A stretch of DNA of 64,000 nucleotides, from the NCBI RefSeq assembly GCF_000697965.2, contig NZ_CP015880.1, positions 1,798,001 through 1,862,000 of the forward strand, given 5' to 3'. This DNA is from Ensifer adhaerens (GTDB lineage: Bacteria > Pseudomonadota > Alphaproteobacteria > Rhizobiales > Rhizobiaceae). Every line of letters begins with the position of its first letter. Position 1 is the stretch's first letter. Positions 1 through 64,000 of this stretch are shown here, piece after piece. The notes beneath the pieces were generated by a model. That model made no database searches and was not told where the DNA came from. It saw nothing but the letters and a program-made list of their open reading frames with translations. Both the position numbers and the translations under genes were made by a program.

Positions 1-360
1 CTGCGCGCGCTTGCCGGCTGCTTCGGCTTTTCCGGGGACGATGTCGAGAAGAAGTGCCGGGTGCTTTCCGGCGGCGAGAAGGCGCGCCTGGTGATGGCGA
101 TCATGCTGTTCGACCCGCCGAATTTGCTTGTTCTCGACGAACCGACCAACCACCTCGACCTCGACACCAAGGAAATGCTGATCAAGGCGCTCGCGGACTA
201 CGAAGGCACGATGCTGTTCGTTTCGCACGACCGCCACTTCCTCGCAGCCCTTTCCAACCGTGTGCTGGAGCTGACGCCCGAGGGCATCCATCAGTATGGC
301 GGCGGTTACACGGAATATGTCGAGCGGACCGGCCAGGAAGCGCCGGGTCTTCGCAGCTGA
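1..360 (+). CDS. ABC-F family ATP-binding protein, C-terminal fragment (5' end outside window)
   Basis: Only the last 119 codons are present, and the reading frame is open from base 1. The fragment carries the second nucleotide-binding domain of an ABC-F protein: an LSGGEK signature, a Walker B LLVLDEP followed directly by TNHLD (the ABC-F hallmark), and an H-switch FVSHDRHFL. ABC-F proteins are soluble and have no membrane domain; family members act on ribosomes in translation or antibiotic protection. Which subfamily this is (Uup, EttA or YheS-like) cannot be told without the N-terminal half. The end shows no long coiled-coil Uup tail. The stop is TGA at 358-360. Confidence 0.9.
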   Translation: MRALAGCFGFSGDDVEKKCRVLSGGEKARLVMAIMLFDPPNLLVLDEPTNHLDLDTKEMLIKALADYEGTMLFVSHDRHFLAALSNRVLELTPEGIHQYGGGYTEYVERTGQEAPGLRS

Positions 361-687
361 AGCAAAGCAAGCTGGGCGTCGCGCGCCGGCGCCCAGCATT
401 TCGCAGTCACCGCCTTCCTCGGCGGGACCGAGGACCTGCAAGCAGAACCCAAACGCATAACGCGACCCTGCTCTAAATCGGTACTGAAAAAACTAGGTTC
501 TTGTGGCGCTGCCGTGGCAACGCCCACCGATCCTAACTTATCGCGCCGTGAAATCGATGGGACTTTGGTCCGACTCTTGCTGCCAAAGGTCTGAGTGTCA
601 TTGCCGCGCCATGCACCGGTCACATATTGCACGGGCTGGGGCGCCATCGCAGCAAACAAAAAAGCTGCCAATCACTTCAGACAGGTG
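361..687. other. Intergenic region, no gene recognised
   Basis: There are 327 bases between the ABC-F stop and the next plausible start. Possible reading frames here are Arg-rich shadows without a convincing start or motif. No clear terminator hairpin with a T tract and no repeat was found. Confidence 0.5.
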
Positions 688-1050
688 ATGTTCGGCATGA
701 CATCGAGAATTGCATGGAAAGACAGGCTGACTGACCGCGCGTGGGCCTTCCTGTCCAATCCCTTGACCATCGGCATCTATCTTGCGTTCGCCATGCTTTG
801 CGCCTTCGTCGGCAGCGCAACGACCGGTGTCCCGGCCTATCTGCTTATGGCCATCGGCTTTCTGCTGGTGATCTTTGTCGATCCGCCAATGAGGCTGGGT
901 AGGCTGCGGCAACGGCGCCGCAGCTCGTCACCGGCAAACACGGTTACGCCATTCCCGCGTCGAGCGGATGAGCGCGAAACGATGCGGGGTTCGCAGCGCC
1001 CTGGCGAACGCAGCCGAATCCGCGACGACCGCCACGCTTCTCGGCGCTAG
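688..1050 (+). CDS. Small membrane protein, hypothetical
   Basis: This is a possible 120-aa protein starting at ATG 688 (a second ATG is at 697). Residues about 20-70 contain two hydrophobic stretches (around IGIYLAFAMLCAFVG and AYLLMAIGFLLVIFV), which would make a two-helix membrane hairpin. After about residue 75 the sequence turns Arg/Ser-rich and looks unlike a folded domain, so the true 3' end may be a frameshifted or non-conserved tail. No family was recognised. Coding status rests mainly on the hydrophobic pattern. Confidence 0.4.
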   Translation: MFGMTSRIAWKDRLTDRAWAFLSNPLTIGIYLAFAMLCAFVGSATTGVPAYLLMAIGFLLVIFVDPPMRLGRLRQRRRSSSPANTVTPFPRRADERETMRGSQRPGERSRIRDDRHASRR

Positions 1051-1229
1051 CCGCGCCCGCCAGGGGTCTTTAGGACAACTGGCGTCACGCGGTGCACAAG
1101 CCTCAGCCCGCAACAATCGGCCCTTTCGGCCGCTTTCCGTCTGACGTACATTCCCATGAACGGACGCATGACGTCCACGGTGCAGCCAAGCCATCCAGCA
1201 TGAGATGGCGATGAAAGCGCGTGGGCACG

Positions 1230-1418
1230 ATGAAGACGAAACACTACGTGCTGCAAATCTTTCGCGCCGCCTTCACCGACAGGCTGGTGCTGATCATCGT
1301 TGTGCTGATGATTGCCTCGCTTTTCACCGTCCTGCCGATCAAGTCCTGTTCCAATCCCACCGCGTCAGGCGGCGGGGGAACCACAGAACGATCTGTACCC
1401 GTCTCGATGACAGGCTAG
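1230..1418 (+). CDS. Small single-span membrane protein, hypothetical
   Basis: This is a possible 62-aa protein from ATG 1230; a GTG at 1221 would add three residues. It has one hydrophobic segment at about residues 18-40 (LVLIIVVLMIASLFTVLPI), then a Cys and a Gly/Ser/Thr-rich tail. No clear Shine-Dalgarno sequence precedes either start. No family was recognised. It ends just before the terminator of the convergent gnd gene. Confidence 0.35.
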   Translation: MKTKHYVLQIFRAAFTDRLVLIIVVLMIASLFTVLPIKSCSNPTASGGGGTTERSVPVSMTG

Positions 1419-1449
1419 CACCCCGTCCACGCAAAACGAGGCCCAAACG

Positions 1450-1478
1450 AAAACGGGGCGACCCGAAGGCCGCCCCGC
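1450..1478 (-). terminator. Rho-independent terminator of gnd
   Basis: On the minus strand a GC-rich stem (CGGGGCG paired with CGCCCCG, 1454-1460 and 1471-1477) is followed by a T-rich run (GTTTTCGTTT). It lies 23 bases past the gnd stop. Confidence 0.75.
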
Positions 1479-1500
1479 ATTGATCTGATTACCCGAACGG

Positions 1501-2931
1501 TCAGGCGTTGAGGCCGCTGCCCCACGGGCCATGATGGCTGTCGGCACCGTCGACGCGGTCAAAGCCATGGGCGCCGAAGAAGTCGCGCTGCGCCTGGATG
1601 ACATTGGCCGTGCCGCGGCCGCGGCGGTAGCTGTCGAAGTAGCCGAGTGCGGAAGCGAGTGCCGGAACCGGCAGACCGCCGAGTACTGCGGCCGAGACGA
1701 CGCGGCGCAGTGCCCCGTCGGTGTCCTTCACCATGGCGGCAAAGGCCGGCGTCACGATCAGGTTGGCGGCGTCAGGCGCCTTGGTGAAGGCGGTGGTGAT
1801 CTCGTCCAGGAACTGCGAACGGATGATGCAGCCGGCGCGCCAGATCTTGGCGATCGTCGGCATCGGCAGGTTCCAGTTGAACTCCTTGGACGCCGCCGAC
1901 ATCACGGCAAAGCCTTGCGCATAGGCGCCGATCTTGGCGGCAAGCAGCGCGCTTTCGAGATCCTTGATGAAGGCTGCCTTGTCGGCGACCTTGAACTCGC
2001 CGACTTGGGGAAGGCCAAGGATCTTTTCGGCCGCTTCGCGCTCGTCCTTCATCGAGGAGATGCTGCGGGCTGCAACCGCCGCCTCGATGCCGGTTGCCGG
2101 CACGCCCATGTTCTGCGCCTCGATCACCGACCACTTGCCGGTGCCCTTCTGGCCAGCCTTGTCGAGGATCAGGTCGACGATCGGCTTGCCGGTCAAAGGA
2201 TCGGCAGCCTTCAGCACCTTCTCGGTGATCTCGATCAGGTAGGAGTTGAGGCGGCCCTTGTTCCAGGTGCCGAAGACTTCGCCAATCTCGCTCGCCGACA
2301 TCTTCAAGCCGTCGCGCAGGATGCCGTAGATTTCGGCGATCATCTGCATGTCGGCATATTCGATGCCGTTGTGGATGGTCTTGACGAAGTGGCCGGCGCC
2401 GTTTTCGCCGAGCCAGGCGACGCAAGGCACGTTGTCATACTTGGCGGCGATCGAGGTCAGCACGGTCTCGACGCGCTTCCAGGACTCTTCCTTGCCGCCG
2501 ACCATGATCGACGGACCGTGGCGCGCACCTTCCTCACCGCCGGAAACACCCATGCCGATGAAGGTAAGACCCGAATCCTTCAGCGCCTCGAAGCGGCGCA
2601 TCGTGTCGCGGAAGTTGGCGTTGCCGGCATCGATCATGATGTCGCCCTTGGCGAGATACGGCTTCAGGATTTCCATCTGCTGGTCGACCGGCTCACCGGC
2701 CTTGATCATGATGATGATCGGGCGCGGCGGGCGGATGGCGGCGACAAACTCTTCAATGGTGTCGCAGGGCACGATCTGGCCCTGGAGGTCGCCGGCCTCC
2801 GCGTAGAATTTGTGCGTCGCTTCGACGGTGCGGTTGAACACCGCGATCTTGTTGCCTTTTTCAGCGATGTTGAGCGCCAGGTTCGAGCCCATGACGCCGA
2901 GACCGATTAGGCCGATTTCCGCCTGTGACAC
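1501..2931 (-). CDS. gnd: 6-phosphogluconate dehydrogenase, decarboxylating
   Basis: The enzyme oxidises 6-phosphogluconate to ribulose 5-phosphate and CO2, making NADPH in the cytosolic pentose phosphate pathway. The 476-aa protein has the full usual length. It shows the dinucleotide motif GLGVMG (10-15), the NR pair after the second strand (33-34) typical of NADP binding, the substrate signature GVSGGEEGARHGPS (128-141) and the catalytic lysine in HFVKTIHNGIEY (K184). The ATG at 2931 starts the conserved N-terminus directly. The gene stands alone, with its own terminator downstream and about 180 bases to the next gene upstream. Rhizobia mainly use the Entner-Doudoroff route for glucose, so this enzyme gives an oxidative alternative (family knowledge). 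Confidence 0.96.
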   Translation of the reverse strand: MSQAEIGLIGLGVMGSNLALNIAEKGNKIAVFNRTVEATHKFYAEAGDLQGQIVPCDTIEEFVAAIRPPRPIIIMIKAGEPVDQQMEILKPYLAKGDIMIDAGNANFRDTMRRFEALKDSGLTFIGMGVSGGEEGARHGPSIMVGGKEESWKRVETVLTSIAAKYDNVPCVAWLGENGAGHFVKTIHNGIEYADMQMIAEIYGILRDGLKMSASEIGEVFGTWNKGRLNSYLIEITEKVLKAADPLTGKPIVDLILDKAGQKGTGKWSVIEAQNMGVPATGIEAAVAARSISSMKDEREAAEKILGLPQVGEFKVADKAAFIKDLESALLAAKIGAYAQGFAVMSAASKEFNWNLPMPTIAKIWRAGCIIRSQFLDEITTAFTKAPDAANLIVTPAFAAMVKDTDGALRRVVSAAVLGGLPVPALASALGYFDSYRRGRGTANVIQAQRDFFGAHGFDRVDGADSHHGPWGSGLNA

Positions 2932-3111
2932 GTGATTGCCTCCATTGGACAGAAGTGCCGGGCGCGATCGGGATAAACGCGTCTGTGCCGGCCCTTCGAA
3001 TTGAACTTCGCCCCCTCGCGCGGGGCTCTGTCGAAGGCCCAGGCGCGAGAAGCGACGGCGGAGGTTGTTTTGGCATTCAAATCGATTAAGGACAAGTGAT
3101 TACTGACGAAA

Positions 3112-3270
3112 TCACTTCTTTTCAGGCTTGCCATCGCCATCGTCGAGCACCCGCCAGGAGGCGCCTTCGAGGTCTTCGTATTGGCCGCTCTTCAGTGCCC
3201 AAAGGAAGGCGGCGAGGCCAATCCCACCGAGAAACAGCGCTATGGGAATGAGATAGATCAGCGTGTTCAT
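3112..3270 (-). CDS. ccoS: cbb3 oxidase assembly protein CcoS/FixS
   Basis: This is a 52-aa protein. It starts MNTLIYLIPIALFLGGIGLA, one transmembrane helix near the N-terminus, followed by the conserved AFLWALKSGQYEDLEG stretch and an acidic/basic tail ending GKPEKK. This is the CcoS/FixS pattern. CcoS is needed for metal and haem cofactor insertion into the cbb3 catalytic subunit, in step with the CcoI copper pump. Its ATG overlaps the ccoI stop by 4 nt (ATGA, 3267-3270), so translation is coupled. It is the last gene of ccoGHIS. Confidence 0.93.
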   Translation of the reverse strand: MNTLIYLIPIALFLGGIGLAAFLWALKSGQYEDLEGASWRVLDDGDGKPEKK

Positions 3271-5555
3271 GAGGCGCTCCCGACCGGCCGCAGCGTGACA
3301 GGTGCCTTCTGTTCGGCGACCTCCGTGACATTGCCGGTCGCCGCGCGCAGGCGCAAGGCGTTGGCAACGACGATCACCGACGAGGTCGACATGGCGACGG
3401 CCGCGATCAGCGGCGTGGCATAGCCGAGGATCGCGATCGGGACGGCGATGACGTTGTAGCCGATCGCCAGGGCAAAGTTCTGGCGGATCAGCCGCCCGGC
3501 CCGGCGCGACGTATCGATCGCCATCGGCACGGCGTTCAGCCCCTGGTGCAGGAAGACGAAGTCTGCCGCCTGGCGGCCAACATCGGCGGCCGTTGCCGGC
3601 GCCATCGAGACGTGCGCGGCGCGCAGCGCCGGCGCGTCGTTGATGCCGTCGCCGACCATCAGCACCCGGTGACCGCCCTCAGCGGCGGCCGCACATTCAT
3701 CGACCTTGCCGCGCGGCGTCAGTTCCGCCTTGAAGCGCTCGATGCCGGCCCGCTTGGCGAGGGCGGAGACGACCGGCGCCCGGTCGCCCGAAAGAATGCC
3801 CGTCGAAAGACCGAGCCGTCCAAGTTCCTCGATGCTCTCGCGGGCGAACGGCCTGAGCCGGTCCTCGAAGCGGAAGCAGGCGAGTTCGCGGCCATCGAGC
3901 GACAGGATCACTTCCGACTGGCCGGTCGCCTCGCCGGCATCGCCGCAGGCAAAGGCGCGGCTGCCAAGCCGGTAGAGACCGGCTTGCGTCTGAGCTTCAA
4001 TGCCGGCACCGGGGATTTCGCGGATGTCGCCATTGACGACGGGCGCGATCGCCGCCGCATCATGAATGGCCATCGCCAGCGGATGGCGCGAATGCACGGC
4101 GAGCCCCGCCGCCGTCGCGAGGATCGATGGCTGAATGTCCCCGCCATTGACGAGCCGCGGCTCGCCAACCGTGAGTGTTCCGGTCTTGTCGAGCAGCACC
4201 GTATCGATCTCGGCAAGCCGCTCCATCGCCGAGCCGTCCTTGACCATGACGCCGTTCTGGAAGAGCCGTCCGGCGGCAATCACCTGCACGACAGGTACCG
4301 CAAGCCCGAGTGCGCAGGGGCAGGTGATGATCAGCACCGCGACGGCGACCAGCATCGCATGATGGAAATCGCCGTTGACGAACATCCAGCCGATGAAGCT
4401 GACCAGAGCCAGCAAATGCACCGCCGGCGAATAATATTGTGCCGCGCGGTCGGCGATGCGGCGGTAGCGCGCCCTGCCCCCTTCGGCGGCTTCCATCAGC
4501 CCCATGATCTCGGCAAGCAGCGAGTCGCGTGCCGCCGCCATCGCCTCGATCGTCAGCGGTCCGGTGAGGTTGAGCGTACCCGCCTCGACGGCGTCGCCGA
4601 CCTTGACCGGCGCCGGCGCGCTCTCCCCATTGACGATCGAGCGATCGAGATCGCTGGTGCCCATGAGGATGCGGCCATCAACGGGGATGCGCTCGCCGGC
4701 AGCGATCGCCAGTTTCTCGCCTGGCTTGATCTCGTCGACAGGGCGATACTCGCGTCCGCCGTCAGCATCCACCACCATGGCGCCGCGCGGCGAAAGCCTC
4801 GCCAGGCTGCTGATCGCCGAGCGGGCGCGCCCGCGCATCATGTGGTCGAGCGTGCGGCCGATCAGCAGGAAGAAGAGCAGCATCACCGTGCCGTCGAACC
4901 AGGCATGGGTGCCGTGAGTGATCGTCTCGTAGAGCGAGATCGAATAGGAGAGCGTTATCGCCAGCGCAATCGGCACGTCCATGTTGGTACGGCCGTGCTT
5001 CAGCGCGTTCCAGGCGGACGCATAGAAGAAGCGTCCGGCATAGATCAGCGTCGGGGCGGCAATCAGCGCCGAGATCCAGTGAAAGAGATCGCGGGTCGCC
5101 GCCTCCGCCCCCGACCACACCGAGACCGAAAGCAGCATGATGTTGGCCGAGGCAAAACCCGAGACGGCAACGGCGCGCACGAGCTTCTTCAGCGTCTGAT
5201 CGCCGTCTTCCTCGCCCGGCGCGAAAAGATGGGTCTCGTAGCCGCGCGAACGGATGGCCCGCGCCAGTTCCCGCGGATCGGTACGGGCGCCATTTACCTC
5301 TTCCTTCCAGATGATCGACACGCGCCGGGACGAAAGGTTCACGCGCGCCCGGTCAACCTCCGGCCGTGTCTTCAAAGCGCCCTCGAGCGTAGTAATGCAG
5401 GCGCCGCAATGCACGCCGGGCACGCTCAAATCCGTCTGGCGCAGGCCGCCGCCGAGCGACCGGCTCATCAACCACAGCTCTTCCGTTGTCGGCAGTCCCT
5501 GCCCGGCCCTGTCGACCTCCAGAGCCATTTCGGTTCCGGGAGCACAGCAGCTCAT
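3267..5555 (-). CDS. ccoI: Copper-transporting P1B-type ATPase CcoI/FixI
   Basis: This inner-membrane pump exports copper for the CuB site of cbb3 oxidase. The 762-aa protein starts at ATG 5555, which overlaps the ccoH stop (ATGA). An in-frame upstream extension to 5639 lies inside ccoH and is rejected. Visible parts: an N-terminal CC pair, a heavy-metal domain with GVHCGAC (C50, C53), transmembrane segments from about residue 130, NGES (309-312) in the actuator loop, the membrane metal site CPC (412-414), the phosphorylation motif DKTGT (456-460) and the hinge GDGINDAP near the C-terminus. CPC is typical of CopA and FixI pumps; family knowledge and the ccoGHIS context favour the oxidase-assembly role over detoxification. 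Confidence 0.95.
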   Translation of the reverse strand: MSCCAPGTEMALEVDRAGQGLPTTEELWLMSRSLGGGLRQTDLSVPGVHCGACITTLEGALKTRPEVDRARVNLSSRRVSIIWKEEVNGARTDPRELARAIRSRGYETHLFAPGEEDGDQTLKKLVRAVAVSGFASANIMLLSVSVWSGAEAATRDLFHWISALIAAPTLIYAGRFFYASAWNALKHGRTNMDVPIALAITLSYSISLYETITHGTHAWFDGTVMLLFFLLIGRTLDHMMRGRARSAISSLARLSPRGAMVVDADGGREYRPVDEIKPGEKLAIAAGERIPVDGRILMGTSDLDRSIVNGESAPAPVKVGDAVEAGTLNLTGPLTIEAMAAARDSLLAEIMGLMEAAEGGRARYRRIADRAAQYYSPAVHLLALVSFIGWMFVNGDFHHAMLVAVAVLIITCPCALGLAVPVVQVIAAGRLFQNGVMVKDGSAMERLAEIDTVLLDKTGTLTVGEPRLVNGGDIQPSILATAAGLAVHSRHPLAMAIHDAAAIAPVVNGDIREIPGAGIEAQTQAGLYRLGSRAFACGDAGEATGQSEVILSLDGRELACFRFEDRLRPFARESIEELGRLGLSTGILSGDRAPVVSALAKRAGIERFKAELTPRGKVDECAAAAEGGHRVLMVGDGINDAPALRAAHVSMAPATAADVGRQAADFVFLHQGLNAVPMAIDTSRRAGRLIRQNFALAIGYNVIAVPIAILGYATPLIAAVAMSTSSVIVVANALRLRAATGNVTEVAEQKAPVTLRPVGSAS

Positions 5556-6064
5556 TTCGCAGCTCCCGGCACCATGAAGCGGATGGCCTGGCGGTAGACG
5601 ACGGTCTCGCCGGAGGTTGCGGTGATATCGGCGATCCACTGGCCGCGCTTCAGCGCGGTTGCGGCAACGAAGACGCCCTCGCCCTGATGCGCCATCTCGA
5701 CCGTGACGTCCTCATGCTCCTCGACCGGGCGTTTCAGCACAGCCACCACCTTGTCGGCAGTCATCTCCGGGTTGCCCCGGCGCGTCAACGTGTAGCGCAG
5801 CGCCTCGTTTTCGACGCTGAGCTTGCCGTCGAGGCCATCGGCGACAAAGGCCTTCGCTTCCTTCACCTTGCCGTTGAACTGCTGGCTCGCGACATAGGTG
5901 TTTTGCACCACCAATCCGCTCCAGCTATGGCTGGCGTTCCAGGCCATGATCAGATTGACGGTGATGATCGTGCCGAAGAACAGCACCATGACGCCGAGCA
6001 TGTGCCAGCCGGTGAAGGGCCGCGGTGCCTTTGCCTGTTTTGCCCCTGCCTGGTTTATCGTCAT
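5552..6064 (-). CDS. ccoH: cbb3 oxidase maturation protein CcoH/FixH
   Basis: This is a 170-aa protein with one N-terminal membrane helix (about 22-42, MLGVMVLFFGTIITVNLIMA). An AWNASHSWSGLVVQNTYVAS stretch follows, typical of FixH, then a periplasmic domain ending in GQWIADI. CcoH stays associated with cbb3 oxidase and is needed for its assembly or stability (family knowledge). It has 4-nt overlaps with ccoG upstream (6061-6064) and ccoI downstream (5552-5555), so the three are translated together. Confidence 0.94.
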   Translation of the reverse strand: MTINQAGAKQAKAPRPFTGWHMLGVMVLFFGTIITVNLIMAWNASHSWSGLVVQNTYVASQQFNGKVKEAKAFVADGLDGKLSVENEALRYTLTRRGNPEMTADKVVAVLKRPVEEHEDVTVEMAHQGEGVFVAATALKRGQWIADITATSGETVVYRQAIRFMVPGAAK

Positions 6065-7635
6065 TTTGCGGCTCCCGGGCTGTTGAAGTTGGCCTTGTAG
6101 ACATCGCGCTCATGGCTCGACGGATCCTCGACGATCAGGCTGAAACCGTCGTCCGCCTCGCCGAGCTTGTCCTTTGGCAGCGTCACGAACACCTTGACTG
6201 CCGTCACCTTGTCCGGATCGACGCCGAGGGCGAAGGTCCGGCCGTCGCCCGCCGCCTGGCCGGCGATGCGCATGGTCGCAGAGGGCATCCCGTCGATTGC
6301 GAGCGTGATCGTGCGTTGTTCGGGGATCATGTTCAAGAGCTTGACCATGTAGCCGTTGCGCACCGAACCATCGGATTCGACGACGAACTGCGGGTTGCGG
6401 TCGTGCAGCACGTTGAGTTCCAGCCGGTCGCGCGACAGGAGCGCATAGAGCAGACCGATACCGACCAGCGTCCAGACGCCGAGATAGACGAGCACACGGG
6501 GCCGGAAGACGATCTTCCAGTTGAAGTGGCGAACCTTGTCCGAAAATGCGCCGTCGGCGTTGCGCACCCGACCCGGATCGATCGCCGCCGTACCGCCATT
6601 GGTGGCCAGCGCCATGTTGGCGGCATAGTCGTTGAGCGTCGCATAGGAAATCAGCCCGCGTTCACGGCCGAGCTTGTCCATGACACCGTCGCAGGCATCG
6701 ATGCAGAGCGCGCAGGTGATGCATTCGAGTTGCTGGCCGTCGCGAATGTCGATGCCCATCGGACAGACGACGACGCAGGCGTTGCAATCGACGCAATCGC
6801 CGACGGCCTCCCCGGCAGCGACGGCCTTTTTCTGGTGGCGCGAGCGCGGCTCGCCGCGCCAGTCGTTATAGGTCACGACCAGCGAGTTTTCGTCGAGCAT
6901 TGCCGCCTGGATGCGCGGCCACGGGCACATATAGGTGCAGACCTGCTCGCGCATCAGTCCACCGAAGACATAGGTCGTCGCCGTGAGAATCGCGACGGTC
7001 ATGTAGGCGACCATGGGCGCTTCCAGCGAAACGAAGCTTTTCAAAAGCGTCGGCGCATCGGCGAAATAAAAGATCCAGGCGCCGCCCGTGGCGATGCCGA
7101 TCATGATCCAGATCGAGTGCTTCGACACCCGCTTGACGATCTTGTCGAACGTCCAGGGACCGGCATCGAGCTTCATGCGGGCATTGCGGTCGCCTTCGAT
7201 ATAGCGTTCGACCACCAGGAAGAGATCGACCCATACCGTCTGCGGACAGGTATAGCCGCACCAGGCGCGGCCGACGGCAGACGTCACCAGGAACAGGCCG
7301 AAGCCGGCCATGACGAGCAGGCCTGCGACGAAGAAGAACTCCTGCGGCCAGATCTCGATGAAGAAGAAATAGAAGCGCCGGGCGGCGATATCGACGAGCA
7401 CAGCCTGGTCCGGCGCATGCTCGCCACGGTCCCAGCGGATCCAGGGCGTCAGGTAGTAGATGCCGAGGGTCACCAGCATCACCAGCCACTTGAAGCGGCG
7501 GAAGCTGCCTTCGGCACGCTTCGGGAAGATCTTCTTGCGCTTTTCGTAGAGCGGCTTGCGCACATGCGCCGCATTGACCGGTTCGGCCTCGTGACGTTCG
7601 ACGGAGGCTGGATTTGCGGCGGATTGTGGGCTCAT
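6061..7635 (-). CDS. ccoG: cbb3 oxidase accessory protein CcoG/FixG, polyferredoxin-like
   Basis: This is a membrane iron-sulfur protein of 524 aa. Start ATG 7635 was chosen because the reading frame further upstream crosses the promoter and anaerobox. Visible features: several transmembrane helices, WCGYTCPQTVWVD, and a ferredoxin-like domain with the clusters CVDCNACVVVCPMGIDIRDG and CITCALCIDACD. The C-terminal third is an Ig-like periplasmic domain. CcoG is reported to be a cupric reductase supplying Cu(I) for oxidase assembly. It is the first gene of ccoGHIS, and the anaerobox at 7702-7715 lies 67 bases upstream of the start. Unusually, it is not next to ccoP. Confidence 0.95.
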   Translation of the reverse strand: MSPQSAANPASVERHEAEPVNAAHVRKPLYEKRKKIFPKRAEGSFRRFKWLVMLVTLGIYYLTPWIRWDRGEHAPDQAVLVDIAARRFYFFFIEIWPQEFFFVAGLLVMAGFGLFLVTSAVGRAWCGYTCPQTVWVDLFLVVERYIEGDRNARMKLDAGPWTFDKIVKRVSKHSIWIMIGIATGGAWIFYFADAPTLLKSFVSLEAPMVAYMTVAILTATTYVFGGLMREQVCTYMCPWPRIQAAMLDENSLVVTYNDWRGEPRSRHQKKAVAAGEAVGDCVDCNACVVVCPMGIDIRDGQQLECITCALCIDACDGVMDKLGRERGLISYATLNDYAANMALATNGGTAAIDPGRVRNADGAFSDKVRHFNWKIVFRPRVLVYLGVWTLVGIGLLYALLSRDRLELNVLHDRNPQFVVESDGSVRNGYMVKLLNMIPEQRTITLAIDGMPSATMRIAGQAAGDGRTFALGVDPDKVTAVKVFVTLPKDKLGEADDGFSLIVEDPSSHERDVYKANFNSPGAAK

Positions 7636-7701
7636 TTGTGGGAAATCCCCGGATATGTCATGTATTGCACCACGTTTTGCCTGATTTGGCGGCCGAAAAC
7701 G

Positions 7702-7715
7702 TTGATCTGTGTCAA
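7702..7715 (-). promoter_or_regulatory. Anaerobox (FNR/FixK site) upstream of ccoG
   Basis: TTGATCTGTGTCAA matches the TTGAT-N4-ATCAA consensus at nine of ten positions (G for A in the right half). Its spacing before ccoG fits activation by FnrN or FixK. The AGCS gene starts about 148 bases away on the other side and could also be affected. Confidence 0.8.
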
Positions 7716-7862
7716 GTTTGCGGGCTAAAGCGCCAGCATGCGGCGAAAGGTCCAGGCGCTCGAAAGAGATGCCAGGCTCAAAAGTAGTAAACGGCCTTTC
7801 CCATTCGATCCGCACCGCGGTTCGCCACATCACCACACCTTGCAATACCAATGAGGAACCGC

Positions 7863-9341
7863 ATGGACACGATCATCGGCTTTCTGAACACGATCTTTTG
7901 GGGCTACGTGCTGATCTACGGCCTGCTCGCCGTCGGCATCTACTTCACCCTGCGGCTCGGCTTTCCACAGATCGTGCATTTCGGCGAGATGTTCCGGGTC
8001 TTAAGCAGCGGCGGCTCGAAGGATGCGGCCGGTATCAGCCCGTTCCAGGCGCTGACCGTCAGCCTCGCCTCGCGCGTCGGCACCGGCAACCTCGCCGGCG
8101 TTGCCGTTGCGCTCTATCTCGGTGGTCCCGGTGCCACCTTCTGGATGTGGATGGTGGCGCTCGTCGGCATGGCGACGGCCTATGCGGAAAGCGCGCTGGC
8201 GCAGCTCTACAAGGTGCGCAACGAAAACGGTCAATATCGCGGCGGTCCCGCCTTCTACATCGCCCGCGGCCTCAACGCGCCCTGGGCGGCGACGATCTTC
8301 TCCGTCTGCCTGATCCTCTCCTTCGGCCTCGTCTTCAACGCCGTGCAGGCCAATTCCATCGCGGACGCCGTCCAGGGTGCGTTCGGTGTGCCCAAGATCG
8401 CCGTCGGTATCGCGGTTGCGACCATCTCCGGCATCGTCATCTTCGGCGGCATCCGCCAGATCGCCCGCGTCGCCGAAATCGTCGTGCCCTTCATGGCGAT
8501 CGCCTATCTCCTGACCGCGATCTACGTGCTCGTCGTCAACGCGTCGATCGTGCCGAGCGTGCTGTGGACGATCATCTCCAGCGCCTTTGGCCTGCAGGAA
8601 GCGGCAGGCGGTGTCGCCGGCGGCGTCACGGCTGCGATGATGAACGGCGTCAAGCGTGGCTTGTTTTCCAACGAAGCCGGGATGGGCTCGGCCCCGAACA
8701 TCGCGGCCGTCGCCACGCCCGTGCCGCATCACCCGGCATCGCAAGGCTTTGTGCAGTCGCTCGGCGTCTTCATCGATACGATCCTGATCTGCACCGCGAC
8801 CTCGGTCATGATCCTGCTGTCGGGCACCTTGGAACCCGGTTCCGGCGTCACCGGAACGCAGCTGACGCAAGCGGCCATGAACGTGCATATCGGCTGGGGC
8901 GGCAGCTACTTCATCGCCGTCGCGATCTTCTTCTTCGCCTTCACCTCGATCATCGGCAACTATTCCTATGCGGAGAATGCGCTCACCTATCTCGGCGGCG
9001 CCAATCGCGTCGGCGTTCTGGTCATGCGCTGCGCCGTGCTCGTCATGGTCGTCTGGGGCGCGTCCGAAAGCATCACCACCGTGTTCGACGCGGCAGACGC
9101 CTCGATGGGGCTGATGGCAACGATCAACCTCATTGCCATCGTGCTCCTCTCCGGTACCATTGCCAAACTGACGAAGGACTATTTCGCCCAGCGCCGGCAG
9201 GGTCTCGACCCGGTGTTCCATGCGGCCGACTATCCGGAGCTGCAGGGCCAGATCGACGGCGAGATCTGGTCGCGCCAAGAGGCGGCCGGCACGGTCCGAA
9301 GCGTGGAGGACAAGGCATGGACGGCGCCCACGGGCCGCTGA
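7863..9341 (+). CDS. Sodium:alanine/glycine symporter, AGCS family
   Basis: This is a 492-aa inner-membrane symporter. The start ATG 7863 sits just after a GAGGAAC ribosome site; an ATG at 7851 is possible but badly placed. It shows the AGCS fingerprint SRVGTGNLAGVAVALYLGGPGATFWMW (its first part GTGNLAGVA, its last GGPGATFWMW) at about residues 75-100, the ESALAQLYK stretch, and NEAGMGSAPN at about 270. Roughly 9-11 hydrophobic helices are evident. The family imports alanine, glycine or related amino acids with Na+. The substrate cannot be told from sequence. The next gene overlaps its 3' end by 25 nt. Confidence 0.92.
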   Translation: MDTIIGFLNTIFWGYVLIYGLLAVGIYFTLRLGFPQIVHFGEMFRVLSSGGSKDAAGISPFQALTVSLASRVGTGNLAGVAVALYLGGPGATFWMWMVALVGMATAYAESALAQLYKVRNENGQYRGGPAFYIARGLNAPWAATIFSVCLILSFGLVFNAVQANSIADAVQGAFGVPKIAVGIAVATISGIVIFGGIRQIARVAEIVVPFMAIAYLLTAIYVLVVNASIVPSVLWTIISSAFGLQEAAGGVAGGVTAAMMNGVKRGLFSNEAGMGSAPNIAAVATPVPHHPASQGFVQSLGVFIDTILICTATSVMILLSGTLEPGSGVTGTQLTQAAMNVHIGWGGSYFIAVAIFFFAFTSIIGNYSYAENALTYLGGANRVGVLVMRCAVLVMVVWGASESITTVFDAADASMGLMATINLIAIVLLSGTIAKLTKDYFAQRRQGLDPVFHAADYPELQGQIDGEIWSRQEAAGTVRSVEDKAWTAPTGR

Positions 9342-10150
9342 GACAGACGGAGCCGGCTCCGGCAGAGCCGACACTGGCCAAGCGGCGCGGTATCTATCGA
9401 GAGTATGCCGCGCCCGGCGCACTCGTCGGCCATGTCGAATGCCTCTGGCGCCACCAATTGCCGGAGGGGACGGCCGCACCCATCGCGGTCGTGCCCGACG
9501 GCTGTGTCGATATCCTCTGGTCCAGGCACGGCCTGGCGGTTGCCGGGCCTGACCGGGTGGCCGCTTTCCCCGTCTTCGCGCCGGGCACCGACATCATCGG
9601 CCTGCGCTTCCGCCCGGGCATCGCGGCATCCTTCCTGCACACATCGCTTTCGCAGATCATCGGCGCGGTCGTTCCGCTCGACGCCTTCTGGGGTCCAGCC
9701 GCGCGCAAACTCGAAACCAGGATTGAGGACGCGCCCGATGCGGTCCACCGCGCCGAGATGCTCACGGAAGCGGTGCTTGAGCGCCTGCCGGCCGTCTCGC
9801 CGCCATCAGGCGATATCGCCGCCACCCTCGCCCATCTGCGGCAGAGCCATGGCTCGTCCGACAACAACCCCATCCGCGCCCTCGCTACCATCACCGGCAC
9901 CAGTGAAAGGACGCTGAGGCGCCGCTGCCACGAGCATTTCGGCTACGGCGCCAAGACGCTCGACCGCATCCTGCGCCTGCAGCGCTTCCTCGGGGCTTGC
10001 CAAAGGGACCCCTCCGCCACGCTCGGCCTGCTTGCGCTCGATGCCGGCTATGCCGACCAGGCGCATCTGTCGCGCGAGGCCAGGCAGCTGACCTCGCTCT
10101 CACCCGCCGAAATCCGCCGCCAGCTCGTCGGTGACCGGCGGGCGGCCTGA
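9317..10150 (+). CDS. AraC-family transcriptional regulator
   Basis: This is a 277-aa protein from ATG 9317, the first in-frame start near the end of the symporter gene. The frame stays open far upstream but lies inside that gene. The N-terminal part (about 25-110: IYREYAAPGALVGHVECLWR, VVPDGCVDILW, GLRFRPGIAASFL) resembles the N-terminal domain of uncharacterised AraC regulators (DUF6597 type). The C-terminal part holds two helix-turn-helix segments (around TSERTLRRRCHEHFG and AGYADQAHLSREARQLTSLSPAEIR). The inducer is unknown. The 25-nt overlap suggests coupling to the symporter. Confidence 0.88.
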   Translation: MDGAHGPLRQTEPAPAEPTLAKRRGIYREYAAPGALVGHVECLWRHQLPEGTAAPIAVVPDGCVDILWSRHGLAVAGPDRVAAFPVFAPGTDIIGLRFRPGIAASFLHTSLSQIIGAVVPLDAFWGPAARKLETRIEDAPDAVHRAEMLTEAVLERLPAVSPPSGDIAATLAHLRQSHGSSDNNPIRALATITGTSERTLRRRCHEHFGYGAKTLDRILRLQRFLGACQRDPSATLGLLALDAGYADQAHLSREARQLTSLSPAEIRRQLVGDRRAA

Positions 10151-10214
10151 CTGGCCGTTTCGTTCAAGACCGGTCGGGCGACCCGTGCTACTCCGTCATG
10201 CAGGAGAACAAAGC

Positions 10215-10625
10215 ATGTCAACACTTGAAGCAAAGATCGTTCACACCACCATCGACCGCGACTGGCGCGACGTCTATGCCTTCATGGCAAAGCCCGAGAA
10301 CATGCCGCGCTGGGCGTCCGGCCTGTCGTCGGGCTTGACCCGCGAGGGTGATCACTGGCTGGCGCCGGGTCCGCTCGGTAATGCCCGCGTGCGCTTTGCG
10401 CCTGACAACGCCTTCGGCGTCACCGATCATCTCGTCACGCTGGAAGACGGCACAGAGGTCCACAATGCGCTGCGCGTCGTGCCGAACGGCGACGGCGCGG
10501 AGGTGATGTTCACGCTGCTGCGGCAGCCGGGCATGAGCGCCGAACAATTTGCCGGCGATGCCGGCTGGGTGGCGAAGGATCTCGCCACCTTGAAATCGAT
10601 CATGGAATCCGGAGAAGACAGGTAG
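10215..10625 (+). CDS. START-like (SRPBCC/polyketide cyclase) family protein
   Basis: This is a 136-aa cytosolic protein from ATG 10215, preceded by CAGGAGAAC. The pattern VHTTIDRDWRDVYAFMAKPENMPRWASG is the usual start of SRPBCC domains: first strand, then two short helices, with Pro/Trp before the sheet. A long C-terminal helix (about 105-135) would close the ligand pocket. The family binds hydrophobic ligands or acts as a stress-related hydrolase-fold protein; the ligand here is unknown. The next gene begins 5 bases later. Confidence 0.8.
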   Translation: MSTLEAKIVHTTIDRDWRDVYAFMAKPENMPRWASGLSSGLTREGDHWLAPGPLGNARVRFAPDNAFGVTDHLVTLEDGTEVHNALRVVPNGDGAEVMFTLLRQPGMSAEQFAGDAGWVAKDLATLKSIMESGEDR

Positions 10626-10629
10626 AAAA

Positions 10630-10983
10630 ATGGGTAACAAGGGCAACGACAGCCGCATCGACTATGTCGAGTTCAATGTCTCCGACATCGCCGCCACCAA
10701 GGCCTTCTACGGCAGCGCCTTCGGCTGGACCTTCACCGACTACGGCCCGGAATATTGCGAATTCCAGGACGGCCGACTGACCGGCGGCTTTACCACCACC
10801 GGCCCCGTCGGCAGCGGCGGACCGCTGATCATCCTCTATGCCGACAAGCTCGAGGATATGCTCGCCCGCGTCGAAAAGGCCGGAGGCAGGATCGTCAAGC
10901 CGATCTTCACCTTCCCTGGCGGAAGGCGCTTTCATTTCGCCGACCCGGATGGTTACGAACTGGCGGTCTGGTCTGCGCAGTAA
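10630..10983 (+). CDS. VOC (glyoxalase/bleomycin-resistance fold) family protein
   Basis: This is a 117-aa, single-domain VOC protein. YVEFNVSDIAATKAFYGSAFGWTF opens the first beta-alpha-beta-beta unit, and FADPDGYELAVW closes the second. The potential metal-ligand positions are degenerate compared with glyoxalase I, so the enzymatic activity is unknown. It lies 4 nt past the START-like gene and is probably co-transcribed with it. Confidence 0.83.
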   Translation: MGNKGNDSRIDYVEFNVSDIAATKAFYGSAFGWTFTDYGPEYCEFQDGRLTGGFTTTGPVGSGGPLIILYADKLEDMLARVEKAGGRIVKPIFTFPGGRRFHFADPDGYELAVWSAQ

Positions 10984-11050
10984 GCAGGCCCATGAAGGCG
11001 CGGCACTGAAACGACCCTTAGACACTGGCGAACGGCCGCTCCCCTCTCGT

Positions 11051-11192
11051 CCCTCATCTCTGTGCTCGTCACAGAGATCAAGCGGCCGTGCGTCTGCAGG
11101 GCAGAGATGCCAAATAAAAATGCCGGCACCCGCCCTTCTCGCGCCGCCGACGCGGCGCGACCGGATTTCTGTGACGAGCACAGAAATGAGGG
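11051..11192. repeat. Long inverted repeat with 29-nt arms
   Basis: The left arm (11051-11079) and right arm (11164-11192) are reverse complements apart from two positions. Each arm holds its own smaller palindrome, TCTGTG-CTCGT-CACAGA in the left copy. The arms are separated by 84 bases. It fills the gap between the VOC gene and the PIG-L gene and looks like a rhizobial intergenic mosaic element. Nothing else is seen in 10984-11344. Confidence 0.75.
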
Positions 11193-11344
11193 AGATGTTG
11201 GTGAGGCCGTCACATTGGCTGACCAGCAGCTAGTCGGTCCATTGCAACCGCACCGATTCCCTGTGGACACGCGCTCCCGCTTTACGCCGGTTTAATCTCT
11301 ACACGTCAGAATTGCGCGCGACGAACACGAGGGCGCGCAAGAGC

Positions 11345-12241
11345 ATGGCCGACACGCATGATTTTCTGAAGAACTCGGTCATCATCGGCGCCCATCCCGA
11401 TGACGAGTTGCTGTGGTTCACCTCGATCCTCCGAAAAGTCGACGAGGTGATCATCCTTTACCGCGATATCTGGTCGGAGCCGCAGATGGGCGACGCACGC
11501 GCCGCTGCGATCAAGGCCTACCCCCGCGGCAACGTGCGCTTTCTGGAAATGGAAGAAACCGGCTCCTTCGATTGCGCCGACTGGACGAACCCGAAGCCCG
11601 GTCCCTTCGGAATGGAGTTCGGCACCGAAGGCACACGCCGCGAAGCCAAGCGCATCGTCAAGAAATCGCTGTCGCAGATCATGCCCGGCAGCTTCCGCCA
11701 CTCCACCCGGCCGATCGCCCAGGCTTACCGGGACAATTACGAAACGCTCTATCGCACGCTGCTGCCGCTCCTGAAGCCCGACATGAACGTCTTCAGCCAC
11801 AATCCCTGGGGCGAATACGGCCATGAGGATCACGTCCAGGTCTTCCGGGTGCTGGACCGGCTGCGCGACGAGATCGGCTTCAAGCTCTGGATGTCGAACT
11901 ATTGCACCGAGCGCTCCATGCCGCTCGCCATGCAGTATTTCAGCCGCAGGCCGCAAGACTATATCCGTCTGCCCGCCGACAAGGGCTTCGCCGAGCAGGT
12001 GGCAAACATTTATCGCCAGCACGGCTGCTGGACCTGGCGCGACGACTGGATCTGGTTCGACGACGAATGCTTCATGGAAGCGCCGTCGAGCAAGCCGGAA
12101 AGCGGCGGTTTTCACCTCCTGCCGATGAACCTTTTCAACTTCGGCACGGTCGTGAGAAAGCCGGTCAACACCTCGCTGCTGCTCGGCACGGCGCTATCGA
12201 GCGTCGTGGTCGGCGCCACCATCGCCGCAGCCCTCGAATAA
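11345..12241 (+). CDS. PIG-L/LmbE-like deacetylase with C-terminal membrane anchor
   Basis: This is a 298-aa protein from ATG 11345. The zinc-binding motif AHPDDE (about residues 17-22) and a later HNPWGEYGHEDHVQV (H/E/H ligands, about 152-166) are the hallmarks of PIG-L family N-acetyl-sugar deacetylases. The middle part is family-typical alpha/beta. The last about 20 residues (LLLGTALSSVVVGATIAAAL) are hydrophobic and would anchor the enzyme in a membrane, which is unusual for LmbE enzymes. The substrate is unknown; amide hydrolysis on a glycan or antibiotic precursor is plausible. Confidence 0.85.
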   Translation: MADTHDFLKNSVIIGAHPDDELLWFTSILRKVDEVIILYRDIWSEPQMGDARAAAIKAYPRGNVRFLEMEETGSFDCADWTNPKPGPFGMEFGTEGTRREAKRIVKKSLSQIMPGSFRHSTRPIAQAYRDNYETLYRTLLPLLKPDMNVFSHNPWGEYGHEDHVQVFRVLDRLRDEIGFKLWMSNYCTERSMPLAMQYFSRRPQDYIRLPADKGFAEQVANIYRQHGCWTWRDDWIWFDDECFMEAPSSKPESGGFHLLPMNLFNFGTVVRKPVNTSLLLGTALSSVVVGATIAAALE

Positions 12242-12275
12242 GAAGGCCCGGCGCCTGCTGCTTCGGGCGTCGCCG

Positions 12276-13079
12276 TCAGGCAAGCGCCGGTTCGGCGAAG
12301 TAAACCACCATCCGCAGATGCCGGTGCTCGTCCACAACCAACGTCTCGTGGCGGAAACGCAGGCGCCCGCTCCCGGCATCGATCAGGGACCCGATCCCGC
12401 GACGGACCTCGTCAATGCCAGGCGCTGCCCACCAGCGCCTGAAATCGGCCGACAGGTCCTTCAGGCTTTCGACCAGGGCCAGCATCGACGGATCATCCGG
12501 CGCCACGGCAAAATCGTATCGGAACTGGGCAAGCAGCTTCGGCGCGTCCTCGCGCCAGGCGGGCATGCGCCTCCGTATCTCGGGATCGGCAAACACCATT
12601 TGCAGGATATTGCCAAGCTCCGGCTGCCGGGCGCTAAAGCCGAACAGAGCGTCTGCCGCAGCGTTCCAGGCAACGACATCCCAGCGCAGGTTGATCACAT
12701 GGGCCGGCCGGACCGTGAGCTCGTCCAGCAACGTCTGGATCAGCGGCGAAACGGTGACGCGATGATGTGCCTCCGGCGGTGGCGGCCGCTTGTGGGCAAG
12801 CAGGAACAGATGGCTGCATTCGGCGTCGTCGAGCTTCAGCGCTCGCGCCACATTCAGCAGGAACGCCTCCGACACTTTGATGTCGCGCCCTTGCTCGAAC
12901 CACGTGTACCAGGTGAGCCCGACACCGGCGAGCGCTGCCACCTCCTCCCGCCTGAGGCCCGGGGTGCGCCGCCGCCCGGTGAAGGCAAGGCCGGCATCGG
13001 CCGGCGTCAGCTTCGCCCTGTGTCTCGTCAAAAACTCCGACAGCTCGTTCTTGCTTCGCTCAAGACTTCGTTCGTTCAC
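12276..13079 (-). CDS. XRE-family regulator with MmyB-like ligand-binding domain
   Basis: This is a 267-aa protein with a GTG start at 13079; the frame extends upstream to 13190 but would cover the divergent promoter. The helix-turn-helix lies at about residues 33-60 (TPGLRREEVAALAGVGLTWYTWFEQGRD). The MmyB-like ligand domain follows, with VINLRWDVVAWNAAADALFG and the acidic WREDAPKLLAQFR region. Such proteins usually repress or activate a divergently transcribed transporter or reductase. Here the divergent gene is an MFS exporter, and twin repeats lie between them. Confidence 0.9.
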   Translation of the reverse strand: MNERSLERSKNELSEFLTRHRAKLTPADAGLAFTGRRRTPGLRREEVAALAGVGLTWYTWFEQGRDIKVSEAFLLNVARALKLDDAECSHLFLLAHKRPPPPEAHHRVTVSPLIQTLLDELTVRPAHVINLRWDVVAWNAAADALFGFSARQPELGNILQMVFADPEIRRRMPAWREDAPKLLAQFRYDFAVAPDDPSMLALVESLKDLSADFRRWWAAPGIDEVRRGIGSLIDAGSGRLRFRHETLVVDEHRHLRMVVYFAEPALA

Positions 13080-13093
13080 GCTATTGCTCTCAG

Positions 13094-13129
13094 TAATAGG
13101 ATAACTACTTAAATTGTAACAGGATGACT
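13094..13129. promoter_or_regulatory. Candidate operator: two direct copies of TAAYAGGATRACT
   Basis: TAATAGGATAACT (13094-13106) and TAACAGGATGACT (13117-13129) are direct repeats offset by 23 bases, about two helical turns. They lie between the divergent XRE regulator and the MFS exporter. Cooperative binding by the XRE regulator is inferred. Confidence 0.55.
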
Positions 13130-13183
13130 GTGCCCTGAAGATGTGGTCTCCGCAACCAGCCCAAGCGAAGACGGAGGCCACTT

Positions 13184-14737
13184 TTGACAATTCTCAGCGA
13201 CCGACCATCCCACCTCACCGACCATGCCGATCCGGGTGAAACGCGCGCGGGCCTGCGAGAATGGGCCGGGCTCGCCCTGCTCGCGCTCCCCACCATCCTG
13301 CTCGGGCTCGACCTGACGCTGCTGCATCTCGCTTTGCCGGCGCTCGCGGCGGATCTGAAGCCCACCAGCACCCAGGCGCTCTGGATCGTCGACGCCTACG
13401 GCTTCATGATCGCGGGCTTTCTGATCATGATGGGAACGCTCGGCGATCGCATCGGTCGCCGCAAGCTCCTGATGCTGGGCGCGGCCGCCTTCGGCGTCGC
13501 CTCGGTGCTTTCGGCCTATTCCACCAGCGCCACCATGCTGATCAGTGCACGCGCGGCACTCGGCGTTGCCGGCGCAACGCTGATGCCGCCGACCCTGGCG
13601 CTGATCAGCAACATGTTCCTGAACCCGCACCAGCGCGCGCTTGCGATCGGCGTCTGGGCGACCATGTTCGCGCTCGGCATGGCCGCGGGGCCGATCGTCG
13701 GCGGCATCCTGCTCGAACGTTACTGGTGGGGGGCTGCCTTCCTCGTCGCACTGCCGATCGTCGGGCTGCTGCTCATCGTCGCGCCGTTTCTGCTGCCGGA
13801 ATATCGTGCCCCGCAATCGGACCGCCTGGACATGGCCAGTGTGGCGCTGTCGCTGGCGGGGCTGCTGCCCATCGTCTACGGCATCAAGCAGATCGCCAAG
13901 GATGGCCTTGGGCTCGGCGCCACCCTCGGCCTGACCGTCGGCCTCGTCGCCACGCTCCTCTTCATCCGGCGACAACGCCGGCTTCGAAGCCCGCTGATCG
14001 ACCTCGAGCTCTTCTCCGACCGCGCCTTCCGCACCGCGCTGTTGATCCTCCTGATCGGCCTGACGGCTGTCGGCGGCACGATGCTGCTCATCACCCAGTA
14101 TCTGCAGCTTGTCGTCGGGCTTTCTCCGCTGTCGGCGGGCCTGAGAATGGGCCCCTCGGCGCTCGCCATGCTTTTGGCCGGCATCACCGCACCGCTCATC
14201 GCCAGGCGCTTCGGCCCCGGCCCCGTGATCGCAGCGGCGCTGGCGCTCTCCGTGGTCGGCTACCTCCTGCTCGCCCAGCTCGGCCATACGCCATACGGGG
14301 TCGGGCTGGTAACCGCCGCATTTGCGCTCGTCTATCTCGGCCTTGGAACCATTGCCGCGCTTGGCACCGATCTCGTCGTCAGCGCAGCGCCCGCCGAAAA
14401 GGCCGGAACGGCCTCGGCCCTCTCCGAAGTGGTGCAGGAACTCGGCCTTGCCGTCGGCATCGCCACGCTCGGCAGCCTGACCACCGCCGTCTACCGCATC
14501 GAAATGGCCGGCCAGACGCTGATCCCCGGCGAGATCGGCGACAGGCTGTCGGACAGCCTCGCCGGCGCCGTATCCGTCGCGACCGAGCTACCGGCGGGCA
14601 TGCTGGAGCAAGCCCAGGCCGCCTTCATGACCGGCTTCAACGCAGCCGCCGCCGTTTGCGCCGTCGCCATCGCGATCATGGCGACGCTTGCCGTGGTTTC
14701 GTTGCGAAGGCGTGTCGGCGAAAAGGCGAGATCTTGA
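13184..14737 (+). CDS. MFS multidrug exporter, DHA2 (14-helix) family
   Basis: This is a 517-aa membrane protein. The TTG start at 13184 is supported by GGAGG about 10 bases upstream and by the lack of an in-frame ATG before helix 1. Features: motif LLGLDLTLLHLALPALAADL in helix 1, IVDAYGFMIAGFLIMMGTLGDRIGRRKLL covering motif A (G-D-R-x-G-R-R), and about 14 hydrophobic helices. It resembles EmrB/QacA/SmvA exporters for cationic or lipophilic drugs. It is divergent from the XRE regulator and ends before a strong terminator. Confidence 0.92.
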   Translation: MTILSDRPSHLTDHADPGETRAGLREWAGLALLALPTILLGLDLTLLHLALPALAADLKPTSTQALWIVDAYGFMIAGFLIMMGTLGDRIGRRKLLMLGAAAFGVASVLSAYSTSATMLISARAALGVAGATLMPPTLALISNMFLNPHQRALAIGVWATMFALGMAAGPIVGGILLERYWWGAAFLVALPIVGLLLIVAPFLLPEYRAPQSDRLDMASVALSLAGLLPIVYGIKQIAKDGLGLGATLGLTVGLVATLLFIRRQRRLRSPLIDLELFSDRAFRTALLILLIGLTAVGGTMLLITQYLQLVVGLSPLSAGLRMGPSALAMLLAGITAPLIARRFGPGPVIAAALALSVVGYLLLAQLGHTPYGVGLVTAAFALVYLGLGTIAALGTDLVVSAAPAEKAGTASALSEVVQELGLAVGIATLGSLTTAVYRIEMAGQTLIPGEIGDRLSDSLAGAVSVATELPAGMLEQAQAAFMTGFNAAAAVCAVAIAIMATLAVVSLRRRVGEKARS

Positions 14738-14797
14738 GAGGACACGTCGGCCAATTCATTGACATCTTCCCTCAATGACGAAACGCTCCAGATGAAA

Positions 14798-14823
14798 AAG
14801 GCCGCGCCATTTGGCGCGGCCTT
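14798..14823 (+). terminator. Terminator after MFS exporter
   Basis: AAGGCCGCGCC and GGCGCGGCCTT form a near-perfect stem with a 4-nt loop, followed by a short pyrimidine run. It could also stop antisense transcripts. Confidence 0.75.
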
Positions 14824-14843
14824 CTCGACTGGATGGATGAGAG

Positions 14844-15066
14844 CTGCCCCTCACTGTCCTGCCGGACATCTCTCCCCGCCTGGCGGGGAGAGAAACGCTG
14901 GGGCACCCGCCCGGCATCAAGCCTGAAAAGCCTGAGCGGTAGCCCACTCAAGAACGTGATGGGCGGCTCCATCGCCAACCTTACGTTTAACCTGGCGAGG
15001 CCAGCGCGGCTTACGCCCTTCTCCCCGCCCGGCGGGGAGAAGGGCCAGCAGGCGAATGAGGGGCGC
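14844..15066. repeat. Paired palindromic rhizobial repeat
   Basis: Two related GC-rich palindromic units sit in opposite orientation. The left unit (14844-14893) has CTCTCCCCGCC-TGGCGGGGAGAG. The right unit (15013-15066) has CTTCTCCCCGCC-CGGCGGGGAGAAG followed by a GAATGAGGGGC end. The left unit shares a run of more than 30 identical bases with the copy at 60183. Nothing coding is seen in 14738-15114. Confidence 0.75.
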
Positions 15067-15114
15067 CACCATCACCTACGGATGAGTGGCAGGTCCGCAA
15101 GCCCCTCGTTCCTC

Positions 15115-15978
15115 TTACTCGCCGCCACCCAGCGAATGCACGAAGATGGCGAGCTGCTTGACGGTGGTGTCGCCGAGGCGTGGTAGCCAGGCGGGCATGA
15201 CGCCGTGCTTGGGCGCCTTCATCTGGGCGACGATCGCCTGTTCGCTCGAGCCGTTGAGCCACAGCGCATCGGCAAGGTTGGGCGCGCCGAACTCGCGGTT
15301 GCCCTTGGCGTCGGCACCGTGGCAGGAGGCGCAGTTTGCCTCAAACAGCGCCTTGCCCGGCTCTACCATGGAGGCATCCGACGGCGTGCCGGTGAGGCTG
15401 ACGACATAGGCCGCCGTCTGCTTGATCTCTTCCGGCTGCAGGATTTCCGCGAAGGACGGCATTTCCGAGACGCGGGTGTCGTCGTCGCCGTTATAGCGGA
15501 TGCCGTGGGCGATCGTCTGGTAGATCTCTTCGGGCTTCCCACCCCAGAGCCAGTCGTCGTCGTTCAGGTTCGGGAAGCCGGCAGAACCGGCCGCACCCGA
15601 GCCGTGGCACTGGGCGCAGTTGACCTTGAAGGCCGAGGCACCGCCGGAAACGGCGAAGTGCTGCAGCTGCGGATCGGCCATGATGTCGGCGAGCGAGCTC
15701 GACGCGATCTTCTCGATGTTGCCGGCCTGCGCTGCCTTGGCGCTGGCAAGCTCCGCACTCACCTCGGCGCGGCTCGAATAGCCGAGCACGCCCTTGGTGG
15801 CGTCGGTCAGAAGCGGCACGGCCGGATAGACGATCATGTAGCCGACCGCCCAGACGATGGTCGCGTAGAAGGTATAGACCCACCAGCGCGGCATCGGATT
15901 GTTAAGCTCGCGGATACCGTCCCATTCGTGGCCGGTGGTCTCGACGCCGCTGATTTCGTCGACGTGTTTGTCCGCCAT
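15115..15978 (-). CDS. ccoP: cbb3-type cytochrome c oxidase subunit CcoP/FixP (dihaem)
   Basis: This is a 287-aa dihaem c-type cytochrome of the high-affinity terminal oxidase. The N-terminus carries one transmembrane helix (about 32-52, WVYTFYATIVWAVGYMIVYP) after the NNPMPRWW signature. Two haem c sites follow, CAQCH (121-125) and CASCH (216-220), with distal-methionine regions SEMPSF and GVMPAW. It passes electrons from the bc1 complex or cytochrome c to CcoO/CcoN. It follows ccoQ directly. Downstream comes a repeat, not ccoG as in most rhizobia. Confidence 0.97.
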   Translation of the reverse strand: MADKHVDEISGVETTGHEWDGIRELNNPMPRWWVYTFYATIVWAVGYMIVYPAVPLLTDATKGVLGYSSRAEVSAELASAKAAQAGNIEKIASSSLADIMADPQLQHFAVSGGASAFKVNCAQCHGSGAAGSAGFPNLNDDDWLWGGKPEEIYQTIAHGIRYNGDDDTRVSEMPSFAEILQPEEIKQTAAYVVSLTGTPSDASMVEPGKALFEANCASCHGADAKGNREFGAPNLADALWLNGSSEQAIVAQMKAPKHGVMPAWLPRLGDTTVKQLAIFVHSLGGGE

Positions 15979-15982
15979 TCTA

Positions 15983-16135
15983 TTAATCCTCCTTCAGGGG
16001 GATGGCTGCGGCATCATCGGCGGCCTTCTTGGCGCCGGGCCGGAAGATGAAGGCGACGACGCCCAGGAAAAAGAGCGTCATGGCAAGGAGCGCCCAGCTA
16101 TCGGCGAACTGGCGCATGGCCGTGTAGGTTTCCAT
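15983..16135 (-). CDS. ccoQ: cbb3-type oxidase small subunit CcoQ/FixQ
   Basis: This is a 50-aa protein starting METYTAMRQFADSWALLAM, with one transmembrane helix (about 12-31) and the conserved FRPGAKKAADDAA tail. This is the typical CcoQ form. It stabilises the cbb3 complex and is not essential for catalysis (family knowledge). It sits between ccoO (12 nt gap) and ccoP (4 nt gap), with GGAG-type sites. Confidence 0.94.
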   Translation of the reverse strand: METYTAMRQFADSWALLAMTLFFLGVVAFIFRPGAKKAADDAAAIPLKED

Positions 16136-16147
16136 GGTGCGGTCTCC

Positions 16148-16879
16148 TTAGCGATAGCCGGTGGTGTCGTCATAGGTGGAGAAGTCGACCAGCGTGCCGA
16201 GCATCTGCAGATAAGCGATGAGCGCGTCCATCTCCGTCAGCTTCTGCGGATCGCCGTCGAAGTCGCCGAGCTTGGCCTTCGGATAGCGGCCCTCGACGCC
16301 GGACGTGTCGGCGTTCGGATCTGCCTGCGCCTTGATGTCGGCAAGCGCGTTGTCGATCATCTCGTCCGTGTAGGGCACGCCGACCGCCTTGTTGGCCTTG
16401 AGGTTCGCGGCGATGTTGTTCACATCGAGCGGCGTCGCCTTGAGGAAGGCGTAGCTCGGCATCACCGATTCCGGCACCACCGAGCGCGGCTCGATCATGT
16501 GCTGCACGTGCCACTCGTTGGAGTAGCGGTCGCCGACGCGCGCCAGGTCCGGCCCAGTGCGCTTGGAGCCCCACTGGAACGGATGGTCGTACATGGATTC
16601 CGCCGCCAGCGAGTAGTGACCGTAGCGCTCCACTTCGTCGCGGAACGGGCGGATCATCTGGCTGTGACAGACATAGCAGCCTTCACGCACATAGATGTCG
16701 CGGCCGGCAAGCTCCAGCGGCGAATAGGGACGCATGCCCTCCACCTTCTCGATGGTGTTTTCGAGGTAGAAGAGCGGCGCGATTTCCACGATGCCGCCGA
16801 CAGAGACGACGAGCAGCGAGCCGACGAGCAGCAGGGTCGCGTTGCGTTCGAGCGTCGCGTGTTTGTCGAGAATGGACAT
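16148..16879 (-). CDS. ccoO: cbb3-type oxidase monohaem subunit CcoO/FixO
   Basis: This is a 243-aa membrane-anchored cytochrome c. It has an N-terminal helix at about 14-36, then [13 protein letters not shown] with the single haem c site CYVCH (68-72). The conserved [24 protein letters not shown] (axial Met) and a C-terminal [11 protein letters not shown] follow. It transfers electrons from CcoP to the catalytic CcoN. It lies 13 bases downstream of ccoN. Confidence 0.97.
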
Positions 16880-16892
16880 TCTCTATGCCCTC

Positions 16893-18521
16893 CTATTCCG
16901 CAGCCTTGAGCGCGGGCGTCGCACCGAAGATCGGGGCTTCATCGCGCACGCGGCCGAGGATGGTCATGGTTACGTTGAAGGCCATGAGCAGAGCTCCGGC
17001 GAGGAAGAGTGCGCCGCCAAGGGCACGCAGCACGTAGTAGGGAACCATGGCCGCGACCGATTCCGCGAAGGAATAGACGAGGAAGCCCTGGTCGTCGTAC
17101 TCGCGCCACATCAGGCCCTGCTGGATGCCGGCAACCCACATGACCGCCGCGTAGACGACGATGCCGAGGGTGGCGAGCCAGAAGTGCCAGTTGACCATGC
17201 GCACGCTGTAGAGGCGCTCGCGGTTCCACAGCTTCGGAACGAGATAGTAGATCGCGCCGAAGGTGATGAGGCCGTTCCAGCCGAGCGCGCCGGAATGCAC
17301 GTGGCCGATGGTCCAGTCGGTGTAGTGGCTGAGCGAGTTGACCGTCTTGATCGACATCATCGGACCTTCGAAGGTCGCCATGCCGTAGAAGGCAACGGCC
17401 ATGACCATCATGCGGATGATCGGGTCGGTACGGATCTTGTCCCAGGCGCCCGAAAGCGTCATCAGGCCGTTGATCATGCCGCCCCAGGAGGGCATCCAGA
17501 GCATGACCGAGAACACCATGCCGAGCGTCTGCGCCCAGTCGGGCAGCGCGGTGTAGTGGAGGTGGTGCGGACCCGCCCAGATGTACATGAAGATCAGCGA
17601 CCAGAAGTGGATGATCGACAGGCGGTAGGAGTAAACAGGGCGATTGGCCTGCTTCGGAATGAAGTAATACATCATGCCGAGGAAGCCGGCCGTCAGGAAG
17701 AAGCCGACGGCATTATGCCCGTACCACCATTGCGTCAGCGCATCCTGCACCCCGGCAAAGGCCGAGTAGCTCTTGGAGCCGAGGAAGGAGACCGGAACCG
17801 CCAGGTTGTTGACGATGTGCAGCATCGCGATCGTGACGATGAAGGCGAGGTAGAACCAGTTGGCCACATAGATATGCGGCTCCTTGCGCGTCAGCAGCGT
17901 GCCGAGAAAGACGGCGAGATAGGCGACCCAGACGATCGTCAGCCACAGGTCCACATACCATTCCGGCTCCGCGTATTCCTTCGACTGGGTGATGCCCAGC
18001 AGATAGCCGGTGGCGGCCATGATGATGAAGAGCTGGTAGCCCCAGAACACGAACCAGCCGAGATTGCCGCCGAAGAGGCGGGCACGGCTGGTGCGCTGGA
18101 CGATGTAGAAGGACGTTGCGATCAGCGCGTTGCCGCCGAAGGCGAAGATGACCGCCGAGGTGTGCAACGGCCGCATGCGGCCGAAGTTGAACCAGGGCTC
18201 GATGTTGAGGTCCGGGAAGGCAAGCTGGAGTGCAACCACGACACCGACGAGAAAGCCGACGACGCCCCAAAAGACGGTGGCGATCACGCCGTACTTGACC
18301 ACCTCGTCAAAATACTCCGACTGGGGTGGCGGCGGTGACGCCCTGCCCGCGGAAGCCGGGCTGAACTCGATGCGGCGCATCAGGAGGATGGTGCCGGCAA
18401 GAAGCGTGAAGAACAGCACCCACATATGGGCTTCGAAGTGCCGGTCCTGGGCAAACCCGGCGCCGACAAGCGCCAGGAATGCACCGACCCCGAGCAGGAT
18501 CATCTCGAATGTGTATTTCAT
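16893..18521 (-). CDS. ccoN: cbb3-type oxidase catalytic subunit CcoN/FixN
   Basis: This is the 542-aa catalytic haem-copper subunit, which reduces O2 at very low oxygen levels and pumps protons. The ATG at 18521 matches the family's [12 protein letters not shown] start; the frame upstream of it is non-coding. About 12-14 helices are visible. Conserved pieces include [17 protein letters not shown] (a haem-ligand His), [11 protein letters not shown] (CuB His and cross-linked Tyr region), [15 protein letters not shown] (CuB His pair) and [13 protein letters not shown] (haem ligands). It is the first gene of ccoNOQP, with a perfect anaerobox about 100 bases upstream. Confidence 0.98.
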
Positions 18522-18622
18522 GGTTGGGTCCCCAACTTTATCCGAACGCACGCGACAACACCCCGAAACGAGGGGTGTCACCGCAGCTTGCCCGAAAGTG
18601 TCAGAATCGGGGCAGCCCGGCC

Positions 18623-18636
18623 TTGATTCAGATCAA
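18623..18636. promoter_or_regulatory. Perfect anaerobox between ccoN and hemerythrin gene
   Basis: TTGATTCAGATCAA is an exact TTGAT-N4-ATCAA palindrome. It lies about 100 bases upstream of ccoN (minus) and 73 bases upstream of the hemerythrin-like gene (plus), so it may serve both under FnrN or FixK. Confidence 0.9.
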
Positions 18637-18708
18637 GGCTTTGTCACCTCGTTTGGATCATCCTCGGCAAACAATAGGGAGCGCCGTGGGAGCTGGCGTC
18701 TGAAGCCG

Positions 18709-19209
18709 ATGAAAAAGACTTTTGAAGACGGACGAATCCGCAGCCGGCTGGACCCGGCCCCCCGGCGGGAGTCCGTGGCCGAGCCGTTTGCCTGGCTTGC
18801 CCGCGCCCACGAGGAGCAGCTTGCGCTCTGCAATTGCCTGGAGGAAATCGCCGACAGCCTGCCTGCGGAAATCGACCGGCAGAAATGCCTCTATGCCGCA
18901 AAGGTGCTGGAGCCGCTGATCCGCGAGATGCACTCGGGCGAAGAAAACCTCGTCTTCTCCTGGATCGAACGCACCTACCGCGGCGATCCGACGCTCGGCG
19001 CGACGCTGGAGCGGCTGAAATACGAACATTGCGAGGACGAGTGCTTCGCCGAGGAGCTGACCGAAATGCTGGAGCGCCTCGGCGCTGCCGACCAGACGGT
19101 CAATGCCGAGACCGCCGGCTACATGCTGCGCGGCTTCTTCACGAGCCTCAGGCGGCACGTCGGCTTCGAGCAGGAATGTCTGCGCAGCATCACCGCGCCG
19201 GTCGGGTGA
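18709..19209 (+). CDS. Hemerythrin-like (HHE-domain) protein
   Basis: This is a 166-aa, mostly helical protein from ATG 18709. It carries spaced His/Glu residues that fit a di-iron four-helix bundle: H34, H75 with E79, H107 with E109, and H150 with E154. Proteins of this kind bind O2 or NO or sense redox state. The position opposite ccoN across a perfect anaerobox suggests induction at low oxygen and a link to cbb3 function. That link is inference. Confidence 0.82.
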   Translation: MKKTFEDGRIRSRLDPAPRRESVAEPFAWLARAHEEQLALCNCLEEIADSLPAEIDRQKCLYAAKVLEPLIREMHSGEENLVFSWIERTYRGDPTLGATLERLKYEHCEDECFAEELTEMLERLGAADQTVNAETAGYMLRGFFTSLRRHVGFEQECLRSITAPVG

Positions 19210-19302
19210 ACCGGCCTTCGCGGCAGGTGGACATGCAAGGCGGCCGTTACCCGGCCGCGCTCCCCTCATGCATTTTCGATTGATACCGCCGGAACCGGCG
19301 CC

Positions 19303-20040
19303 TCAGGCCGCGATCGCGCGGCGGCGGTCGGCATGTTCCTGGATCACTAGAATAGCGCCGATGAGCTTGCCGGTGCTCGACATGCACGGCGTCAGCCGGC
19401 AGCGCACGACGACCGTGCGCGCGTCGACCGTCTTGGCGAAGGTGTAGTCCACCACTTCGCCGGCGAAACACCGGTCGAGATAGGATTTCACCCGGAGCTC
19501 GAACCGCTGGATGCCGATGAACTCGACGATATGCCGGCCGATCAGGTCCATCGGGCGGCTTTCCAGATGCTCGGCATTGCGCGGATTGGTGTAAAGATAG
19601 CGGTAGTCGGGCGTGATCACCGCAAGCCGGTCCGGGAAGCTGTCGAGGATCGCCTCGTTGAGCAATCCTTCGTCCGCCCTGCCCTTGTTCGGCTGCGCCG
19701 GCAGGCGCTCCAGTTGCAGGTCGGCGAGGTTCTCCGCACCGGTCGCCGCGAAGTAGCGATTGATCAGCGATTGCAGCAACTGCGAATGGCGCAGCACGCA
19801 GGAAATGTCGTCGGCTTCGACGCGCAGAATGTCGATCAGGAACTGAAACTGAAGCCGGGCATCTTCGACGCTCACCGCCTTCTCGTCGTAGACGGATCTC
19901 AAGATCGGATCCAATTCGCGATCCAGAATGCTGATCAAATGCTCGTCTGCCGTACGAACGGCATACTGCAGCTGCGAATATTTGAACCAGAACAGCTCAA
20001 TCAGTGCGTTCAATTCGAAACCCCAATTCCCCCACGGCAA
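19303..20040 (-). CDS. PAS-domain protein without visible output domain
   Basis: This is a protein of up to 245 aa. The frame opens at TTG 20040 and another TTG lies at 20013; no ATG is well placed, so the start is uncertain. The N-terminal half is helical and acidic (around ILDRELDPILRSVYDEKAVS). The C-terminal about 110 residues form one PAS domain: AILDSFPDRLAVITPDYRYLYTNPRNAEHL, then IGRHIVEFIG, and a last strand GKLIGAILVIQEHADRRR. No kinase, GGDEF or HTH follows. It may be a sensory adaptor. Its signal and partner are unknown. Confidence 0.75.
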   Translation of the reverse strand: MPWGNWGFELNALIELFWFKYSQLQYAVRTADEHLISILDRELDPILRSVYDEKAVSVEDARLQFQFLIDILRVEADDISCVLRHSQLLQSLINRYFAATGAENLADLQLERLPAQPNKGRADEGLLNEAILDSFPDRLAVITPDYRYLYTNPRNAEHLESRPMDLIGRHIVEFIGIQRFELRVKSYLDRCFAGEVVDYTFAKTVDARTVVVRCRLTPCMSSTGKLIGAILVIQEHADRRRAIAA

Positions 20041-20384
20041 AACCGCTTCGATGCACTTACAAAACAGGCGTAGATGCTCAGGACACTGATCTGGTTCTTG
20101 ACGTTTCCCCCACCACTTCCGCGTAAAACCGCACTGCTCGGGTCATCCAAAGCGCTTGCAGGCATTTTCTCACGCGACAGGCATAAGTTTACACTCATTG
20201 CGATAGCGTTCAACAGCAGAAAGAAAAACTTAACGTTTACGCACGTTTTCGAGGGAAGATCGGCGCCGATGCCCCCGCGTACTTGGCAAAACGCAAAGCC
20301 CGGCACACGGGGTGCCGGGCTTGCAGGAAGATCAAGCCTGCTTGCGCAAGACGCAATCTGGCTGGGGTCGCGGGCGAAGGAGAA
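20041..20384. other. Intergenic region with lpxXL terminator
   Basis: Between the PAS gene and the lpxXL end there is no convincing gene. The only clear element is the hairpin at 20296-20322. The rest probably holds the PAS gene promoter, but no consensus stands out. Confidence 0.5.
20296..20322 (-). terminator. Terminator of the acpXL-lpxXL operon
   Basis: AAGCCCGGCA and TGCCGGGCTT pair perfectly (20296-20305 and 20313-20322). On the minus strand the stem is followed by TGCGTTTTGCC. It lies 63 bases past the lpxXL stop. Confidence 0.75.
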
Positions 20385-21329
20385 TCAGTCTTTCAGGTAG
20401 CGCTTGATGTGCCAGCGGTCGTGATACCAGAGCCATTGGCCGGGATACTCCCTCACCCAGCTTTCCACCTTGTCGTTCAGAACCTGCGCCGTAGCGGTCA
20501 CGTCGACGCTGCCGTCGGCCTTGCGTGGGATGGCGATCGCCGGTTCGATCTCCAGGCGGAAACGGCCACCCGGCAAGCGGATGCAGCGGGCCGGATAGAC
20601 CTCGCAGTTGAACTGGCGGACGAGCTTGGCGAGCAGCGGGTTGGTCTGCACATCCTGGCCGAAGAACTTGGTCTTTAGACCCTTGCGGAATTTCTGGTCG
20701 ACGAGAACCCCGACGCCCTGGCCGCGCTCCAGCTGGCGGGCGAGCGCAAAGGACGAGCCCGCATGCGACGGCACGAGCTTGCCCATGCGTTCTGCGCGGA
20801 AGTTGAAGACCTTCTCGGCCACGTATGGGTTGTTCGGCGGCCGGAACAGCACCGTCACGTCGAGCCCGAAGGCTGAGCCGGCGACCGGCAGCATTTCGAA
20901 ATTGCCGCTATGCGCGGTAAAGACGATGAAGGGGCGCGGATTGTCGCGAAGCTCGAGGAACAAGGGAATGCCCGAGACTTCGATGCGCCCGGGCGTCGTG
21001 CGCTCCGGGTCGAAATCGAAGAGACGGTCGAGGAACACGTATTCGGCCGCCATGCGGCCCATGTTGCCCCAACTTTCGAGCGCGATCTGCTCGATCTCCG
21101 CTTCGCTCTTTTCCGGGAATGCATTGCGCAGGTTCGTCAGCGTCAGCTTCTGACGGCTGGTCTTCGGGCCGATGAACCGCAGGGCGCGATCCATGAAGTT
21201 GATCGCGCCGTCAGCGGGAAACATCTTCAGGATCGTCAGAAGCAGAAACACGAACTGCGCAATCAGCCACTGGCGGAAACGATCCGCCGCCAGCACCAGC
21301 CGTGTGATCAGCATGCGCACGTCGATCAA
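20385..21329 (-). CDS. lpxXL: Lipid A very-long-chain acyltransferase LpxXL
   Basis: This is a lysophospholipid/lipid A acyltransferase-family enzyme of 314 aa. Its TTG start overlaps the adh stop; an ATG at 21314 would shorten it by five residues. Features: an N-terminal hydrophobic anchor (about 22-35), the catalytic HX4D/E-type motif HSGNFE (H140, E145), VLFRPPNNP and the late GVLVDQKF. LpxXL moves the C28 (27-OH-C28:0) acyl chain from AcpXL to a lipid A hydroxy-acyl group at the inner membrane. It is the last gene of the acpXL cluster, which decides this assignment over LpxL/HtrB. Confidence 0.92.
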   Translation of the reverse strand: MIDVRMLITRLVLAADRFRQWLIAQFVFLLLTILKMFPADGAINFMDRALRFIGPKTSRQKLTLTNLRNAFPEKSEAEIEQIALESWGNMGRMAAEYVFLDRLFDFDPERTTPGRIEVSGIPLFLELRDNPRPFIVFTAHSGNFEMLPVAGSAFGLDVTVLFRPPNNPYVAEKVFNFRAERMGKLVPSHAGSSFALARQLERGQGVGVLVDQKFRKGLKTKFFGQDVQTNPLLAKLVRQFNCEVYPARCIRLPGGRFRLEIEPAIAIPRKADGSVDVTATAQVLNDKVESWVREYPGQWLWYHDRWHIKRYLKD

Positions 21330-22354
21330 TCCATCTTCAGGATGATCTTGCCGAAGATCTGGCGCGATTCCATGCGCTCCAGCGCGCGGTCGATCTCGTC
21401 GAGGCCGATTTCGGTGTCGATGACCGGATGTACGAGGCCGCGCGCCATCTTCTGCATGGCGTTCGCCATGTTTTCCATGCGGCAGCCGAAGGAGCCGAGC
21501 AGCTTCAGCTGCTGCTGGAACAGCATCATCAGGTTCATGTCGGTGGACACGCCCGAGGTCGAGCCGCAGGTGACCAAGCGGCCGCCGCGCTTCATGCAGA
21601 GCATCGAGCCCGCCCAGGTGTCCTTGCCGACGTGTTCGAACACGACGTCGACGCCCTTCTTCTTGGTAAGCTTGCGCACCACGCCCTCGAAGCGGTCGGT
21701 GCGGTAGTTGATGACGTGATCGGCGCCGAGCGCCTTGGCCTTCTCGATCTTGTCGTCGGAGCCGACGGTGGTGATCACGGTGCAGCCGATCTTCTTGGCA
21801 AGCTGGATCGCCGCCGAGCCGATGCCGGAACCGCCAGCATGCACGAGGATGGTTTCGCCGGGCTCAAGCTTGGCGTTGTCGAACAGCATGTGCTCGACGG
21901 TACCGAAGGTGACCGGAGCAAGGGCTGCAGCGACCGCGTCGACGCCCGGAGGTGCCGGTACCAGCAGGCGCGCCGGCAGGTTGATCTTTTCCTGCGCGAA
22001 GCCGTCGAGGTGGAAGCCGTGAACGCCGCCGACATGTTCGCAGAGGTTGTCGCGGCCTTCCTTGCACGGACGGCAGAGGCCGCAGGTGCGCGCGCCGTAG
22101 ATCGAGACGAGCTGGCCCGGAAGCACGCTTGAAACACCGGGACCGATGCTGTCGACGACGCCTGCTGCCTCGGCGCCGATGACGAGCGGCATCTTGCGCT
22201 TGGCGAATGCCATGCCGCGCCAGCCCCAGACGTCGATATGGTTGAGCGCAACCGCCTTGACGCGCAACGTCACCTCGCCCGGGCCGGGTGCTTCCGGTTC
22301 CGGAATGTCGGTGATTTCGAGCTTGCGGTCATCGAGCAGTTGCAGGGCGCGCAT
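21326..22354 (-). CDS. Zinc-type alcohol dehydrogenase (MDR family) of the acpXL cluster
   Basis: This is a 342-aa medium-chain dehydrogenase/reductase. It has the GroES-like N-terminal half with GAEAAGVVDSIGPGV and a Cys cluster CGLCRPCKEGRDNLC (structural zinc). The Rossmann half shows HAGGSGIGSAAIQLAKKIG. In rhizobia the equivalent gene always sits between fabF1 and lpxXL and has a role in finishing the very-long-chain hydroxy fatty acid. The exact reaction is unproven (family knowledge). A gap of 277 nt holding inverted repeats separates it from fabF1. Confidence 0.9.
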   Translation of the reverse strand: MRALQLLDDRKLEITDIPEPEAPGPGEVTLRVKAVALNHIDVWGWRGMAFAKRKMPLVIGAEAAGVVDSIGPGVSSVLPGQLVSIYGARTCGLCRPCKEGRDNLCEHVGGVHGFHLDGFAQEKINLPARLLVPAPPGVDAVAAALAPVTFGTVEHMLFDNAKLEPGETILVHAGGSGIGSAAIQLAKKIGCTVITTVGSDDKIEKAKALGADHVINYRTDRFEGVVRKLTKKKGVDVVFEHVGKDTWAGSMLCMKRGGRLVTCGSTSGVSTDMNLMMLFQQQLKLLGSFGCRMENMANAMQKMARGLVHPVIDTEIGLDEIDRALERMESRQIFGKIILKMD

Positions 22355-22440
22355 GGTTCTTCCTTTAAATGTTCAGATCGACAGGCGGCATATACACGTC
22401 TTGTGGGCATGTCGCCATTCTACAGAGAGCGGCGCGTTAG

Positions 22441-22609
22441 CCCCCTCTGCCCTGCCGGGCATCTCCTCCACAAGGGGGGAGATTGGATGTGGCACCCCTT
22501 TGCCCTTCACGAAAAGCACCGAAATCGGGCCTTGTTATTGGAGCGATCGGCCGGCCGCGCGTCGATCTCCCCCTTGTTGGGGGAGATGGCCGGCAGGCCA
22601 GAGGGGGGT
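22441..22609. repeat. Inverted palindromic repeat pair inside the acpXL operon
   Basis: The left unit begins CCCCCTCTGCCCTGCCGGGC at 22441. The right unit (22564-22609) is its approximate inverse, ending GGCCGGCAGGCCAGAGGGG. A compact stem CTCCCCCTTGTTGGGGGAG lies in the right unit. Both lie in the fabF1-adh gap and would be transcribed with the operon. Confidence 0.7.
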
Positions 22610-22631
22610 ATTTCGTTTCACCAGGTCCGGC

Positions 22632-23915
22632 TCAAGCCGGCTCGGCCGTCATCACCAGGCTGGCGTTCTGGCCGCCGAAACCGAAGGAGTTCGACAGCAC
22701 CGCAGACACCTGCTGGCTGCGTTTCACGTTCGGCACCACGTCGAGCACGATCGCCGGATCGGGGTTCTGGTAGTTGATCGTCGGCGGCAGCGTGCCCGTC
22801 AGCATCGTCAGAATCGAGAACACCGCCTCGACCGCGCCGGCGGCCGTCAGGGTGTGGCCGATCATCGACTTGTTCGACGAGACCGGGATCGACGGCAGAT
22901 GCTCACCGAAGACGGCAGACATCGACAGATATTCCATCTTGTCGTTCTCGGGCGTCGAGGTGCCGTGCGCGTTGATGTAGCCGATGCCGCCTTCGTCGAT
23001 GCCGGCGTCGGCAAGGGCCGCGCGGATCGTCGCAATCGCCGGGCCGCCGTCGGGCGACGAGCGCGTGCGGTGGAAGAGATCGGCCTTCTCGCCGCAGCCC
23101 TTCAGGATGCCGTAGACACGGGCGCCGCGGGCAACGGCAGATTCAAGCGATTCCAGGACCAGGGTCGCAGCGCCTTCGGCGATGACGAAGCCGTCCCGAT
23201 CCTTTGTGAAGGGCTTGGAGGCCTTCTCCGGCGGATCGTTCTGGGTGGAGAGCGCGGAAAGCAGCGCAAAGCGGATGAGTGCTTCGGCGCTGACCGAACC
23301 ATCGGTCGCTACCGTCAGCGCACGATCGGTGCGGCCCTGGCGGATCGCCTCGACGCCGAGCTGGATCGCGGTCGCGCCCGAGGCACAGGCCGTCGAGAGC
23401 GTCACCGGCAGGCCGCGCGTGCCGAAGCGATCGGCAAGGCGCTCGGAGATCGAGCCGAAGAGCACGGCCTCATGGAACACCGGATCGGCCTTCTGGCGCA
23501 TCGCGGCGAGGAAACGGTTGTACGCATCGCCCGGCTGTTCGGAAGGCGGCGAGCGGTCGGCAAGCTCGAAGCGCGCGCTCCATTCAGGCTCGATCGGCGG
23601 GGCGGCCAGAAACAGCGGACCGTTGAAGTCGCCGGAAAGCCCCGCCTGCGCCAGCGCTTCCAGCGTCGTCTCGCGCGCCATGGCGTAGGAGCGCTCGACG
23701 GAGTTGGCCGCCGGCACCTCGATGAAATCGACCATGCCGGAGATGCGGGTGTTGAGACCCTCCGTCGGGAAACGGGTGATCTTGCGGATGCCGGAGACGC
23801 CGCCGGTCAGCGCCGACCAGTTGTCCTCGAGCCCCTGGCCGAGCGAGGTGATGACGCCCATGCCAGTGACGGCGACGATCGGACGACCGAGATGATCCTT
23901 GTAAGCGTTGCTCAT
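22632..23915 (-). CDS. fabF1XL: Beta-ketoacyl-ACP synthase, intact (very-long-chain FabF1)
   Basis: This 427-aa elongating condensing enzyme has the full catalytic triad: C177 in STACASGATAIQ, H317 in NAHGTSTP and H354 in NKSMIGHTLTAAGA, with K349. Start ATG 23915 follows GAGGAACG; a TTG lies one codon upstream. It extends acyl chains on AcpXL toward C28. Its neighbour fabF2 (12 nt upstream) has lost the active Cys, so this is the only visible condensing activity in the cluster. Confidence 0.93.
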   Translation of the reverse strand: MSNAYKDHLGRPIVAVTGMGVITSLGQGLEDNWSALTGGVSGIRKITRFPTEGLNTRISGMVDFIEVPAANSVERSYAMARETTLEALAQAGLSGDFNGPLFLAAPPIEPEWSARFELADRSPPSEQPGDAYNRFLAAMRQKADPVFHEAVLFGSISERLADRFGTRGLPVTLSTACASGATAIQLGVEAIRQGRTDRALTVATDGSVSAEALIRFALLSALSTQNDPPEKASKPFTKDRDGFVIAEGAATLVLESLESAVARGARVYGILKGCGEKADLFHRTRSSPDGGPAIATIRAALADAGIDEGGIGYINAHGTSTPENDKMEYLSMSAVFGEHLPSIPVSSNKSMIGHTLTAAGAVEAVFSILTMLTGTLPPTINYQNPDPAIVLDVVPNVKRSQQVSAVLSNSFGFGGQNASLVMTAEPA

Positions 23916-23927
23916 CAATCGTTCCTC

Positions 23928-25130
23928 TTATTCGGCCGAAAGGACCGCGACGCCTTCGCCGCGTGAATGACCGACGGTGGTCACGACCGCCGACCGGGCA
24001 GCCGCCGTCATCGGCTTTTCGAAGCTGCCGTCGAAGGCCGGTACCTTGGCGCCGTGGCCGAGCGTGAGTGCAGCAAGCGCGAGGCCCGCCGGAAACTGCG
24101 CCTCGATGCTGTGCCCGACGATGCCGCCATAGGCACGCACCGGCGCGCCGGCCAGATTGGCCTGCAGGAACGCCTTTTCGCTGGCGACGAGATCATGAAA
24201 GCCTGACGTGCCGGAAAAGACCACGGTGCCTGCAGGGTCGAGCTTTTCGGCCGGTTTCGCAAGGTCCGCAAGGCGGGCTTCGAGCTTGCCGTCAGCGCGG
24301 CTGCCGCGGTCGCTGCCGATCGCGTCGATCGTCGCATAGATACGGGCGCCACGGGCTTCGGCGTACTCGCGTGATTCCAGCACCAGGAAGGCTCCGACCG
24401 ACCCGGGGATCATGCCGCCGCCGTTGTCGCGGCTGCGCGACCAGATCGGGTGCCAGTCACCGGTCGCCTGGCCCTGGATCGCCTCGATCATCAGCATGAT
24501 GTCCAGGCGCTCGGCCGAAAACGCGCCGCCGACGAGCGTATGCGTCGACTGGCCGGCCTTGATCCGGGCAAAGGCGGTTTCGATCGCCGAGATGCCGGCC
24601 GCTTCCTCGCCCATGAAGGTGCGCGACGAACCGGTGACCTTGTGCACGATCGAGATGTTGCCGGCGAGCAGGTTCGAAAGCTGGGCCAGGAACAGCGTCG
24701 GGCGCAGTTCGGTCGTCAGCTTTTCATTGAGGAGCTGTTCGCGGTCGTTGCGCTTCAGCGCCTCGTCGACGATCAGCGAATCGACGTTGATGTCACGCTC
24801 GCCGCCGCCGGCAGCGACGATCATGTCCATGCTGCCGCAGGCTTCGAGATTGTCCTTGAGACCGGCGTCATCGAGCGCCAGGCCCGCGGAAAAAACGCCG
24901 AGACGCTGCCAGTTTTCCATCTGCCGCTGGTCGCCACGCTTGGCGATCTGCTGCGACCAGTCGATCTCCGGCAGCGGGTGCACCGGATAGGGGCTGAACT
25001 TTTCGGTCTCGACGCGCACGGCCGGCGACGTGCCGGCGGTAAGCAGCGCCAGATGCGGCTCGACGCCGACGCCCTGGCTGGTGACGATACCGACGCCGGT
25101 AATGACAACGTCGTTTGCAGATTTGCTCAT
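23928..25130 (-). CDS. fabF2XL: Beta-ketoacyl-ACP synthase homologue lacking the catalytic Cys (FabF2)
   Basis: This is a 400-aa protein with the thiolase fold of FabF (start VVITGVGIVTSQGVGVEPH, end VVTTVGHSRGEGVAVLSAE). The nucleophile position reads FMGEEAAGISAIE, putting Glu (about E176) where FabF1 has Cys. The HGTS His is replaced (FSGTSG, about S306), and only the GH pair near H340 remains. It therefore cannot condense in the normal way. It sits between fabZ (1 nt) and fabF1 (12 nt), tightly coupled. This recalls the KS/chain-length-factor pairs of type II polyketide synthases. Whether FabF2 pairs with FabF1 is inference. Confidence 0.9.
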   Translation of the reverse strand: MSKSANDVVITGVGIVTSQGVGVEPHLALLTAGTSPAVRVETEKFSPYPVHPLPEIDWSQQIAKRGDQRQMENWQRLGVFSAGLALDDAGLKDNLEACGSMDMIVAAGGGERDINVDSLIVDEALKRNDREQLLNEKLTTELRPTLFLAQLSNLLAGNISIVHKVTGSSRTFMGEEAAGISAIETAFARIKAGQSTHTLVGGAFSAERLDIMLMIEAIQGQATGDWHPIWSRSRDNGGGMIPGSVGAFLVLESREYAEARGARIYATIDAIGSDRGSRADGKLEARLADLAKPAEKLDPAGTVVFSGTSGFHDLVASEKAFLQANLAGAPVRAYGGIVGHSIEAQFPAGLALAALTLGHGAKVPAFDGSFEKPMTAAARSAVVTTVGHSRGEGVAVLSAE

Positions 25131-25131
25131 C

Positions 25132-25617
25132 TTACTTCTCCGAACCGGCTGCCGCCGAAAGCGCCGCCATCAGACCCACTTCTCCAGCCCGCTTGCGCAC
25201 GATATCGCCGAGCGGAACCTGATCGAACGGCATCGTTCTCAGTTTCAGCTGGGCATCGCAGACCTTCTTGCCGCCAGAGGTGATCTTCGCCTTGGTGACG
25301 GCAAAGCCCGAACCTTCATGCTCGAGGAAAGCCTCGATCTCGAGTTCGGCCGAGGGCTCGACGAAGGTCCGCATCTTGGCGCCGTCGACCGACATCAGGA
25401 AGGGCATGGCGGCGAAATTGGTGGCGGCGAGCACCAGGAAACCGGAGGCCTGCGCCATGGTCTCGATCAGAAGCACGCCGGGCACCAGCGGGTAGCCTGG
25501 GAAATGGCCTTCGAACACCGGGCTCTTCTCCGGCACGACGGACCGCGCCGTCAGCCGGCCAGCCGAAAGATCGACCGTTTCGACACGGTCGATCATCTGG
25601 AAGTATTCAAGGAGCAT
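25132..25617 (-). CDS. fabZXL: 3-hydroxyacyl-ACP dehydratase, FabZ-like, of the acpXL cluster
   Basis: This is a 161-aa hotdog-fold protein. The catalytic region EGHFPGYPLVPGVLLIE holds the active-site His (H38), and the central helix follows (IETMAQASGFLVL). It is slightly longer than housekeeping FabZ because of an Ala-rich C-terminal tail (LSAAAGSEK). It dehydrates 3-hydroxyacyl-AcpXL during very-long-chain synthesis. It is separated from acpXL by a hairpin/terminator-like element and is 1 nt from fabF2. Confidence 0.92.
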   Translation of the reverse strand: MLLEYFQMIDRVETVDLSAGRLTARSVVPEKSPVFEGHFPGYPLVPGVLLIETMAQASGFLVLAATNFAAMPFLMSVDGAKMRTFVEPSAELEIEAFLEHEGSGFAVTKAKITSGGKKVCDAQLKLRTMPFDQVPLGDIVRKRAGEVGLMAALSAAAGSEK

Positions 25618-25656
25618 TGAGGCTCACCCTGTTGGTTTCGGGCTCAAGTAAAAACG

Positions 25657-25699
25657 CCAATGCCGCCTGTCAAGCGCGGGGCGCGACGGGCGGCATTGG
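25657..25699 (-). terminator. Attenuator-like hairpin between acpXL and fabZ
   Basis: CCAATGCCGCC and GGCGGCATTGG pair over 11 bp, with a GC-rich loop that also carries part-palindromes. On the minus strand the stem is followed by CGTTTTTAC. It would end most transcripts after acpXL, or protect their 3' end, giving more carrier protein than enzymes. Confidence 0.7.
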
Positions 25700-25732
25700 A
25701 AATCGAGTGGCAAGGCTCGGGCGAAAGCCCGA

Positions 25733-26017
25733 TCAGCCCTTGGCAGCCCGCAGTTCGTCGATCTTGGCGCAGAGGTTCTTCAGAACGAAGTATTCTTCGG
25801 TCGAAACCTTGCCTTCGTTGACTTCCTGCGTCCACTGCTCGAGCGGAATCTTGATGCCGAATTCCTTGTCGATCGCAAACACGATGTCGAGGAAGTCCAG
25901 GCTGTCGATGCCGAGATCGTCGATCGTGTGGCTTTCCGGCGTAATCGTCTCGCGATCGATCTCGCTCGTTTCCGCGATAATGTCGGCAACCTTGTCGAAT
26001 GTAGCTGTCACGCGCAT
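25733..26017 (-). CDS. acpXL: Acyl carrier protein AcpXL
   Basis: This is a 94-aa acidic carrier protein with the 4'-phosphopantetheine site in [14 protein letters not shown] (S39). It is longer than FabD/FabF-type AcpP (about 78 aa), as expected for AcpXL, with the extra C-terminal region [23 protein letters not shown]. It carries the growing 27-hydroxy C28 chain for lipid A. It is the first gene of the cluster. The following hairpin suggests separate high expression. Confidence 0.95.
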
Positions 26018-26135
26018 ACCTCTAATATTTTAAGTCGAGTCTCGGCGATCCTATAGGTAAATGCGCCGCAAAAGCCAATGGCCTTGATGGCAAAGGCTTT
26101 CGAATTGGAAAACGGTGTTGCGACAGAGCATGGGG

Positions 26136-27485
26136 TCAGACGGCCACCGAATGCCGGCCCCGGCCGTTGCCGAGATAGGCGTCGAAGGTGGCTGCAACCG
26201 AGCGGGCAAAGGGCCTGCCGCGTTCAGTCAGGCGGAAAACCCCGTTTTCGATCGTCGTCAGCCCATCCACGTCGCGCGCCCGAAACAGCCGTGCCTCCTC
26301 GATCACAGCCCCTGCCAGCCCGGGAAACGCTTCCTCAACCTCAGCAAAGGAGAAGGCAAAACGGCACATGACGTCGGCAATCACTTTTGCTCTCAAAGTG
26401 TCGTCCGGTGTGAAGCGATAACCGCGGACCGCAGCGAGCCCCGTGTTTTCAACATGGCGCAGATACTCACCGGTCGCCGGCATGTTCTGGACATAACCTT
26501 GACGAAACTGGCCGATCGCGGAGGCGCCAAGCCCGACGAGCGTTTCGGCGGCATCGTCGGTATAGCCCTGGAAATTGCGACGGAGACGCCCTTCCCGGCT
26601 GGCCCGCGCCAGGCTGTCGTCGGGCTTCGCGAAATGGTCGATGCCGATGGACTCGTAGCCGGCGGCAGCCAGCATTTCGGCCGCGCGGCTCATCTGCGCG
26701 AAGCGCTCGACGATGCCGGGCAGGCTTTCGTCCGGGATCATCTTCTGATGCGTCTTCATCCACGGCACATGGGCGTAGCCGAAGAGTGCGACGCGATCGG
26801 GGTCGAGCGAAAGCACTGCCTCCATGGTGCGCTCAAGCGACTGGAGGCTCTGATAGGGCAAACCATAGAGCACGTCGCAATTGACCGAATGCACGCCCCT
26901 TACCCGTGATGCCTCGATCGCGTCACGCGTCTGCTCGAAGGTCTGGATGCGGTTGATCGCCTTCTGCACGACGGGGTCGAAATCCTGGATGCCGAAGCTC
27001 GCCCGCGTCATACCGATCCCCGCCAGCGCATCATGGCGCGCTTCGTCGAGATCGTTCGGATCCATCTCGACGCTGATCTCGCAATCAGCCGCGAAGGTGA
27101 AGTGATCGGTAAAGGCGCGTTTCAGCGCGATCAGGTCGTCGGGCCTGACGAGCGTCGGCGAGCCGCCGCCGAAATGCAGGGCCGTTACCTTGGCTTCGCG
27201 GCTCACCCGCCCGCCGATCTCTGCAATCTCCCGATGCAGGCCCGTGAGGTAGGTTGCCACCGGATCATACCGCAGCGTCTGCTTGGTATGGCAAGCACAG
27301 AACCAACAGAGCCGGTCGCAATAGGGCACGTGAGCATAGAGCGAGATCGCCTCATCCGGACCGATCGCCCCGAGCCAGCTTTGATAGTCAACCGGCCCCA
27401 CCGCTTCGGAAAAATGCGGCGCGGTCGGGTAGCTGGTGTAGCGTGGCACGGGGTTCGCATGCTTGAGGATTAGCGCGTCGTCCAT
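26136..27485 (-). CDS. hemN: Oxygen-independent coproporphyrinogen III oxidase HemN
   Basis: This 449-aa radical-SAM enzyme converts coproporphyrinogen III to protoporphyrinogen IX without O2. The 4Fe-4S motif is CDRLCWFC (C56, C60, C63), followed by the extra HemN Cys (ACH). PRYTSYPTAPHF marks the N-terminus and HFGGGSPT the SAM site. ATG 27485 is preferred because GGAGAG precedes it at good spacing; ATG 27503 upstream lacks a ribosome site. An anaerobox lies about 53 bases upstream. It makes haem for the cbb3 oxidase at low oxygen. Confidence 0.95.
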   Translation of the reverse strand: MDDALILKHANPVPRYTSYPTAPHFSEAVGPVDYQSWLGAIGPDEAISLYAHVPYCDRLCWFCACHTKQTLRYDPVATYLTGLHREIAEIGGRVSREAKVTALHFGGGSPTLVRPDDLIALKRAFTDHFTFAADCEISVEMDPNDLDEARHDALAGIGMTRASFGIQDFDPVVQKAINRIQTFEQTRDAIEASRVRGVHSVNCDVLYGLPYQSLQSLERTMEAVLSLDPDRVALFGYAHVPWMKTHQKMIPDESLPGIVERFAQMSRAAEMLAAAGYESIGIDHFAKPDDSLARASREGRLRRNFQGYTDDAAETLVGLGASAIGQFRQGYVQNMPATGEYLRHVENTGLAAVRGYRFTPDDTLRAKVIADVMCRFAFSFAEVEEAFPGLAGAVIEEARLFRARDVDGLTTIENGVFRLTERGRPFARSVAATFDAYLGNGRGRHSVAV

Positions 27486-27537
27486 CAGTCTCTCCGCTGT
27501 CATGAAAACGGCTTAGGACGGATCGGCAATGAGGCCT

Positions 27538-27551
27538 TTGATTTTGATCAA
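27538..27551. promoter_or_regulatory. Perfect anaerobox between hemN and fnrN
   Basis: TTGATTTTGATCAA is an exact TTGAT-N4-ATCAA palindrome. A weaker site, TTGACAATGCTCAA, lies at 27575-27588, nearer fnrN. Two boxes before fnrN fit the known dual positive/negative autoregulation of rhizobial fnrN. The assignment of the second box is inference. Confidence 0.85.
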
Positions 27552-27701
27552 GTCGGCGAATTAACACGTTAAAATTGACAATGCTCAAGCCAGCATGAGA
27601 CATTGTTTCGCGCTTTCGGAATTAGCACCTGTCAACTCTTGATTTAACGACCCGCATCCTCTTTGGTCATCCAGGGAGCAATGGAATGCAGGTAGAAAGA
27701 A

Positions 27702-28439
27702 TTGCAGATCGTGAACGAACATCGCCGCAAGGATATCCATAATTCGGACGTTCCAGCCGTCTGCTCCGCCTGCGAGGCGCGCCATGGCGGCGTTTGCGGT
27801 ACGCTCTCTCCGGATCAGCTTCTCGACCTCAGCCGTCACTCCACCCGCCGCAGCATCGAGCCCGGCCGCGAGGTCATCGGCCAGGGAGAAACCACCGACA
27901 GCTACGCAAATATCATCTCCGGCGTCGTCAAGCTCAGCAAGGTGCTGGCCGACGGCCGCCAGCAGATCGTCGGCCTGCAGTTCGCCCCTGATTTCATGGG
28001 CCGGCCCTTCACCCGCGAAAGCGCGCTGACGGCGGAAGCGGCTGTCGACACCGACATCTGTTGCTTCCCGCGCAACGTCATCGAGCGGCTGGTCTCCGAG
28101 GCTCCCGGGCTGGAACACCGGCTGCACGAGCAGGCGCTGAAGGAACTGGACGAAGCGCGCGACTGGATGCTCACCCTTGGCCGCAAGACCGCGCAGGAGA
28201 AGGTCGCAAGCTTCCTCTACATCATCGCAACTCACATCGACCCGGAAAACGGCACCTCGAACGTGTTCGACCTGCCGCTGTCGCGCGCCGACATCGCCGA
28301 CTATCTCGGCCTGACCATCGAGACCGTCAGCCGCCAGATCACCAAGCTCCGCAAGGAGAATGTCATCCGCATCGAAAACAGCCGCCACGTCACCGTGCCG
28401 AGCCTCGACCGGCTGATGCATGTGGCAGGCATCGACTGA
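27702..28439 (+). CDS. fnrN: FNR-type oxygen-sensing transcription activator FnrN
   Basis: This is a CRP/FNR-family regulator of 245 aa. The N-terminal Cys cluster C21-x2-C24-x7-C32 plus an internal Cys (C120/C121 region) can bind a 4Fe-4S cluster that breaks down in O2, which separates FnrN from FixK. The cyclic-nucleotide-like beta roll covers about 40-135, a dimer helix about 140-170, and the helix-turn-helix (IADYLGLTIETVSRQITKLR) about 197-217. ETVSR reads TTGAT-N4-ATCAA boxes. The start is TTG 27702 after GGTAGAAAG or GTG 27711. It is the likely regulator of the three anaeroboxes here. Confidence 0.94.
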   Translation: MQIVNEHRRKDIHNSDVPAVCSACEARHGGVCGTLSPDQLLDLSRHSTRRSIEPGREVIGQGETTDSYANIISGVVKLSKVLADGRQQIVGLQFAPDFMGRPFTRESALTAEAAVDTDICCFPRNVIERLVSEAPGLEHRLHEQALKELDEARDWMLTLGRKTAQEKVASFLYIIATHIDPENGTSNVFDLPLSRADIADYLGLTIETVSRQITKLRKENVIRIENSRHVTVPSLDRLMHVAGID

Positions 28440-28492
28440 CGGTCGCCAGCGGCTCTTAGCTGCCTCATCAAGTGCCCGACAGAATTGCCCTC

Positions 28493-28513
28493 TCCTCGGG
28501 TTTACCCCGAGGA
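28493..28513 (+). terminator. Hairpin after fnrN
   Basis: TCCTCGGG and CCCGAGGA pair around a short TTTAC loop, 54 bases past the fnrN stop. There is no T tract, so it is a possible terminator or 3' stabiliser only. Confidence 0.45.
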
Positions 28514-28606
28514 AAGCCAAGCAGTCACGTTGAAGATGGGGACGCGCATTCTACCGTTCACTTCTTACGAAACGGTCGAAGATGAAGCGGAAACGGTGCC
28601 TCGGAT

Positions 28607-28657
28607 CCCTTCTCCCCTTCAAAACAGAGAGAAGGTCCCGGCAGGGGGATGAGGGGC
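28607..28657. repeat. Palindromic rhizobial repeat copy
   Basis: Begins CCCTTCTCCCC and ends GGGGGATGAGGGG, with CCGGCAGG inside. It is the same repeat family as at 14844, 51571 and 60183, but its central stem is degenerate here. Confidence 0.6.
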
Positions 28658-28671
28658 TGGCTAGGCAGGCG

Positions 28672-29100
28672 TCACCGCGTAATTACGATCCGCGTGTTCT
28701 TCAGCCCATGTTCCCGCGTCAGCGCAAAAAACTCCGCCGCGTTGTTTGGATGGAGCCGCACGCAGCCGTGCGATGCCGGGCGGCCGAGGCGTTTGATGTC
28801 GTAGGTGGCGTGGATGGCGTAGCCGCCGTTGAAGAACACGGCATATGGCATCGGCGCGTCGTCGTATTTGCGTGAACGGTGATTGCGAGAGAGCCATTTG
28901 GCGCTCCAGCTGCCGCGTGGCGTCACATAGCCCTTGCGCGCCGTCGACACCTTCCAGCGATACATGACGACGCCGTATTGCCGCACGGTCATCGTCTGCG
29001 ACGACAGGCTGATATCGGCAATGAGATTGGCGGCGTTCGCGGGTTGAACGGCAAACTGCAGCAGAGCGGCAATCAGCGCAGTCAGAAAGCTTTTGCGCAT
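28672..29100 (-). CDS. Secreted L,D-transpeptidase (YkuD family)
   Basis: This is a 142-aa protein from ATG 29100. Its N-terminus is a signal peptide (MRKSFLTALIAALLQFAVQP, cleavage likely after ANA). The YkuD catalytic block HATYDIKRLGRPASHGCVRL has the His and the Cys nucleophile in SHGCVRL. YkuD enzymes make 3-3 cross-links or anchor proteins on peptidoglycan in the periplasm. The domain is short (one of many small rhizobial paralogues). It stands alone between a repeat and cobD. Confidence 0.9.
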   Translation of the reverse strand: MRKSFLTALIAALLQFAVQPANAANLIADISLSSQTMTVRQYGVVMYRWKVSTARKGYVTPRGSWSAKWLSRNHRSRKYDDAPMPYAVFFNGGYAIHATYDIKRLGRPASHGCVRLHPNNAAEFFALTREHGLKNTRIVITR

Positions 29101-29229
29101 GCTTCTCTCTCCGGGAAGACGAACACGTACCGGTGGAACCAAACGTTCCAGGAGAATAACTGATAGAATATGATACGATCTTAATACATATGGAAAGCAG
29201 AGTCTTAATGCGAAGGTCAACTTCCGCGA

Positions 29230-30201
29230 TCAAATCATTGCGATTGCAAGAACAAACCCGGCCATGACCGTACAGGCGCCATAAAATACAGCAATACCGG
29301 CGTCGATGTCTTCGCTTGTTGCAACCGCTCGGCCCGGACCGTTGATCATAGGTTCGCTGACCTTGACGCCGCCATAGATCCGCGGACCGGCAAGCTGCAG
29401 ATCGAGCGCGCCGGCCATGGCCGCTTCCGGCCAGCCGGAGTTCGGCGAGCGGTGCAGGCCATGGTCGCGAAGGGCCACGGTCAGCGCATCCTTGGCGGCG
29501 CTGGCGCCACGATGGATCAGCGCACCGGCTGAGATCAAAAGGATCGAGAGCCTCGCTGCCGGCAGGTTGGCGAGATCGTCGAGTCGGGCCGAGGCCCAGC
29601 CGAAGTGCAGATATTTCGGCGACTTGTGGCCGATCATCGAATCGGCGGTGTTCAGCATCTTGTAGGCAAGAAGCCCCGGCAGGCCGGCAACCGCGTACCA
29701 GAAGGCCGGCGCCACGACGCCGTCGGAGAAATTCTCGGCAAGGCTTTCGATCGCGGCACGGCAGACCGCCGGCTCGTCGAGCGTCTTTGGATCGCGACCA
29801 ACGATCATCGACACGGCGGCACGCCCGCCTTCCAGCCCGCCCTGTCGCAAGCCCCCGGCCACGCGACGCACGTGATCGGCGAGGCTCTTCTGTGCCAGGA
29901 AGACCGCGACCAGAACCGCCTCGAGCAGAAAGCCGAGCGGTCCGAGGACGGCGAACAGGCGATGCAGCAGATGGCCGAACCAGGCGCTGATGCCAAGCAA
30001 CAAAAGGATCGCGACGACGCCACGAAATTTGCGCGCGCTATCCTCGAGGTCCTCCCGGTTCAGCCGCGCGTCGAAAAAGCCGATGGCCTTGCCGAAAAAC
30101 ACGACCGGATGCGGCACGCGCGCCCAGAGCCAGTCCGGATCGCCGACAACGCGGTCGATCACCAGCGCCAGCGCGAGAATGAGCAGGATCGTCTCCGACA
30201 C
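29230..30201 (-). CDS. cobD: Adenosylcobinamide-phosphate synthase CobD (CbiB)
   Basis: This is a 323-aa inner-membrane protein that attaches the aminopropanol arm to adenosylcobyric acid. The GTG start at 30201 lies 1 nt past the cobC stop; the longer frame overlaps cobC. Conserved CbiB pieces are visible: DRVVGDPDWLWARVPHPVVFFG near the N-terminus, AIESLAENFSDGVVAPAFWYAVAGLPGLLAYKMLNTADSMIGH (its core ENFSDG and NTADSMIG), and SGWPEAAMAGALDLQLAGP. There are 4-5 hydrophobic segments. It is the last gene of the cobE-A-B-C-D run. Confidence 0.95.
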   Translation of the reverse strand: MSETILLILALALVIDRVVGDPDWLWARVPHPVVFFGKAIGFFDARLNREDLEDSARKFRGVVAILLLLGISAWFGHLLHRLFAVLGPLGFLLEAVLVAVFLAQKSLADHVRRVAGGLRQGGLEGGRAAVSMIVGRDPKTLDEPAVCRAAIESLAENFSDGVVAPAFWYAVAGLPGLLAYKMLNTADSMIGHKSPKYLHFGWASARLDDLANLPAARLSILLISAGALIHRGASAAKDALTVALRDHGLHRSPNSGWPEAAMAGALDLQLAGPRIYGGVKVSEPMINGPGRAVATSEDIDAGIAVFYGACTVMAGFVLAIAMI

Positions 30202-30202
30202 C

Positions 30203-31204
30203 TCAGAGCTCCATGCGGGCAAGCGCGTCCGCCAGCCGTCGGTCACCAGCCGCGTCAGGCGCAAGACCGACCCTGAGCCAGGTCGGGGCATAGTCGAACT
30301 TGCGCGTGAGAATATGGGCCTCGCAGAGCCGCTCCTGCAGCAGAGCTGCCCTGGGATGCTCGACCAGCACGAATAGCCCCGTGCCGCCGATACGGTTGAG
30401 CCCTGCCCCATCGAGAGCCGCATCGAGGCCGGCGCGACGCTCGAGGATGCCCGCCGCGATCGCCTTCGTATCGCCCTGCATCAGCGCTTTCGAGATCGTC
30501 AACGCCGGGCCGGAGACAGCCCAGGGACCGAGCCAATCGGCAAAGGATGCAAGCACTGGCTCGGTCGCAACGACGAAGCCGAGGCGCAGGCCCGCAAGGC
30601 CGAAGAACTTGCCGAAGGAGCGGAAGACGATGAGGTTGCCTTGCCCTGACGCGTGACCAGCGACACTCAGTTGCGGCTCAAGATCGCCGAAGGCCTCATC
30701 GACCAGCAGCAGTCCGCCGCTCGCCTTCTGCCTTGCGGCGATCGCCAGAAGCTCCGCCGGCGCCAAGGCGCGGCCGGTCGGGTTGTTGGGGTTGACGACG
30801 ATGACAAGCCCATGTTCGGCCGTGAGCGCGTCGGCATCCGCGACGCGATCGACAGCAAAGCCGGCCGCTTCAAGCACGCGGGCATACTCGCCATAGGTCG
30901 GCCCGAAAATCGCGACGTGCCTGTTGGCCGGAGCAAGACGTGGCAGGAGCTGGATCACCGACTGGGTGCCCGGCACCGGCAAAGGCAGCACGCCGTTGGT
31001 GCGGTAGTAGTCGGCGGCGGCGCTCCGCGCATCATCTACCGTCTGCCGATCCGGCAGCCGGTGCCAGGCGCGCTCAGGGACCGCGGGCAAGGCGACGGGG
31101 CATGGATTGATGCCGGTCGACAGATCGAGCCAGTCTTCAGGCCGGCCGCCATAGCGCGCTGCGGCCTCGGTGATGCCGCCACCATGAACGATCGGTGCGC
31201 TCAT
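30203..31204 (-). CDS. cobC: Threonine-phosphate decarboxylase-like aminotransferase CobC
   Basis: This 333-aa PLP enzyme of fold type I acts in synthesis of the aminopropanol linker for cobalamin. The start ATG 31204 overlaps the cobB stop by 4 nt. The signature NPNNPTGR and the PLP lysine in FRSFGKFFGLAGLRLGF are present. The N-terminus HGGGITEAAARYGGRPEDWLDLSTGINP is typical for CobC/CobD. With CobD (CbiB) it joins aminopropanol to the corrin ring. Confidence 0.94.
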   Translation of the reverse strand: MSAPIVHGGGITEAAARYGGRPEDWLDLSTGINPCPVALPAVPERAWHRLPDRQTVDDARSAAADYYRTNGVLPLPVPGTQSVIQLLPRLAPANRHVAIFGPTYGEYARVLEAAGFAVDRVADADALTAEHGLVIVVNPNNPTGRALAPAELLAIAARQKASGGLLLVDEAFGDLEPQLSVAGHASGQGNLIVFRSFGKFFGLAGLRLGFVVATEPVLASFADWLGPWAVSGPALTISKALMQGDTKAIAAGILERRAGLDAALDGAGLNRIGGTGLFVLVEHPRAALLQERLCEAHILTRKFDYAPTWLRVGLAPDAAGDRRLADALARMEL

Positions 31205-32505
31205 GCAGCACCTGCGACGTCGATCAGATGCATGAAGGAACCGGCGACAGGGCCGCGCCGGAGGCCCGCCTGGCCGAGATCCTCGCCGGCGGCGTCGCTG
31301 ACCGCAAACAGCCGATCGGCCGCCCCTTCGGCGACGATGGTCGCATAGTGGAATTCGTGCGCCGTCATGGGTCCATCGAAGAAGGCGTTGTCGACAGGCA
31401 CGACGCGGCGATAGCCGAGGTGCCGCCTGCGCTCGGCAAAACTGGTTACGAGCGGCAGCAGGCCGAGCATGTCGTAGCGTGTGCCATCGGCAGCGACAAG
31501 CCCTTCGCCGAGCACCATATAGCCGCCGCACTCGCCGAAGATGCGGGCGCCGCGTTCCGCCGCGGAATGCATGCCGGAACGGAATCGGGCGGCGGCGCTC
31601 AGCTGCCCCGCATGCAGCTCCGGATAACCCCCCGGAAGATAGACGGCATCGGCTGCCGCATCCGGCCCCTCGTCGGCGAGCGGCGAGAAGAAGGAAATCT
31701 CCGCGCCGCCTTGCCGCCAGCCGTAAAGCAGGTGCTCGTAGCAGAAGGCAAAGGCGATATCGCGCGCGACCGCGATGCGCTGACCGAGCGGCCGCAAACG
31801 CTCGGCATCGGCCGCCGCGGGCACCTGCGGGAAAATCGTCGCGATCAGGCGGATGGCGTCGAGATCGCAGGCAGCCTCGACCCGCGCGGCCGCCGCCTCG
31901 ATGAAGCCCTCAAGCGCTGAGTGTTCGCCCGCCTGCACGAGCCCGAGATGGCGCTCCGGCAGTTGCAATGCGCTGTCCTGCCGGAGCACGCCGAAGACAG
32001 GCATGCGCACCTTGCCGAGCGCATCGCGCAGCATCATTTCATGCCGATCGCTGCCGACCTTGTTGAGGATGACGCCAACCACCCGGATATCGTCGCGATG
32101 ATCCGCATAGCCGCGCACGAGGGCGGCAACCGACTGGGACATGCGGGCGCAATCGACCACCAGAATGACCGCAAGGTTCAGCGTCGCGGCGAGGTCCGCT
32201 GGCGTTCCCGAGCCGTCGGCAGCACCGTCATGCAGTCCCATCATCGCCTCGACGATCAATGTGCGCCCGCCGGAGGCCACATGCGACGCATTGGCAAGCA
32301 GCAGTTCCGGGCGCATCGCCCAGGGGTCGTAGTTGAAGCAGGGCTCGCCGGTCGCTGCCGCGTGGAAAGCGGGATCGATATAGTCCGGCCCCGCCTTGCC
32401 GGGCGCGATCGCCACGCCGCGCCTCTTCAGGGCGCGCATCAGCCCGAGCGTCACCGTCGTCTTGCCGGAGCCGGACGCGGGTGCGGCAATCAGCAATCCG
32501 CTCAT
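31201..32505 (-). CDS. cobB: Hydrogenobyrinic acid a,c-diamide synthase CobB
   Basis: This 434-aa glutamine- and ATP-dependent amidase of the aerobic route amidates the a and c side chains. The N-terminal part is dethiobiotin-synthetase-like with P-loop APASGSGKTTVTLGLM. The C-terminal part is a class I glutamine amidotransferase with the Cys in GECGGYMVLGEGL and a closing His region (GPVAGSFMHLIDV). It has 4-nt overlaps on both sides (32502-32505 and 31201-31204). Confidence 0.95.
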   Translation of the reverse strand: MSGLLIAAPASGSGKTTVTLGLMRALKRRGVAIAPGKAGPDYIDPAFHAAATGEPCFNYDPWAMRPELLLANASHVASGGRTLIVEAMMGLHDGAADGSGTPADLAATLNLAVILVVDCARMSQSVAALVRGYADHRDDIRVVGVILNKVGSDRHEMMLRDALGKVRMPVFGVLRQDSALQLPERHLGLVQAGEHSALEGFIEAAAARVEAACDLDAIRLIATIFPQVPAAADAERLRPLGQRIAVARDIAFAFCYEHLLYGWRQGGAEISFFSPLADEGPDAAADAVYLPGGYPELHAGQLSAAARFRSGMHSAAERGARIFGECGGYMVLGEGLVAADGTRYDMLGLLPLVTSFAERRRHLGYRRVVPVDNAFFDGPMTAHEFHYATIVAEGAADRLFAVSDAAGEDLGQAGLRRGPVAGSFMHLIDVAGAA

Positions 32506-33344
32506 GCCGGGTTCCTGAGAATGCGATTGGCGAACGGGTCGGCGGCAAGCTTGCGCCCGTCCAGCGCGCCGATCCAGTCGAGCGCTGCGCGCAGCCGCAC
32601 CACCTCGCCGACGACGACGATCGCCGGCGGCTCCAGCCCTGCCGCCGCAACATCGGCCTCTGCACGCGCAAGCGTCGTTTCCAGCACCGCCTGCTGCGGC
32701 GTCGCGGCGTTGCAGACGAAGGCGACCGGTTCGTCCGGCGAGCGGCCGCCGGCAATGAGGTTGGCGGTGATCGCGCCGATATGTTTCATCGCCATGTACA
32801 TGACGATGACAGGCGAGCCGCTGGCGATGCCCTGCCAGTTGATGCGATCCGGCACCAGGCCGGAGGAATCATGGCCAGTCAGGAAAGTGACCGCGTGGTT
32901 GACCTCGCGATGGGTCACGGGAATGCCGGCATAGGCAAGCCCGCCGATACCGGCGGTGATGCCGGGCACGATTCGGAACGGCACCTGGTGTTCGACCAGC
33001 GTCAGCGCCTCCTCGCCACCGCGACCGAAGACGAAGGGATCGCCGCCTTTGAGGCGCAGCACCCGGTTGCCGGCGCGCGCGAGTTCGACGAGGCGAAGCG
33101 AGATGTCGCGCTGCTTCGGCGACGGCTTGCCGCCACGCTTGCCCGCAAACTCCAGCACGGCGCCCGGCCGCGCGAGCTTCAGGCAATCCTCGTTGACCAG
33201 CGCATCATGCACGATCACATCCGCCTGGCGCAGCGCATTGGCCGCATGCAGCGTCAACAGGCCGGGATCGCCGGGGCCGGCGCCGACCAGCCAGACCGAA
33301 CCTTTTTCGAGCGCCGGCAATCCGGCAAAGAGGTCGTCGATCAT
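32502..33344 (-). CDS. cobA: Uroporphyrinogen-III C-methyltransferase CobA
   Basis: This is a 280-aa SAM-dependent methyltransferase that makes precorrin-2, the first committed step to cobalamin and sirohaem. SAM motifs: VWLVGAGPGDPGLLTLHA at the N-terminus and VIVHDALV, then RLKGGDPFVFGRGGEE and GIPVTHREVNHAVTFLTGH. It is a CobA-only form with no CysG dehydrogenase part. Its ATG overlaps the stop of a 43-aa ORF, and its stop overlaps cobB. Confidence 0.96.
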   Translation of the reverse strand: MIDDLFAGLPALEKGSVWLVGAGPGDPGLLTLHAANALRQADVIVHDALVNEDCLKLARPGAVLEFAGKRGGKPSPKQRDISLRLVELARAGNRVLRLKGGDPFVFGRGGEEALTLVEHQVPFRIVPGITAGIGGLAYAGIPVTHREVNHAVTFLTGHDSSGLVPDRINWQGIASGSPVIVMYMAMKHIGAITANLIAGGRSPDEPVAFVCNAATPQQAVLETTLARAEADVAAAGLEPPAIVVVGEVVRLRAALDWIGALDGRKLAADPFANRILRNPA

Positions 33345-33472
33345 GCGTGCTGTCCCACCTGTATTTCGGCGCCACCCAACGGCACGCCTGACGCGCTCTC
33401 TAAAGAACCGGATTCCACTTGAGAGAAACCCCGGGCAAAAGATTGATTCAATTCAACAACATAAGAATGCAT
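33341..33472 (-). CDS. Unrecognised 43-aa ORF locked between cobE and cobA
   Basis: ATG 33472 overlaps the cobE stop by 4 nt (ATGA), and its TGA at 33341-33343 overlaps the cobA start by 4 nt. It is therefore joined to both neighbours exactly as the other cob genes are. The product starts MHSYVVELNQSFARGFSQ and ends GGAEIQVGQHA; it is soluble, with no Cys and no membrane segment. No family was recognised. It could be a small accessory protein or simply a coupling ORF that carries ribosomes from cobE to cobA. Confidence 0.55.
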   Translation of the reverse strand: MHSYVVELNQSFARGFSQVESGSLESASGVPLGGAEIQVGQHA

Positions 33473-33936
33473 CAGACAGCCTCCGCCGCCTGGATGCGCT
33501 TTTCGGCGCGCAAGGTCGCCGGCCCGGCAAGTGCGGCCGTCGCATGGGCGGAGACGATCTTCTGCACAATCAGCACGGCTTCGCGACCGGCGCCGACGAG
33601 CGCTGCACCCTCGGCAACGCCATGACAACCCGTGTAGGCAAAGACGATCTCGGACGGGTTGGCGAGCCGGGAAGCTTCGGCTTCGAGCGTGGCGGCATCG
33701 TAGAACGCGGCCGGAACCGCGAAATGCTGAGCGGCCGCCAGGATCGCCGGCTCCTCGGCGCGAGCATCGAGCGAGGCGACCAGCCGCAGATCGCCGGGCG
33801 CAACACCGGCATCGGCAAGCGCACGCTCGGCAAGGGCGATCACCTCTTCGGCCGGCGTGCGACGCTCGCAGCCGAGCCCGAGCACCAGCCCGGCTCCTGC
33901 TTTCGTCGTCTGTGCAGAGTGTTGGCCCGATGGCAT
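33472..33936 (-). CDS. cobE: Cobalamin biosynthesis protein CobE (CbiG C-terminal-like)
   Basis: This is a 154-aa protein with the GLGCERRTPAEEVIALAERALADAG start and VASLDARAEEPAILAAAQ segment seen in CobE and the C-terminal half of CbiG. Start ATG 33936 is chosen; the frame upstream is low-complexity and non-conserved. CobE is needed for cobalamin synthesis but its exact step is unclear; it binds late precorrin intermediates in some reports. It heads the cobE-A-B-C-D run. Confidence 0.88.
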   Translation of the reverse strand: MPSGQHSAQTTKAGAGLVLGLGCERRTPAEEVIALAERALADAGVAPGDLRLVASLDARAEEPAILAAAQHFAVPAAFYDAATLEAEASRLANPSEIVFAYTGCHGVAEGAALVGAGREAVLIVQKIVSAHATAALAGPATLRAEKRIQAAEAV

Positions 33937-34394
33937 CGGCGGCCGGCTCCCTTCGTTGTTCTCCTTAACGAAGCGCCGGCTGGGACGATCCGTCCCGGCC
34001 GATCTGGACAGCACCGGCTGATGGCCCCCTGACTGGGTCGGCCGCACCGGACGCTCTTTCAGTCCGCCAAAGCGGACGCCGTCGCATATCCTTCATTTTT
34101 ACCGGAGCGCGGAAGGCCGGTCAAACCGGATTGCGCCATCGCCATGTCGCGTTTGAGGAAGATCGTCATCCGCCTACCGTATCGCAAGGACAGCCCTTCT
34201 TCGGCACCATGCGGGCGAGAGCGCCTCCATCCAGAAAGACAGCGAGCTGGAACAAGGCTTTGAATCTTTGTCGGTTTTTCAATTTCGACACCTGCATGGA
34301 CAGCAACACCGCGACAGAAGGCTTTGCAAATCGCGCCGGGCTCTGACACAAGGCGGAAAATCCCGCCTGACAGCTCTCCTCTCGAGTCCCCGCC
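33937..34394. other. Divergent region between cobE and TSUP gene
   Basis: There are 458 bases between cobE (minus) and the TSUP permease (plus). One compact hairpin (GTCCGC-CAAA-GCGGAC, 34062-34077) is visible. No B12 box was found here, so cobE does not show the riboswitch that cobP has. Promoters for both genes should lie here, but none is clear by eye. Confidence 0.5.
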
Positions 34395-35180
34395 GTGCAA
34401 GATCTCGCCTTCCACCTGCTCGCCTTCCTGTTCGTCGCCGCCTTCATCGCAGGCTTCATCGATTCGATCGCCGGCGGCGGTGGCATGATCACCATTCCGG
34501 CCATGCTCATTGCGGGCATCCCGCCCTTGCAGACGCTCGGCACCAACAAGCTGCAGGGATTGTTCGGCTCCGGCTCGGCCACGCTGTCCTATGCCCGGCG
34601 CGGCCACGTGAACCTGAAAGAGCAGCTGCCGATGGCGCTGATGTCGGCCGCCGGCGCCGTGCTCGGCGCCCTGCTCGCAACCATCGTTCCCGGCGACGTG
34701 CTGAAGGCGATCCTGCCCTTTCTGCTGATCGCCATTGCGCTTTATTTCGGCCTGAAGCCGAACATGGGCGACGTCGACCAGCACAGCCGCGTCACCCCCT
34801 TCGTCTTCACGCTGACACTGGTGCCGCTAATCGGCTTTTATGACGGCGTCTTCGGCCCCGGCACCGGCTCGTTCTTCATGCTCGGCTTCGTTACCCTCGC
34901 CGGCTTCGGCGTGTTGAAGGCGACGGCGCACACGAAGTTCCTCAACTTTGGCTCCAACGTCGGCGCCTTCGGCGTCTTCCTCTTCTTCGGCGCCGTTCTC
35001 TGGAAGGTCGGCCTGTTGATGGGCCTCGGCCAGTTCCTCGGCGCCCAGGTCGGCTCGCGCTATGCCATGGCCAAGGGCGCCAAGATCATCAAGCCGCTGC
35101 TCGTCATCGTCTCGATCGCGCTCGCGATCCGGCTGCTCGCAGATCCGACGCATCCCTTGCGGATCTGGCTGGGGCATTGA
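34395..35180 (+). CDS. TSUP (TauE/SafE) family membrane permease
   Basis: This is a 261-aa membrane protein with about 7-8 helices and two related halves. The first is AGFIDSIAGGGGMITIPAML with LGTNKLQGLFGSGSATLSYARRG. The second is GFYDGVFGPGTGSFFMLGFV with ATAHTKFLNFGSNVG. These glycine-rich helix ends are the TSUP signature. The start is GTG 34395. TSUP proteins move sulfite, sulfonates or other small anions. Divergent placement from cobE raises a cobalt or precursor link, but that is inference only. Confidence 0.88.
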   Translation: MQDLAFHLLAFLFVAAFIAGFIDSIAGGGGMITIPAMLIAGIPPLQTLGTNKLQGLFGSGSATLSYARRGHVNLKEQLPMALMSAAGAVLGALLATIVPGDVLKAILPFLLIAIALYFGLKPNMGDVDQHSRVTPFVFTLTLVPLIGFYDGVFGPGTGSFFMLGFVTLAGFGVLKATAHTKFLNFGSNVGAFGVFLFFGAVLWKVGLLMGLGQFLGAQVGSRYAMAKGAKIIKPLLVIVSIALAIRLLADPTHPLRIWLGH

Positions 35181-35360
35181 GGCGCGGCGCGGTCGGCAAA
35201 TTCTGCGCTGTCCTAACGGCCGCAACCGCGCAGCCTGTGAGGCGTGGCTGGGCCACACCGGCGGGCAAAACCGCAAATGCATGTCCGTTCTGCGATCTTG
35301 GATGACCGGTTGACCGGGTCGACATGGCGCAGACATGCTTGCCGATAAACGGCGGCACTC

Positions 35361-35888
35361 TCATTCCGGCGCTAATGCACGGGCCTTTGCGAGAAGGGTC
35401 TCGTCGCCGTCGCCCAAGACCTCCAGCAAGCGTTTCATCTCGGCGCCGAACACTTTCCAGAAATTCGGATCGCCGGCTTTGATCGCTATCGCATTGTCGA
35501 TCAGGTCGGCGAGCTTGACGGTTTTCGCCGCGGCGGGCGCCGATGCGAGGTGCTGGCGATCCAGTTCCTTGCGCACCTGTCGGTTGCCGTGGAACGGAGT
35601 GGATATGTCGGTGAGCCACGCAACCAGTGTTGCGACCTTGGGGCCGAACGCTTCCTTGATCTCCAGCAGCGTCGCGTCGGTATCTTCGACCGTATCGTGA
35701 AGCAGCGCTGCGGCGATCATTTCGGGCGTATGGGGCACGCTTCGAACAATCTCCGCCACCGCAATCGGATGAACGATATAGGGCCGACCGTCATACTTAC
35801 GCTTCTGTTCGCCGTGTGCTCGGGTTGCAAACTGGAGCGCGCTGTTCTCGAGATCGATCATTATTTTGCGTTCAACGCCGGCTTCCAT
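35361..35888 (-). CDS. HD-domain phosphohydrolase, (p)ppGpp hydrolase-like
   Basis: This is a 175-aa protein from ATG 35888; a later in-frame ATG at 35861 is also possible. The metal-binding HD core is seen in [13 protein letters not shown] and [11 protein letters not shown] (HD pair), with the later [12 protein letters not shown]. This is the arrangement of MESH1-like and Rel/Spo hydrolase domains. No synthetase domain is present, so it would at most be a small alarmone hydrolase. Actual substrate unknown. Confidence 0.85.
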
Positions 35889-35946
35889 CACCTAAACCCA
35901 ATCCCAAGCTTTCAGAACGAACCAGGCGACCCGTGATTTCTATCGC

Positions 35947-36015
35947 GTCAGGCGTCGCTTCGAGCGACGCACGCTTGCCTGCCCGCGCGAAGGTCGCGGG
36001 CGGTCAACGCCTGAC
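35947..36015. repeat. Three-stem inverted-repeat structure
   Basis: An outer pair GTCAGGCGT / ACGCCTGAC (35947-35955 and 36007-36015) encloses two hairpins: GCGTCGCT-TCG-AGCGACGC (35952-35970, sharing 4 nt with the outer arm) and GCCCGCG / CGCGGGC (35981-36001). It overlaps the 3' end of the next minus-strand gene and may act as its terminator, though no T tract follows. Confidence 0.55.
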
Positions 36016-36336
36016 AGTTATGCCAAGATCAGGCGCACCGGATTTCGACCAGCACGAGCACTGCTCTCCGACCGGACCTGCGCCATAGCTGCATTCGCTC
36101 TCCCGCGTCTTGCAAATCCGTGGACGGCGCGCTTCGGCGAGCGCCTTGGCCTTGGCTTCATCCGCAGCCCTTTGCTTGCGCGTCGTTTTAGTTTTCGGTT
36201 TCGCCTTCTGGGTGGTCGTCGTTTCTTGAGCTCGTGACGCCCCGCTCTTCACGGTTTGCGCCTGCCCCGCCACACCTGATGACAAGAACAGCAAGACCGA
36301 TGCGACACCAACCGCAGCTCTGAGAGTATTCTTCAA
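36004..36336 (-). CDS. Small secreted basic protein, hypothetical
   Basis: This is a 110-aa protein. It has a clear signal peptide (MKNTLRAAVGVASVLLFLSS, cleavage likely after GQA), then a Thr/Lys-rich stretch (about 35-70) with a charged KQRAADEAKAKALAEARR helix. The C-terminal part holds four Cys (ICKTRESEC and EQCSCW), which could form two disulfides in the periplasm. No family was recognised with confidence. Confidence 0.65.
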   Translation of the reverse strand: MKNTLRAAVGVASVLLFLSSGVAGQAQTVKSGASRAQETTTTQKAKPKTKTTRKQRAADEAKAKALAEARRPRICKTRESECSYGAGPVGEQCSCWSKSGAPDLGITVRR

Positions 36337-36648
36337 GGTTCACCCGTATTTAGCCTGTCGACGGTCTAACATGGGTGCGGCCTCCTGCCTATGCAATCGC
36401 TCGACGGAAGGAGCAGCCGTCAAGAGACGAATTTTGCCGACCTTCCGACACGGCGGGGGCGACGATGACAGCCTCCAACGCTTGGCAATAAGATCCGGTA
36501 ACCACGACGAAAGTCGGACAGGTCCGACGCTTGAACCTCTAGTTACTAGAGATTGCAAGGTGATCAGAATGCTTCGCCGGGTAGACGCTCATATGGGCCG
36601 CCTACCCGTCGTGCGCTCCTGTCTTGTCAGCTCGCTCCAGAGGTTTCC
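36337..36648. other. Intergenic region with one short perfect palindrome
   Basis: No credible gene was found. CTCTAGTTACTAGAG at 36537-36551 is a perfect 15-nt palindrome about 98 bases before the methyltransferase start, and could be an operator. Confidence 0.45.
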
Positions 36649-37242
36649 ATGTCCACCACCCTTCCCACCATCCTGATGCTCGTCGTGGGATTGTCCACGC
36701 TCGCGCTGGCGATCCTCCGCCGCGTGCAATCCGGCCGCTCGCCGGTCGTGCTAACCTATGGCGACGATGCGGAAGGGTTTGCGGGCAGGCTTTTCCGCCT
36801 GATCGTCGCAGCGCTGGTGATCCACCTGCTGGCGGTCGCCATGCTCCCGGCCTCCGTCGATGCTGCCCTCGGCCGGATCCCGGCGCTCGACACGCCCATC
36901 CTTCACGCCGTCGGCCTGGCGCTGATGACGCTCGGCGGCGGGCTGACGATGCTGTCGCAATGGGCGATGCGTCATTCCTGGAAGATCGGCATCCCTGAAA
37001 AGCAGGACGCGCCGCTTGTGACCTCAGGCCTCTATGCCTTCTCGCGCAACCCGATCTATGTCGGCATGGTGACCGCGCTGATCGGCACGGTGATGGCGGT
37101 GCCCAACGTCATCTCGGTGGCGCTGGCGCTCTCCGCCTGGATCTCGATTTCCTACCAGATCCGCATGGAGGAAACCCACCTCGCCAAGGTCTTCGGCGAC
37201 GCCTACGGTGCCTATTGCAGGCGTGTCCGCCGGTGGGTCTGA
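36649..37242 (+). CDS. Isoprenylcysteine carboxyl methyltransferase (ICMT/NnrU-like) family membrane protein
   Basis: This is a 197-aa protein from ATG 36649, preceded by CCAGAGG. It has four to five hydrophobic helices. The C-terminal signature is [30 protein letters not shown] (its core [13 protein letters not shown] binds SAM), followed by [23 protein letters not shown]. Bacterial members methylate small lipophilic or thiol substrates. The substrate is unknown. No operon partner is seen. Confidence 0.86.
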
Positions 37243-37440
37243 AGCAGGGCTCACCCTCAGGCTGCGACGCTTCCAGCGTCTGCCGAACTGCGCGACGTGG
37301 CCCGACGGATCAGGAAGGCGCTCGCTCCAATTGCCTTCAATCTGCATGCCGTCCTCCCGCTCGTCACAACCACTGCATGTGTCGGGATTACGGATTGATT
37401 GAGGCGAGCATTCAGTGAACAGGCACCAGAGCAGGCGCGC

Positions 37441-37866
37441 TCAAAACACCGCCAGCAACAGCGCCCCGGCGGCAATGAAGGCGACGCCGAGCCAGTTCAT
37501 CAGGTTGAGCTTTTCACCGAGGAAGAGCACGCCGAAGATCGCGACCATGACGATCGAGAGCTTGTCGAGCGGCGCCACGCGGGCGGCGTCGCCGAGCTTC
37601 AGCGCGCGGAAATAGGCAAGCCAGGAAGCGCCAGTCGCAAGCCCTGACAGCGCCAGGAACAGCCAGGTGCGGCCCGGGATTTCCGATGGCTTCTGCCACT
37701 GCCCTGTCGCCGCCACGATGGCGGCGATCACGCAGAGGATGACGACGGTGCGGATCAGCGTTGCGAAGTCGGAGTTGATCTGCGCAACCCCGACCTTGGC
37801 AAACACCGCCGTGAGCGCAGCGAAGGCGGCCGAAAGCAGCGCCCAGAACTGCCAGCTCTGGCTCAT
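37441..37866 (-). CDS. EamA/DMT-family transporter, single domain
   Basis: This is a 141-aa membrane protein with about five hydrophobic segments and one EamA domain ending RVAPLDKLSIVMVAIFGVLFLGEKLNLMNWLGVAFIAAGALL (its core VAPLDKLSIVMVAIFG and LGEKL). Full DMT exporters have two such domains, so this one would need to dimerise, like the SMR/YnfA size class. Its ATG overlaps the cobO stop (TGATG), so it is coupled to the cobalamin operon. Its cargo is unknown. Confidence 0.88.
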   Translation of the reverse strand: MSQSWQFWALLSAAFAALTAVFAKVGVAQINSDFATLIRTVVILCVIAAIVAATGQWQKPSEIPGRTWLFLALSGLATGASWLAYFRALKLGDAARVAPLDKLSIVMVAIFGVLFLGEKLNLMNWLGVAFIAAGALLLAVF

Positions 37867-38510
37867 CAGAACTCCACGCCCTGCTGCGCCTTGATGCCGG
37901 AACGGAACGGATGCTTGATCAGCTCCATCTCAGTGACGAGATCGGCGACTTCGATCAGGTCTTCTTTCGCGTTGCGGCCGGTGAGCACCACATGCGTCAT
38001 GTGCGGCTTTTCTTCCTTCAGGAAGCGCACCACTTCGGCGACGTCGATGTAGTCGTAGCGCAGAGCAATGTTGATCTCGTCGAGCAGCACCATCGAGTTG
38101 CGCTCGTCACGGATCAGTTCCTTCGCCTTCTCCCAGGCCTTTTCAGCCATCGCAACATCGCGGGCGCGATCCTGCGTTTCCCAGGTGAAGCCCTCGCCGA
38201 GCGTGTAGAACTGGCAGACATCGCCGAAATGCTTCTCGATCAACTCGCGCTCGCCGGTTGCCATCGCACCCTTGATGAACTGCACGACGGCGCAGGGCAT
38301 GCCGTGGGCGATATGGCGGAAGATCATGCCGAAGCCGGCGGTCGACTTGCCCTTGCCTTTGCCGGTGTTGACGATGATCAGACCCTTCTCGTCGGTCTTC
38401 GTCGCCATGATCTTTTCGCGTGCTGCCTTCTTCTTCGCCATCTTCATGGCGTGGCGGGCATCGTCCTTCTCGGCCGGGGCTTCGCCGCCTACTGTCGTCT
38501 CGTCGCTCAT
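37866..38510 (-). CDS. cobO: Cob(I)yrinic acid a,c-diamide adenosyltransferase CobO
   Basis: This 214-aa ATP:corrinoid adenosyltransferase of the CobA/CobO/BtuR type adds the 5'-deoxyadenosyl ligand to cobalt. Start ATG 38510. The P-loop variant NTGKGKGKSTAGFGM lies near residue 48, with VVQFIKGA, a Walker B-like MVLLDEINIALRYDY, and HVVLTGRNA. A charged, Ala-rich 35-residue N-terminal extension precedes the domain. It sits between cobN and the EamA transporter. The gap to cobN (146 nt) holds hairpins. Confidence 0.95.
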   Translation of the reverse strand: MSDETTVGGEAPAEKDDARHAMKMAKKKAAREKIMATKTDEKGLIIVNTGKGKGKSTAGFGMIFRHIAHGMPCAVVQFIKGAMATGERELIEKHFGDVCQFYTLGEGFTWETQDRARDVAMAEKAWEKAKELIRDERNSMVLLDEINIALRYDYIDVAEVVRFLKEEKPHMTHVVLTGRNAKEDLIEVADLVTEMELIKHPFRSGIKAQQGVEF

Positions 38511-38564
38511 GATCACTCCCTCAGTTCTCAAGTTCGGGATGGGCAGACGCCCTCGTCCCGCTTC

Positions 38565-38603
38565 GGTTCCTTTTCGCACTTCACTGAGCAGCGAAACGGA
38601 ACC
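38565..38603 (-). repeat. Intercistronic hairpin between cobN and cobO
   Basis: GGTTCCTTTTCGC and GCGAAACGGAACC pair with one mismatch around a 13-nt loop. Together with the nearby AATTCCGGACGG stretch it resembles the common rhizobial intercistronic repeat. A related one (AACGCTAAAAGCGTT, 42520-42534) sits between cobW and cobN. Confidence 0.55.
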
Positions 38604-38656
38604 AGGTCTTTGTTTCCAAGCAATTCCGGACGGATAACCGCCAGCCCGGAACCGCT

Positions 38657-41600
38657 CTATTCATTGCCGGCACGAAGCCGGGTTGCTGCCGTGCCGATGC
38701 CGGCAAGTTCAAACCGCGCCGAATTCGAGCGCGGCGTCCAGAGATTGCGGTCGATTGCTTCAAGCAGGCGTTCGGCAAGCTCGGCAAAGGCGGCCGGGTT
38801 CTTGTCGCGCATGAAGTCAGCCACGCGCTCGTCGACAATGAACGCCTGATAAGCGGCCTCGAAATGATGGTCGCGCACCGCACCCGTGGTCGCGGCAAAG
38901 GCGAACATGTAGTCGACCGTGGCAGCGATCTCGAAGGCGCCCTTGTATCCGTGGCGCATGACGCCATCGATCCACTTGGGATTGACGACGCGGGCCCGGA
39001 CCACGCGGCCGATCTCTTCTTCGAGCGACCGGATCACAGGCTTTTCCGGACGGGAATGGTCGTTGTGGTAGATCGCCGGACGGTGACCGCCGAGCTGTTC
39101 GGCGGCAGCGCTCATGCCGCCTTCGAACTGGTAGTAGTCGTCGCTGTCGAGCAGATCGTGCTCGCGGTTGTCCTGGTTCTGCACCACCGCCTCTATCGTG
39201 CGCAGGCGCTCCTCGAAAAGATCGCGCTCGGCCTTGCCCTCCTCGCCGGCGCCATAGGCATAGGCGCCCCAGGTAAGATAGGCCTCGGCGAGATCTGCTT
39301 TGGTTTCCCAGCCCTTCTCGTCGATCAGCGCCTGCAGGCCGGCGCCATAGGCACCGGGCTTTGCGCCAAAGACGCGGTAGGAGGCGCGACGCGCGGCCTC
39401 GGCGGCTTCCACGCCTTCGGCCTCCAGCCGCCGGCTTTCCGCCCGCATGCGTGCGGCGATCATGTTGTCGGCATCGTCTTCCTCCAGCGCGCCGACGGCG
39501 CGGATCGCCTTGTCGAAGAGCGCGATCTGGTCCGGGAAGGCATCGCGGAAGAAGCCGGAAATGCGCAAGGTCACGTCGACGCGTGGGCGGCCGAGGACTG
39601 CGAGCGGCACGATCTCGTAGCCCATCACCCGGCGAGAGACCATGTCCCAGGTGGGCTTGGCGCCGATCAGCGCCAGGGCCTGGGCGATGTCGTCGCCGCC
39701 GGTGCGCATGTTCGCCGTGCCCCAGGCGGTCAGGCCAAAGGAGGACGGCCATTCGCCATGGTCCTGCAGGTAGCGGCGGATCAGAAGCTCGGCCGATTTC
39801 TTGCCAAGCTCGTAAGCCGCCGGCGTCGGCACGGCGCGGCTGTCGACCGAGTAGAAATTGCGCCCCGTCGGCAACACATCCGGCCGGCCGCGCGTCGGCG
39901 CGCCCGATGGACCGGGGGCGACGAAGCGGCCGCTGAGACCGGTGAGGAAGCCGGTCATCTCGGCGGCACCCGAGTTTGAAATCGACGGCTTCAGGCGCGT
40001 TTCGATTTCGCCGAGCACGGCGCGGGTGTTGGCCCAGTGGTCCGGGCAAGCCAGTTCACCCGACACGAGATTTGCGGCAAGCAACTCGATGCGCTCGACC
40101 GTATCGCCGGCGGTGCGCCAGGGGGCGTCCGAGAGGTCAGCGAGGATGGACGGTTTCGGGCCTGTCCAGGTGTCGGACATGACGCAGTCGAGCGGGTCGA
40201 AGGGTTGGGCGTCGCGTGCGGGGTTGCCCCCCGCCGAGGTGGGAATAGCAAACCCACGCAGCCCCGCATCCGCTGCGATCGCCCGCTGCAGGCTCTGGTC
40301 GCCGCCCTCGCCGAGACCTCGGGGCACGCGCGCCAGCGCTACGGTGAGGTCCGTCAACAACCGCCCTTCCGGCGCAACGCCGAAGATGTGCAGGCCGTCG
40401 CGGATCTGCATTTCCTTGAGGTCGCAGAGATAGGCGTCGAGCTTTTCCAGCGCCTTGTCGTCGCTGTCGCCCCTGTCGATGCCTGCGTCGCTGTCGAGGC
40501 CGATGTCGCGCACGAGATCGAGGATCTGGCGGCTGAGCAGCCTGAGGCGGCGCGGATCACCGCCGGCGGCGTCGTAATATTCGTCGACGAGCGCTTCCAG
40601 ATCCTTGAGCGGGCCGTAGGATTCGGCGCGCGTCAAGGGCGGGGTCAGGTGGTCGATGATGACGGCGCTGGTGCGGCGCTTGGCCTGCGTACCTTCGCCC
40701 GGATCGTTGACGATGAAGGGATAGATGTGCGGCAGCGGCCCGAAGATCGCTTCGGGATAGCAGGTTTCCGACAGCGCCAGCGCCTTGCCCGGCAGCCATT
40801 CGAGATTGCCGTGCTTGCCCATGTGGACGATCGCCTGCGCTCCGAACTGCTGGCGCAGGAAGGCGTAGAAGGCGAGATAGCCATGCGGCGGCACGAGGTC
40901 CGGGGAATGGTAGCTTTCCTTCGGATCGATGTTGTAGCCGCGCGCCGGTTGGATGCCGACGATCACCTCGCCGAAGCGGGCGAGCGGCAGCGCGAAGGCG
41001 CCATCGAGGAAAAAGGGATCGGCCTCCGGCACGCCCCAGCGACCGGCAACTTCATCCTTTATCTGTTTCGGAAGCGAATCGAAGAACGTTTTGTAATCGT
41101 TCAGCGAAATACGCTCGCGGATTTCACGGTCATGGCTCGCCGCATTGGTCGGCCCGGCCATCAGAAAGCGGATCAGCGCGTCGCCATCGGCGGGAACCTC
41201 ACCGACCGCATAGCCTTCCCGCGCCATGGCGCTAAGCACCTCGACGGTACCGGCCGGCGTGTCGAGCCCGACACCGTTGCCGAGGCGACCGTCGCGGTTC
41301 GGATAGTTGGCCATGACGATGGCAATACGGCGCTCGGCGGGCTCTGCCCGGCGCAGCTTCGCCCAGTTGACGGCAAGATCAGCGGCAAAGCGCACCCGGC
41401 CTTCGAGCGGCTCATGGCCGACGATATTGGCCTCCACCTTGGCGTCATAGATCGACGCCGCCTTGAAGGAGACGGCGCGCGCAAGGATGCGGCCATCGAC
41501 TTCGGGGAGTGCCACGTTCATGGCGAGGTCGCGCGCCATCAGCCCCTGCGGCGACGTTTCCCATTGCGCCCGCGACGAGCCGGAGAAAATCACCTGCAGC

Positions 41601-42487
41601 ACCGGCGCACCGGTCGATTCCAGCACCGTCGGCTGACGGTCGGCACCGGGCGACGAGACCGCAAAGCCAGTGGCGTTCATCACCACGTCGGGTGCGGCCT
41701 CGGAAAAAATCGCCTGCAGCGTGCCGACGGAAACGGCATCCTTGAGGCTTGAGACAAACACCGGCAGTGCCCGCACACCTTCAGCCTCCAGCGCATCGAT
41801 CAGCGCCTCCACAGGCCGTGTCTCGCCACTCTGCACGAGCGCGCGGTAAAAGCAGATCCCGACCGTCGGGGGTTCGAATCCCTCCCTCGCTACCATCCGT
41901 CCCTGAACAAGGGACTGCCATTCGCTGACGCCGATCACACCAGCACCCGGCCACCAGATGCCGGCCTTCAACAGGGGCTTTGCCGGCTGCGGCTTCTCCG
42001 CACCTGTGACCAGTGCGGCCGCATAGTCGAGAAACAGCCCGGCATTGTCCGAGCCGCCTTCGGTGAAGTAAGCCCAAAGGCGCTGGCGGTCGTCGGCTGC
42101 GACGGTGGAGAAAGGCTCCAGCCCCGGATCCGGCTTGTCGTCACCCGGCAGAACCGCGATCTCGAAACGATGGGTGACGGCAGCCGCATGCAGGGCTTCC
42201 AGCAGATAACGGAAATAGCTGGCGCCACCGAGCGGCCGGACGACGATCAGCTTGGCGTGACGCGCCGTGCGCTCGACGTAAGTGTCGACCGACATCGGGT
42301 GCATCAGGCTCATCAGGCTGGCGATGCGCAGGCTCAAGCCTCCGTCGCGTCGGCCGTGAGCCGCGGCGATCGAGGAGAGCTCGGTGTCGGCGGCCGATAG
42401 GAAAAGGATATCGGCCGGCGTTTGCCCAAGGTCGATCGCCTCGTTGCCGTCGGCGATCGTTCCTTTCTGGGCGAGAAGCAGATGCAT
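38657..42487 (-). CDS. cobN: Aerobic cobaltochelatase subunit CobN
   Basis: This 1276-aa large subunit of the CobNST chelatase binds hydrogenobyrinic acid a,c-diamide and, with CobS/CobT, inserts Co2+ using ATP. Start ATG 42487 (MHLLLAQKGTIADG). It is a CobN/BchH-family protein along its whole length, with conserved GKHGNLEWLPGKALALS (about 560) and the late MRHGYKGAFEIAATVDYMFAFAATTGAV (its core MRHGYKGAFEIA). The stretch MVAREGFEPPTVGICF near residue 205 matches a tRNA 3' end read backwards (see finding). cobS and cobT are not in the window. Length agrees with the Pseudomonas denitrificans enzyme as I remember it. Confidence 0.96.
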   Translation of the reverse strand: MHLLLAQKGTIADGNEAIDLGQTPADILFLSAADTELSSIAAAHGRRDGGLSLRIASLMSLMHPMSVDTYVERTARHAKLIVVRPLGGASYFRYLLEALHAAAVTHRFEIAVLPGDDKPDPGLEPFSTVAADDRQRLWAYFTEGGSDNAGLFLDYAAALVTGAEKPQPAKPLLKAGIWWPGAGVIGVSEWQSLVQGRMVAREGFEPPTVGICFYRALVQSGETRPVEALIDALEAEGVRALPVFVSSLKDAVSVGTLQAIFSEAAPDVVMNATGFAVSSPGADRQPTVLESTGAPVLQVIFSGSSRAQWETSPQGLMARDLAMNVALPEVDGRILARAVSFKAASIYDAKVEANIVGHEPLEGRVRFAADLAVNWAKLRRAEPAERRIAIVMANYPNRDGRLGNGVGLDTPAGTVEVLSAMAREGYAVGEVPADGDALIRFLMAGPTNAASHDREIRERISLNDYKTFFDSLPKQIKDEVAGRWGVPEADPFFLDGAFALPLARFGEVIVGIQPARGYNIDPKESYHSPDLVPPHGYLAFYAFLRQQFGAQAIVHMGKHGNLEWLPGKALALSETCYPEAIFGPLPHIYPFIVNDPGEGTQAKRRTSAVIIDHLTPPLTRAESYGPLKDLEALVDEYYDAAGGDPRRLRLLSRQILDLVRDIGLDSDAGIDRGDSDDKALEKLDAYLCDLKEMQIRDGLHIFGVAPEGRLLTDLTVALARVPRGLGEGGDQSLQRAIAADAGLRGFAIPTSAGGNPARDAQPFDPLDCVMSDTWTGPKPSILADLSDAPWRTAGDTVERIELLAANLVSGELACPDHWANTRAVLGEIETRLKPSISNSGAAEMTGFLTGLSGRFVAPGPSGAPTRGRPDVLPTGRNFYSVDSRAVPTPAAYELGKKSAELLIRRYLQDHGEWPSSFGLTAWGTANMRTGGDDIAQALALIGAKPTWDMVSRRVMGYEIVPLAVLGRPRVDVTLRISGFFRDAFPDQIALFDKAIRAVGALEEDDADNMIAARMRAESRRLEAEGVEAAEAARRASYRVFGAKPGAYGAGLQALIDEKGWETKADLAEAYLTWGAYAYGAGEEGKAERDLFEERLRTIEAVVQNQDNREHDLLDSDDYYQFEGGMSAAAEQLGGHRPAIYHNDHSRPEKPVIRSLEEEIGRVVRARVVNPKWIDGVMRHGYKGAFEIAATVDYMFAFAATTGAVRDHHFEAAYQAFIVDERVADFMRDKNPAAFAELAERLLEAIDRNLWTPRSNSARFELAGIGTAATRLRAGNE
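41865..41894 (+). repeat. tRNA T-arm/acceptor/CCA-like sequence inside cobN
   Basis: GGGGGTTCGAATCCCTC followed by CCTCGCTACCA reads as the T stem-loop, 3' acceptor strand and CCA of a tRNA on the plus strand. No matching 5' half (AGCGAGG, D-arm) is seen in the 60 bases upstream. It is read antisense in frame as part of CobN, giving EGFEPPT. Confidence 0.5.
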
Positions 42488-42590
42488 TCGTCTTGTCCGT
42501 TGGGGCAATTCCGAACGAAAACGCTAAAAGCGTTCTCCATCCGGAACTGCATCATTTCAATGCGTTAGATCATTTCATTCAAAGAACGAT

Positions 42591-43655
42591 CTACACGAGC
42601 GCGGTGATCGCGGCGCGCACCGCCGCCTCGTCCATGTCGTGCAGGCCGATGACGACGAGGCGCGTACCGCGCTTTTCGCCAGCGCCCCAGGCGCGGTCGT
42701 AATATTGGTCGATGCGGGCGCCGACCGCCTGGATCAGGAGGCGCATCGGCTTGCCGGGCACGTCTGCAAAACCCTTGAGGCGCAGAACGTCGTGCTCCGC
42801 GATTACGCCCTTCAGGCGATCGATGAAGGCGGCCGGATCGGCGATCGAACCGAGCTCGACGACGAAGCTGTCGAACTCGTCGTGATCGTGCTCCTCACCT
42901 GCCTCGTGCTCCATCTCGTGATGCGACTTGCGGTTGGCGATATCGCTTTCCGTGCCGACACCGAGGCCAAGCAGGATGGCAGCGGCGACTTCGCCGTTTT
43001 TCGCCTCGATCATCGTGGGCTTGCGGCTGGTGCGCGAAGACACCTCGTCGCGCACGGCCTTGAGGCCGGAGGCATCGATCAGATCGGTCTTGTTGAGAAC
43101 GATGAGATCGGCAGCCGTCAGTTGATCCTCGAACAGCTCCTCGATCGGGCTTTCGTGATCGAGATTGTCGTCCTCGACGCGCAGCGCATCGACCTTGTCG
43201 TGGTCGTCGGCAAAGCGGCCAGCGGCAACGGCGGCGCTGTCGACCACGGTGACGACGCCATCGACGGTCACTTCGCTGCGGATATCCGGCCAGTTGAAAG
43301 CGGCGATCAGCGGCTGCGGCAGGGCAAGGCCCGAGGTTTCGATGATGATGTGGTCAGGACGGTTTTCACGCTCGAGCAGCTTCGTCATGGTCGGGATGAA
43401 ATCGTCAGCCACGGTGCAGCAGATGCAGCCATTGGTGAGCTCGATGATGTCGTCCTCGGTGCAGGCCTCGGCACCGCAGCCCTTCAAGACATCGCCGTCG
43501 ACGCCAAGATCGCCGAACTCGTTGATGATCAGCGCGATGCGCTTGCCGTCGGCGTTCTGCAGCAGGTTGCGGATCATCGTCGTCTTGCCGGCGCCGAGGA
43601 AGCCGGTGATGACGGTCGCCGGGATCTTGCCCTGGTTGGCTCTCGCAGTGGTCAT
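42591..43655 (-). CDS. cobW: CobW, G3E-family GTPase of cobalamin synthesis
   Basis: This is a 354-aa P-loop GTPase and metallochaperone. It shows GFLGAGKT (18-25), the metal-binding CICC in ELTNGCICCTV, IIETSGLALPQP, a base-specificity NKTD motif and a His/Asp/Glu-rich stretch (KSHHEMEHEAGEEHDHDE) that can bind metal. A CobW C-terminal domain follows. CobW is thought to supply Co2+ to CobNST. It lies 3 nt downstream of cobP and 103 nt before cobN. Confidence 0.95.
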   Translation of the reverse strand: MTTARANQGKIPATVITGFLGAGKTTMIRNLLQNADGKRIALIINEFGDLGVDGDVLKGCGAEACTEDDIIELTNGCICCTVADDFIPTMTKLLERENRPDHIIIETSGLALPQPLIAAFNWPDIRSEVTVDGVVTVVDSAAVAAGRFADDHDKVDALRVEDDNLDHESPIEELFEDQLTAADLIVLNKTDLIDASGLKAVRDEVSSRTSRKPTMIEAKNGEVAAAILLGLGVGTESDIANRKSHHEMEHEAGEEHDHDEFDSFVVELGSIADPAAFIDRLKGVIAEHDVLRLKGFADVPGKPMRLLIQAVGARIDQYYDRAWGAGEKRGTRLVVIGLHDMDEAAVRAAITALV

Positions 43656-43658
43656 GGA

Positions 43659-44183
43659 TCAACCCTTCATTTTCAGCGGCAAACCGGCCGCGACAAAGTA
43701 AACTTCAGCGGATTTCTCCGCAACGATCTGGTGAAGCCGGCCGGCATGGTCGCGAAACTCGCGGGCCATGCGGTTCTCGGGCACGATGCCGAGGCCGACC
43801 TCATTGGAAACAAAGACGAGGCGCGCCCGCGCCTCGGGCAGATACGCAACAAGGGCGGCGAACTCCGCCGTCATGTCGCGCTCTTCCAGCATGAGATTGG
43901 TGACCCATAGCGTCAGGCAGTCGATCAGGACCACATGGCTGGGATCATCGATGCGTCTGAGGATGCCGACGAGATCGAGCGGCTCCTCATGCGTCGTCCA
44001 GCCCTCGCCGCGGCGCGTCCGGTGATGGTCGATGCGCTCGCGCATTTCGTCGTCCCAGGCGCGGCCCGTGGCGACATAATGCATGGTGAAGCCGGACGCT
44101 TCGACGAGCCTCTCGGAAAAGCTGGACTTGCCGGAACGGGCGCCGCCAAGGACCAGCACGGGCCCGGCGCTGAGACTGCTCAT
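43659..44183 (-). CDS. cobP: Bifunctional adenosylcobinamide kinase / guanylyltransferase CobP (CobU)
   Basis: This 174-aa enzyme phosphorylates adenosylcobinamide and then makes adenosyl-GDP-cobinamide. The P-loop is [10 protein letters not shown] (13-20), and the [19 protein letters not shown] stretch holds the active His for GMP transfer. [13 protein letters not shown] and [15 protein letters not shown] complete the family pattern. It is the first gene of cobP-W-N-O-EamA and lies about 150 nt after the B12 box of the riboswitch. Confidence 0.96.
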
Positions 44184-44886
44184 CGTGGCTGCCTCAACAT
44201 TCCCAAATCAGCCGTCGGTGGCAAAAGCCATCGGACGCGCCACGGGCGCGTTCTTGAAAACATCTGCGAGCCAAAACAACCTCCGTGATGGCGTTGGAGA
44301 CAAAAGTCCCCTCGGGCGGAATGCCCATGCCGGATGGCAGGTCTCCTGGCTCACGGCGTCACGGGCCGAACATCGCCTCGCCCTTAAACGGCAAGGTTCC
44401 GATGTCAGGGCCCGAGCGGCCCGCCTCACCTTCCCGGCGTCTTTCCGGTGCCACAGCGAACCTTTGCGCGTCGTCTCCGACGCATGGGCGCTGTGAGGGA
44501 CATCGTGAAAGGCGGACGATTCGTAGAAGAAGAGGCGTCCAAACCCGGCTGATCACGATGCCACGCCAGTGGCTTTTCCGGCTTGATCCCCGACCTGCCC
44601 CGATTGCCCATGCAACCGGCCGACAGCCCGGCACCAATCCCGATGGCGAACCCTGACCGTTCTACAGTCGCGGGGTCGGCTGCGATAAGGATGCCCGATT
44701 TGGGTCCATCCGTCACATTCCCAATTATTCCCCCAGATCGCCACGACAAGGGGGAACCATCCAACACCTGATGATTAGGAAGCGGGCAGCCCAAAGTCAA
44801 TCGACGCATGCGACGCCTCCCCGGCCGAGTTGCGCCACGCGACGATTTGTCGGGCGTCAGGCACGACGGCAGTGTGAACGGAACCG
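44184..44886. other. Long leader/intergenic region upstream of cobP
   Basis: There are 703 bases between cobP and the CDF-like gene. The part up to about 44510 is the cobalamin riboswitch leader. No gene or clear element is seen from about 44510 to 44886; apparent frames there are short and lack motifs. Confidence 0.55.
44336..44510 (-). promoter_or_regulatory. Cobalamin (B12) riboswitch in the cobP leader
   Basis: The minus strand has the diagnostic B12 box AGCCAGGAGACCTGCC (44336-44351). Upstream of it lie CCGGGAAGGTGAGGCGGGCC and other GC-rich paired stretches of the cobalamin aptamer. The 5' border is approximate. It would lower expression of the cobP-W-N-O operon when adenosylcobalamin is plentiful. 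Confidence 0.85.
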
Positions 44887-44936
44887 ATGTCGAAACCTAG
44901 TGCTATGGATAGCAAACTGCTGCTAACACCTGTGCC

Positions 44937-44989
44937 AAAGTGCCGAGGGCGAATCTCGCCAAAAAAAGTGCCGAGGGCGAATCTCGCCA
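44937..44989 (+). promoter_or_regulatory. Two 25-nt direct repeats, each with a GGCGA-ATC-TCGCC palindrome
   Basis: Copies at 44937-44961 and 44965-44989 are identical (AAAGTGCCGAGGGCGAATCT then CGCCA), with a 28-nt period. They end 17 bases before the likely GTG start of the CDF-like gene. Position suggests a tandem repressor operator or a slippage duplication of one. Confidence 0.6.
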
Positions 44990-45006
44990 GAAAGGGAACC
45001 TTTCGA

Positions 45007-45588
45007 GTGGATACCGACCTGCGCCGCGTCGTCCTCATCGTCTCCCTGTTGAACCTTGGCTATTTCGGGGTCGAACTCCTTGTCGCGCTTTCGATCGGCT
45101 CGGTGTCCCTCATGGCCGACAGCGTCGACTTCCTCGAAGACGCCTCCGTCAACATGCTGATTTTCTTTGCTCTGGCCTGGACGGCGCGAACCCGCGCGCG
45201 GGTCGGCATGGCGATGGCGTTCATTCTACTGGTACCGGCGCTGGCCTTCCTTTGGACGGCCTGGGCGAAGTTCATGGATCCGGTCCCGCCAGAGCCCTTT
45301 GCCCTGTCCCTGACCGGACTTGGGGCGCTGGTGGTCAACCTCTTCTGCGCCTATCTGCTCGTCGCCTACCGTCACACGAGCGGCAGCCTCACGCGGGCAG
45401 CATTTCTCTCGGCCCGCAACGATGCCTTCGCCAATGTGGCCATCATCGCCGCGGGTCTGGCGACAGCCTATCTGTGGCAGTCGGCCTGGCCGGACCTGAT
45501 CGTCGGCCTGGGGATTGCCCTGATGAACCTGGATGCCGCGCGGGAAGTCTGGGAAGCCGCAAGCGAGGAGCACGATGTCGCAGCGTAG
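45007..45588 (+). CDS. CDF/TMEM163-like cation transporter, short form
   Basis: This is a 193-aa membrane protein. GTG 45007 is chosen because AAAGGGAA precedes it and the frame upstream runs through the tandem repeats. It has about six hydrophobic helices. The early SLMADSVDFLEDASVNML resembles the CDF metal-site helix (D-x3-D), and AFLSARNDAFANVAIIAAGL carries the second site (ND-x3-N). There is no cytosolic C-terminal domain. Likely a divalent metal exporter; zinc, cobalt or another metal cannot be told. Confidence 0.8.
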   Translation: MDTDLRRVVLIVSLLNLGYFGVELLVALSIGSVSLMADSVDFLEDASVNMLIFFALAWTARTRARVGMAMAFILLVPALAFLWTAWAKFMDPVPPEPFALSLTGLGALVVNLFCAYLLVAYRHTSGSLTRAAFLSARNDAFANVAIIAAGLATAYLWQSAWPDLIVGLGIALMNLDAAREVWEAASEEHDVAA

Positions 45589-45660
45589 TTCCGTCGGATA
45601 AGCTCGTTGCTCCTGTTGGGCCCGACGTACCGGACCTGCTGGCTGACCGTTGCCGCGTCC

Positions 45661-47118
45661 CTAGTGCCTGAGCAACTCGTCCAGCCAGCGACGATCGAGC
45701 ACAGCCTCCAGTTCGTTCGCGACATCGTCGAGCGCCGCATCGACCGATTGGCGGTAGTTGTTGGCGCCGCCTTCGATGCCGAAACTCTTGAGCAGCGCGC
45801 CGCGATAGGCGTCGCTGGTGAAGAGCCCATGCAGGTAGGTGCCCATCACGCGGCCATCGGCCGAAAGGGCGCCGTCGGCGCGATTGTCGATGCGCACCGA
45901 CGGCCGGCCACAGTCCGCACCTTGCGTCTTGCCAAGATGGATTTCGTAGCCTTCGAGCACCACATCATGCTCCAGCGACCAGGCGCGGCTGTTGCGCACC
46001 GTCTTTTCCGGCGCCATCTCGGTCTCGACCTCGAGCAGCCCGAGGCCCTCGACCGCACGTTCGCCGCCCTCGATGCCGAGCGGATCGGTGACGCGCCGGC
46101 CGAGCATCTGGTAGCCGCCGCAGATGCCGATGACCCGGCCGCCCCGGCGCACATGACGTTCGAGGTCACGGTCCCACCCTTGCGCACGGAAATCGATGAG
46201 GTCGCCGATGGTCGATTTCGACCCGGGAATGACGACGAGGCCAGCGTCGACCGGAATGGGACTGCCAGGCCGCACGAAGACGAGATCAATCTCCGGTTCG
46301 GCGGCGAGCGGATCGAGGTCGTCGAAATTGGCGATGCGCGACAGTACCGGGACGGCAACCTTCAGCGCCCGCCCCTCGCCGCGCGTCAGCTTCTCCAGCA
46401 CGACGGAATCTTCCGCCGGCAGGCGTGCCGCCGCCTTCAGCCACGGCACGACGCCGAAGCAGGGCCAGCCGGTGTAGCGGTTGACGGCAGCAATGCCGTC
46501 GTCGAACAGCGTGACGTCGCCGCGGAACTTGTTGATGAGATAGCCGGTCACCATGCGCCGGTCTTCCTCGGGCAGGATCGCATGCGTGCCGACCAGCGAG
46601 GCGATCACCCCCCCGCGGTCGATGTCGCCGACCAGCACGACCGGCACATTGGCCCGTGTCGCAAAGCCCATATTGGCGATGTCGCCGGGCCTGAGGTTGA
46701 TTTCGGCCGGCGAGCCGGCGCCTTCGACCACCACGAGATCGGCACCGGCCGATATTTGTTCGAAACTCTCCATGACGGCGCCCAGCAGCTTGGGCTTGAG
46801 CGCCTGATATTCCCGCCCCCTGGCCTGCCCGGCGACCTTGCCCTGAACGACGATCTGGCTGCCCACGTCCGACTGCGGCTTCAGGAGCACCGGGTTCATG
46901 TGCACCGACGACGGCACGCGCGCGGCCAGCGCCTGCAGCCATTGCGCGCGGCCGATCTCGCCGCCGTCGTCGGAAACGGCGGCGTTGTTCGACATGTTCT
47001 GCGGCTTGAACGGCCGGACCTTCAGGCCCTGATTGGCGGCAAGCCGGCAGAGCCCCGCCACCAATACCGATTTTCCGACATCCGAGCCGGTTCCCTGCAA
47101 CATGATCCTGCGTGTCAT
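45661..47118 (-). CDS. cobQ: Cobyric acid synthase CobQ
   Basis: This 485-aa enzyme amidates side chains b, d, e and g of adenosylcobyrinic acid a,c-diamide using glutamine and ATP. ATG 47118 begins MTRRIMLQGTGSDVGKSVL with the P-loop GTGSDVGKS (9-17). FKPQNMSNNAAV and the C-terminal glutaminase Cys in GRVIGICGGYQMLG, with a His in GTYLHGLF, are present. It stands apart from the other cob genes, convergent with the CDF-like gene. No B12 box is seen upstream. Confidence 0.96.
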   Translation of the reverse strand: MTRRIMLQGTGSDVGKSVLVAGLCRLAANQGLKVRPFKPQNMSNNAAVSDDGGEIGRAQWLQALAARVPSSVHMNPVLLKPQSDVGSQIVVQGKVAGQARGREYQALKPKLLGAVMESFEQISAGADLVVVEGAGSPAEINLRPGDIANMGFATRANVPVVLVGDIDRGGVIASLVGTHAILPEEDRRMVTGYLINKFRGDVTLFDDGIAAVNRYTGWPCFGVVPWLKAAARLPAEDSVVLEKLTRGEGRALKVAVPVLSRIANFDDLDPLAAEPEIDLVFVRPGSPIPVDAGLVVIPGSKSTIGDLIDFRAQGWDRDLERHVRRGGRVIGICGGYQMLGRRVTDPLGIEGGERAVEGLGLLEVETEMAPEKTVRNSRAWSLEHDVVLEGYEIHLGKTQGADCGRPSVRIDNRADGALSADGRVMGTYLHGLFTSDAYRGALLKSFGIEGGANNYRQSVDAALDDVANELEAVLDRRWLDELLRH

Positions 47119-47362
47119 GCGGCCATCGGTAACACTGAAACGGGCAGCGGCAAAGGTCTGTTTCGACACGATTTCGCCGCAATTGACAAAGCCCTTTCAC
47201 GCATTGTTTCGCGCTTTCGCAAGGCTTGTCGAAAATGTCGCGGCCGATAGCCAGAATGCGACATGGCGTGGCGAGTTTGGCATTCAATTTTTTGCAGCGC
47301 ACACCTATATCAGCGGCATAGCAACACGCCCCGGAGGATAGGCCTCCGGCCTCTCAAGGTTC

Positions 47363-47512
47363 ATGTCCATGCTGTATATTTTCAGCAAGCCCAATTTCGT
47401 TCAGATCGCCTGGAACTCGAAGGTTCCGTCCAGCCAGTCGCGCGTACGCAACCTCGTCGTCGACGCGCCCTTCGGCCCGCTCGGCGTCATCCGCACGTCG
47501 AACGTCGGCTAA
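47363..47512 (+). CDS. 49-aa small protein with its own terminator, unrecognised
   Basis: The ORF begins MSMLYIFSKPNFVQIAWNSK (a second ATG two codons on) and ends GVIRTSNVG. The leader just upstream has a CCGGAGG-ATA-GGCCTCCGG hairpin (47332-47350). A strong terminator follows 56 bases after the stop. There are no long runs of one amino acid, so it is not an obvious amino-acid attenuator peptide. It may be a genuine small protein or a leader peptide. Confidence 0.5.
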   Translation: MSMLYIFSKPNFVQIAWNSKVPSSQSRVRNLVVDAPFGPLGVIRTSNVG

Positions 47513-47567
47513 CGCCAGCGATCGGGGCGGAAGCCCCTTCGAGCTCTCCTCCCAGAGCCTCCTCCAC

Positions 47568-47592
47568 CGCCCCTTCGGGGCGGTTTTTTTTA
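47568..47592 (+). terminator. Strong Rho-independent terminator
   Basis: CCGCCCC-TT-CGGGGCGG followed by eight T (47585-47592 region). It closes the transcript of the 49-aa ORF. Confidence 0.9.
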
Positions 47593-48296
47593 TGTCCGGC
47601 ATTGGCCCTGAAATGCGAAGGCCGCATCAACCTCTTCAAGAGGGATGCGGCCGCCAAAAAACGCCTGGTCACTTCGGAAAAACACACCGAAGGTTCGCTC
47701 AAAGTCCGGGACGCACAAACCTGATCCGGACCGGCGGCAGTCCCCCGCCGCGAGAAGAACAATTAGCTGGACATCGTTACCGGATGGTTATTGAGGATTT
47801 AACCAAAGATGAATTCCGGACTTTTTTGTAAATTTTTCGCGACATGCGCGCCATTTGGCGTGACGCAATCACGACAGGAAACGTCAGGATCTCGACAGGG
47901 TTCTGAGGTCCGTGGCGCCCAGCGCCATTTTTTGCGGCAAGAATTGTCGCTATTGCTTAAATTCGGGGTCTCTCACGCACAAAATACGCGCTTCGGCGAT
48001 GTCGCAGACAGAACGCACGAGACCCCGTCCTTCCCGGTCAACCGATTGAAGAGGTTGATTTCTCAGCGAGAAACCTTAGGCTTGGTTTGCGGTATAAGAG
48101 GAGATTGGCTGGCGACAGGGTTCCGCGGCCAGGGCTGAATACGAACTCCCGCACCGTCCGCAGCAAGGGTGAACCTTGGCTTGTTTGATGCCGAACCCCC
48201 GGCTGCATCGTTGTTTCGGGTGACGGAGGATGTCGCGTCCGCCGTGGATTCCCGTTTGGATCTTGGCTGCAAAATAAGACTGGGAGGTCTTGCAAC
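47593..48296. other. Intergenic region upstream of the quaternary-amine transporter
   Basis: About 700 bases hold no supportable gene. The region is somewhat richer in A+T from 47800 to 48050 and should contain the transporter promoter and a long leader. A GGGAGG ribosome site sits at 48279-48284. Confidence 0.5.
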
Positions 48297-49295
48297 ATGA
48301 AGAAACTCCTCGCTTCCACCATTCTCGCCGCTGGCCTCTATGCGATGGCGGGTTCCGCGCAGGCCGCGGAATGCGGTGAAGTCAGCATTGCCGAAATGAA
48401 CTGGGCTTCTGCCGGCGTCGCCGCCCAGGTGGACAAGTTCATTCTGGAGAACGGCTACGGCTGCACGGTGACGCTGGTCACCGGCGACACCATGCCGACC
48501 TTCGCTTCCATGAATGAAAAGGCGCAGCCCGACATGGCGCCGGAACTCTGGGTCAACGCCGTGCGCACGCCGCTCGACGCTGCGATCAAGGAAGGCCGTC
48601 TCATCGAAGCCGCCAAGATCCTGAGCGAAGGCGGCGTCGAAGGATGGTGGATCCCGAAATTCCTCGCCGACGCGCACCCGGACATCAAGACGGTGCAGGA
48701 CGCGCTGAAGCACCCGGAACTCTTCCCGGCACCGGAAGACTCGTCGAAGGCCGCCGTTCACAATTGCCCGTCCGGCTGGAACTGCCAGGTCTCGACCGCC
48801 AATCTCTATCGCGCGCTGAACGCGGAGAAGGACGGCTTCCTGCTGGTTGATACCGGCTCGGCTGCCGGCCTCGACGGCTCGATCGCCAACGCGTTCGAAA
48901 AGAAGACCGGCTGGCTCGGCTACTACTGGGCACCGACCGCCATCCTCGGCAAATACGAGATGACCCGCCTCTCCTTCGGCGTCGATCACGACAAGGCCGA
49001 TTGGGACGCCTGCACCGCCGTGCCGGATTGCCCGAGCCCGAAAGTCAATTCCTACCCGGTTTCCGACGTTTACACCGTCGTGACCAAGTCCTTCGCCGAC
49101 AAGGCGAGCGTCGCCATGGACTACGTCAAGGCGCGCAAGTGGGACAATGGCACCGTCAACAAGGTTCTCGCCTGGATGGACCAGAACCAGGGCACCAACG
49201 AGGACGGCGCCAAGCACTTCCTCGCCGAGTTCCCGGATATGTGGACACAGTGGGTGAGCCCGGAAGTGGCCGAAAAGGTCAAGGCAGCGCTCTGA
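48297..49295 (+). CDS. Quaternary-amine (glycine betaine/choline) ABC transporter, substrate-binding protein
   Basis: This is a 332-aa periplasmic protein with a signal peptide (cleavage after AQAA, about residue 23) and an OpuAC-type domain. Its start CGEVSIAEMNWASAGVAAQVDKFIL is typical. Aromatic residues likely to cage a quaternary ammonium group include W36, the WW pair in EGWWIPKF and the YY pair in LGYYWAPT. Four Cys (CPSGWNC, CTAVPDC) could form disulfides. It heads a three-gene importer operon. Betaine, choline or carnitine cannot be separated by eye. Confidence 0.9.
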   Translation: MKKLLASTILAAGLYAMAGSAQAAECGEVSIAEMNWASAGVAAQVDKFILENGYGCTVTLVTGDTMPTFASMNEKAQPDMAPELWVNAVRTPLDAAIKEGRLIEAAKILSEGGVEGWWIPKFLADAHPDIKTVQDALKHPELFPAPEDSSKAAVHNCPSGWNCQVSTANLYRALNAEKDGFLLVDTGSAAGLDGSIANAFEKKTGWLGYYWAPTAILGKYEMTRLSFGVDHDKADWDACTAVPDCPSPKVNSYPVSDVYTVVTKSFADKASVAMDYVKARKWDNGTVNKVLAWMDQNQGTNEDGAKHFLAEFPDMWTQWVSPEVAEKVKAAL

Positions 49296-49306
49296 CCGAA
49301 AATGAC

Positions 49307-49337
49307 GGCAGGCGGACCGTGGAATCGGCCGCCTGCC
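49307..49337 (+). repeat. Hairpin between binding-protein and permease genes
   Basis: GGCAGGCGG and CCGCCTGCC pair over 9 bp, followed by CGTTCCGGTTTTA. Such stems often stabilise the upstream mRNA so that more binding protein than permease is made (inference). Confidence 0.6.
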
Positions 49338-49586
49338 CGTTCCGGTTTTAATGCCGGGACAGGGAACGATGGGGCGTCCTTGCGGGTTTCGTTGAACGTT
49401 CATCGTCTCAGAGGCGGCGAACCGGGAGCCTTCGCGTCGCTATCAGGTAAGCGGGCGACACATTTCGCTGCCACAGTTTAAGTGCCGGGACCCAAAGAGG
49501 TCACCCAAGTGTGCGCCGTCATCGAGCCTTTCGATGCCGAGACGCGGCCGGCTTAAAAAAAACTTCCGGCCAAGAAGGGGAAACAA

Positions 49587-50498
49587 ATGGCCTCCATCTG
49601 CAGTGTCTTGCCAGCGTTACTCTGCAAGTTCCCTGCCATTGACGAGAGCACGATCCGGCTCGCCCGCAAGGCTGTCGATGATAGCTTCAAGGGCTTCGTG
49701 CGATCCTATGGTAACGCCATCGACACGGTGGTCCAGCCGCTTCAATGGTTCCTGAACTACCTCGAAAGCCTGTTCGTCGGCTCCCCCTGGATCGTGATCC
49801 TGGCGGCGATGACCGCGATCGTCTATTTCGGCAGCCGCAACATCAACGTCACCATCGGCACCGCGCTGTCGATGATCGCCATCGGTCTTGTCGGGCTTTG
49901 GAATGACACCATGGTCACGCTCGCCATGGTCACCGTCTGCACACTGATCTCCATCCTCATCGGCATTCCGATCGGTATCCTGATGGCGCGCTCGGACCGG
50001 GTGCAGTCCTTCGTCAATCCGATCCTCGACGTCATGCAGACGATGCCGAGCTTCGTCTACCTGATCCCGGTCGTCATGATCTTCGGCATCGGCAAGGTGC
50101 CGGGGCTGATCGCCGTCGTCATCTACGCGGTGCCGCCGATGATCAGGCTCACCAATCTCGGCATCCGCCTCGTCGACAAGGAAGTGCTGGAAGCGGCCGA
50201 CGCCTTCGGCTCCTCGACCTGGCAGAAGCTGAAGAACGTGCAGATGCCGCTGGCGTTGCCGACCATCATGGCCGGCATCAACCAGACGATCATGATGTCG
50301 CTGGCGATGGTCGTCGTCGCATCGATGATCGGCGTCGGCGGCCTCGGCAAGAACGTGCTGCAGGCGATCGCCAACCAGTTCTTCACCGTCGGCTTCCTCA
50401 ACGGCTTTGCCCTTGTCGGTATCGCCATCATTTTCGACCGTACCAGCCAGGCCTTCGGCAAGCGGCTGCAAAAGCACTCGGAGGTTATCCATGGCTAG
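49587..50498 (+). CDS. Quaternary-amine ABC transporter permease
   Basis: This is a 303-aa membrane protein with about 6-7 helices and the ABC permease signature EAADAFGSSTWQKLKNVQMPLALPTIMAGINQ (its EAA loop EAADAFGSS). The N-terminal about 60 residues (DSFKGFVRSYGNAIDTVVQPL) match ProW/OpuAB. The ATG 49587 follows AAGGGGAAAC. It overlaps the ATPase gene by 8 nt. Confidence 0.92.
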   Translation: MASICSVLPALLCKFPAIDESTIRLARKAVDDSFKGFVRSYGNAIDTVVQPLQWFLNYLESLFVGSPWIVILAAMTAIVYFGSRNINVTIGTALSMIAIGLVGLWNDTMVTLAMVTVCTLISILIGIPIGILMARSDRVQSFVNPILDVMQTMPSFVYLIPVVMIFGIGKVPGLIAVVIYAVPPMIRLTNLGIRLVDKEVLEAADAFGSSTWQKLKNVQMPLALPTIMAGINQTIMMSLAMVVVASMIGVGGLGKNVLQAIANQFFTVGFLNGFALVGIAIIFDRTSQAFGKRLQKHSEVIHG

Positions 50499-51537
50499 TC
50501 ACGCGATCGAGGTGAAGAACCTCTACAAGATCTTCGGCCCCCGCGGCGTCGACTTCGTCGATGCAGTCAAGAAAGGCATGGGCAAGGCCGAGCTCAACGA
50601 GCAGCACGGCCACGTGCTCGGCCTGCAGGACATCAACATTTCCATGCCCGCCGGCAGCGTCATGGTGGTCATGGGTCTCTCTGGCTCCGGCAAGTCGACG
50701 CTGATCCGCCACATCAACCGGCTGATCGACCCGACCGCCGGCGAAGTGCTCTATGACGGCGTCGACGTCTGCAAGATGAACGACAACGATCTGCGCGAAT
50801 TCCGCCGCCACAAGACGGCGATGGTGTTCCAGAAGTTCGCGCTGCTGCCGCACCGCACCGTGCTCGACAACACGGTCTACGGTCTCGAAATTCAGGGTGT
50901 GGAACGCAAGGAGAGCGAGAAGCGCGCCCGCGGCTGGATCGAGCGCGTCGGTCTCAAGGGCTTCGAGAACCACTATCCGAACCAGCTGTCGGGCGGCATG
51001 CAGCAGCGCGTCGGTCTCGCCCGCGCGCTGACCAACGATGCCGACATTCTCTTGATGGACGAAGCCTATTCGGCGCTCGACCCGCTGATCCGCGTCGACA
51101 TGCAGACGGTGCTTCTCGACCTGCAGAAGGAACTGAAGAAGACCGTCGTCTTCATCACCCACGACCTCGACGAGGCGCTGCGCCTCGGCGACAAGATCGC
51201 GATCCTGCGCGATGGCCGCGTGGTGCAGCAGGGTACCGGCCAGGAAATCGTGCTGTCGCCGGCCGACGACTACATCACCGCCTTCGTCAAGGAAGTGAAC
51301 CGCGGCCGGGTGATCAATGTCGAGACCATCATGCGGCCGATCTCCGGCAATGCCGAAGGCGTGGCGCTTGCAACCGGCACGGTACTGGAATCGGCGGCGC
51401 GCACGATGACCGCCGCCCGTGTGGGAACCGCCCACGTGGTCGATGAAAACGGCCGCCCGATCGGCGCCCTCGACCTTTCGACGGTCATCGCCGCGATGGT
51501 CACGCCGGTCAGCCACGAGGATCGCGCTGCGGCTTGA
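50491..51537 (+). CDS. Quaternary-amine ABC transporter ATPase, ProV/OpuAA type
   Basis: This is a 348-aa nucleotide-binding subunit from ATG 50491. It shows Walker A GLSGSGKST, signature LSGGMQQRVGLARAL, Walker B ILLMDEAYSALDP and the H-loop FITHDLDEA. The family-typical long N-terminus KNLYKIFGPRGVDFVDAVKKGMGKAEL precedes it. The C-terminal about 85 residues form one short CBS-like region (VGTAHVVDENGRPIGALDLS) that may sense ionic strength, as in OpuA. It overlaps the permease gene. Confidence 0.94.
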   Translation: MASHAIEVKNLYKIFGPRGVDFVDAVKKGMGKAELNEQHGHVLGLQDINISMPAGSVMVVMGLSGSGKSTLIRHINRLIDPTAGEVLYDGVDVCKMNDNDLREFRRHKTAMVFQKFALLPHRTVLDNTVYGLEIQGVERKESEKRARGWIERVGLKGFENHYPNQLSGGMQQRVGLARALTNDADILLMDEAYSALDPLIRVDMQTVLLDLQKELKKTVVFITHDLDEALRLGDKIAILRDGRVVQQGTGQEIVLSPADDYITAFVKEVNRGRVINVETIMRPISGNAEGVALATGTVLESAARTMTAARVGTAHVVDENGRPIGALDLSTVIAAMVTPVSHEDRAAA

Positions 51538-51570
51538 GACAAGCGATGATTGGGGCAGCGACCGACGCGG

Positions 51571-51799
51571 CCCCTCATCCGCCTACCGGCACCTTCTCCC
51601 CGCCCGCGGGGAGAAGGTATTTGCGGCGATGCCACGCTCCCAATCTCTGACAGGCCTGCCCGGCGGTCAGTGCCCGACGACATCCTATCGTTTTCCCGAC
51701 CTCATTATGGCCGCCTCTGGCGGCGGCCAAGCAACGGACGGCGAACGTCAGCCCTCGTCCCCTCGCCCCGCCTGCGGGGAGAGGGTTAGGGTGAGGGGC
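51571..51799. repeat. Palindromic rhizobial repeats, two units
   Basis: Unit 1 (51571-51618) has CCTTCTCCCCGCCCGCGGGG. Unit 2 (51760-51799) has CCCCGCCTGCGGGGAGAGGG and ends GTGAGGGGC. They occupy the gap between the ABC operon and the D,D-carboxypeptidase gene and may end both transcripts. Confidence 0.7.
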
Positions 51800-51824
51800 A
51801 AACCTCAGAAAGTGGTCGGAGAGA

Positions 51825-52691
51825 TCAGTTCGTGGTGGTCGTCGCCGCTGAAGCAGCCGGTTCAGTGACGCTGGCAGCGCTTGCGTCTTCCTTCGGCGGC
51901 AGGAACTTGTCGAGCAGCGCGATCATGTCGTCGTCGCGCGACTGCGCCGTCTTGCCACCCATGACGACGGCGACGAGGCGGGTGTCGCCGCGCTTGGCCG
52001 AGGTCACGAGATTGTAGCCGGAGGCGTCGGTGTAGCCGGTCTTGATGCCGTCGACGCCTTCGTAGCGCTTCATCACGCCGTTGTGGCCGCGCAGCTTCAT
52101 GCCGCGAAACTCGATCGTCTTGTTGGCGAAGAGCTGGAATTCCTGCGGAAAGTCGCGCATCAGCGCGAGGCCGAGCGTCGCCATGTCGCGCGCCGTGGTT
52201 ACCTGGGCCGGGTCCGGCAGGCCGTTGGCGTTCTTGAACACGGTGCTGGTCATGCCGAGTGTCCTCGCCTTGCGGGTCATCATCTGGCCAAAGGCGGTCT
52301 CGTTGCCGGCGAGCGTCTCACCGATAACGACGGCTGCGTCATTGGCCGAAAGCACGACCATGCCCATGACCGCTTCGCGCACGGTGATCTGGCGACCGGC
52401 GCCGACGGCAAGCTTGAACGGCTCCAGGCTGTTGGCGTGCTCGGAAACCGTCAGCTTCTGGTCCCATTGCAGGGTGCCGCTGCGCAGCGCTTCGAAGGCG
52501 AGATAGATCGTCATCATCTTCGTCAGCGACGCCGGGAAGTTCAGCTCGTCGGCATTGTCGGCCTCCAGGATCGAGCCGGTGTCGGCGTTGACGACAAAAT
52601 GAGCCTGCCCGGCGGCGGCAAAGGATGCGCTGCCAAGCAGCAGGCTGACGGAGACCGCCGCGGACGCGACCATACGGATAAGGGACTGCAT
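51825..52691 (-). CDS. D-alanyl-D-alanine carboxypeptidase (PBP5/DacF-type)
   Basis: This is a 288-aa periplasmic penicillin-binding protein with a signal peptide (cleaved near residue 27). It has all three catalytic motifs: SLTK (S55, K58), SAN (S115-N117) and KTG (K217-G219). It trims the last D-Ala from peptidoglycan stem peptides. The C-terminus is a short Ala/Thr-rich tail without the usual PBP5 beta domain or membrane anchor, so it is a compact form. Confidence 0.93.
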   Translation of the reverse strand: MQSLIRMVASAAVSVSLLLGSASFAAAGQAHFVVNADTGSILEADNADELNFPASLTKMMTIYLAFEALRSGTLQWDQKLTVSEHANSLEPFKLAVGAGRQITVREAVMGMVVLSANDAAVVIGETLAGNETAFGQMMTRKARTLGMTSTVFKNANGLPDPAQVTTARDMATLGLALMRDFPQEFQLFANKTIEFRGMKLRGHNGVMKRYEGVDGIKTGYTDASGYNLVTSAKRGDTRLVAVVMGGKTAQSRDDDMIALLDKFLPPKEDASAASVTEPAASAATTTTN

Positions 52692-53056
52692 ATCGTGTTT
52701 TCTCGTTTCAACGCTATCGAACGACCTCGGAACGAAAATCGAGATCGAATTATGGAAGACGGACCGCGAAATACGGCAAGGGCCGCGATTTCCACACGGC
52801 CAATATACCCTAGCCTTTTAAGGGCATGGCGACCGGGCGGCAAGCACCTGCGGCAATCGGCGCGCAAATATCGGGACCGGTAATGCCGCGCCTGCCGATC
52901 CCGCCCGGGCGGCCCGTCCACCGTTTCACCGAGGTTTAACCTGATTGCGCCAAGGTGCGGATCTCCCAAGGCCGGCCCTGTCCGAACGGCAGGACCGCCC
53001 GGGGTCATGATCACCGATGCCGAACAGCGTCCCAGTCATTCGTTTTTTAAGCCGCC
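52692..53056. other. Intergenic region between two divergent genes
   Basis: There are 365 bases between the carboxypeptidase (minus) and the O-antigen-ligase-like gene (plus). No gene, repeat or clear operator was found; it should hold both promoters. Confidence 0.5.
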
Positions 53057-54415
53057 ATGCACCCGAACACAGCCACGGCAGACACCTCCACCGCGCGCCA
53101 GCGCGTGCCGGAGGCGTTCGATGCCGGGCTGGCGGAACTCGTCAATGGCCTTGCCGCGCTGCTTTCGGGCCTTGGTCTGTTCCTCATCGTCTTCACGCTG
53201 ATCCCGTTTCAGGGCGCGGTGACGACGGATCCGAACGCGGCGAACGAAGGCAACATCATCAACCAGGTCGGCTACCTGGTGCTCGGCGCGGTCTATCTCT
53301 TCGCCATGCTGCTCACCGTCGACCGGCGGGTGCTCGCCCGCCTCGTCTCTCCGGCCTGGATCGCGATCTTCGCCATCGCCTACCTCTCCTGCCTGCAGTC
53401 CTATGACCCGGCCGCCTCCGCCCGCGGCCTGACGCTGAGCCTCGTCGCCATGATCATGGTGGCGGGCGTGCTGGTGCTGCCGAAGAGCGAGAAGGACTTC
53501 GTCAACGCCGGCGCCAATGCGATCCTACTTCTGATCCTGATCGACTACGCCGCTCTCTTCGTGGCACCCGACCGCGCCATCCATTCGGCCTTCGGCGACG
53601 AGCCCTGGCATGCCGGTTTCTGGCGCGGCCACCTCCTGCACAAGAACGTCTCGGCGCCGGTCTTTTCCATCCTCTGCATGTTCGGCATTTATTGCCTGCG
53701 CGCCGGCGCGCCGCTTCGCGGCTGGGCGATCACGCTGCTGGCGGCCAATTTCGTGCTGCACACGGGATCGAAGACGACGATCGGATTCCTGCCGATCGCG
53801 ATCGGCCTCGTCTTTGCCGGCCGCGCGGTGCGCAGCCCCGGGCTGATGATCCTTGCCCATCTCGCCATGTCAGTGCTGGTCTTCGGCCTGACGCTCGGTA
53901 CCATCTATTCCGACACGCTGCTTTCGATCACCAAGGGGCTGATCGACGATGCGACCTTCACGGGCCGCGACGACATCTGGAAATTCGCGAGCGCCAGCAT
54001 CGCCGAGCGCCCCTGGCTCGGCCAGGGCTATGCGAGTTTCTGGCTGTCGCCCGTGATCATGGGCATGGAGGCGAATTTCGAGGCGAGCTGGGACGTGCGC
54101 GGCATCGTCACCGGCCACAACAGCTATCTCGACGCGGTGCTGATGTTCGGCCTGCCCGGCGGCATCCTCATGACCACCCTGCTTTTCGTCAAACCGCTCT
54201 TCGACTACGCACGGGCCTATCGCCGACCGCAGGGCCGCATCTTCGCCGATTTCTGCGTCATGGTGGTGATCTTCATGACCTACAACGCCATGCTCGAAAG
54301 CTTCTTCCTCAATCGCGCCGATCCGATGTGGCTGCTGACGGCACTTGCCGTCTTCGGCCTTGGGCTCGCCGGCCGCATGAGCATGCGCGCCGAACCGGAA
54401 GCCTCCCGTCGCTGA
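53057..54415 (+). CDS. O-antigen ligase/polymerase (Wzy/WaaL/ExoQ-like) family protein
   Basis: This is a 452-aa polytopic membrane protein with about 11-12 helices. The large periplasmic loop of the O-antigen ligase family lies between about 285 and 360, with TGRDDIWKFASASIAERPWLGQGYASF (its core GRDDIWKFA) and GIVTGHNSYLDAVLMFGLPGG (GHNSYLD with the conserved His). Family members join or polymerise polysaccharide chains at the outer face of the inner membrane. No other polysaccharide genes adjoin it, so its glycan is unknown. Confidence 0.85.
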   Translation: MHPNTATADTSTARQRVPEAFDAGLAELVNGLAALLSGLGLFLIVFTLIPFQGAVTTDPNAANEGNIINQVGYLVLGAVYLFAMLLTVDRRVLARLVSPAWIAIFAIAYLSCLQSYDPAASARGLTLSLVAMIMVAGVLVLPKSEKDFVNAGANAILLLILIDYAALFVAPDRAIHSAFGDEPWHAGFWRGHLLHKNVSAPVFSILCMFGIYCLRAGAPLRGWAITLLAANFVLHTGSKTTIGFLPIAIGLVFAGRAVRSPGLMILAHLAMSVLVFGLTLGTIYSDTLLSITKGLIDDATFTGRDDIWKFASASIAERPWLGQGYASFWLSPVIMGMEANFEASWDVRGIVTGHNSYLDAVLMFGLPGGILMTTLLFVKPLFDYARAYRRPQGRIFADFCVMVVIFMTYNAMLESFFLNRADPMWLLTALAVFGLGLAGRMSMRAEPEASRR

Positions 54416-54429
54416 ACGCTTGCCAAGAC

Positions 54430-54445
54430 ATAAAGATATCTTTAT
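54430..54445 (+). promoter_or_regulatory. 16-nt perfect palindrome before the betaine-homocysteine methyltransferase gene
   Basis: ATAAAGATATCTTTAT lies 35 bases before the start codon, in an A/T-rich stretch between the previous stop and the gene. A second overlapping dyad, GATATCTTTATATC, follows. Its form fits ArsR-family SahR-type operators of methionine-cycle genes (family knowledge, identity inferred). Confidence 0.65.
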
Positions 54446-54480
54446 ATCTTGTTGCAATCTATTCTAGCCGGGAAAAACCG

Positions 54481-55497
54481 ATGACCGCAGCCTCCAATGC
54501 CCTCTCCGCTCTCATCGCCGAAAAAGGCGTTCTTCTCGCCGACGGCGCCACCGGCACATCGCTCTTCGCCATGGGCCTCGAAGCAGGCGAAGCGCCGGAA
54601 CTCTGGAACGAAACGAAGCCGGAGAACATCACCAAGCTGCACCAGGATTTCGTCGACGCCGGCGCCGACATCATCCTCACCAACACCTTTGGCGGCACCC
54701 GTCACCGGCTGAAACTGCACCAGGCCGACGACCGCGTGCATGCGCTGAACAAGCGCGCCGCCGAGATCGCCCGTGCGGTTGCCGACAAGGCATCGCGCAA
54801 GGTCATCACCGCCGGCTCCGTCGGCCCGACCGGCGAACTGCTGATCCCCCTTGGCGCACTTTCCTATGAAGATGCAGTTACCGCCTTCGTCGAGCAGATC
54901 GAGGGGCTGAAGGCGGGCGGCGCCGAAGTCGCCTGGATCGAGACCATGTCCTCGCCGGACGAGATCCGTGCGGCCGCCGAAGCGGCCGCCAAGGTCGGCC
55001 TTCCCTACGTCTATACCGGCTCGTTCGATACCGCCGGCAAGACGATGATGGGGCTGCACCCGAAGGATATCCATGGCGTTGCCACCGAGTTCGGCGACGG
55101 CCCGGTCGCCGTTGGCGCCAATTGCGGCGTAGGTGCTTCCGACATTCTCTCCTCGCTGCTCGACATGACGGAGGCAGCACCCGAGGCAACGGTGATCGTC
55201 AAGGGCAATTGCGGCATCCCGGAATTCCGCGGCTCGGAGATTCACTATTCCGGCACGCCGCCGCTGATGGCCGAATATGTGCGCCTTGCGGCCGATGCCG
55301 GCGCCAAGATCATCGGCGGCTGCTGCGGCACCACCTGCGACCACCTCGCCGCCATGCGCGTCGCACTCGACGAACATGTGCGCCGCGAACGCCCGACGCT
55401 CGACCTGATCATCGAAAAGATCGGCCCGCTGCGCAACAAGACCGCCAACGAAACGGCGGCCGCGCCTGCCCGCGAGCGCCGCAGCCGCCGCGCCTGA
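54481..55497 (+). CDS. bmt: Betaine-homocysteine S-methyltransferase family protein
   Basis: This is a 338-aa zinc enzyme that moves a methyl group from glycine betaine to homocysteine, making methionine and dimethylglycine. It is a homocysteine-methyltransferase barrel. LLADGATGTSLFAMGL is at the N-terminus; zinc ligands are C215 (GANCGVG), and C281-C282 (IIGGCCGTTCDH). GNCG at 242-245 is also conserved. Only the barrel is present, so it is not MetH. The ABC importer for quaternary amines lies 3 kb upstream, which fits use of betaine. The last residues are Ala/Arg-rich. Confidence 0.88.
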   Translation: MTAASNALSALIAEKGVLLADGATGTSLFAMGLEAGEAPELWNETKPENITKLHQDFVDAGADIILTNTFGGTRHRLKLHQADDRVHALNKRAAEIARAVADKASRKVITAGSVGPTGELLIPLGALSYEDAVTAFVEQIEGLKAGGAEVAWIETMSSPDEIRAAAEAAAKVGLPYVYTGSFDTAGKTMMGLHPKDIHGVATEFGDGPVAVGANCGVGASDILSSLLDMTEAAPEATVIVKGNCGIPEFRGSEIHYSGTPPLMAEYVRLAADAGAKIIGGCCGTTCDHLAAMRVALDEHVRRERPTLDLIIEKIGPLRNKTANETAAAPARERRSRRA

Positions 55498-55525
55498 TCA
55501 AGCCAGGCAAGGCAAATCGACAAGC

Positions 55526-55559
55526 AAACGCCCCGGCATCGAAAGATCCGGGGCGTTTT
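55526..55559 (+). terminator. Terminator after bmt
   Basis: AAACGCCCCGG and CCGGGGCGTTT pair perfectly over 11 bp, ending in a T run. It can work in both directions; the convergent acyltransferase gene ends at 55587. Confidence 0.85.
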
Positions 55560-55586
55560 CGTTTATGCGTCGATGTGGCGGCTGTC

Positions 55587-57554
55587 TTAAAGCGCGGCGT
55601 TGTCGAAGGCCTTGGCGTCCGTCGCCCGCTCAGCCACGGGCCTGCCCTTCGCCGCCTCGATGAAAGCTCGGTAGAAATCGAAGGCGCGTCCCATCTGGCG
55701 GGACCCTTCCTTGGAGAAGTGCCCGAAGTCCTCGAAGAGCGCGACGCCCTTGTCCTCGATCTTGCAGCTGTCGTCGTCGCAGAGATAGTCCATGAAGCTG
55801 ACGACGGGATACTCGTCGGCGATATCCGCAACCACGTTCAGGACATCGCGGTCATATTCGCGAACGGTCTTTAGCACCGGCTCGCAGTGCCGGTCCGGCA
55901 GGCCGAGCAGACGCGCTCTTGCAACGCAGAGCCCGGTATCGCGGCCATCATGCGGCGTCGGCGCGACGAAGACGGGTTCGAAGCCGTTCGAGCGCAGCCA
56001 GGCAAAGGTTGCCCGCAGGCCGTCGATGAGAAGCTTCGTCTCGGTCGTCACCTCGCTGCGGCCATCGACCAGCACCTTCTCCTCCTTCAGGTACTGGCTG
56101 AGCTGCGAGGACAGAACGACGTAGCGGATCGACCGGTTGGCAAGCAGGAAACGGCGGACCTCTTCGTTGTAGCGGGCGCAATCGTCGGACCAGTCGCGAC
56201 CGAGCCGCGGCATGATCGGCGACAGGTTCAAAAACGGCCCGCAATTATTCTTGGCAAGCTGCACCAGTCGCACGTCCGGCTTCGACGCGATAATGCCGTC
56301 GACGAGGTGCCGGGCGAAGGAATCCCCCCAGACCGCGACCTCGGGTTTCGGGTTAGAGGCGCAGCGCAGGTCGGCGACGGCATCGCATTTCTTGCCGAGG
56401 CCGACGCTCGGCTCCGAAAGCTGCGCAAGCTCGCGGTTCCGGGCGGCGAGACCGTCCGAACCGTCGAGCGTGAAGCCGAATGCGATCGCCGCCGATCCGG
56501 CAGCGAGCGTGGCGCCAAACACCGCGCGACGGCTGAAGCGGCCCGGCTTGCGAAAGGGCTGCTCGACGAGACGCCAACTGAGATAGGCGAGTACGAAGCA
56601 GAGCGCGATCAGGAGCGCGTAGCCTTCGGCCGGAATGTCCTCGATCGACCGCAAGCGCGCGAAGGCAAAGACCGGCTGATGCCAGAGGTAGAGGCTGTAG
56701 CTGATGAGCCCGATCGCGACCAGCGGCTTCAGCGACAGCAGCCGGCCGACGACGGTATCGCTGCGACCGAAGGCGAGAACCAGCGCCGTGCCCAGCACCA
56801 CCGGCACGGTCGTCCAGCCGGGATAGAAGGCCGATTCCACCACGAACAAATAACTCGCGACGATCGCCAGCAGACCGAGGGCTGACAGAAGCTCGCGGCT
56901 GCCTTTCGAAAGATCGAGCTTTTCGACGCCGACGAGCGCAAGCAGCGCACCGACGCCGAGTTCCCAGAACCGGCTTGGCAGCAGGTAGAAATTCGCGGCC
57001 GGGTCCAGGTTCGCAAAGACCTGGGTCGCCGCAAAACTCAGGAGCACGAGCGCCGCCACCACCCTCAACAGGGTTGCCCGCGAGAAGCGGTGAAGCAGCA
57101 AAAGCAGCAGCGGGAAGACCAGATAGAACTGTTCTTCGACCGCCAGCGACCAGGTGTGCAGCAGCGGCAGCAGCGCCGTGCTCGGCGCGAAATAGCCGGT
57201 CTGGTCCCAGAAGAAGAAGTTCGAGGCGAACAGGTTCACCGAATAGAGGCTCTTGCCGAAGCTGTTGAGCTCCTCCGGCAGCATCCACATCAGCGCGAAG
57301 GGAATAGAGACGGCGCAGACCAGGAGCAGCGCCGGTGCGAGCCGACGGGCACGCCGCTCGTAGAAGTGCACGATGCTGAAGTTCCCGTCGCTGATCTCGC
57401 GGTGGATGATCGCGGTGATGAGGTAGCCGCTGATGACGAAGAAGACATCGACGCCGGCAAAGCCGCCAGAGACAAGGCCGAAACCGGCATGGAACAGGAG
57501 GACCGGGACGACGGCAAGCGCGCGCAGTCCATCGATTTCGGGTCTATATTGCAT
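55587..57554 (-). CDS. OafA-type acyltransferase with C-terminal SGNH domain
   Basis: This is a 655-aa membrane protein from ATG 57554; an extension to 57596 lacks conservation. The N-terminal acyltransferase-3 domain (about 1-350) starts YRPEIDGLRALAVVPVLLFHAGF with the conserved His, then FAGVDVFFVISGYLI and FYERRARRLAPAL, over about ten helices. The C-terminal about 270 residues form a periplasmic SGNH hydrolase-like domain: VAVWGDSFARHLVDG (GDS Ser) and a late DFGHFSKEGSRQMG (His). Such two-part proteins O-acetylate surface polysaccharides. The target is unknown. Confidence 0.9.
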   Translation of the reverse strand: MQYRPEIDGLRALAVVPVLLFHAGFGLVSGGFAGVDVFFVISGYLITAIIHREISDGNFSIVHFYERRARRLAPALLLVCAVSIPFALMWMLPEELNSFGKSLYSVNLFASNFFFWDQTGYFAPSTALLPLLHTWSLAVEEQFYLVFPLLLLLLHRFSRATLLRVVAALVLLSFAATQVFANLDPAANFYLLPSRFWELGVGALLALVGVEKLDLSKGSRELLSALGLLAIVASYLFVVESAFYPGWTTVPVVLGTALVLAFGRSDTVVGRLLSLKPLVAIGLISYSLYLWHQPVFAFARLRSIEDIPAEGYALLIALCFVLAYLSWRLVEQPFRKPGRFSRRAVFGATLAAGSAAIAFGFTLDGSDGLAARNRELAQLSEPSVGLGKKCDAVADLRCASNPKPEVAVWGDSFARHLVDGIIASKPDVRLVQLAKNNCGPFLNLSPIMPRLGRDWSDDCARYNEEVRRFLLANRSIRYVVLSSQLSQYLKEEKVLVDGRSEVTTETKLLIDGLRATFAWLRSNGFEPVFVAPTPHDGRDTGLCVARARLLGLPDRHCEPVLKTVREYDRDVLNVVADIADEYPVVSFMDYLCDDDSCKIEDKGVALFEDFGHFSKEGSRQMGRAFDFYRAFIEAAKGRPVAERATDAKAFDNAAL

Positions 57555-57722
57555 CAGCAGAGGAAACACTCGGTGGCGGGGGCCGCTCGTTAACACAATC
57601 TTGACAATGGAACCATTGTCGCGCGGTCCGTATCCACATGCGTGCGTTCCAAGGCTCCCGGGGCATACGCCCGGGAGCGGGACCTGCGGGTAACTAGCAG
57701 GCCGAAGATGGCGACACTGGGG

Positions 57723-58853
57723 CTATCGCCGAATATGCCGGCGCCAGGCATCGAGCCCGACCTCGATATCCTTGCGGCCGAAACCGACGCGGAAGCGATC
57801 GGTGGCGACCGGCAGCAGATCGGATACAAAGAGGCTCGACGGCAAGAGCAGCACGCCAGCCTCCTCCACCAGCCCCCGGCAATGGCTCTCGACGCCATCG
57901 GCACCGAGATAGCGGGCAAAGCCGACGCAGCCCCCGTCAGGTGCCCGCCACTCATAGAGATCCGGGAATTCCGCAAAGAAGGCGCCGAGCCTCTCGAGAT
58001 TGGCGGCAACGAGCGCCCGGTTGCGATCGAGGATAACGGCACGCCCCTTGAGCGCGATTGTCGCCAGCACTTCCGACGGCCGCGAATTGCAGATCGACAG
58101 ATAGTGCTTCATCTTCTCCATGCGTTCGAGAAGCGCATGGTCGCGGCAGGCGATCCAGCCGATCCTCAGGCCCGGCAGGCCATAGGCCTTGGACATGACA
58201 TTCAGCGAGATTCCACGGTCAAAAAGTTCGGCCGCCTGCGGCAGGCGCAGCGAGGCGTCACGCTCCAGCCCGCGATAGACCTCGTCGCTGAAGAGATGAA
58301 TGCCGCGCTCCGCGCAGAGCTTGGCGAGCGCCGCGAAGGCTTCCTGGTCGGCAATGGCGCCGGTCGGATTGTTGGGGAAATTCACACAGATCAGCTTCGT
58401 GTTGGGTTTCAACGCCGCGCGCACGTCGGCGATATCCAGCCGCCAATTGTTTTCGGGGCGAAGCGGCACGCCGGTCACCGCGCCGGCGATCGTCACCGGC
58501 AGGGTCTCCATCGACTGGTAGTTCGGCACCGTCACGATCGCGTGGTCGGCCGGCCCGAGCAGCGCCAGCATGGCGCAATAAAGCCCCTCCTCCGCGCCGG
58601 CAAAGCAGAGGATATCGGCAGCCGTCAGCCCTTCATAGGTCGCAGCGATCGCTGCCCTCAGCGCCGGTGCGCCATAGGTCTCGGTATAGCCGAGCGTGAT
58701 GTTGTCCCAGGCGGCGCGGTCCTCCGCGTCGGCAAGCGCCAGAAGATCGCTCATGCTGGTCGTCTGGCTGTCGCTTGCGGTCATATGGTGGCGGGCGCTG
58801 AACTCCCAGCGGGAGAAATGGGTTTCGAGCCGGAAATCGGGCAAGGTCGTCAT
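57723..58853 (-). CDS. Class I/II PLP aminotransferase
   Basis: This is a 376-aa fold-type I enzyme. NFPNNPTG and the PLP lysine in SLNVMSKAYGLPGLRIGWI are clear. The tyrosine of GYTETYGAPALRAAIA is near the N-terminus. It overlaps no neighbour and lies 104 bases downstream of a YheO-like regulator on the same strand, with which it may form a unit. The amino acid substrate is unknown. GGAGGAAAT-type ribosome site before ATG 58853. Confidence 0.9.
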   Translation of the reverse strand: MTTLPDFRLETHFSRWEFSARHHMTASDSQTTSMSDLLALADAEDRAAWDNITLGYTETYGAPALRAAIAATYEGLTAADILCFAGAEEGLYCAMLALLGPADHAIVTVPNYQSMETLPVTIAGAVTGVPLRPENNWRLDIADVRAALKPNTKLICVNFPNNPTGAIADQEAFAALAKLCAERGIHLFSDEVYRGLERDASLRLPQAAELFDRGISLNVMSKAYGLPGLRIGWIACRDHALLERMEKMKHYLSICNSRPSEVLATIALKGRAVILDRNRALVAANLERLGAFFAEFPDLYEWRAPDGGCVGFARYLGADGVESHCRGLVEEAGVLLLPSSLFVSDLLPVATDRFRVGFGRKDIEVGLDAWRRHIRR

Positions 58854-58957
58854 GGATATTTCCTCCTCTCGCGGCTGAGGCGCACGCGAACGGTTATGGG
58901 TCAGGCAAATCCGAAGAGCCGCGAAGCGGTCTCTGTCCGAAATATTGCGCGCAGCAA

Positions 58958-59602
58958 TCAGGGCGCCTCGCCGCGGGCCGCAGCGAGATAGTTGTAGATC
59001 GACGCGCGCGAGGCGCCGATGAGGCTGGCAAGGTGATCGACCGCGTTGCGCGTCTGGAAGAGACCGCGTTCGTCGAGCGCTGCCACCAGCGCCACGCGAT
59101 CGCCGCGCTTGAGCGCCGAGAGCGCCAGCCCCCGCTCCTTCAGCCAGCCATGCAGGGTCGCGTTGATCTCCTCGCGCCAGTCGCGCGAAAACAGCGCCTG
59201 CGGCTTCGGCTGCTCGGCGCCGGCGAAAGCCGAGAGCAGCTTCACCGCCTGATCGATCATCGACATGTCGAGATTGATGCAAAGCAGGCCGACCGCGTCG
59301 CCCGTCCCGTCGCGCAGAACGGCTGAGATCGACTTGAAGCGCCGGCCATCCGCACCGGTCTTCTCATAGGGCCCGAGCACCGCTTCAGTGCTGCCGAGGG
59401 CTGAAAATTCCTCTTCGATCAGCGAATCTTCGCCGACCGCGCGACCGGAGAAACAGTTCCAGATCCCCGCGATCGTACCGGTTCGGAGATCATGCAGCAC
59501 AACCTCCCCATGCGGATAAAGAAGCGCGCTGATCGCAGCCGCCGTCGGCGCGTGCGTTGCAAGGATCGAGGTGAAGGCGGGTGCTATGGTCATGGCTCGC
59601 AT
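58958..59602 (-). CDS. YheO/DauR-like PAS plus helix-turn-helix regulator
   Basis: This is a protein of up to 214 aa (ATG 59602, or ATG 59593). The N-terminal YheO-like PAS domain has LLYPHGEVVLHDLRTGTIAGIWNCFSGR and GLLCINLDMSMID. The C-terminal HTH ends in NAVDHLASLIGASRASIYNYL. DauR of this family represses D-arginine use. Here the regulator precedes an aminotransferase gene on the same strand, so control of amino acid use is plausible. A/T-rich repeats lie just upstream. Confidence 0.85.
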   Translation of the reverse strand: MRAMTIAPAFTSILATHAPTAAAISALLYPHGEVVLHDLRTGTIAGIWNCFSGRAVGEDSLIEEEFSALGSTEAVLGPYEKTGADGRRFKSISAVLRDGTGDAVGLLCINLDMSMIDQAVKLLSAFAGAEQPKPQALFSRDWREEINATLHGWLKERGLALSALKRGDRVALVAALDERGLFQTRNAVDHLASLIGASRASIYNYLAAARGEAP

Positions 59603-59610
59603 ATGCCCAT

Positions 59611-59650
59611 AGTTGGATTAATTGTCAATATTGGACTATATGTTCAATAT
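59611..59650. promoter_or_regulatory. A/T-rich repeats upstream of the YheO-like gene
   Basis: TGTCAATAT (59623-59631) and TGTTCAATAT (59641-59650) are near-direct repeats, and GTCAATATTGGAC forms an imperfect palindrome between them. Likely promoter and autoregulatory operator. Confidence 0.45.
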
Positions 59651-59799
59651 CTGCATATTCGCCACCGCTTGCGCACCCGTGACCGCTGGCCTATCCCCGA
59701 TGAAAGAGAGATTCGCTGCTTTGCAGCGGTTCAACGTGCCACACCGCGCCTTTGCGTCCCGCAGAACGCACCGCGCGGCCGCAGACGGGAGACAGTGAC

Positions 59800-60147
59800 A
59801 TGAACGCCGGCCCAGCCTCCTTTCCCGACCGGGACACGGTCGCCGAAAAATTCGGGAGTTTCAGCGAAGCCGACCAGTCCTTCCTGCGCCTGCTGATGGA
59901 AAACCCCGAGCAGGACGAGCGCCTGATGGACGGCCTCTACCGCCACCTCGACATCGCCTCGGAGGCGAAGTTCCTGAATTCGCTGAAACTCGAAAAGCTC
60001 GGCCAGTGGCTCGGCAGCCATGCACCGGCGCGGCTGCAAATGCGCCTGATGGAAGCCGGCCGCTCCAGCCAGCATGCGGCCTACCAGGCGTTCAAGGCGG
60101 GCCTGTCGAAGGCGGGTGGGCTGGAACGCGCCTTTCCGAAGGCTTGA
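59800..60147 (+). CDS. Small soluble protein, hypothetical
   Basis: This is a 115-aa protein from ATG 59800, preceded by GGGAGACAG. It is predicted mostly helical, without Cys or membrane segments. The sequence (MNAGPASFPDRDTVAEKFGS, later LDIASEAKFLNSLKLEKLGQWLGSH) has no recognised motif. Composition is typical of the neighbouring genes, so it is probably real. It is alone, followed by repeats. Confidence 0.6.
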   Translation: MNAGPASFPDRDTVAEKFGSFSEADQSFLRLLMENPEQDERLMDGLYRHLDIASEAKFLNSLKLEKLGQWLGSHAPARLQMRLMEAGRSSQHAAYQAFKAGLSKAGGLERAFPKA

Positions 60148-60182
60148 GGCGACAGGGGATCGACGCTCGCGCGTGACGGGTG

Positions 60183-60363
60183 CCCCCTCACTGTCCTGCC
60201 GGACATCTCTCCCCGCAGGCGGGGAGAGAGCCGCTAGGCGCACCCTCCGGTGCCAGGCCTCAACGTCAGCGACAATCTCAGCCTTCACGATGGGCGAAAC
60301 GGTTGCCACTTGTTCGCCTCTCCCCGTCATAACGGGGAGAGGTGCCGGCAGGCGGATGAGGGG
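60183..60363. repeat. Palindromic rhizobial repeat pair
   Basis: Unit 1 has CTCTCCCCGCAGGCGGGGAG and is almost identical to the copy at 14844. Unit 2 is in the opposite orientation, with CTCTCCCCGTCATAACGGGG and the GGTGCCGGCAGGCGGATGAG end. Confidence 0.75.
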
Positions 60364-60445
60364 CAAACCCTGACCACGCGCGGATGAGGGGCATCCTCAC
60401 CGCGTAGATGAGGGGCACCCCCTCACCGCGCGGATGAGGGCTGCC
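60352..60445. repeat. Imperfect tandem repeat of the repeat-unit end
   Basis: Four copies of GCGGATGAGGGGCA-like sequence begin at 60352, 60380, 60404 and 60430 (steps of 28, 24 and 26). They look like local duplications of the outer edge of the palindromic unit. Confidence 0.7.
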
Positions 60446-60455
60446 CCCGTCGACA

Positions 60456-62498
60456 TCACTTGCCGGAACCGCCGAGCCCCTTGGAGAGCCGCACCAGATT
60501 GACGAATTCGCTGCGATAGCCGAACGGATCGGCGCCCTTGGCGGCTGCGGCGAGATCGATGACTGCGTCATAGGAATAGTCGCCGAGCGCCGTCACGCCT
60601 GCAAGCTTCTGCCCGAAGGCCGCCACTGCCACCGAGAAGCGCACGTCATTGGACGCCTCGGCGAGCGACGGCACCGCATTCGACTCGGTCACCGGCGTGG
60701 TGATCAACTCGCTCTTGTCGCCGTCCGGCTTCTTGTAGCGGATCTTCAGGAAGGCAAGTTCGCCGCTGTTCGGGCTTGCCTCTGCCACCGACTTTTCCGC
60801 CTCTGCATAGCGCAGGTCGTCGTTGAGCACCGCCGGGCTGCCCTTCGGCGTCACCTCGTAGATCGCCGTCACGCTGTGACCGGAACCGATGTCGCCGGCG
60901 TCCACCTTGTCGTTGTTGAAGTCCTCGCGCTTCAAGGCGCGTGTCTCGTAGCCGATCAGCCGGTATTCGGCGATCGCGGCCGGATTGAACTCCACCTGCA
61001 GCTTGACGTCCTTGGCGATCGGGAAGAGCGAGGACCCCGCCTCCTCCACCAGCGTCTTCTGCGCCTCGGCCAGAGTATCGATATAGGCGGCCGTGCCGTT
61101 GCCGTTCTGGGCGATCGTCTGCATCAGCGCGTCGTTATAATTGCCGCGGCCGAAGCCGAGCACGGAGAGGAAGATGCCGCTCTTGCGCTTCTCCTCGATC
61201 AGCCGCTTCAGGTCCTCGTCGCTCGACGGGCCGACATTGAAGTCACCATCCGTCGCCAGCATGATGCGGTTGACCCCGCCCTTGACGAAGGCCTTCTCGG
61301 CAAGCCCGTAGGCCGCGTCGATCCCTTCCGCACCGGCGGTCGAGCCGCCGGGCTGCAAGGTGTCAATCGCCTGGAGGATCTTCGCCTTGTCCTTGACCGA
61401 TGTCGGCTCCAGTACTGTTCCGGCGTTGCCGGCATAGGTGACGATCGAGACCGTATCCTCGGGCTTCAGCTTCTCGACCAGCAGCCGGAAAGCGCCTTTC
61501 AAGAGCGGCAGCTTGTCGGGCTCGTCCATCGAGCCCGATACGTCGATCAGGAAGACGAGGTTCGCCTTCGGCGCTTCCGCCGGCACGACGTCGTAACCCT
61601 TGATCGCCACATGCATCAGCCGCGTGCCACCATTCCACGGCGTCGGCGTCAGCGTCACCGTCGCCTTGAAGGGTTCGGCAGCGCTTGCCGGCCTCGGCCA
61701 GTCATAGGGAAAGTAGTTGACCATCTCCTCGACCCGCACGGCGTCGCGCTCGGGCATCTGCCCTTCCATCAACGAACGGCGCACGAAAGCATAGGATGCC
61801 GTGTCGACGTCGACCGAGAAGGTCGAGACCGGATCGGTCGCAACGCTCTTCACCGGATTGCTGTCGGCCTTGCCGAAGCGCTCGCGGTTTTCCACGGGTG
61901 CCGGCTGCATCTCATCCTGAATCGTGGGCGCTGGCAGGTATGTCATCTGCGGCTGCGCACCGCCGACGGCCGAGAGCGGAGCGACGCTGTCGCGCGCAAC
62001 ACTGTTGGCCATCGCATCGGCCTGCGCGGCAGGAGCCGCAGCCTCGCTCTCGGCCTCTACGGTCGCGGGCACCTCCACGGTTTTCGCTTCCTGCTGGCGC
62101 GCGCGTTCGTCGGCGGCCGCCTTCCTGGCGGCGACCTGGGGCTCCGGCTTTTGCCGCGCCTCTTCCTTGGTGAGTTCACCCTTCAGCGCAACCTCCTGCG
62201 CCCGCTCGCCGAAGGGCGCACCGTCGCGCGTGAGTTCAAACGTCAGGAAAGCGGCGGCGGGCACGACGAAAAGGGTTGCCAGTGCCGATCCTGCAAGCAG
62301 TTTCCGGTTCATGATGGGGCTCCATATCCGGTTGAAGATGGAGCTTTGACGAACCGGCCGAACCGATCCTTGGGTGGCATTCGAATTTTCTTGCGGCTCG
62401 TCGAAGGCCTGCATGGCCAAGGCGAGCGCACGGGCGCGCGCTTCCGCAGAAGCCTTCGGCGGGTTCATCCGGCCAAGCTTTTCGAAATCGTCGCTCAT
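60456..62498 (-). CDS. vWA/DUF3520 membrane protein (YfbK-like) with anti-sigma-like N-terminus
   Basis: This is a 680-aa protein. Residues 1-60 are cytoplasmic and charged (DFEKLGRMNPPKASAEARARA). One membrane helix follows (about 64-85, LLAGSALATLFVVPAAAFL), then a Glu/Ala/Lys-rich linker to about 200. The YfbK-type N-domain has DVDTASYAFVRRSLMEGQMP. The vWA domain has the MIDAS motif IDVSGSM (about 325), and a C-terminal DUF3520 domain ends LVRLSKGLGGSGK. ATG 62498 is preferred (GGAGG 10 nt upstream); GTG 62504 overlaps the sigma stop. It is coupled to an ECF sigma gene, so the N-terminus may be its anti-sigma region. Confidence 0.86.
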   Translation of the reverse strand: MSDDFEKLGRMNPPKASAEARARALALAMQAFDEPQENSNATQGSVRPVRQSSIFNRIWSPIMNRKLLAGSALATLFVVPAAAFLTFELTRDGAPFGERAQEVALKGELTKEEARQKPEPQVAARKAAADERARQQEAKTVEVPATVEAESEAAAPAAQADAMANSVARDSVAPLSAVGGAQPQMTYLPAPTIQDEMQPAPVENRERFGKADSNPVKSVATDPVSTFSVDVDTASYAFVRRSLMEGQMPERDAVRVEEMVNYFPYDWPRPASAAEPFKATVTLTPTPWNGGTRLMHVAIKGYDVVPAEAPKANLVFLIDVSGSMDEPDKLPLLKGAFRLLVEKLKPEDTVSIVTYAGNAGTVLEPTSVKDKAKILQAIDTLQPGGSTAGAEGIDAAYGLAEKAFVKGGVNRIMLATDGDFNVGPSSDEDLKRLIEEKRKSGIFLSVLGFGRGNYNDALMQTIAQNGNGTAAYIDTLAEAQKTLVEEAGSSLFPIAKDVKLQVEFNPAAIAEYRLIGYETRALKREDFNNDKVDAGDIGSGHSVTAIYEVTPKGSPAVLNDDLRYAEAEKSVAEASPNSGELAFLKIRYKKPDGDKSELITTPVTESNAVPSLAEASNDVRFSVAVAAFGQKLAGVTALGDYSYDAVIDLAAAAKGADPFGYRSEFVNLVRLSKGLGGSGK

Positions 62499-62500
62499 GG

Positions 62501-63046
62501 TCACACTGCCTCCTTGCCGAGCAATGTCTTCAGGCGCTTGCGCGCTTCATGCACATGCCAGGATATGGTTGCCTCCGAACAGCCAAGCACGTCGGCGGCC
62601 GCCGCATGGCTCAAGCCTTCGGCATAAACGAGCAGCACCGCATCGCACTGCTTTTCCGGCAGTTCCCGGACCGCGGCCCAGAGCGCCTCGCGCTGCTCTT
62701 CGTCGGGATCCTGAGGGGGCGCTGCCGTCGCCTGCTCGCTGGCATAGGCCTGCAGGCGGCTGTTATCGCGTACCTGCCGCCGCCTATGGTCGCGCGCGGC
62801 GTTCAACGTCAGCGTATAGAGCCAGGTGCGAAACCGGCTGGTGCCGCGAAAGCCGCGAATGGCGGCACCCAGCCTCAGGCAGACATCCTGGGCGATGTCC
62901 TCTGCGTCAGAGACGTTTCCGGACCATCGCCAGGCGACCGCATGGACAAAATCATAGTGTCGCTCGACCAGCTGGCCAAAAGCCTGTCGGTCTCCATCCA
63001 CCGCCTTTTCGACGAGTTCAGCGTCCAAATCCGTGCCCGCCCTCAC
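62501..63046 (-). CDS. ECF-subfamily RNA polymerase sigma factor
   Basis: This is a 181-aa sigma factor with the GTG start at 63046. Region 2 (about 20-90) has FGQLVERHYDFVHAVAWRWSGNVSDAEDIAQDVCLRL, typical of region 2.2-2.4. Region 4 (about 125-175) has LPEKQCDAVLLVYAEGLSHAAAADVLGCSEATISWHVHEARKRL with the HTH. It is followed, with overlap, by the vWA protein that may hold it at the membrane. The signal is unknown. Its own target promoters were not identified in the window. Confidence 0.94.
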   Translation of the reverse strand: MRAGTDLDAELVEKAVDGDRQAFGQLVERHYDFVHAVAWRWSGNVSDAEDIAQDVCLRLGAAIRGFRGTSRFRTWLYTLTLNAARDHRRRQVRDNSRLQAYASEQATAAPPQDPDEEQREALWAAVRELPEKQCDAVLLVYAEGLSHAAAADVLGCSEATISWHVHEARKRLKTLLGKEAV

Positions 63047-63161
63047 CTCATTTGAACCTTAGACGTTGCAGGCTGCCCGTTCCTTGGGTGGGCGGCACAT
63101 TTTTTTCGGGGGAGGAGGAAAAGTGTGCGGTTTTCCGCCCGAATCCCGCGCCCAAGGAAAG

Positions 63162-63911
63162 TCAGCGTGGAAATTTTCCGACGACGGCGATGATCGGCCC
63201 CATCGGAAACAGCCGATCGTGGCGGTTGATATCAGGCGCATAGACGCTCGAAATCGTGCCGTCGAGGAAGAGCGCATTGGGGCAATCCAATGTATCGCGA
63301 AACAGCGTCGCGAAATCGTGGAACCGCACCGGCCGCTTCGAGACGACGAAAACCACCTCGCCCTCGGCCGTCACGCCGACGCCGTTGCGGGTCTTGTAAC
63401 TGGTGCTGTCGGGCAGGAAGCGCGGATGCAGCTTGCCGTCGATGACCAGCATCGGCCCGGATTGCGTGGCAAATCGCGGCGTGAGCCTGGCGTCGCGATA
63501 GGCGTCCGCCGCCATTACCCCCGCTTTGCCGTCGTCGACATAAAACACCCCGTTCGGCAAAAGGTGGAAATTGCCCCAGCCGGAATTGGTGTTGAGCGGC
63601 GCCTGCTCGCGCCCCTCCTCGATATGCAGGCCGACCGGCGACAGATCGTCGTGATACATGCCGCCGTTCATGGCGAAGCTCATGTATTCTTCGCGATGGC
63701 GCAGTTCGAGCGACAGCGCCCGGAAGGAGCGGAAGGGCACGCCCGCCTGGTCCTTGTTGTAGAGGCGGATATCGGTTGTCGCCGGATCGAAGCTGCAGGC
63801 GACATAGTCCTGGCCAAGATGGCTGACATCGCGGCAGGCGGCGAGCGCAGGCCCGGCAAGACCGGCCGAAAGAACGGCACCGACGAGAAAGGGTTTTGGA
63901 AAAAGCGGCAT
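63162..63911 (-). CDS. Secreted phosphodiester-glycosidase (NAGPA/DUF2233) family protein
   Basis: This is a 249-aa protein from ATG 63911, with a signal peptide (cleavage near ALAAC, residue 25). The family fold shows FAMNGGMYHDDLSPVGLHIEEGRE, GVFYVDDGKAGVM, ATQSGPMLVIDGK, NGVGVTAEGEVVFVVS and NALFLDGTISSVY (its NALFLDG with the Asp). Relatives cleave N-acetylglucosamine phosphodiesters. A periplasmic role on envelope sugars is likely; the substrate is unknown. The gene is alone at the window end. No gene is seen in 63912-64000. Confidence 0.85.
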   Translation of the reverse strand: MPLFPKPFLVGAVLSAGLAGPALAACRDVSHLGQDYVACSFDPATTDIRLYNKDQAGVPFRSFRALSLELRHREEYMSFAMNGGMYHDDLSPVGLHIEEGREQAPLNTNSGWGNFHLLPNGVFYVDDGKAGVMAADAYRDARLTPRFATQSGPMLVIDGKLHPRFLPDSTSYKTRNGVGVTAEGEVVFVVSKRPVRFHDFATLFRDTLDCPNALFLDGTISSVYAPDINRHDRLFPMGPIIAVVGKFPR

Positions 63912-64000
63912 GGCGAAAGGTCCAATCGAATCAGCCGCCAAGCATGCCTGAGATTGCGGCTTATTCTGGCGCGGGCACAGGCGAAATTATACGCTTGGCG

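Follow-up and report, generated by a model that had tools for sequence, protein, structure and literature searches.

A ketosynthase-like protein that has lost its catalytic residues, encoded beside an active ketosynthase in the acpXL cluster of Ensifer adhaerens

Paired ketosynthases and the acpXL cluster

Ordinary FabF (KASII) forms homodimers, each with two active sites and two docking patches, and it makes chains of about 18 carbons. In type II polyketide synthases, an active ketosynthase (KS) is paired with a KS-like chain-length factor (CLF), which usually has Gln at the position of the catalytic Cys. PfaC, a single polypeptide within a giant type I-like synthase for polyunsaturated acids, is a further system to be compared with the locus described here. 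The acpXL gene cluster lets rhizobia make a 28-carbon fatty acid for the outer membrane, an acyl chain that these bacteria and their relatives build on a carrier protein.

Two ketosynthase-like genes, fabF2XL and fabF1XL, occur in this cluster. The family model for FabF2XL (NF005084, PRK06519) and the excerpts of the papers that were consulted name it a beta-ketoacyl-ACP synthase; the excerpts of PMC11901934 label both fabF genes 3-oxoacyl-ACP synthase II. The gene studied here, fabF2, is a plain member of the fabF2XL family of rhizobial acpXL clusters, but our analysis finds its catalytic residues lost. Among the titles and abstract openings retrieved, in a search that mostly lay outside the subscription journals, none describes FabF2XL as dead or as a chain-length factor, and the excerpts of PMC11901934, PMC5613085 and PMC5539429 make no mention of its catalytic loss.

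The window, by which we mean the whole 64,000-nucleotide stretch analysed (positions 1,798,001 to 1,862,000 of contig NZ_CP015880.1), comes from an E. adhaerens assembly of 7.27 Mb in 3 contigs. On its minus strand it carries acpXL, fabZXL, fabF2, fabF1, a dehydrogenase gene and lpxXL (Table 1). LpxXL is the acyltransferase that adds the very-long-chain fatty acid (VLCFA) to lipid A, according to publications that include the excerpts of PMC11901934. FabF2 scores 616 bits against NF005084 over residues 2-399, which makes it a member by the curated cut-off of 320, and its nearest named relatives are Ensifer/Sinorhizobium proteins of 93-95% identity. FabF1 scores 767 bits against NF005076, where the cut-off is 629. 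We place the start of fabF1 at the ATG at 23915; the mechanical ORF start is a TTG one codon earlier, at 23918. The gap of 12 nt between the FabF2 stop and this ATG, given in a preliminary description of the locus, is confirmed, and fabF2 and fabF1 share one reading frame.

Table 1. Coordinates of the acpXL cluster genes and of selected FabF2 and FabF1 sites in the window
Feature	Position	Strand	Basis
lpxXL, lipid A acyltransferase	20385..21329	-	NF005120
Zinc-type dehydrogenase/reductase (adhA2XL in published work)	21326..22354	-	Domain/family profile matches
fabF1 (fabF1XL), active ketosynthase, 427 aa from ATG	22632..23915	-	NCBIfam NF005076 (PRK06501)
FabF1 catalytic C177 codon	23385..23387	-	Sequence and alignment
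fabF2 (fabF2XL), pseudo-ketosynthase, 400 aa	23928..25130	-	NCBIfam NF005084 (PRK06519)
FabF2 H340 codon, second catalytic His, present in the window FabF2, not family-wide	24111..24113	-	Alignment
FabF2 S306 codon, at or adjoining the column of the first catalytic His (H303, E. coli FabF)	24213..24215	-	Alignment
FabF2 E175 and E176 codons; E176 at the catalytic Cys position	24603..24608	-	Alignment, 124 sequences
FabF2 residues 138-163, LTTELRPTLFLAQLSNLLAGNISIVH, near-invariant; putative AcpXL docking patch and tunnel/interface wall	24642..24719	-	Columns 129-132
FabF2 residues 61-76, QIAKRGDQRQMENWQR; putative docking region 1	24903..24950	-	Basic-residue conservation
fabZXL, FabZ-like dehydratase	25132..25617	-	Domain/family profile matches
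acpXL, dedicated acyl carrier protein	25733..26017	-	NF005079, 190 bits, cut-off 83

Catalytic residues of FabF2 and FabF1

We aligned 124 FabF2 and 124 FabF1 sequences, from 123 loci and the window, with 21 housekeeping FabF proteins, and used E. coli FabF for numbering. Locus L128, which is cut by a contig end, and second copies were left out. Rhizobiaceae are strongly represented among the aligned sequences (judging by their titles, they supply most of the 80 loci in one sample), which reduce to a non-redundant set of 42 loci at 80% FabF2 identity.

The nucleophile elbow of the window FabF2 reads GSSRTFMGEEAAG, with E176 in the column of the catalytic Cys and E175 in that of the preceding Ala. 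The Glu at the nucleophile position, on which the preliminary description rested, turns out to be invariant: positions 162 and 163 are both Glu in 124/124 FabF2 sequences, and Cys occupies the nucleophile column in 0/124. The motif GSSRTFMGEE is present in 120/120 of the best database proteins listed, all of which are at least 73% identical and so add little breadth. Diverged second copies of FabF2 that cover the site, from the genomes G011, G059, G096 and G046, retain GEE in 4/4 cases.

The first catalytic His is also gone, as had been described; column 303 holds no His in any of the 124 FabF2 sequences, and the window has S306 or G307 there, depending on the alignment. For the second catalytic His, the earlier statement that FabF2 keeps it is correct for the window, where H340 lies in GHS, but not for the family, in which the column reads His in 115, Gln in 5, Asn in 2 and Thr in 2. 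Nor does the loss stop at the Cys and one His that were first reported. Lys335 is Lys in 0/124, the GFGG gate has disappeared (Phe400 in just 2/124) and the D265 loop is a gap in 124/124. By the Cys-His-His triad and Lys335, FabF2 does not belong among the active elongating ketosynthases (FabF/KASII).

The gene is nevertheless under purifying selection, with dN/dS of 0.12-0.28 in 7/7 pairs; FabF1 gives 0.045-0.16 in the six comparisons computed for both genes. Judged by its conservation in 124/124 aligned homologues and 120/120 best matches, together with these dN/dS values, the Glu at the Cys column is the product of neither chance nor decay. Six charged residues that are invariant or nearly so (R170, E175, E176, R208, R332 and E343) fall in columns near the old active site, where they might form a buried salt-bridge plug.

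FabF1 has C177, H317 and H354 intact, as first described, when residues are counted from the ATG (178, 318 and 355 from the TTG). In the numbering of E. coli FabF, with which it shares the fold and the catalytic set, Cys163, His303 and Lys335 are kept in 124/124. At about residues 101-112, FabF1 has a conserved FLAxPPxExEW-like motif (FLAAPPIEPEW in the window) in place of the GSGIGG of FabF, followed by a loop of varying length. Motif and loop may amount to an altered tunnel gate. The FabF1 alignment is uncertain around columns 105-135, and gate changes at position 108 were set aside, the alignment there being too uncertain.

Pairing with FabF1 and the carrier-docking surface

In a sample of 150 genomes of the order, FabF2 exceeds its cut-off in 38, and FabF1 exceeds its own in the identical 38. 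AcpXL is found in 37 of these 38, the exception (G128) being a genome that is 88% complete. Each of the five genomes in which FabF2 matches more than once (G011, G046, G059, G096 and G128, the last with its matches in fragments) has two FabF1 matches, at E <=1e-110. In a sample of 385 genomes of the class, which partly overlaps the order sample, 18 carry FabF2, each scoring above the cut-off. FabF1 reaches E 1e-110 in 17 of those 18 (and exceeds its curated cut-off in 10) and in none of the other genomes. The one remaining genome, G374, yields no FabF1 over the cut-off in a direct search, and its FabF2 sits at a contig end. No genome among the 150 of the order or the 385 of the class has FabF1 within the E-value bound and lacks FabF2. 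In a sample of the phylum (398 genomes, with the out-of-class share not given), all 35 FabF2 matches belong to the same class or nearer.

In 109/109 loci, FabF2 has as its neighbour an ORF that carries the FabF1 Cys motif intact, and FabF1 was assigned in 14 of 15 additional loci, the fifteenth being the truncated L128. Together with the 38 shared genomes, this is the arrangement of KS/CLF systems, in which a dead KS-like subunit is encoded with an active KS. Two other lines of evidence were discarded. A mirror-tree correlation of 0.92 between FabF1 and FabF2 was not used, because vertical descent alone would produce such a value. Natural FabF2-FabF1 fusions were considered as proof of contact (4 of 29 proteins with E <=1e-40 were examined) and none of the four is credible; P0121, P0122, P0123 and P0125 are each represented by one sequence on one contig and contain out-of-frame stretches, and so look like frameshift products.

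The surface that receives the carrier protein is distributed unequally between the two proteins. The solved complexes of FabF with carrier protein show most contacts on the subunit that does not hold the substrate, which in AcpP-FabF is the monomer that is not crosslinked (excerpts of PMC7138838); in Iga11-Iga12, likewise, the ACP touches mainly the CLF. This implies that a dead partner should keep the docking patch, and that the live subunit may lose it. Over 12 docking columns in the 42 non-redundant loci, mean conservation is 0.811 in FabF2, above that of random column sets (P 0.005), and 0.479 in FabF1, below it (P 0.0001), in tests that ignore surface exposure and kinship.

In region 1, position 65 or 68 is basic in 21/21 housekeeping FabF, 42/42 FabF2 and 1/42 FabF1 (2/124 in the full set), and position 65 is acidic in 21/42 FabF1. 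Position 68 is Arg in 124/124 FabF2, all of which also have Lys or Arg among the four residues before column 67. Columns 129-132 read L-R-P-T in 123-124 of the 124 FabF2 sequences and are variable in FabF1. As a control, we examined 12 active ketosynthases from the same genomes that have the complete triad and 38-55% identity to E. coli FabF, including the housekeeping FabF of the window genome; all 12 are basic at 65 or 68 and also at 127 or 128, a combination present in 0/124 FabF1. Region 2 taken by itself has a basic residue at 127 or 128 in 87/124 FabF1 (20/42 non-redundant) and in 1/42 FabF2, where position 128 is acidic in 117/124.

By these counts, FabF1 has an eroded region 1 and hydrophobic patch, whereas FabF2 has both in an altered but near-invariant form. 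The docking surface as a whole looks split, with region 1 and the hydrophobic patch on FabF2 and part of region 2 on FabF1, and this apparent asymmetry between the two proteins is the new point of the present analysis. Columns 205, 206 and 270 are fixed in FabF1 (L in 124, S in 123 and T in 124 of 124) and not in FabF2; we infer that they sit at the mouth of the subunit that is loaded, as would be expected of a composite site. The FabF2 patch has been remade, not kept (a gap at column 65, Gln or Ala at 69, and a new Arg130), so its conservation may reflect the interface or the tunnel instead, and the fixed stretch may serve these two more than docking.

Structural models were made of FabF2 alone and of the two proteins joined. 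In FabF2, Pfam detects the N-terminal KS domain alone, but the monomer model is a complete KS (thiolase) fold with both of its halves. Residues 143-149 of this model lie below pLDDT 50, so it is uninformative on the docking loop. Since fabF2 and fabF1 are in one frame, reading the FabF2 stop as Gly gives a single chain of 832 residues; 35 further loci were joined likewise. The fused model has pLDDT 83.7 and pTM 0.88, and for block 141-150 pLDDT rises from 50 to just 63. The best of 50 Foldseek matches listed against the PDB is 6riw, the PfaC KS-CLF (E 4.7e-41, TM 0.71 by model length, 951 columns). It is also the only match listed that spans both halves of the fused chain, the other 49 covering one half (TM about 0.44). 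The two halves of the model thus pack like a KS/CLF pair, an outcome that AlphaFold may give for any two ketosynthases, and we read it as compatibility of the FabF2 and FabF1 sequences with a heterodimer and nothing beyond.

Proposed role of FabF2 and its alternatives

Genetic evidence comes from Agrobacterium fabrum, in which fabF2XL lies upstream of fabF1XL in one transcription unit (excerpts of PMC11901934). A fabF2XL insertion mutant of this species, described in the same excerpts, has lipid A with acids such as 16:0, 18:0 and 18:1 instead of VLCFA. The C28 acid, whose synthesis the preliminary description had tied to FabF2, is lost in this mutant. A polar effect of the insertion is possible. 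Introduction of fabF2XL alone on a plasmid partly restores VLCFA, however (excerpts of PMC11901934), which argues that FabF2 itself is needed. Since FabF2 has no working active site and VLCFA are not made without it, an obligate partner is the best reading. Attempts to mutate the two fabF genes of Bradyrhizobium ORS278 succeeded for neither (excerpts of PMC5613085).

The best explanation, to which we assign a probability of roughly 0.7, is that FabF2 is a dead ketosynthase that serves as the obligate 1:1 heterodimer partner of FabF1, docking AcpXL and walling the acyl tunnel in a KS/CLF-like manner. FabF1 would supply the single working active site (Cys177, His317, His354 and the Lys), and FabF2 would form a one-to-one heterodimer with it, an arrangement with which the fused model is compatible. 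AcpXL would dock mostly on the surface of FabF2 to reach Cys177 of FabF1, a proposal that draws on the conservation asymmetry and on the complexes solved by others. The acyl tunnel would cross the dimer interface, with FabF2 as a wall and with room for C26-C30. The sequences of the sampled family show the catalytic loss in FabF2, the strict pairing with FabF1 and the complementary pattern of conservation. That an active FabF1 pairs with an inactive FabF2, as proposed at the outset, accordingly gains support from the invariant Glu, from co-occurrence and adjacency, and from the complementary losses of catalytic residues in one protein and docking residues, mainly of region 1, in the other. The further proposal, that FabF2 shapes a tunnel for a C28 chain, is possible.

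A wider version of this reading is offered tentatively, at clearly less than even odds. It would make the pair a split ketosynthase for saturated VLCFA that arose in Alphaproteobacteria independently of the polyketide synthases, with FabF1 as the only active site and with FabF2 as the main AcpXL docking surface and far tunnel wall, the tunnel end of FabF2 deciding between C26, C28 and C30.

The FabF1-FabF2 pair resembles the KS/CLF pairs of type II polyketide synthases, such as those of actinorhodin (1tqy), ishigamide (Iga11-Iga12, 6kxd) and AntD-AntE (6smo), in its division of labour. It differs from them in the Cys position, which is Glu in all 124 FabF2 sequences where Gln is usual in a CLF, and in the product of its pathway, a hydroxylated C26-C30 fatty acid of lipid A. 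Profile scores of FabF2 (FabF 86.5, actinorhodin CLF 60.8, its KS 59.7 and 6smo_C, presumably the AntE CLF, 50.4 bits) indicate no special sequence nearness to known CLFs. Membership of the CLF family is thus not supported, and we take the pair as a probable separate origin of a KS/CLF-type division of labour. The PfaC KS-CLF didomain (6riw) of bacterial PUFA synthases shares with it the use of a KS and a KS-like CLF for long fatty acids; unlike PfaC, FabF2 and FabF1 are separate polypeptides of type II that have their own dedicated carrier, and the dead partner comes first in gene order. Compared with housekeeping FabF, catalysis and most of the docking surface seem divided over two genes.

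If FabF2 is indeed a dead docking and tunnel partner, FabF2XL should no longer be annotated as a second active synthase, and the great length of the chain can be tested as a feature of a single interface between proteins. KS/CLF logic would then have arisen separately, within a lipid A pathway linked to symbiosis and to the strength of the envelope.

Besides pairing with FabF1, FabF2 could be chiefly a length ruler, that is, a true chain-length factor whose tunnel bottom stops the chain at C26, C28 or C30. This overlaps the heterodimer reading, and we regard it as possible but somewhat improbable. It has the precedent of KS-CLF systems and, as far as the fused model can be trusted, a KS-CLF geometry. 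FabF2 columns 133-138, which we take from FabF structures to line the end of the partner's tunnel, are fixed in 121-124 of 124 sequences, whereas those of FabF1 vary. Near-invariant residues, however, explain poorly why species differ between C26 and C28. Moreover, the A. fabrum fabF2XL mutant had ordinary C16-C18 acids and no VLCFA of altered length, and such total loss fits an elongation partner at least as well as a ruler (excerpts of PMC11901934).

It is less probable still, and in our view unlikely, that FabF2 acts alone (one possibility being a homodimer that binds AcpXL as a scaffold or regulator), with FabF1 elongating as a homodimer. The case for the heterodimer is indirect, and in 87 of the 124 FabF1 sequences position 127 or 128 is basic, which would suit a FabF1 that docks AcpXL by itself. 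Against this reading, FabF1 has lost the region 1 residues that all 12 other active ketosynthases keep, and in the order and class samples it never occurs, within the E-value bound, in a genome that lacks FabF2.

Decarboxylating initiation, which the preliminary description had offered as a second option, is a very improbable role; FabF2 would then be KSQ-like and prime the pathway by making acetyl-AcpXL or in some other way. Other ketosynthases in which the Cys is replaced do decarboxylate malonyl-ACP. This reaction needs both catalytic His, and a KSQ decarboxylase has Gln for Cys with both His kept; FabF2 has Glu, not Gln, and has lost the first His in 124/124 and the second in 9/124. The idea that FabF2 is a functionless decaying duplicate, which its missing catalytic residues might suggest, can be dismissed in view of its dN/dS of 0.12-0.28 and long invariant stretches, its retention beside FabF1 in a genome of 1.5 Mb from the same family, and the A. 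fabrum mutant, which lost VLCFA and was partly complemented by fabF2XL alone (excerpts of PMC11901934).

The small genome just mentioned has FabF2 and FabF1 adjacent at G601:C2:215751-218206. Duplicated pairs were also observed. G011, G059 and G096 (loci L162, L163 and L164) each have two FabF2-FabF1 pairs and a single AcpXL. In these three genomes a diverged pair, with the motif SRTxKGEE, adjoins the sole AcpXL and FabZ matches and has a dehydrogenase downstream; no AcpXL was found next to the other, canonical-looking pair. In G059, the second FabF2 and the dehydrogenase are each broken into two ORFs. G046 (C461:6527-7726 and C405:2783-4027), from another family, has two FabF1 genes and two FabF2 genes, the second FabF2 with the motif SRTVKGEE.
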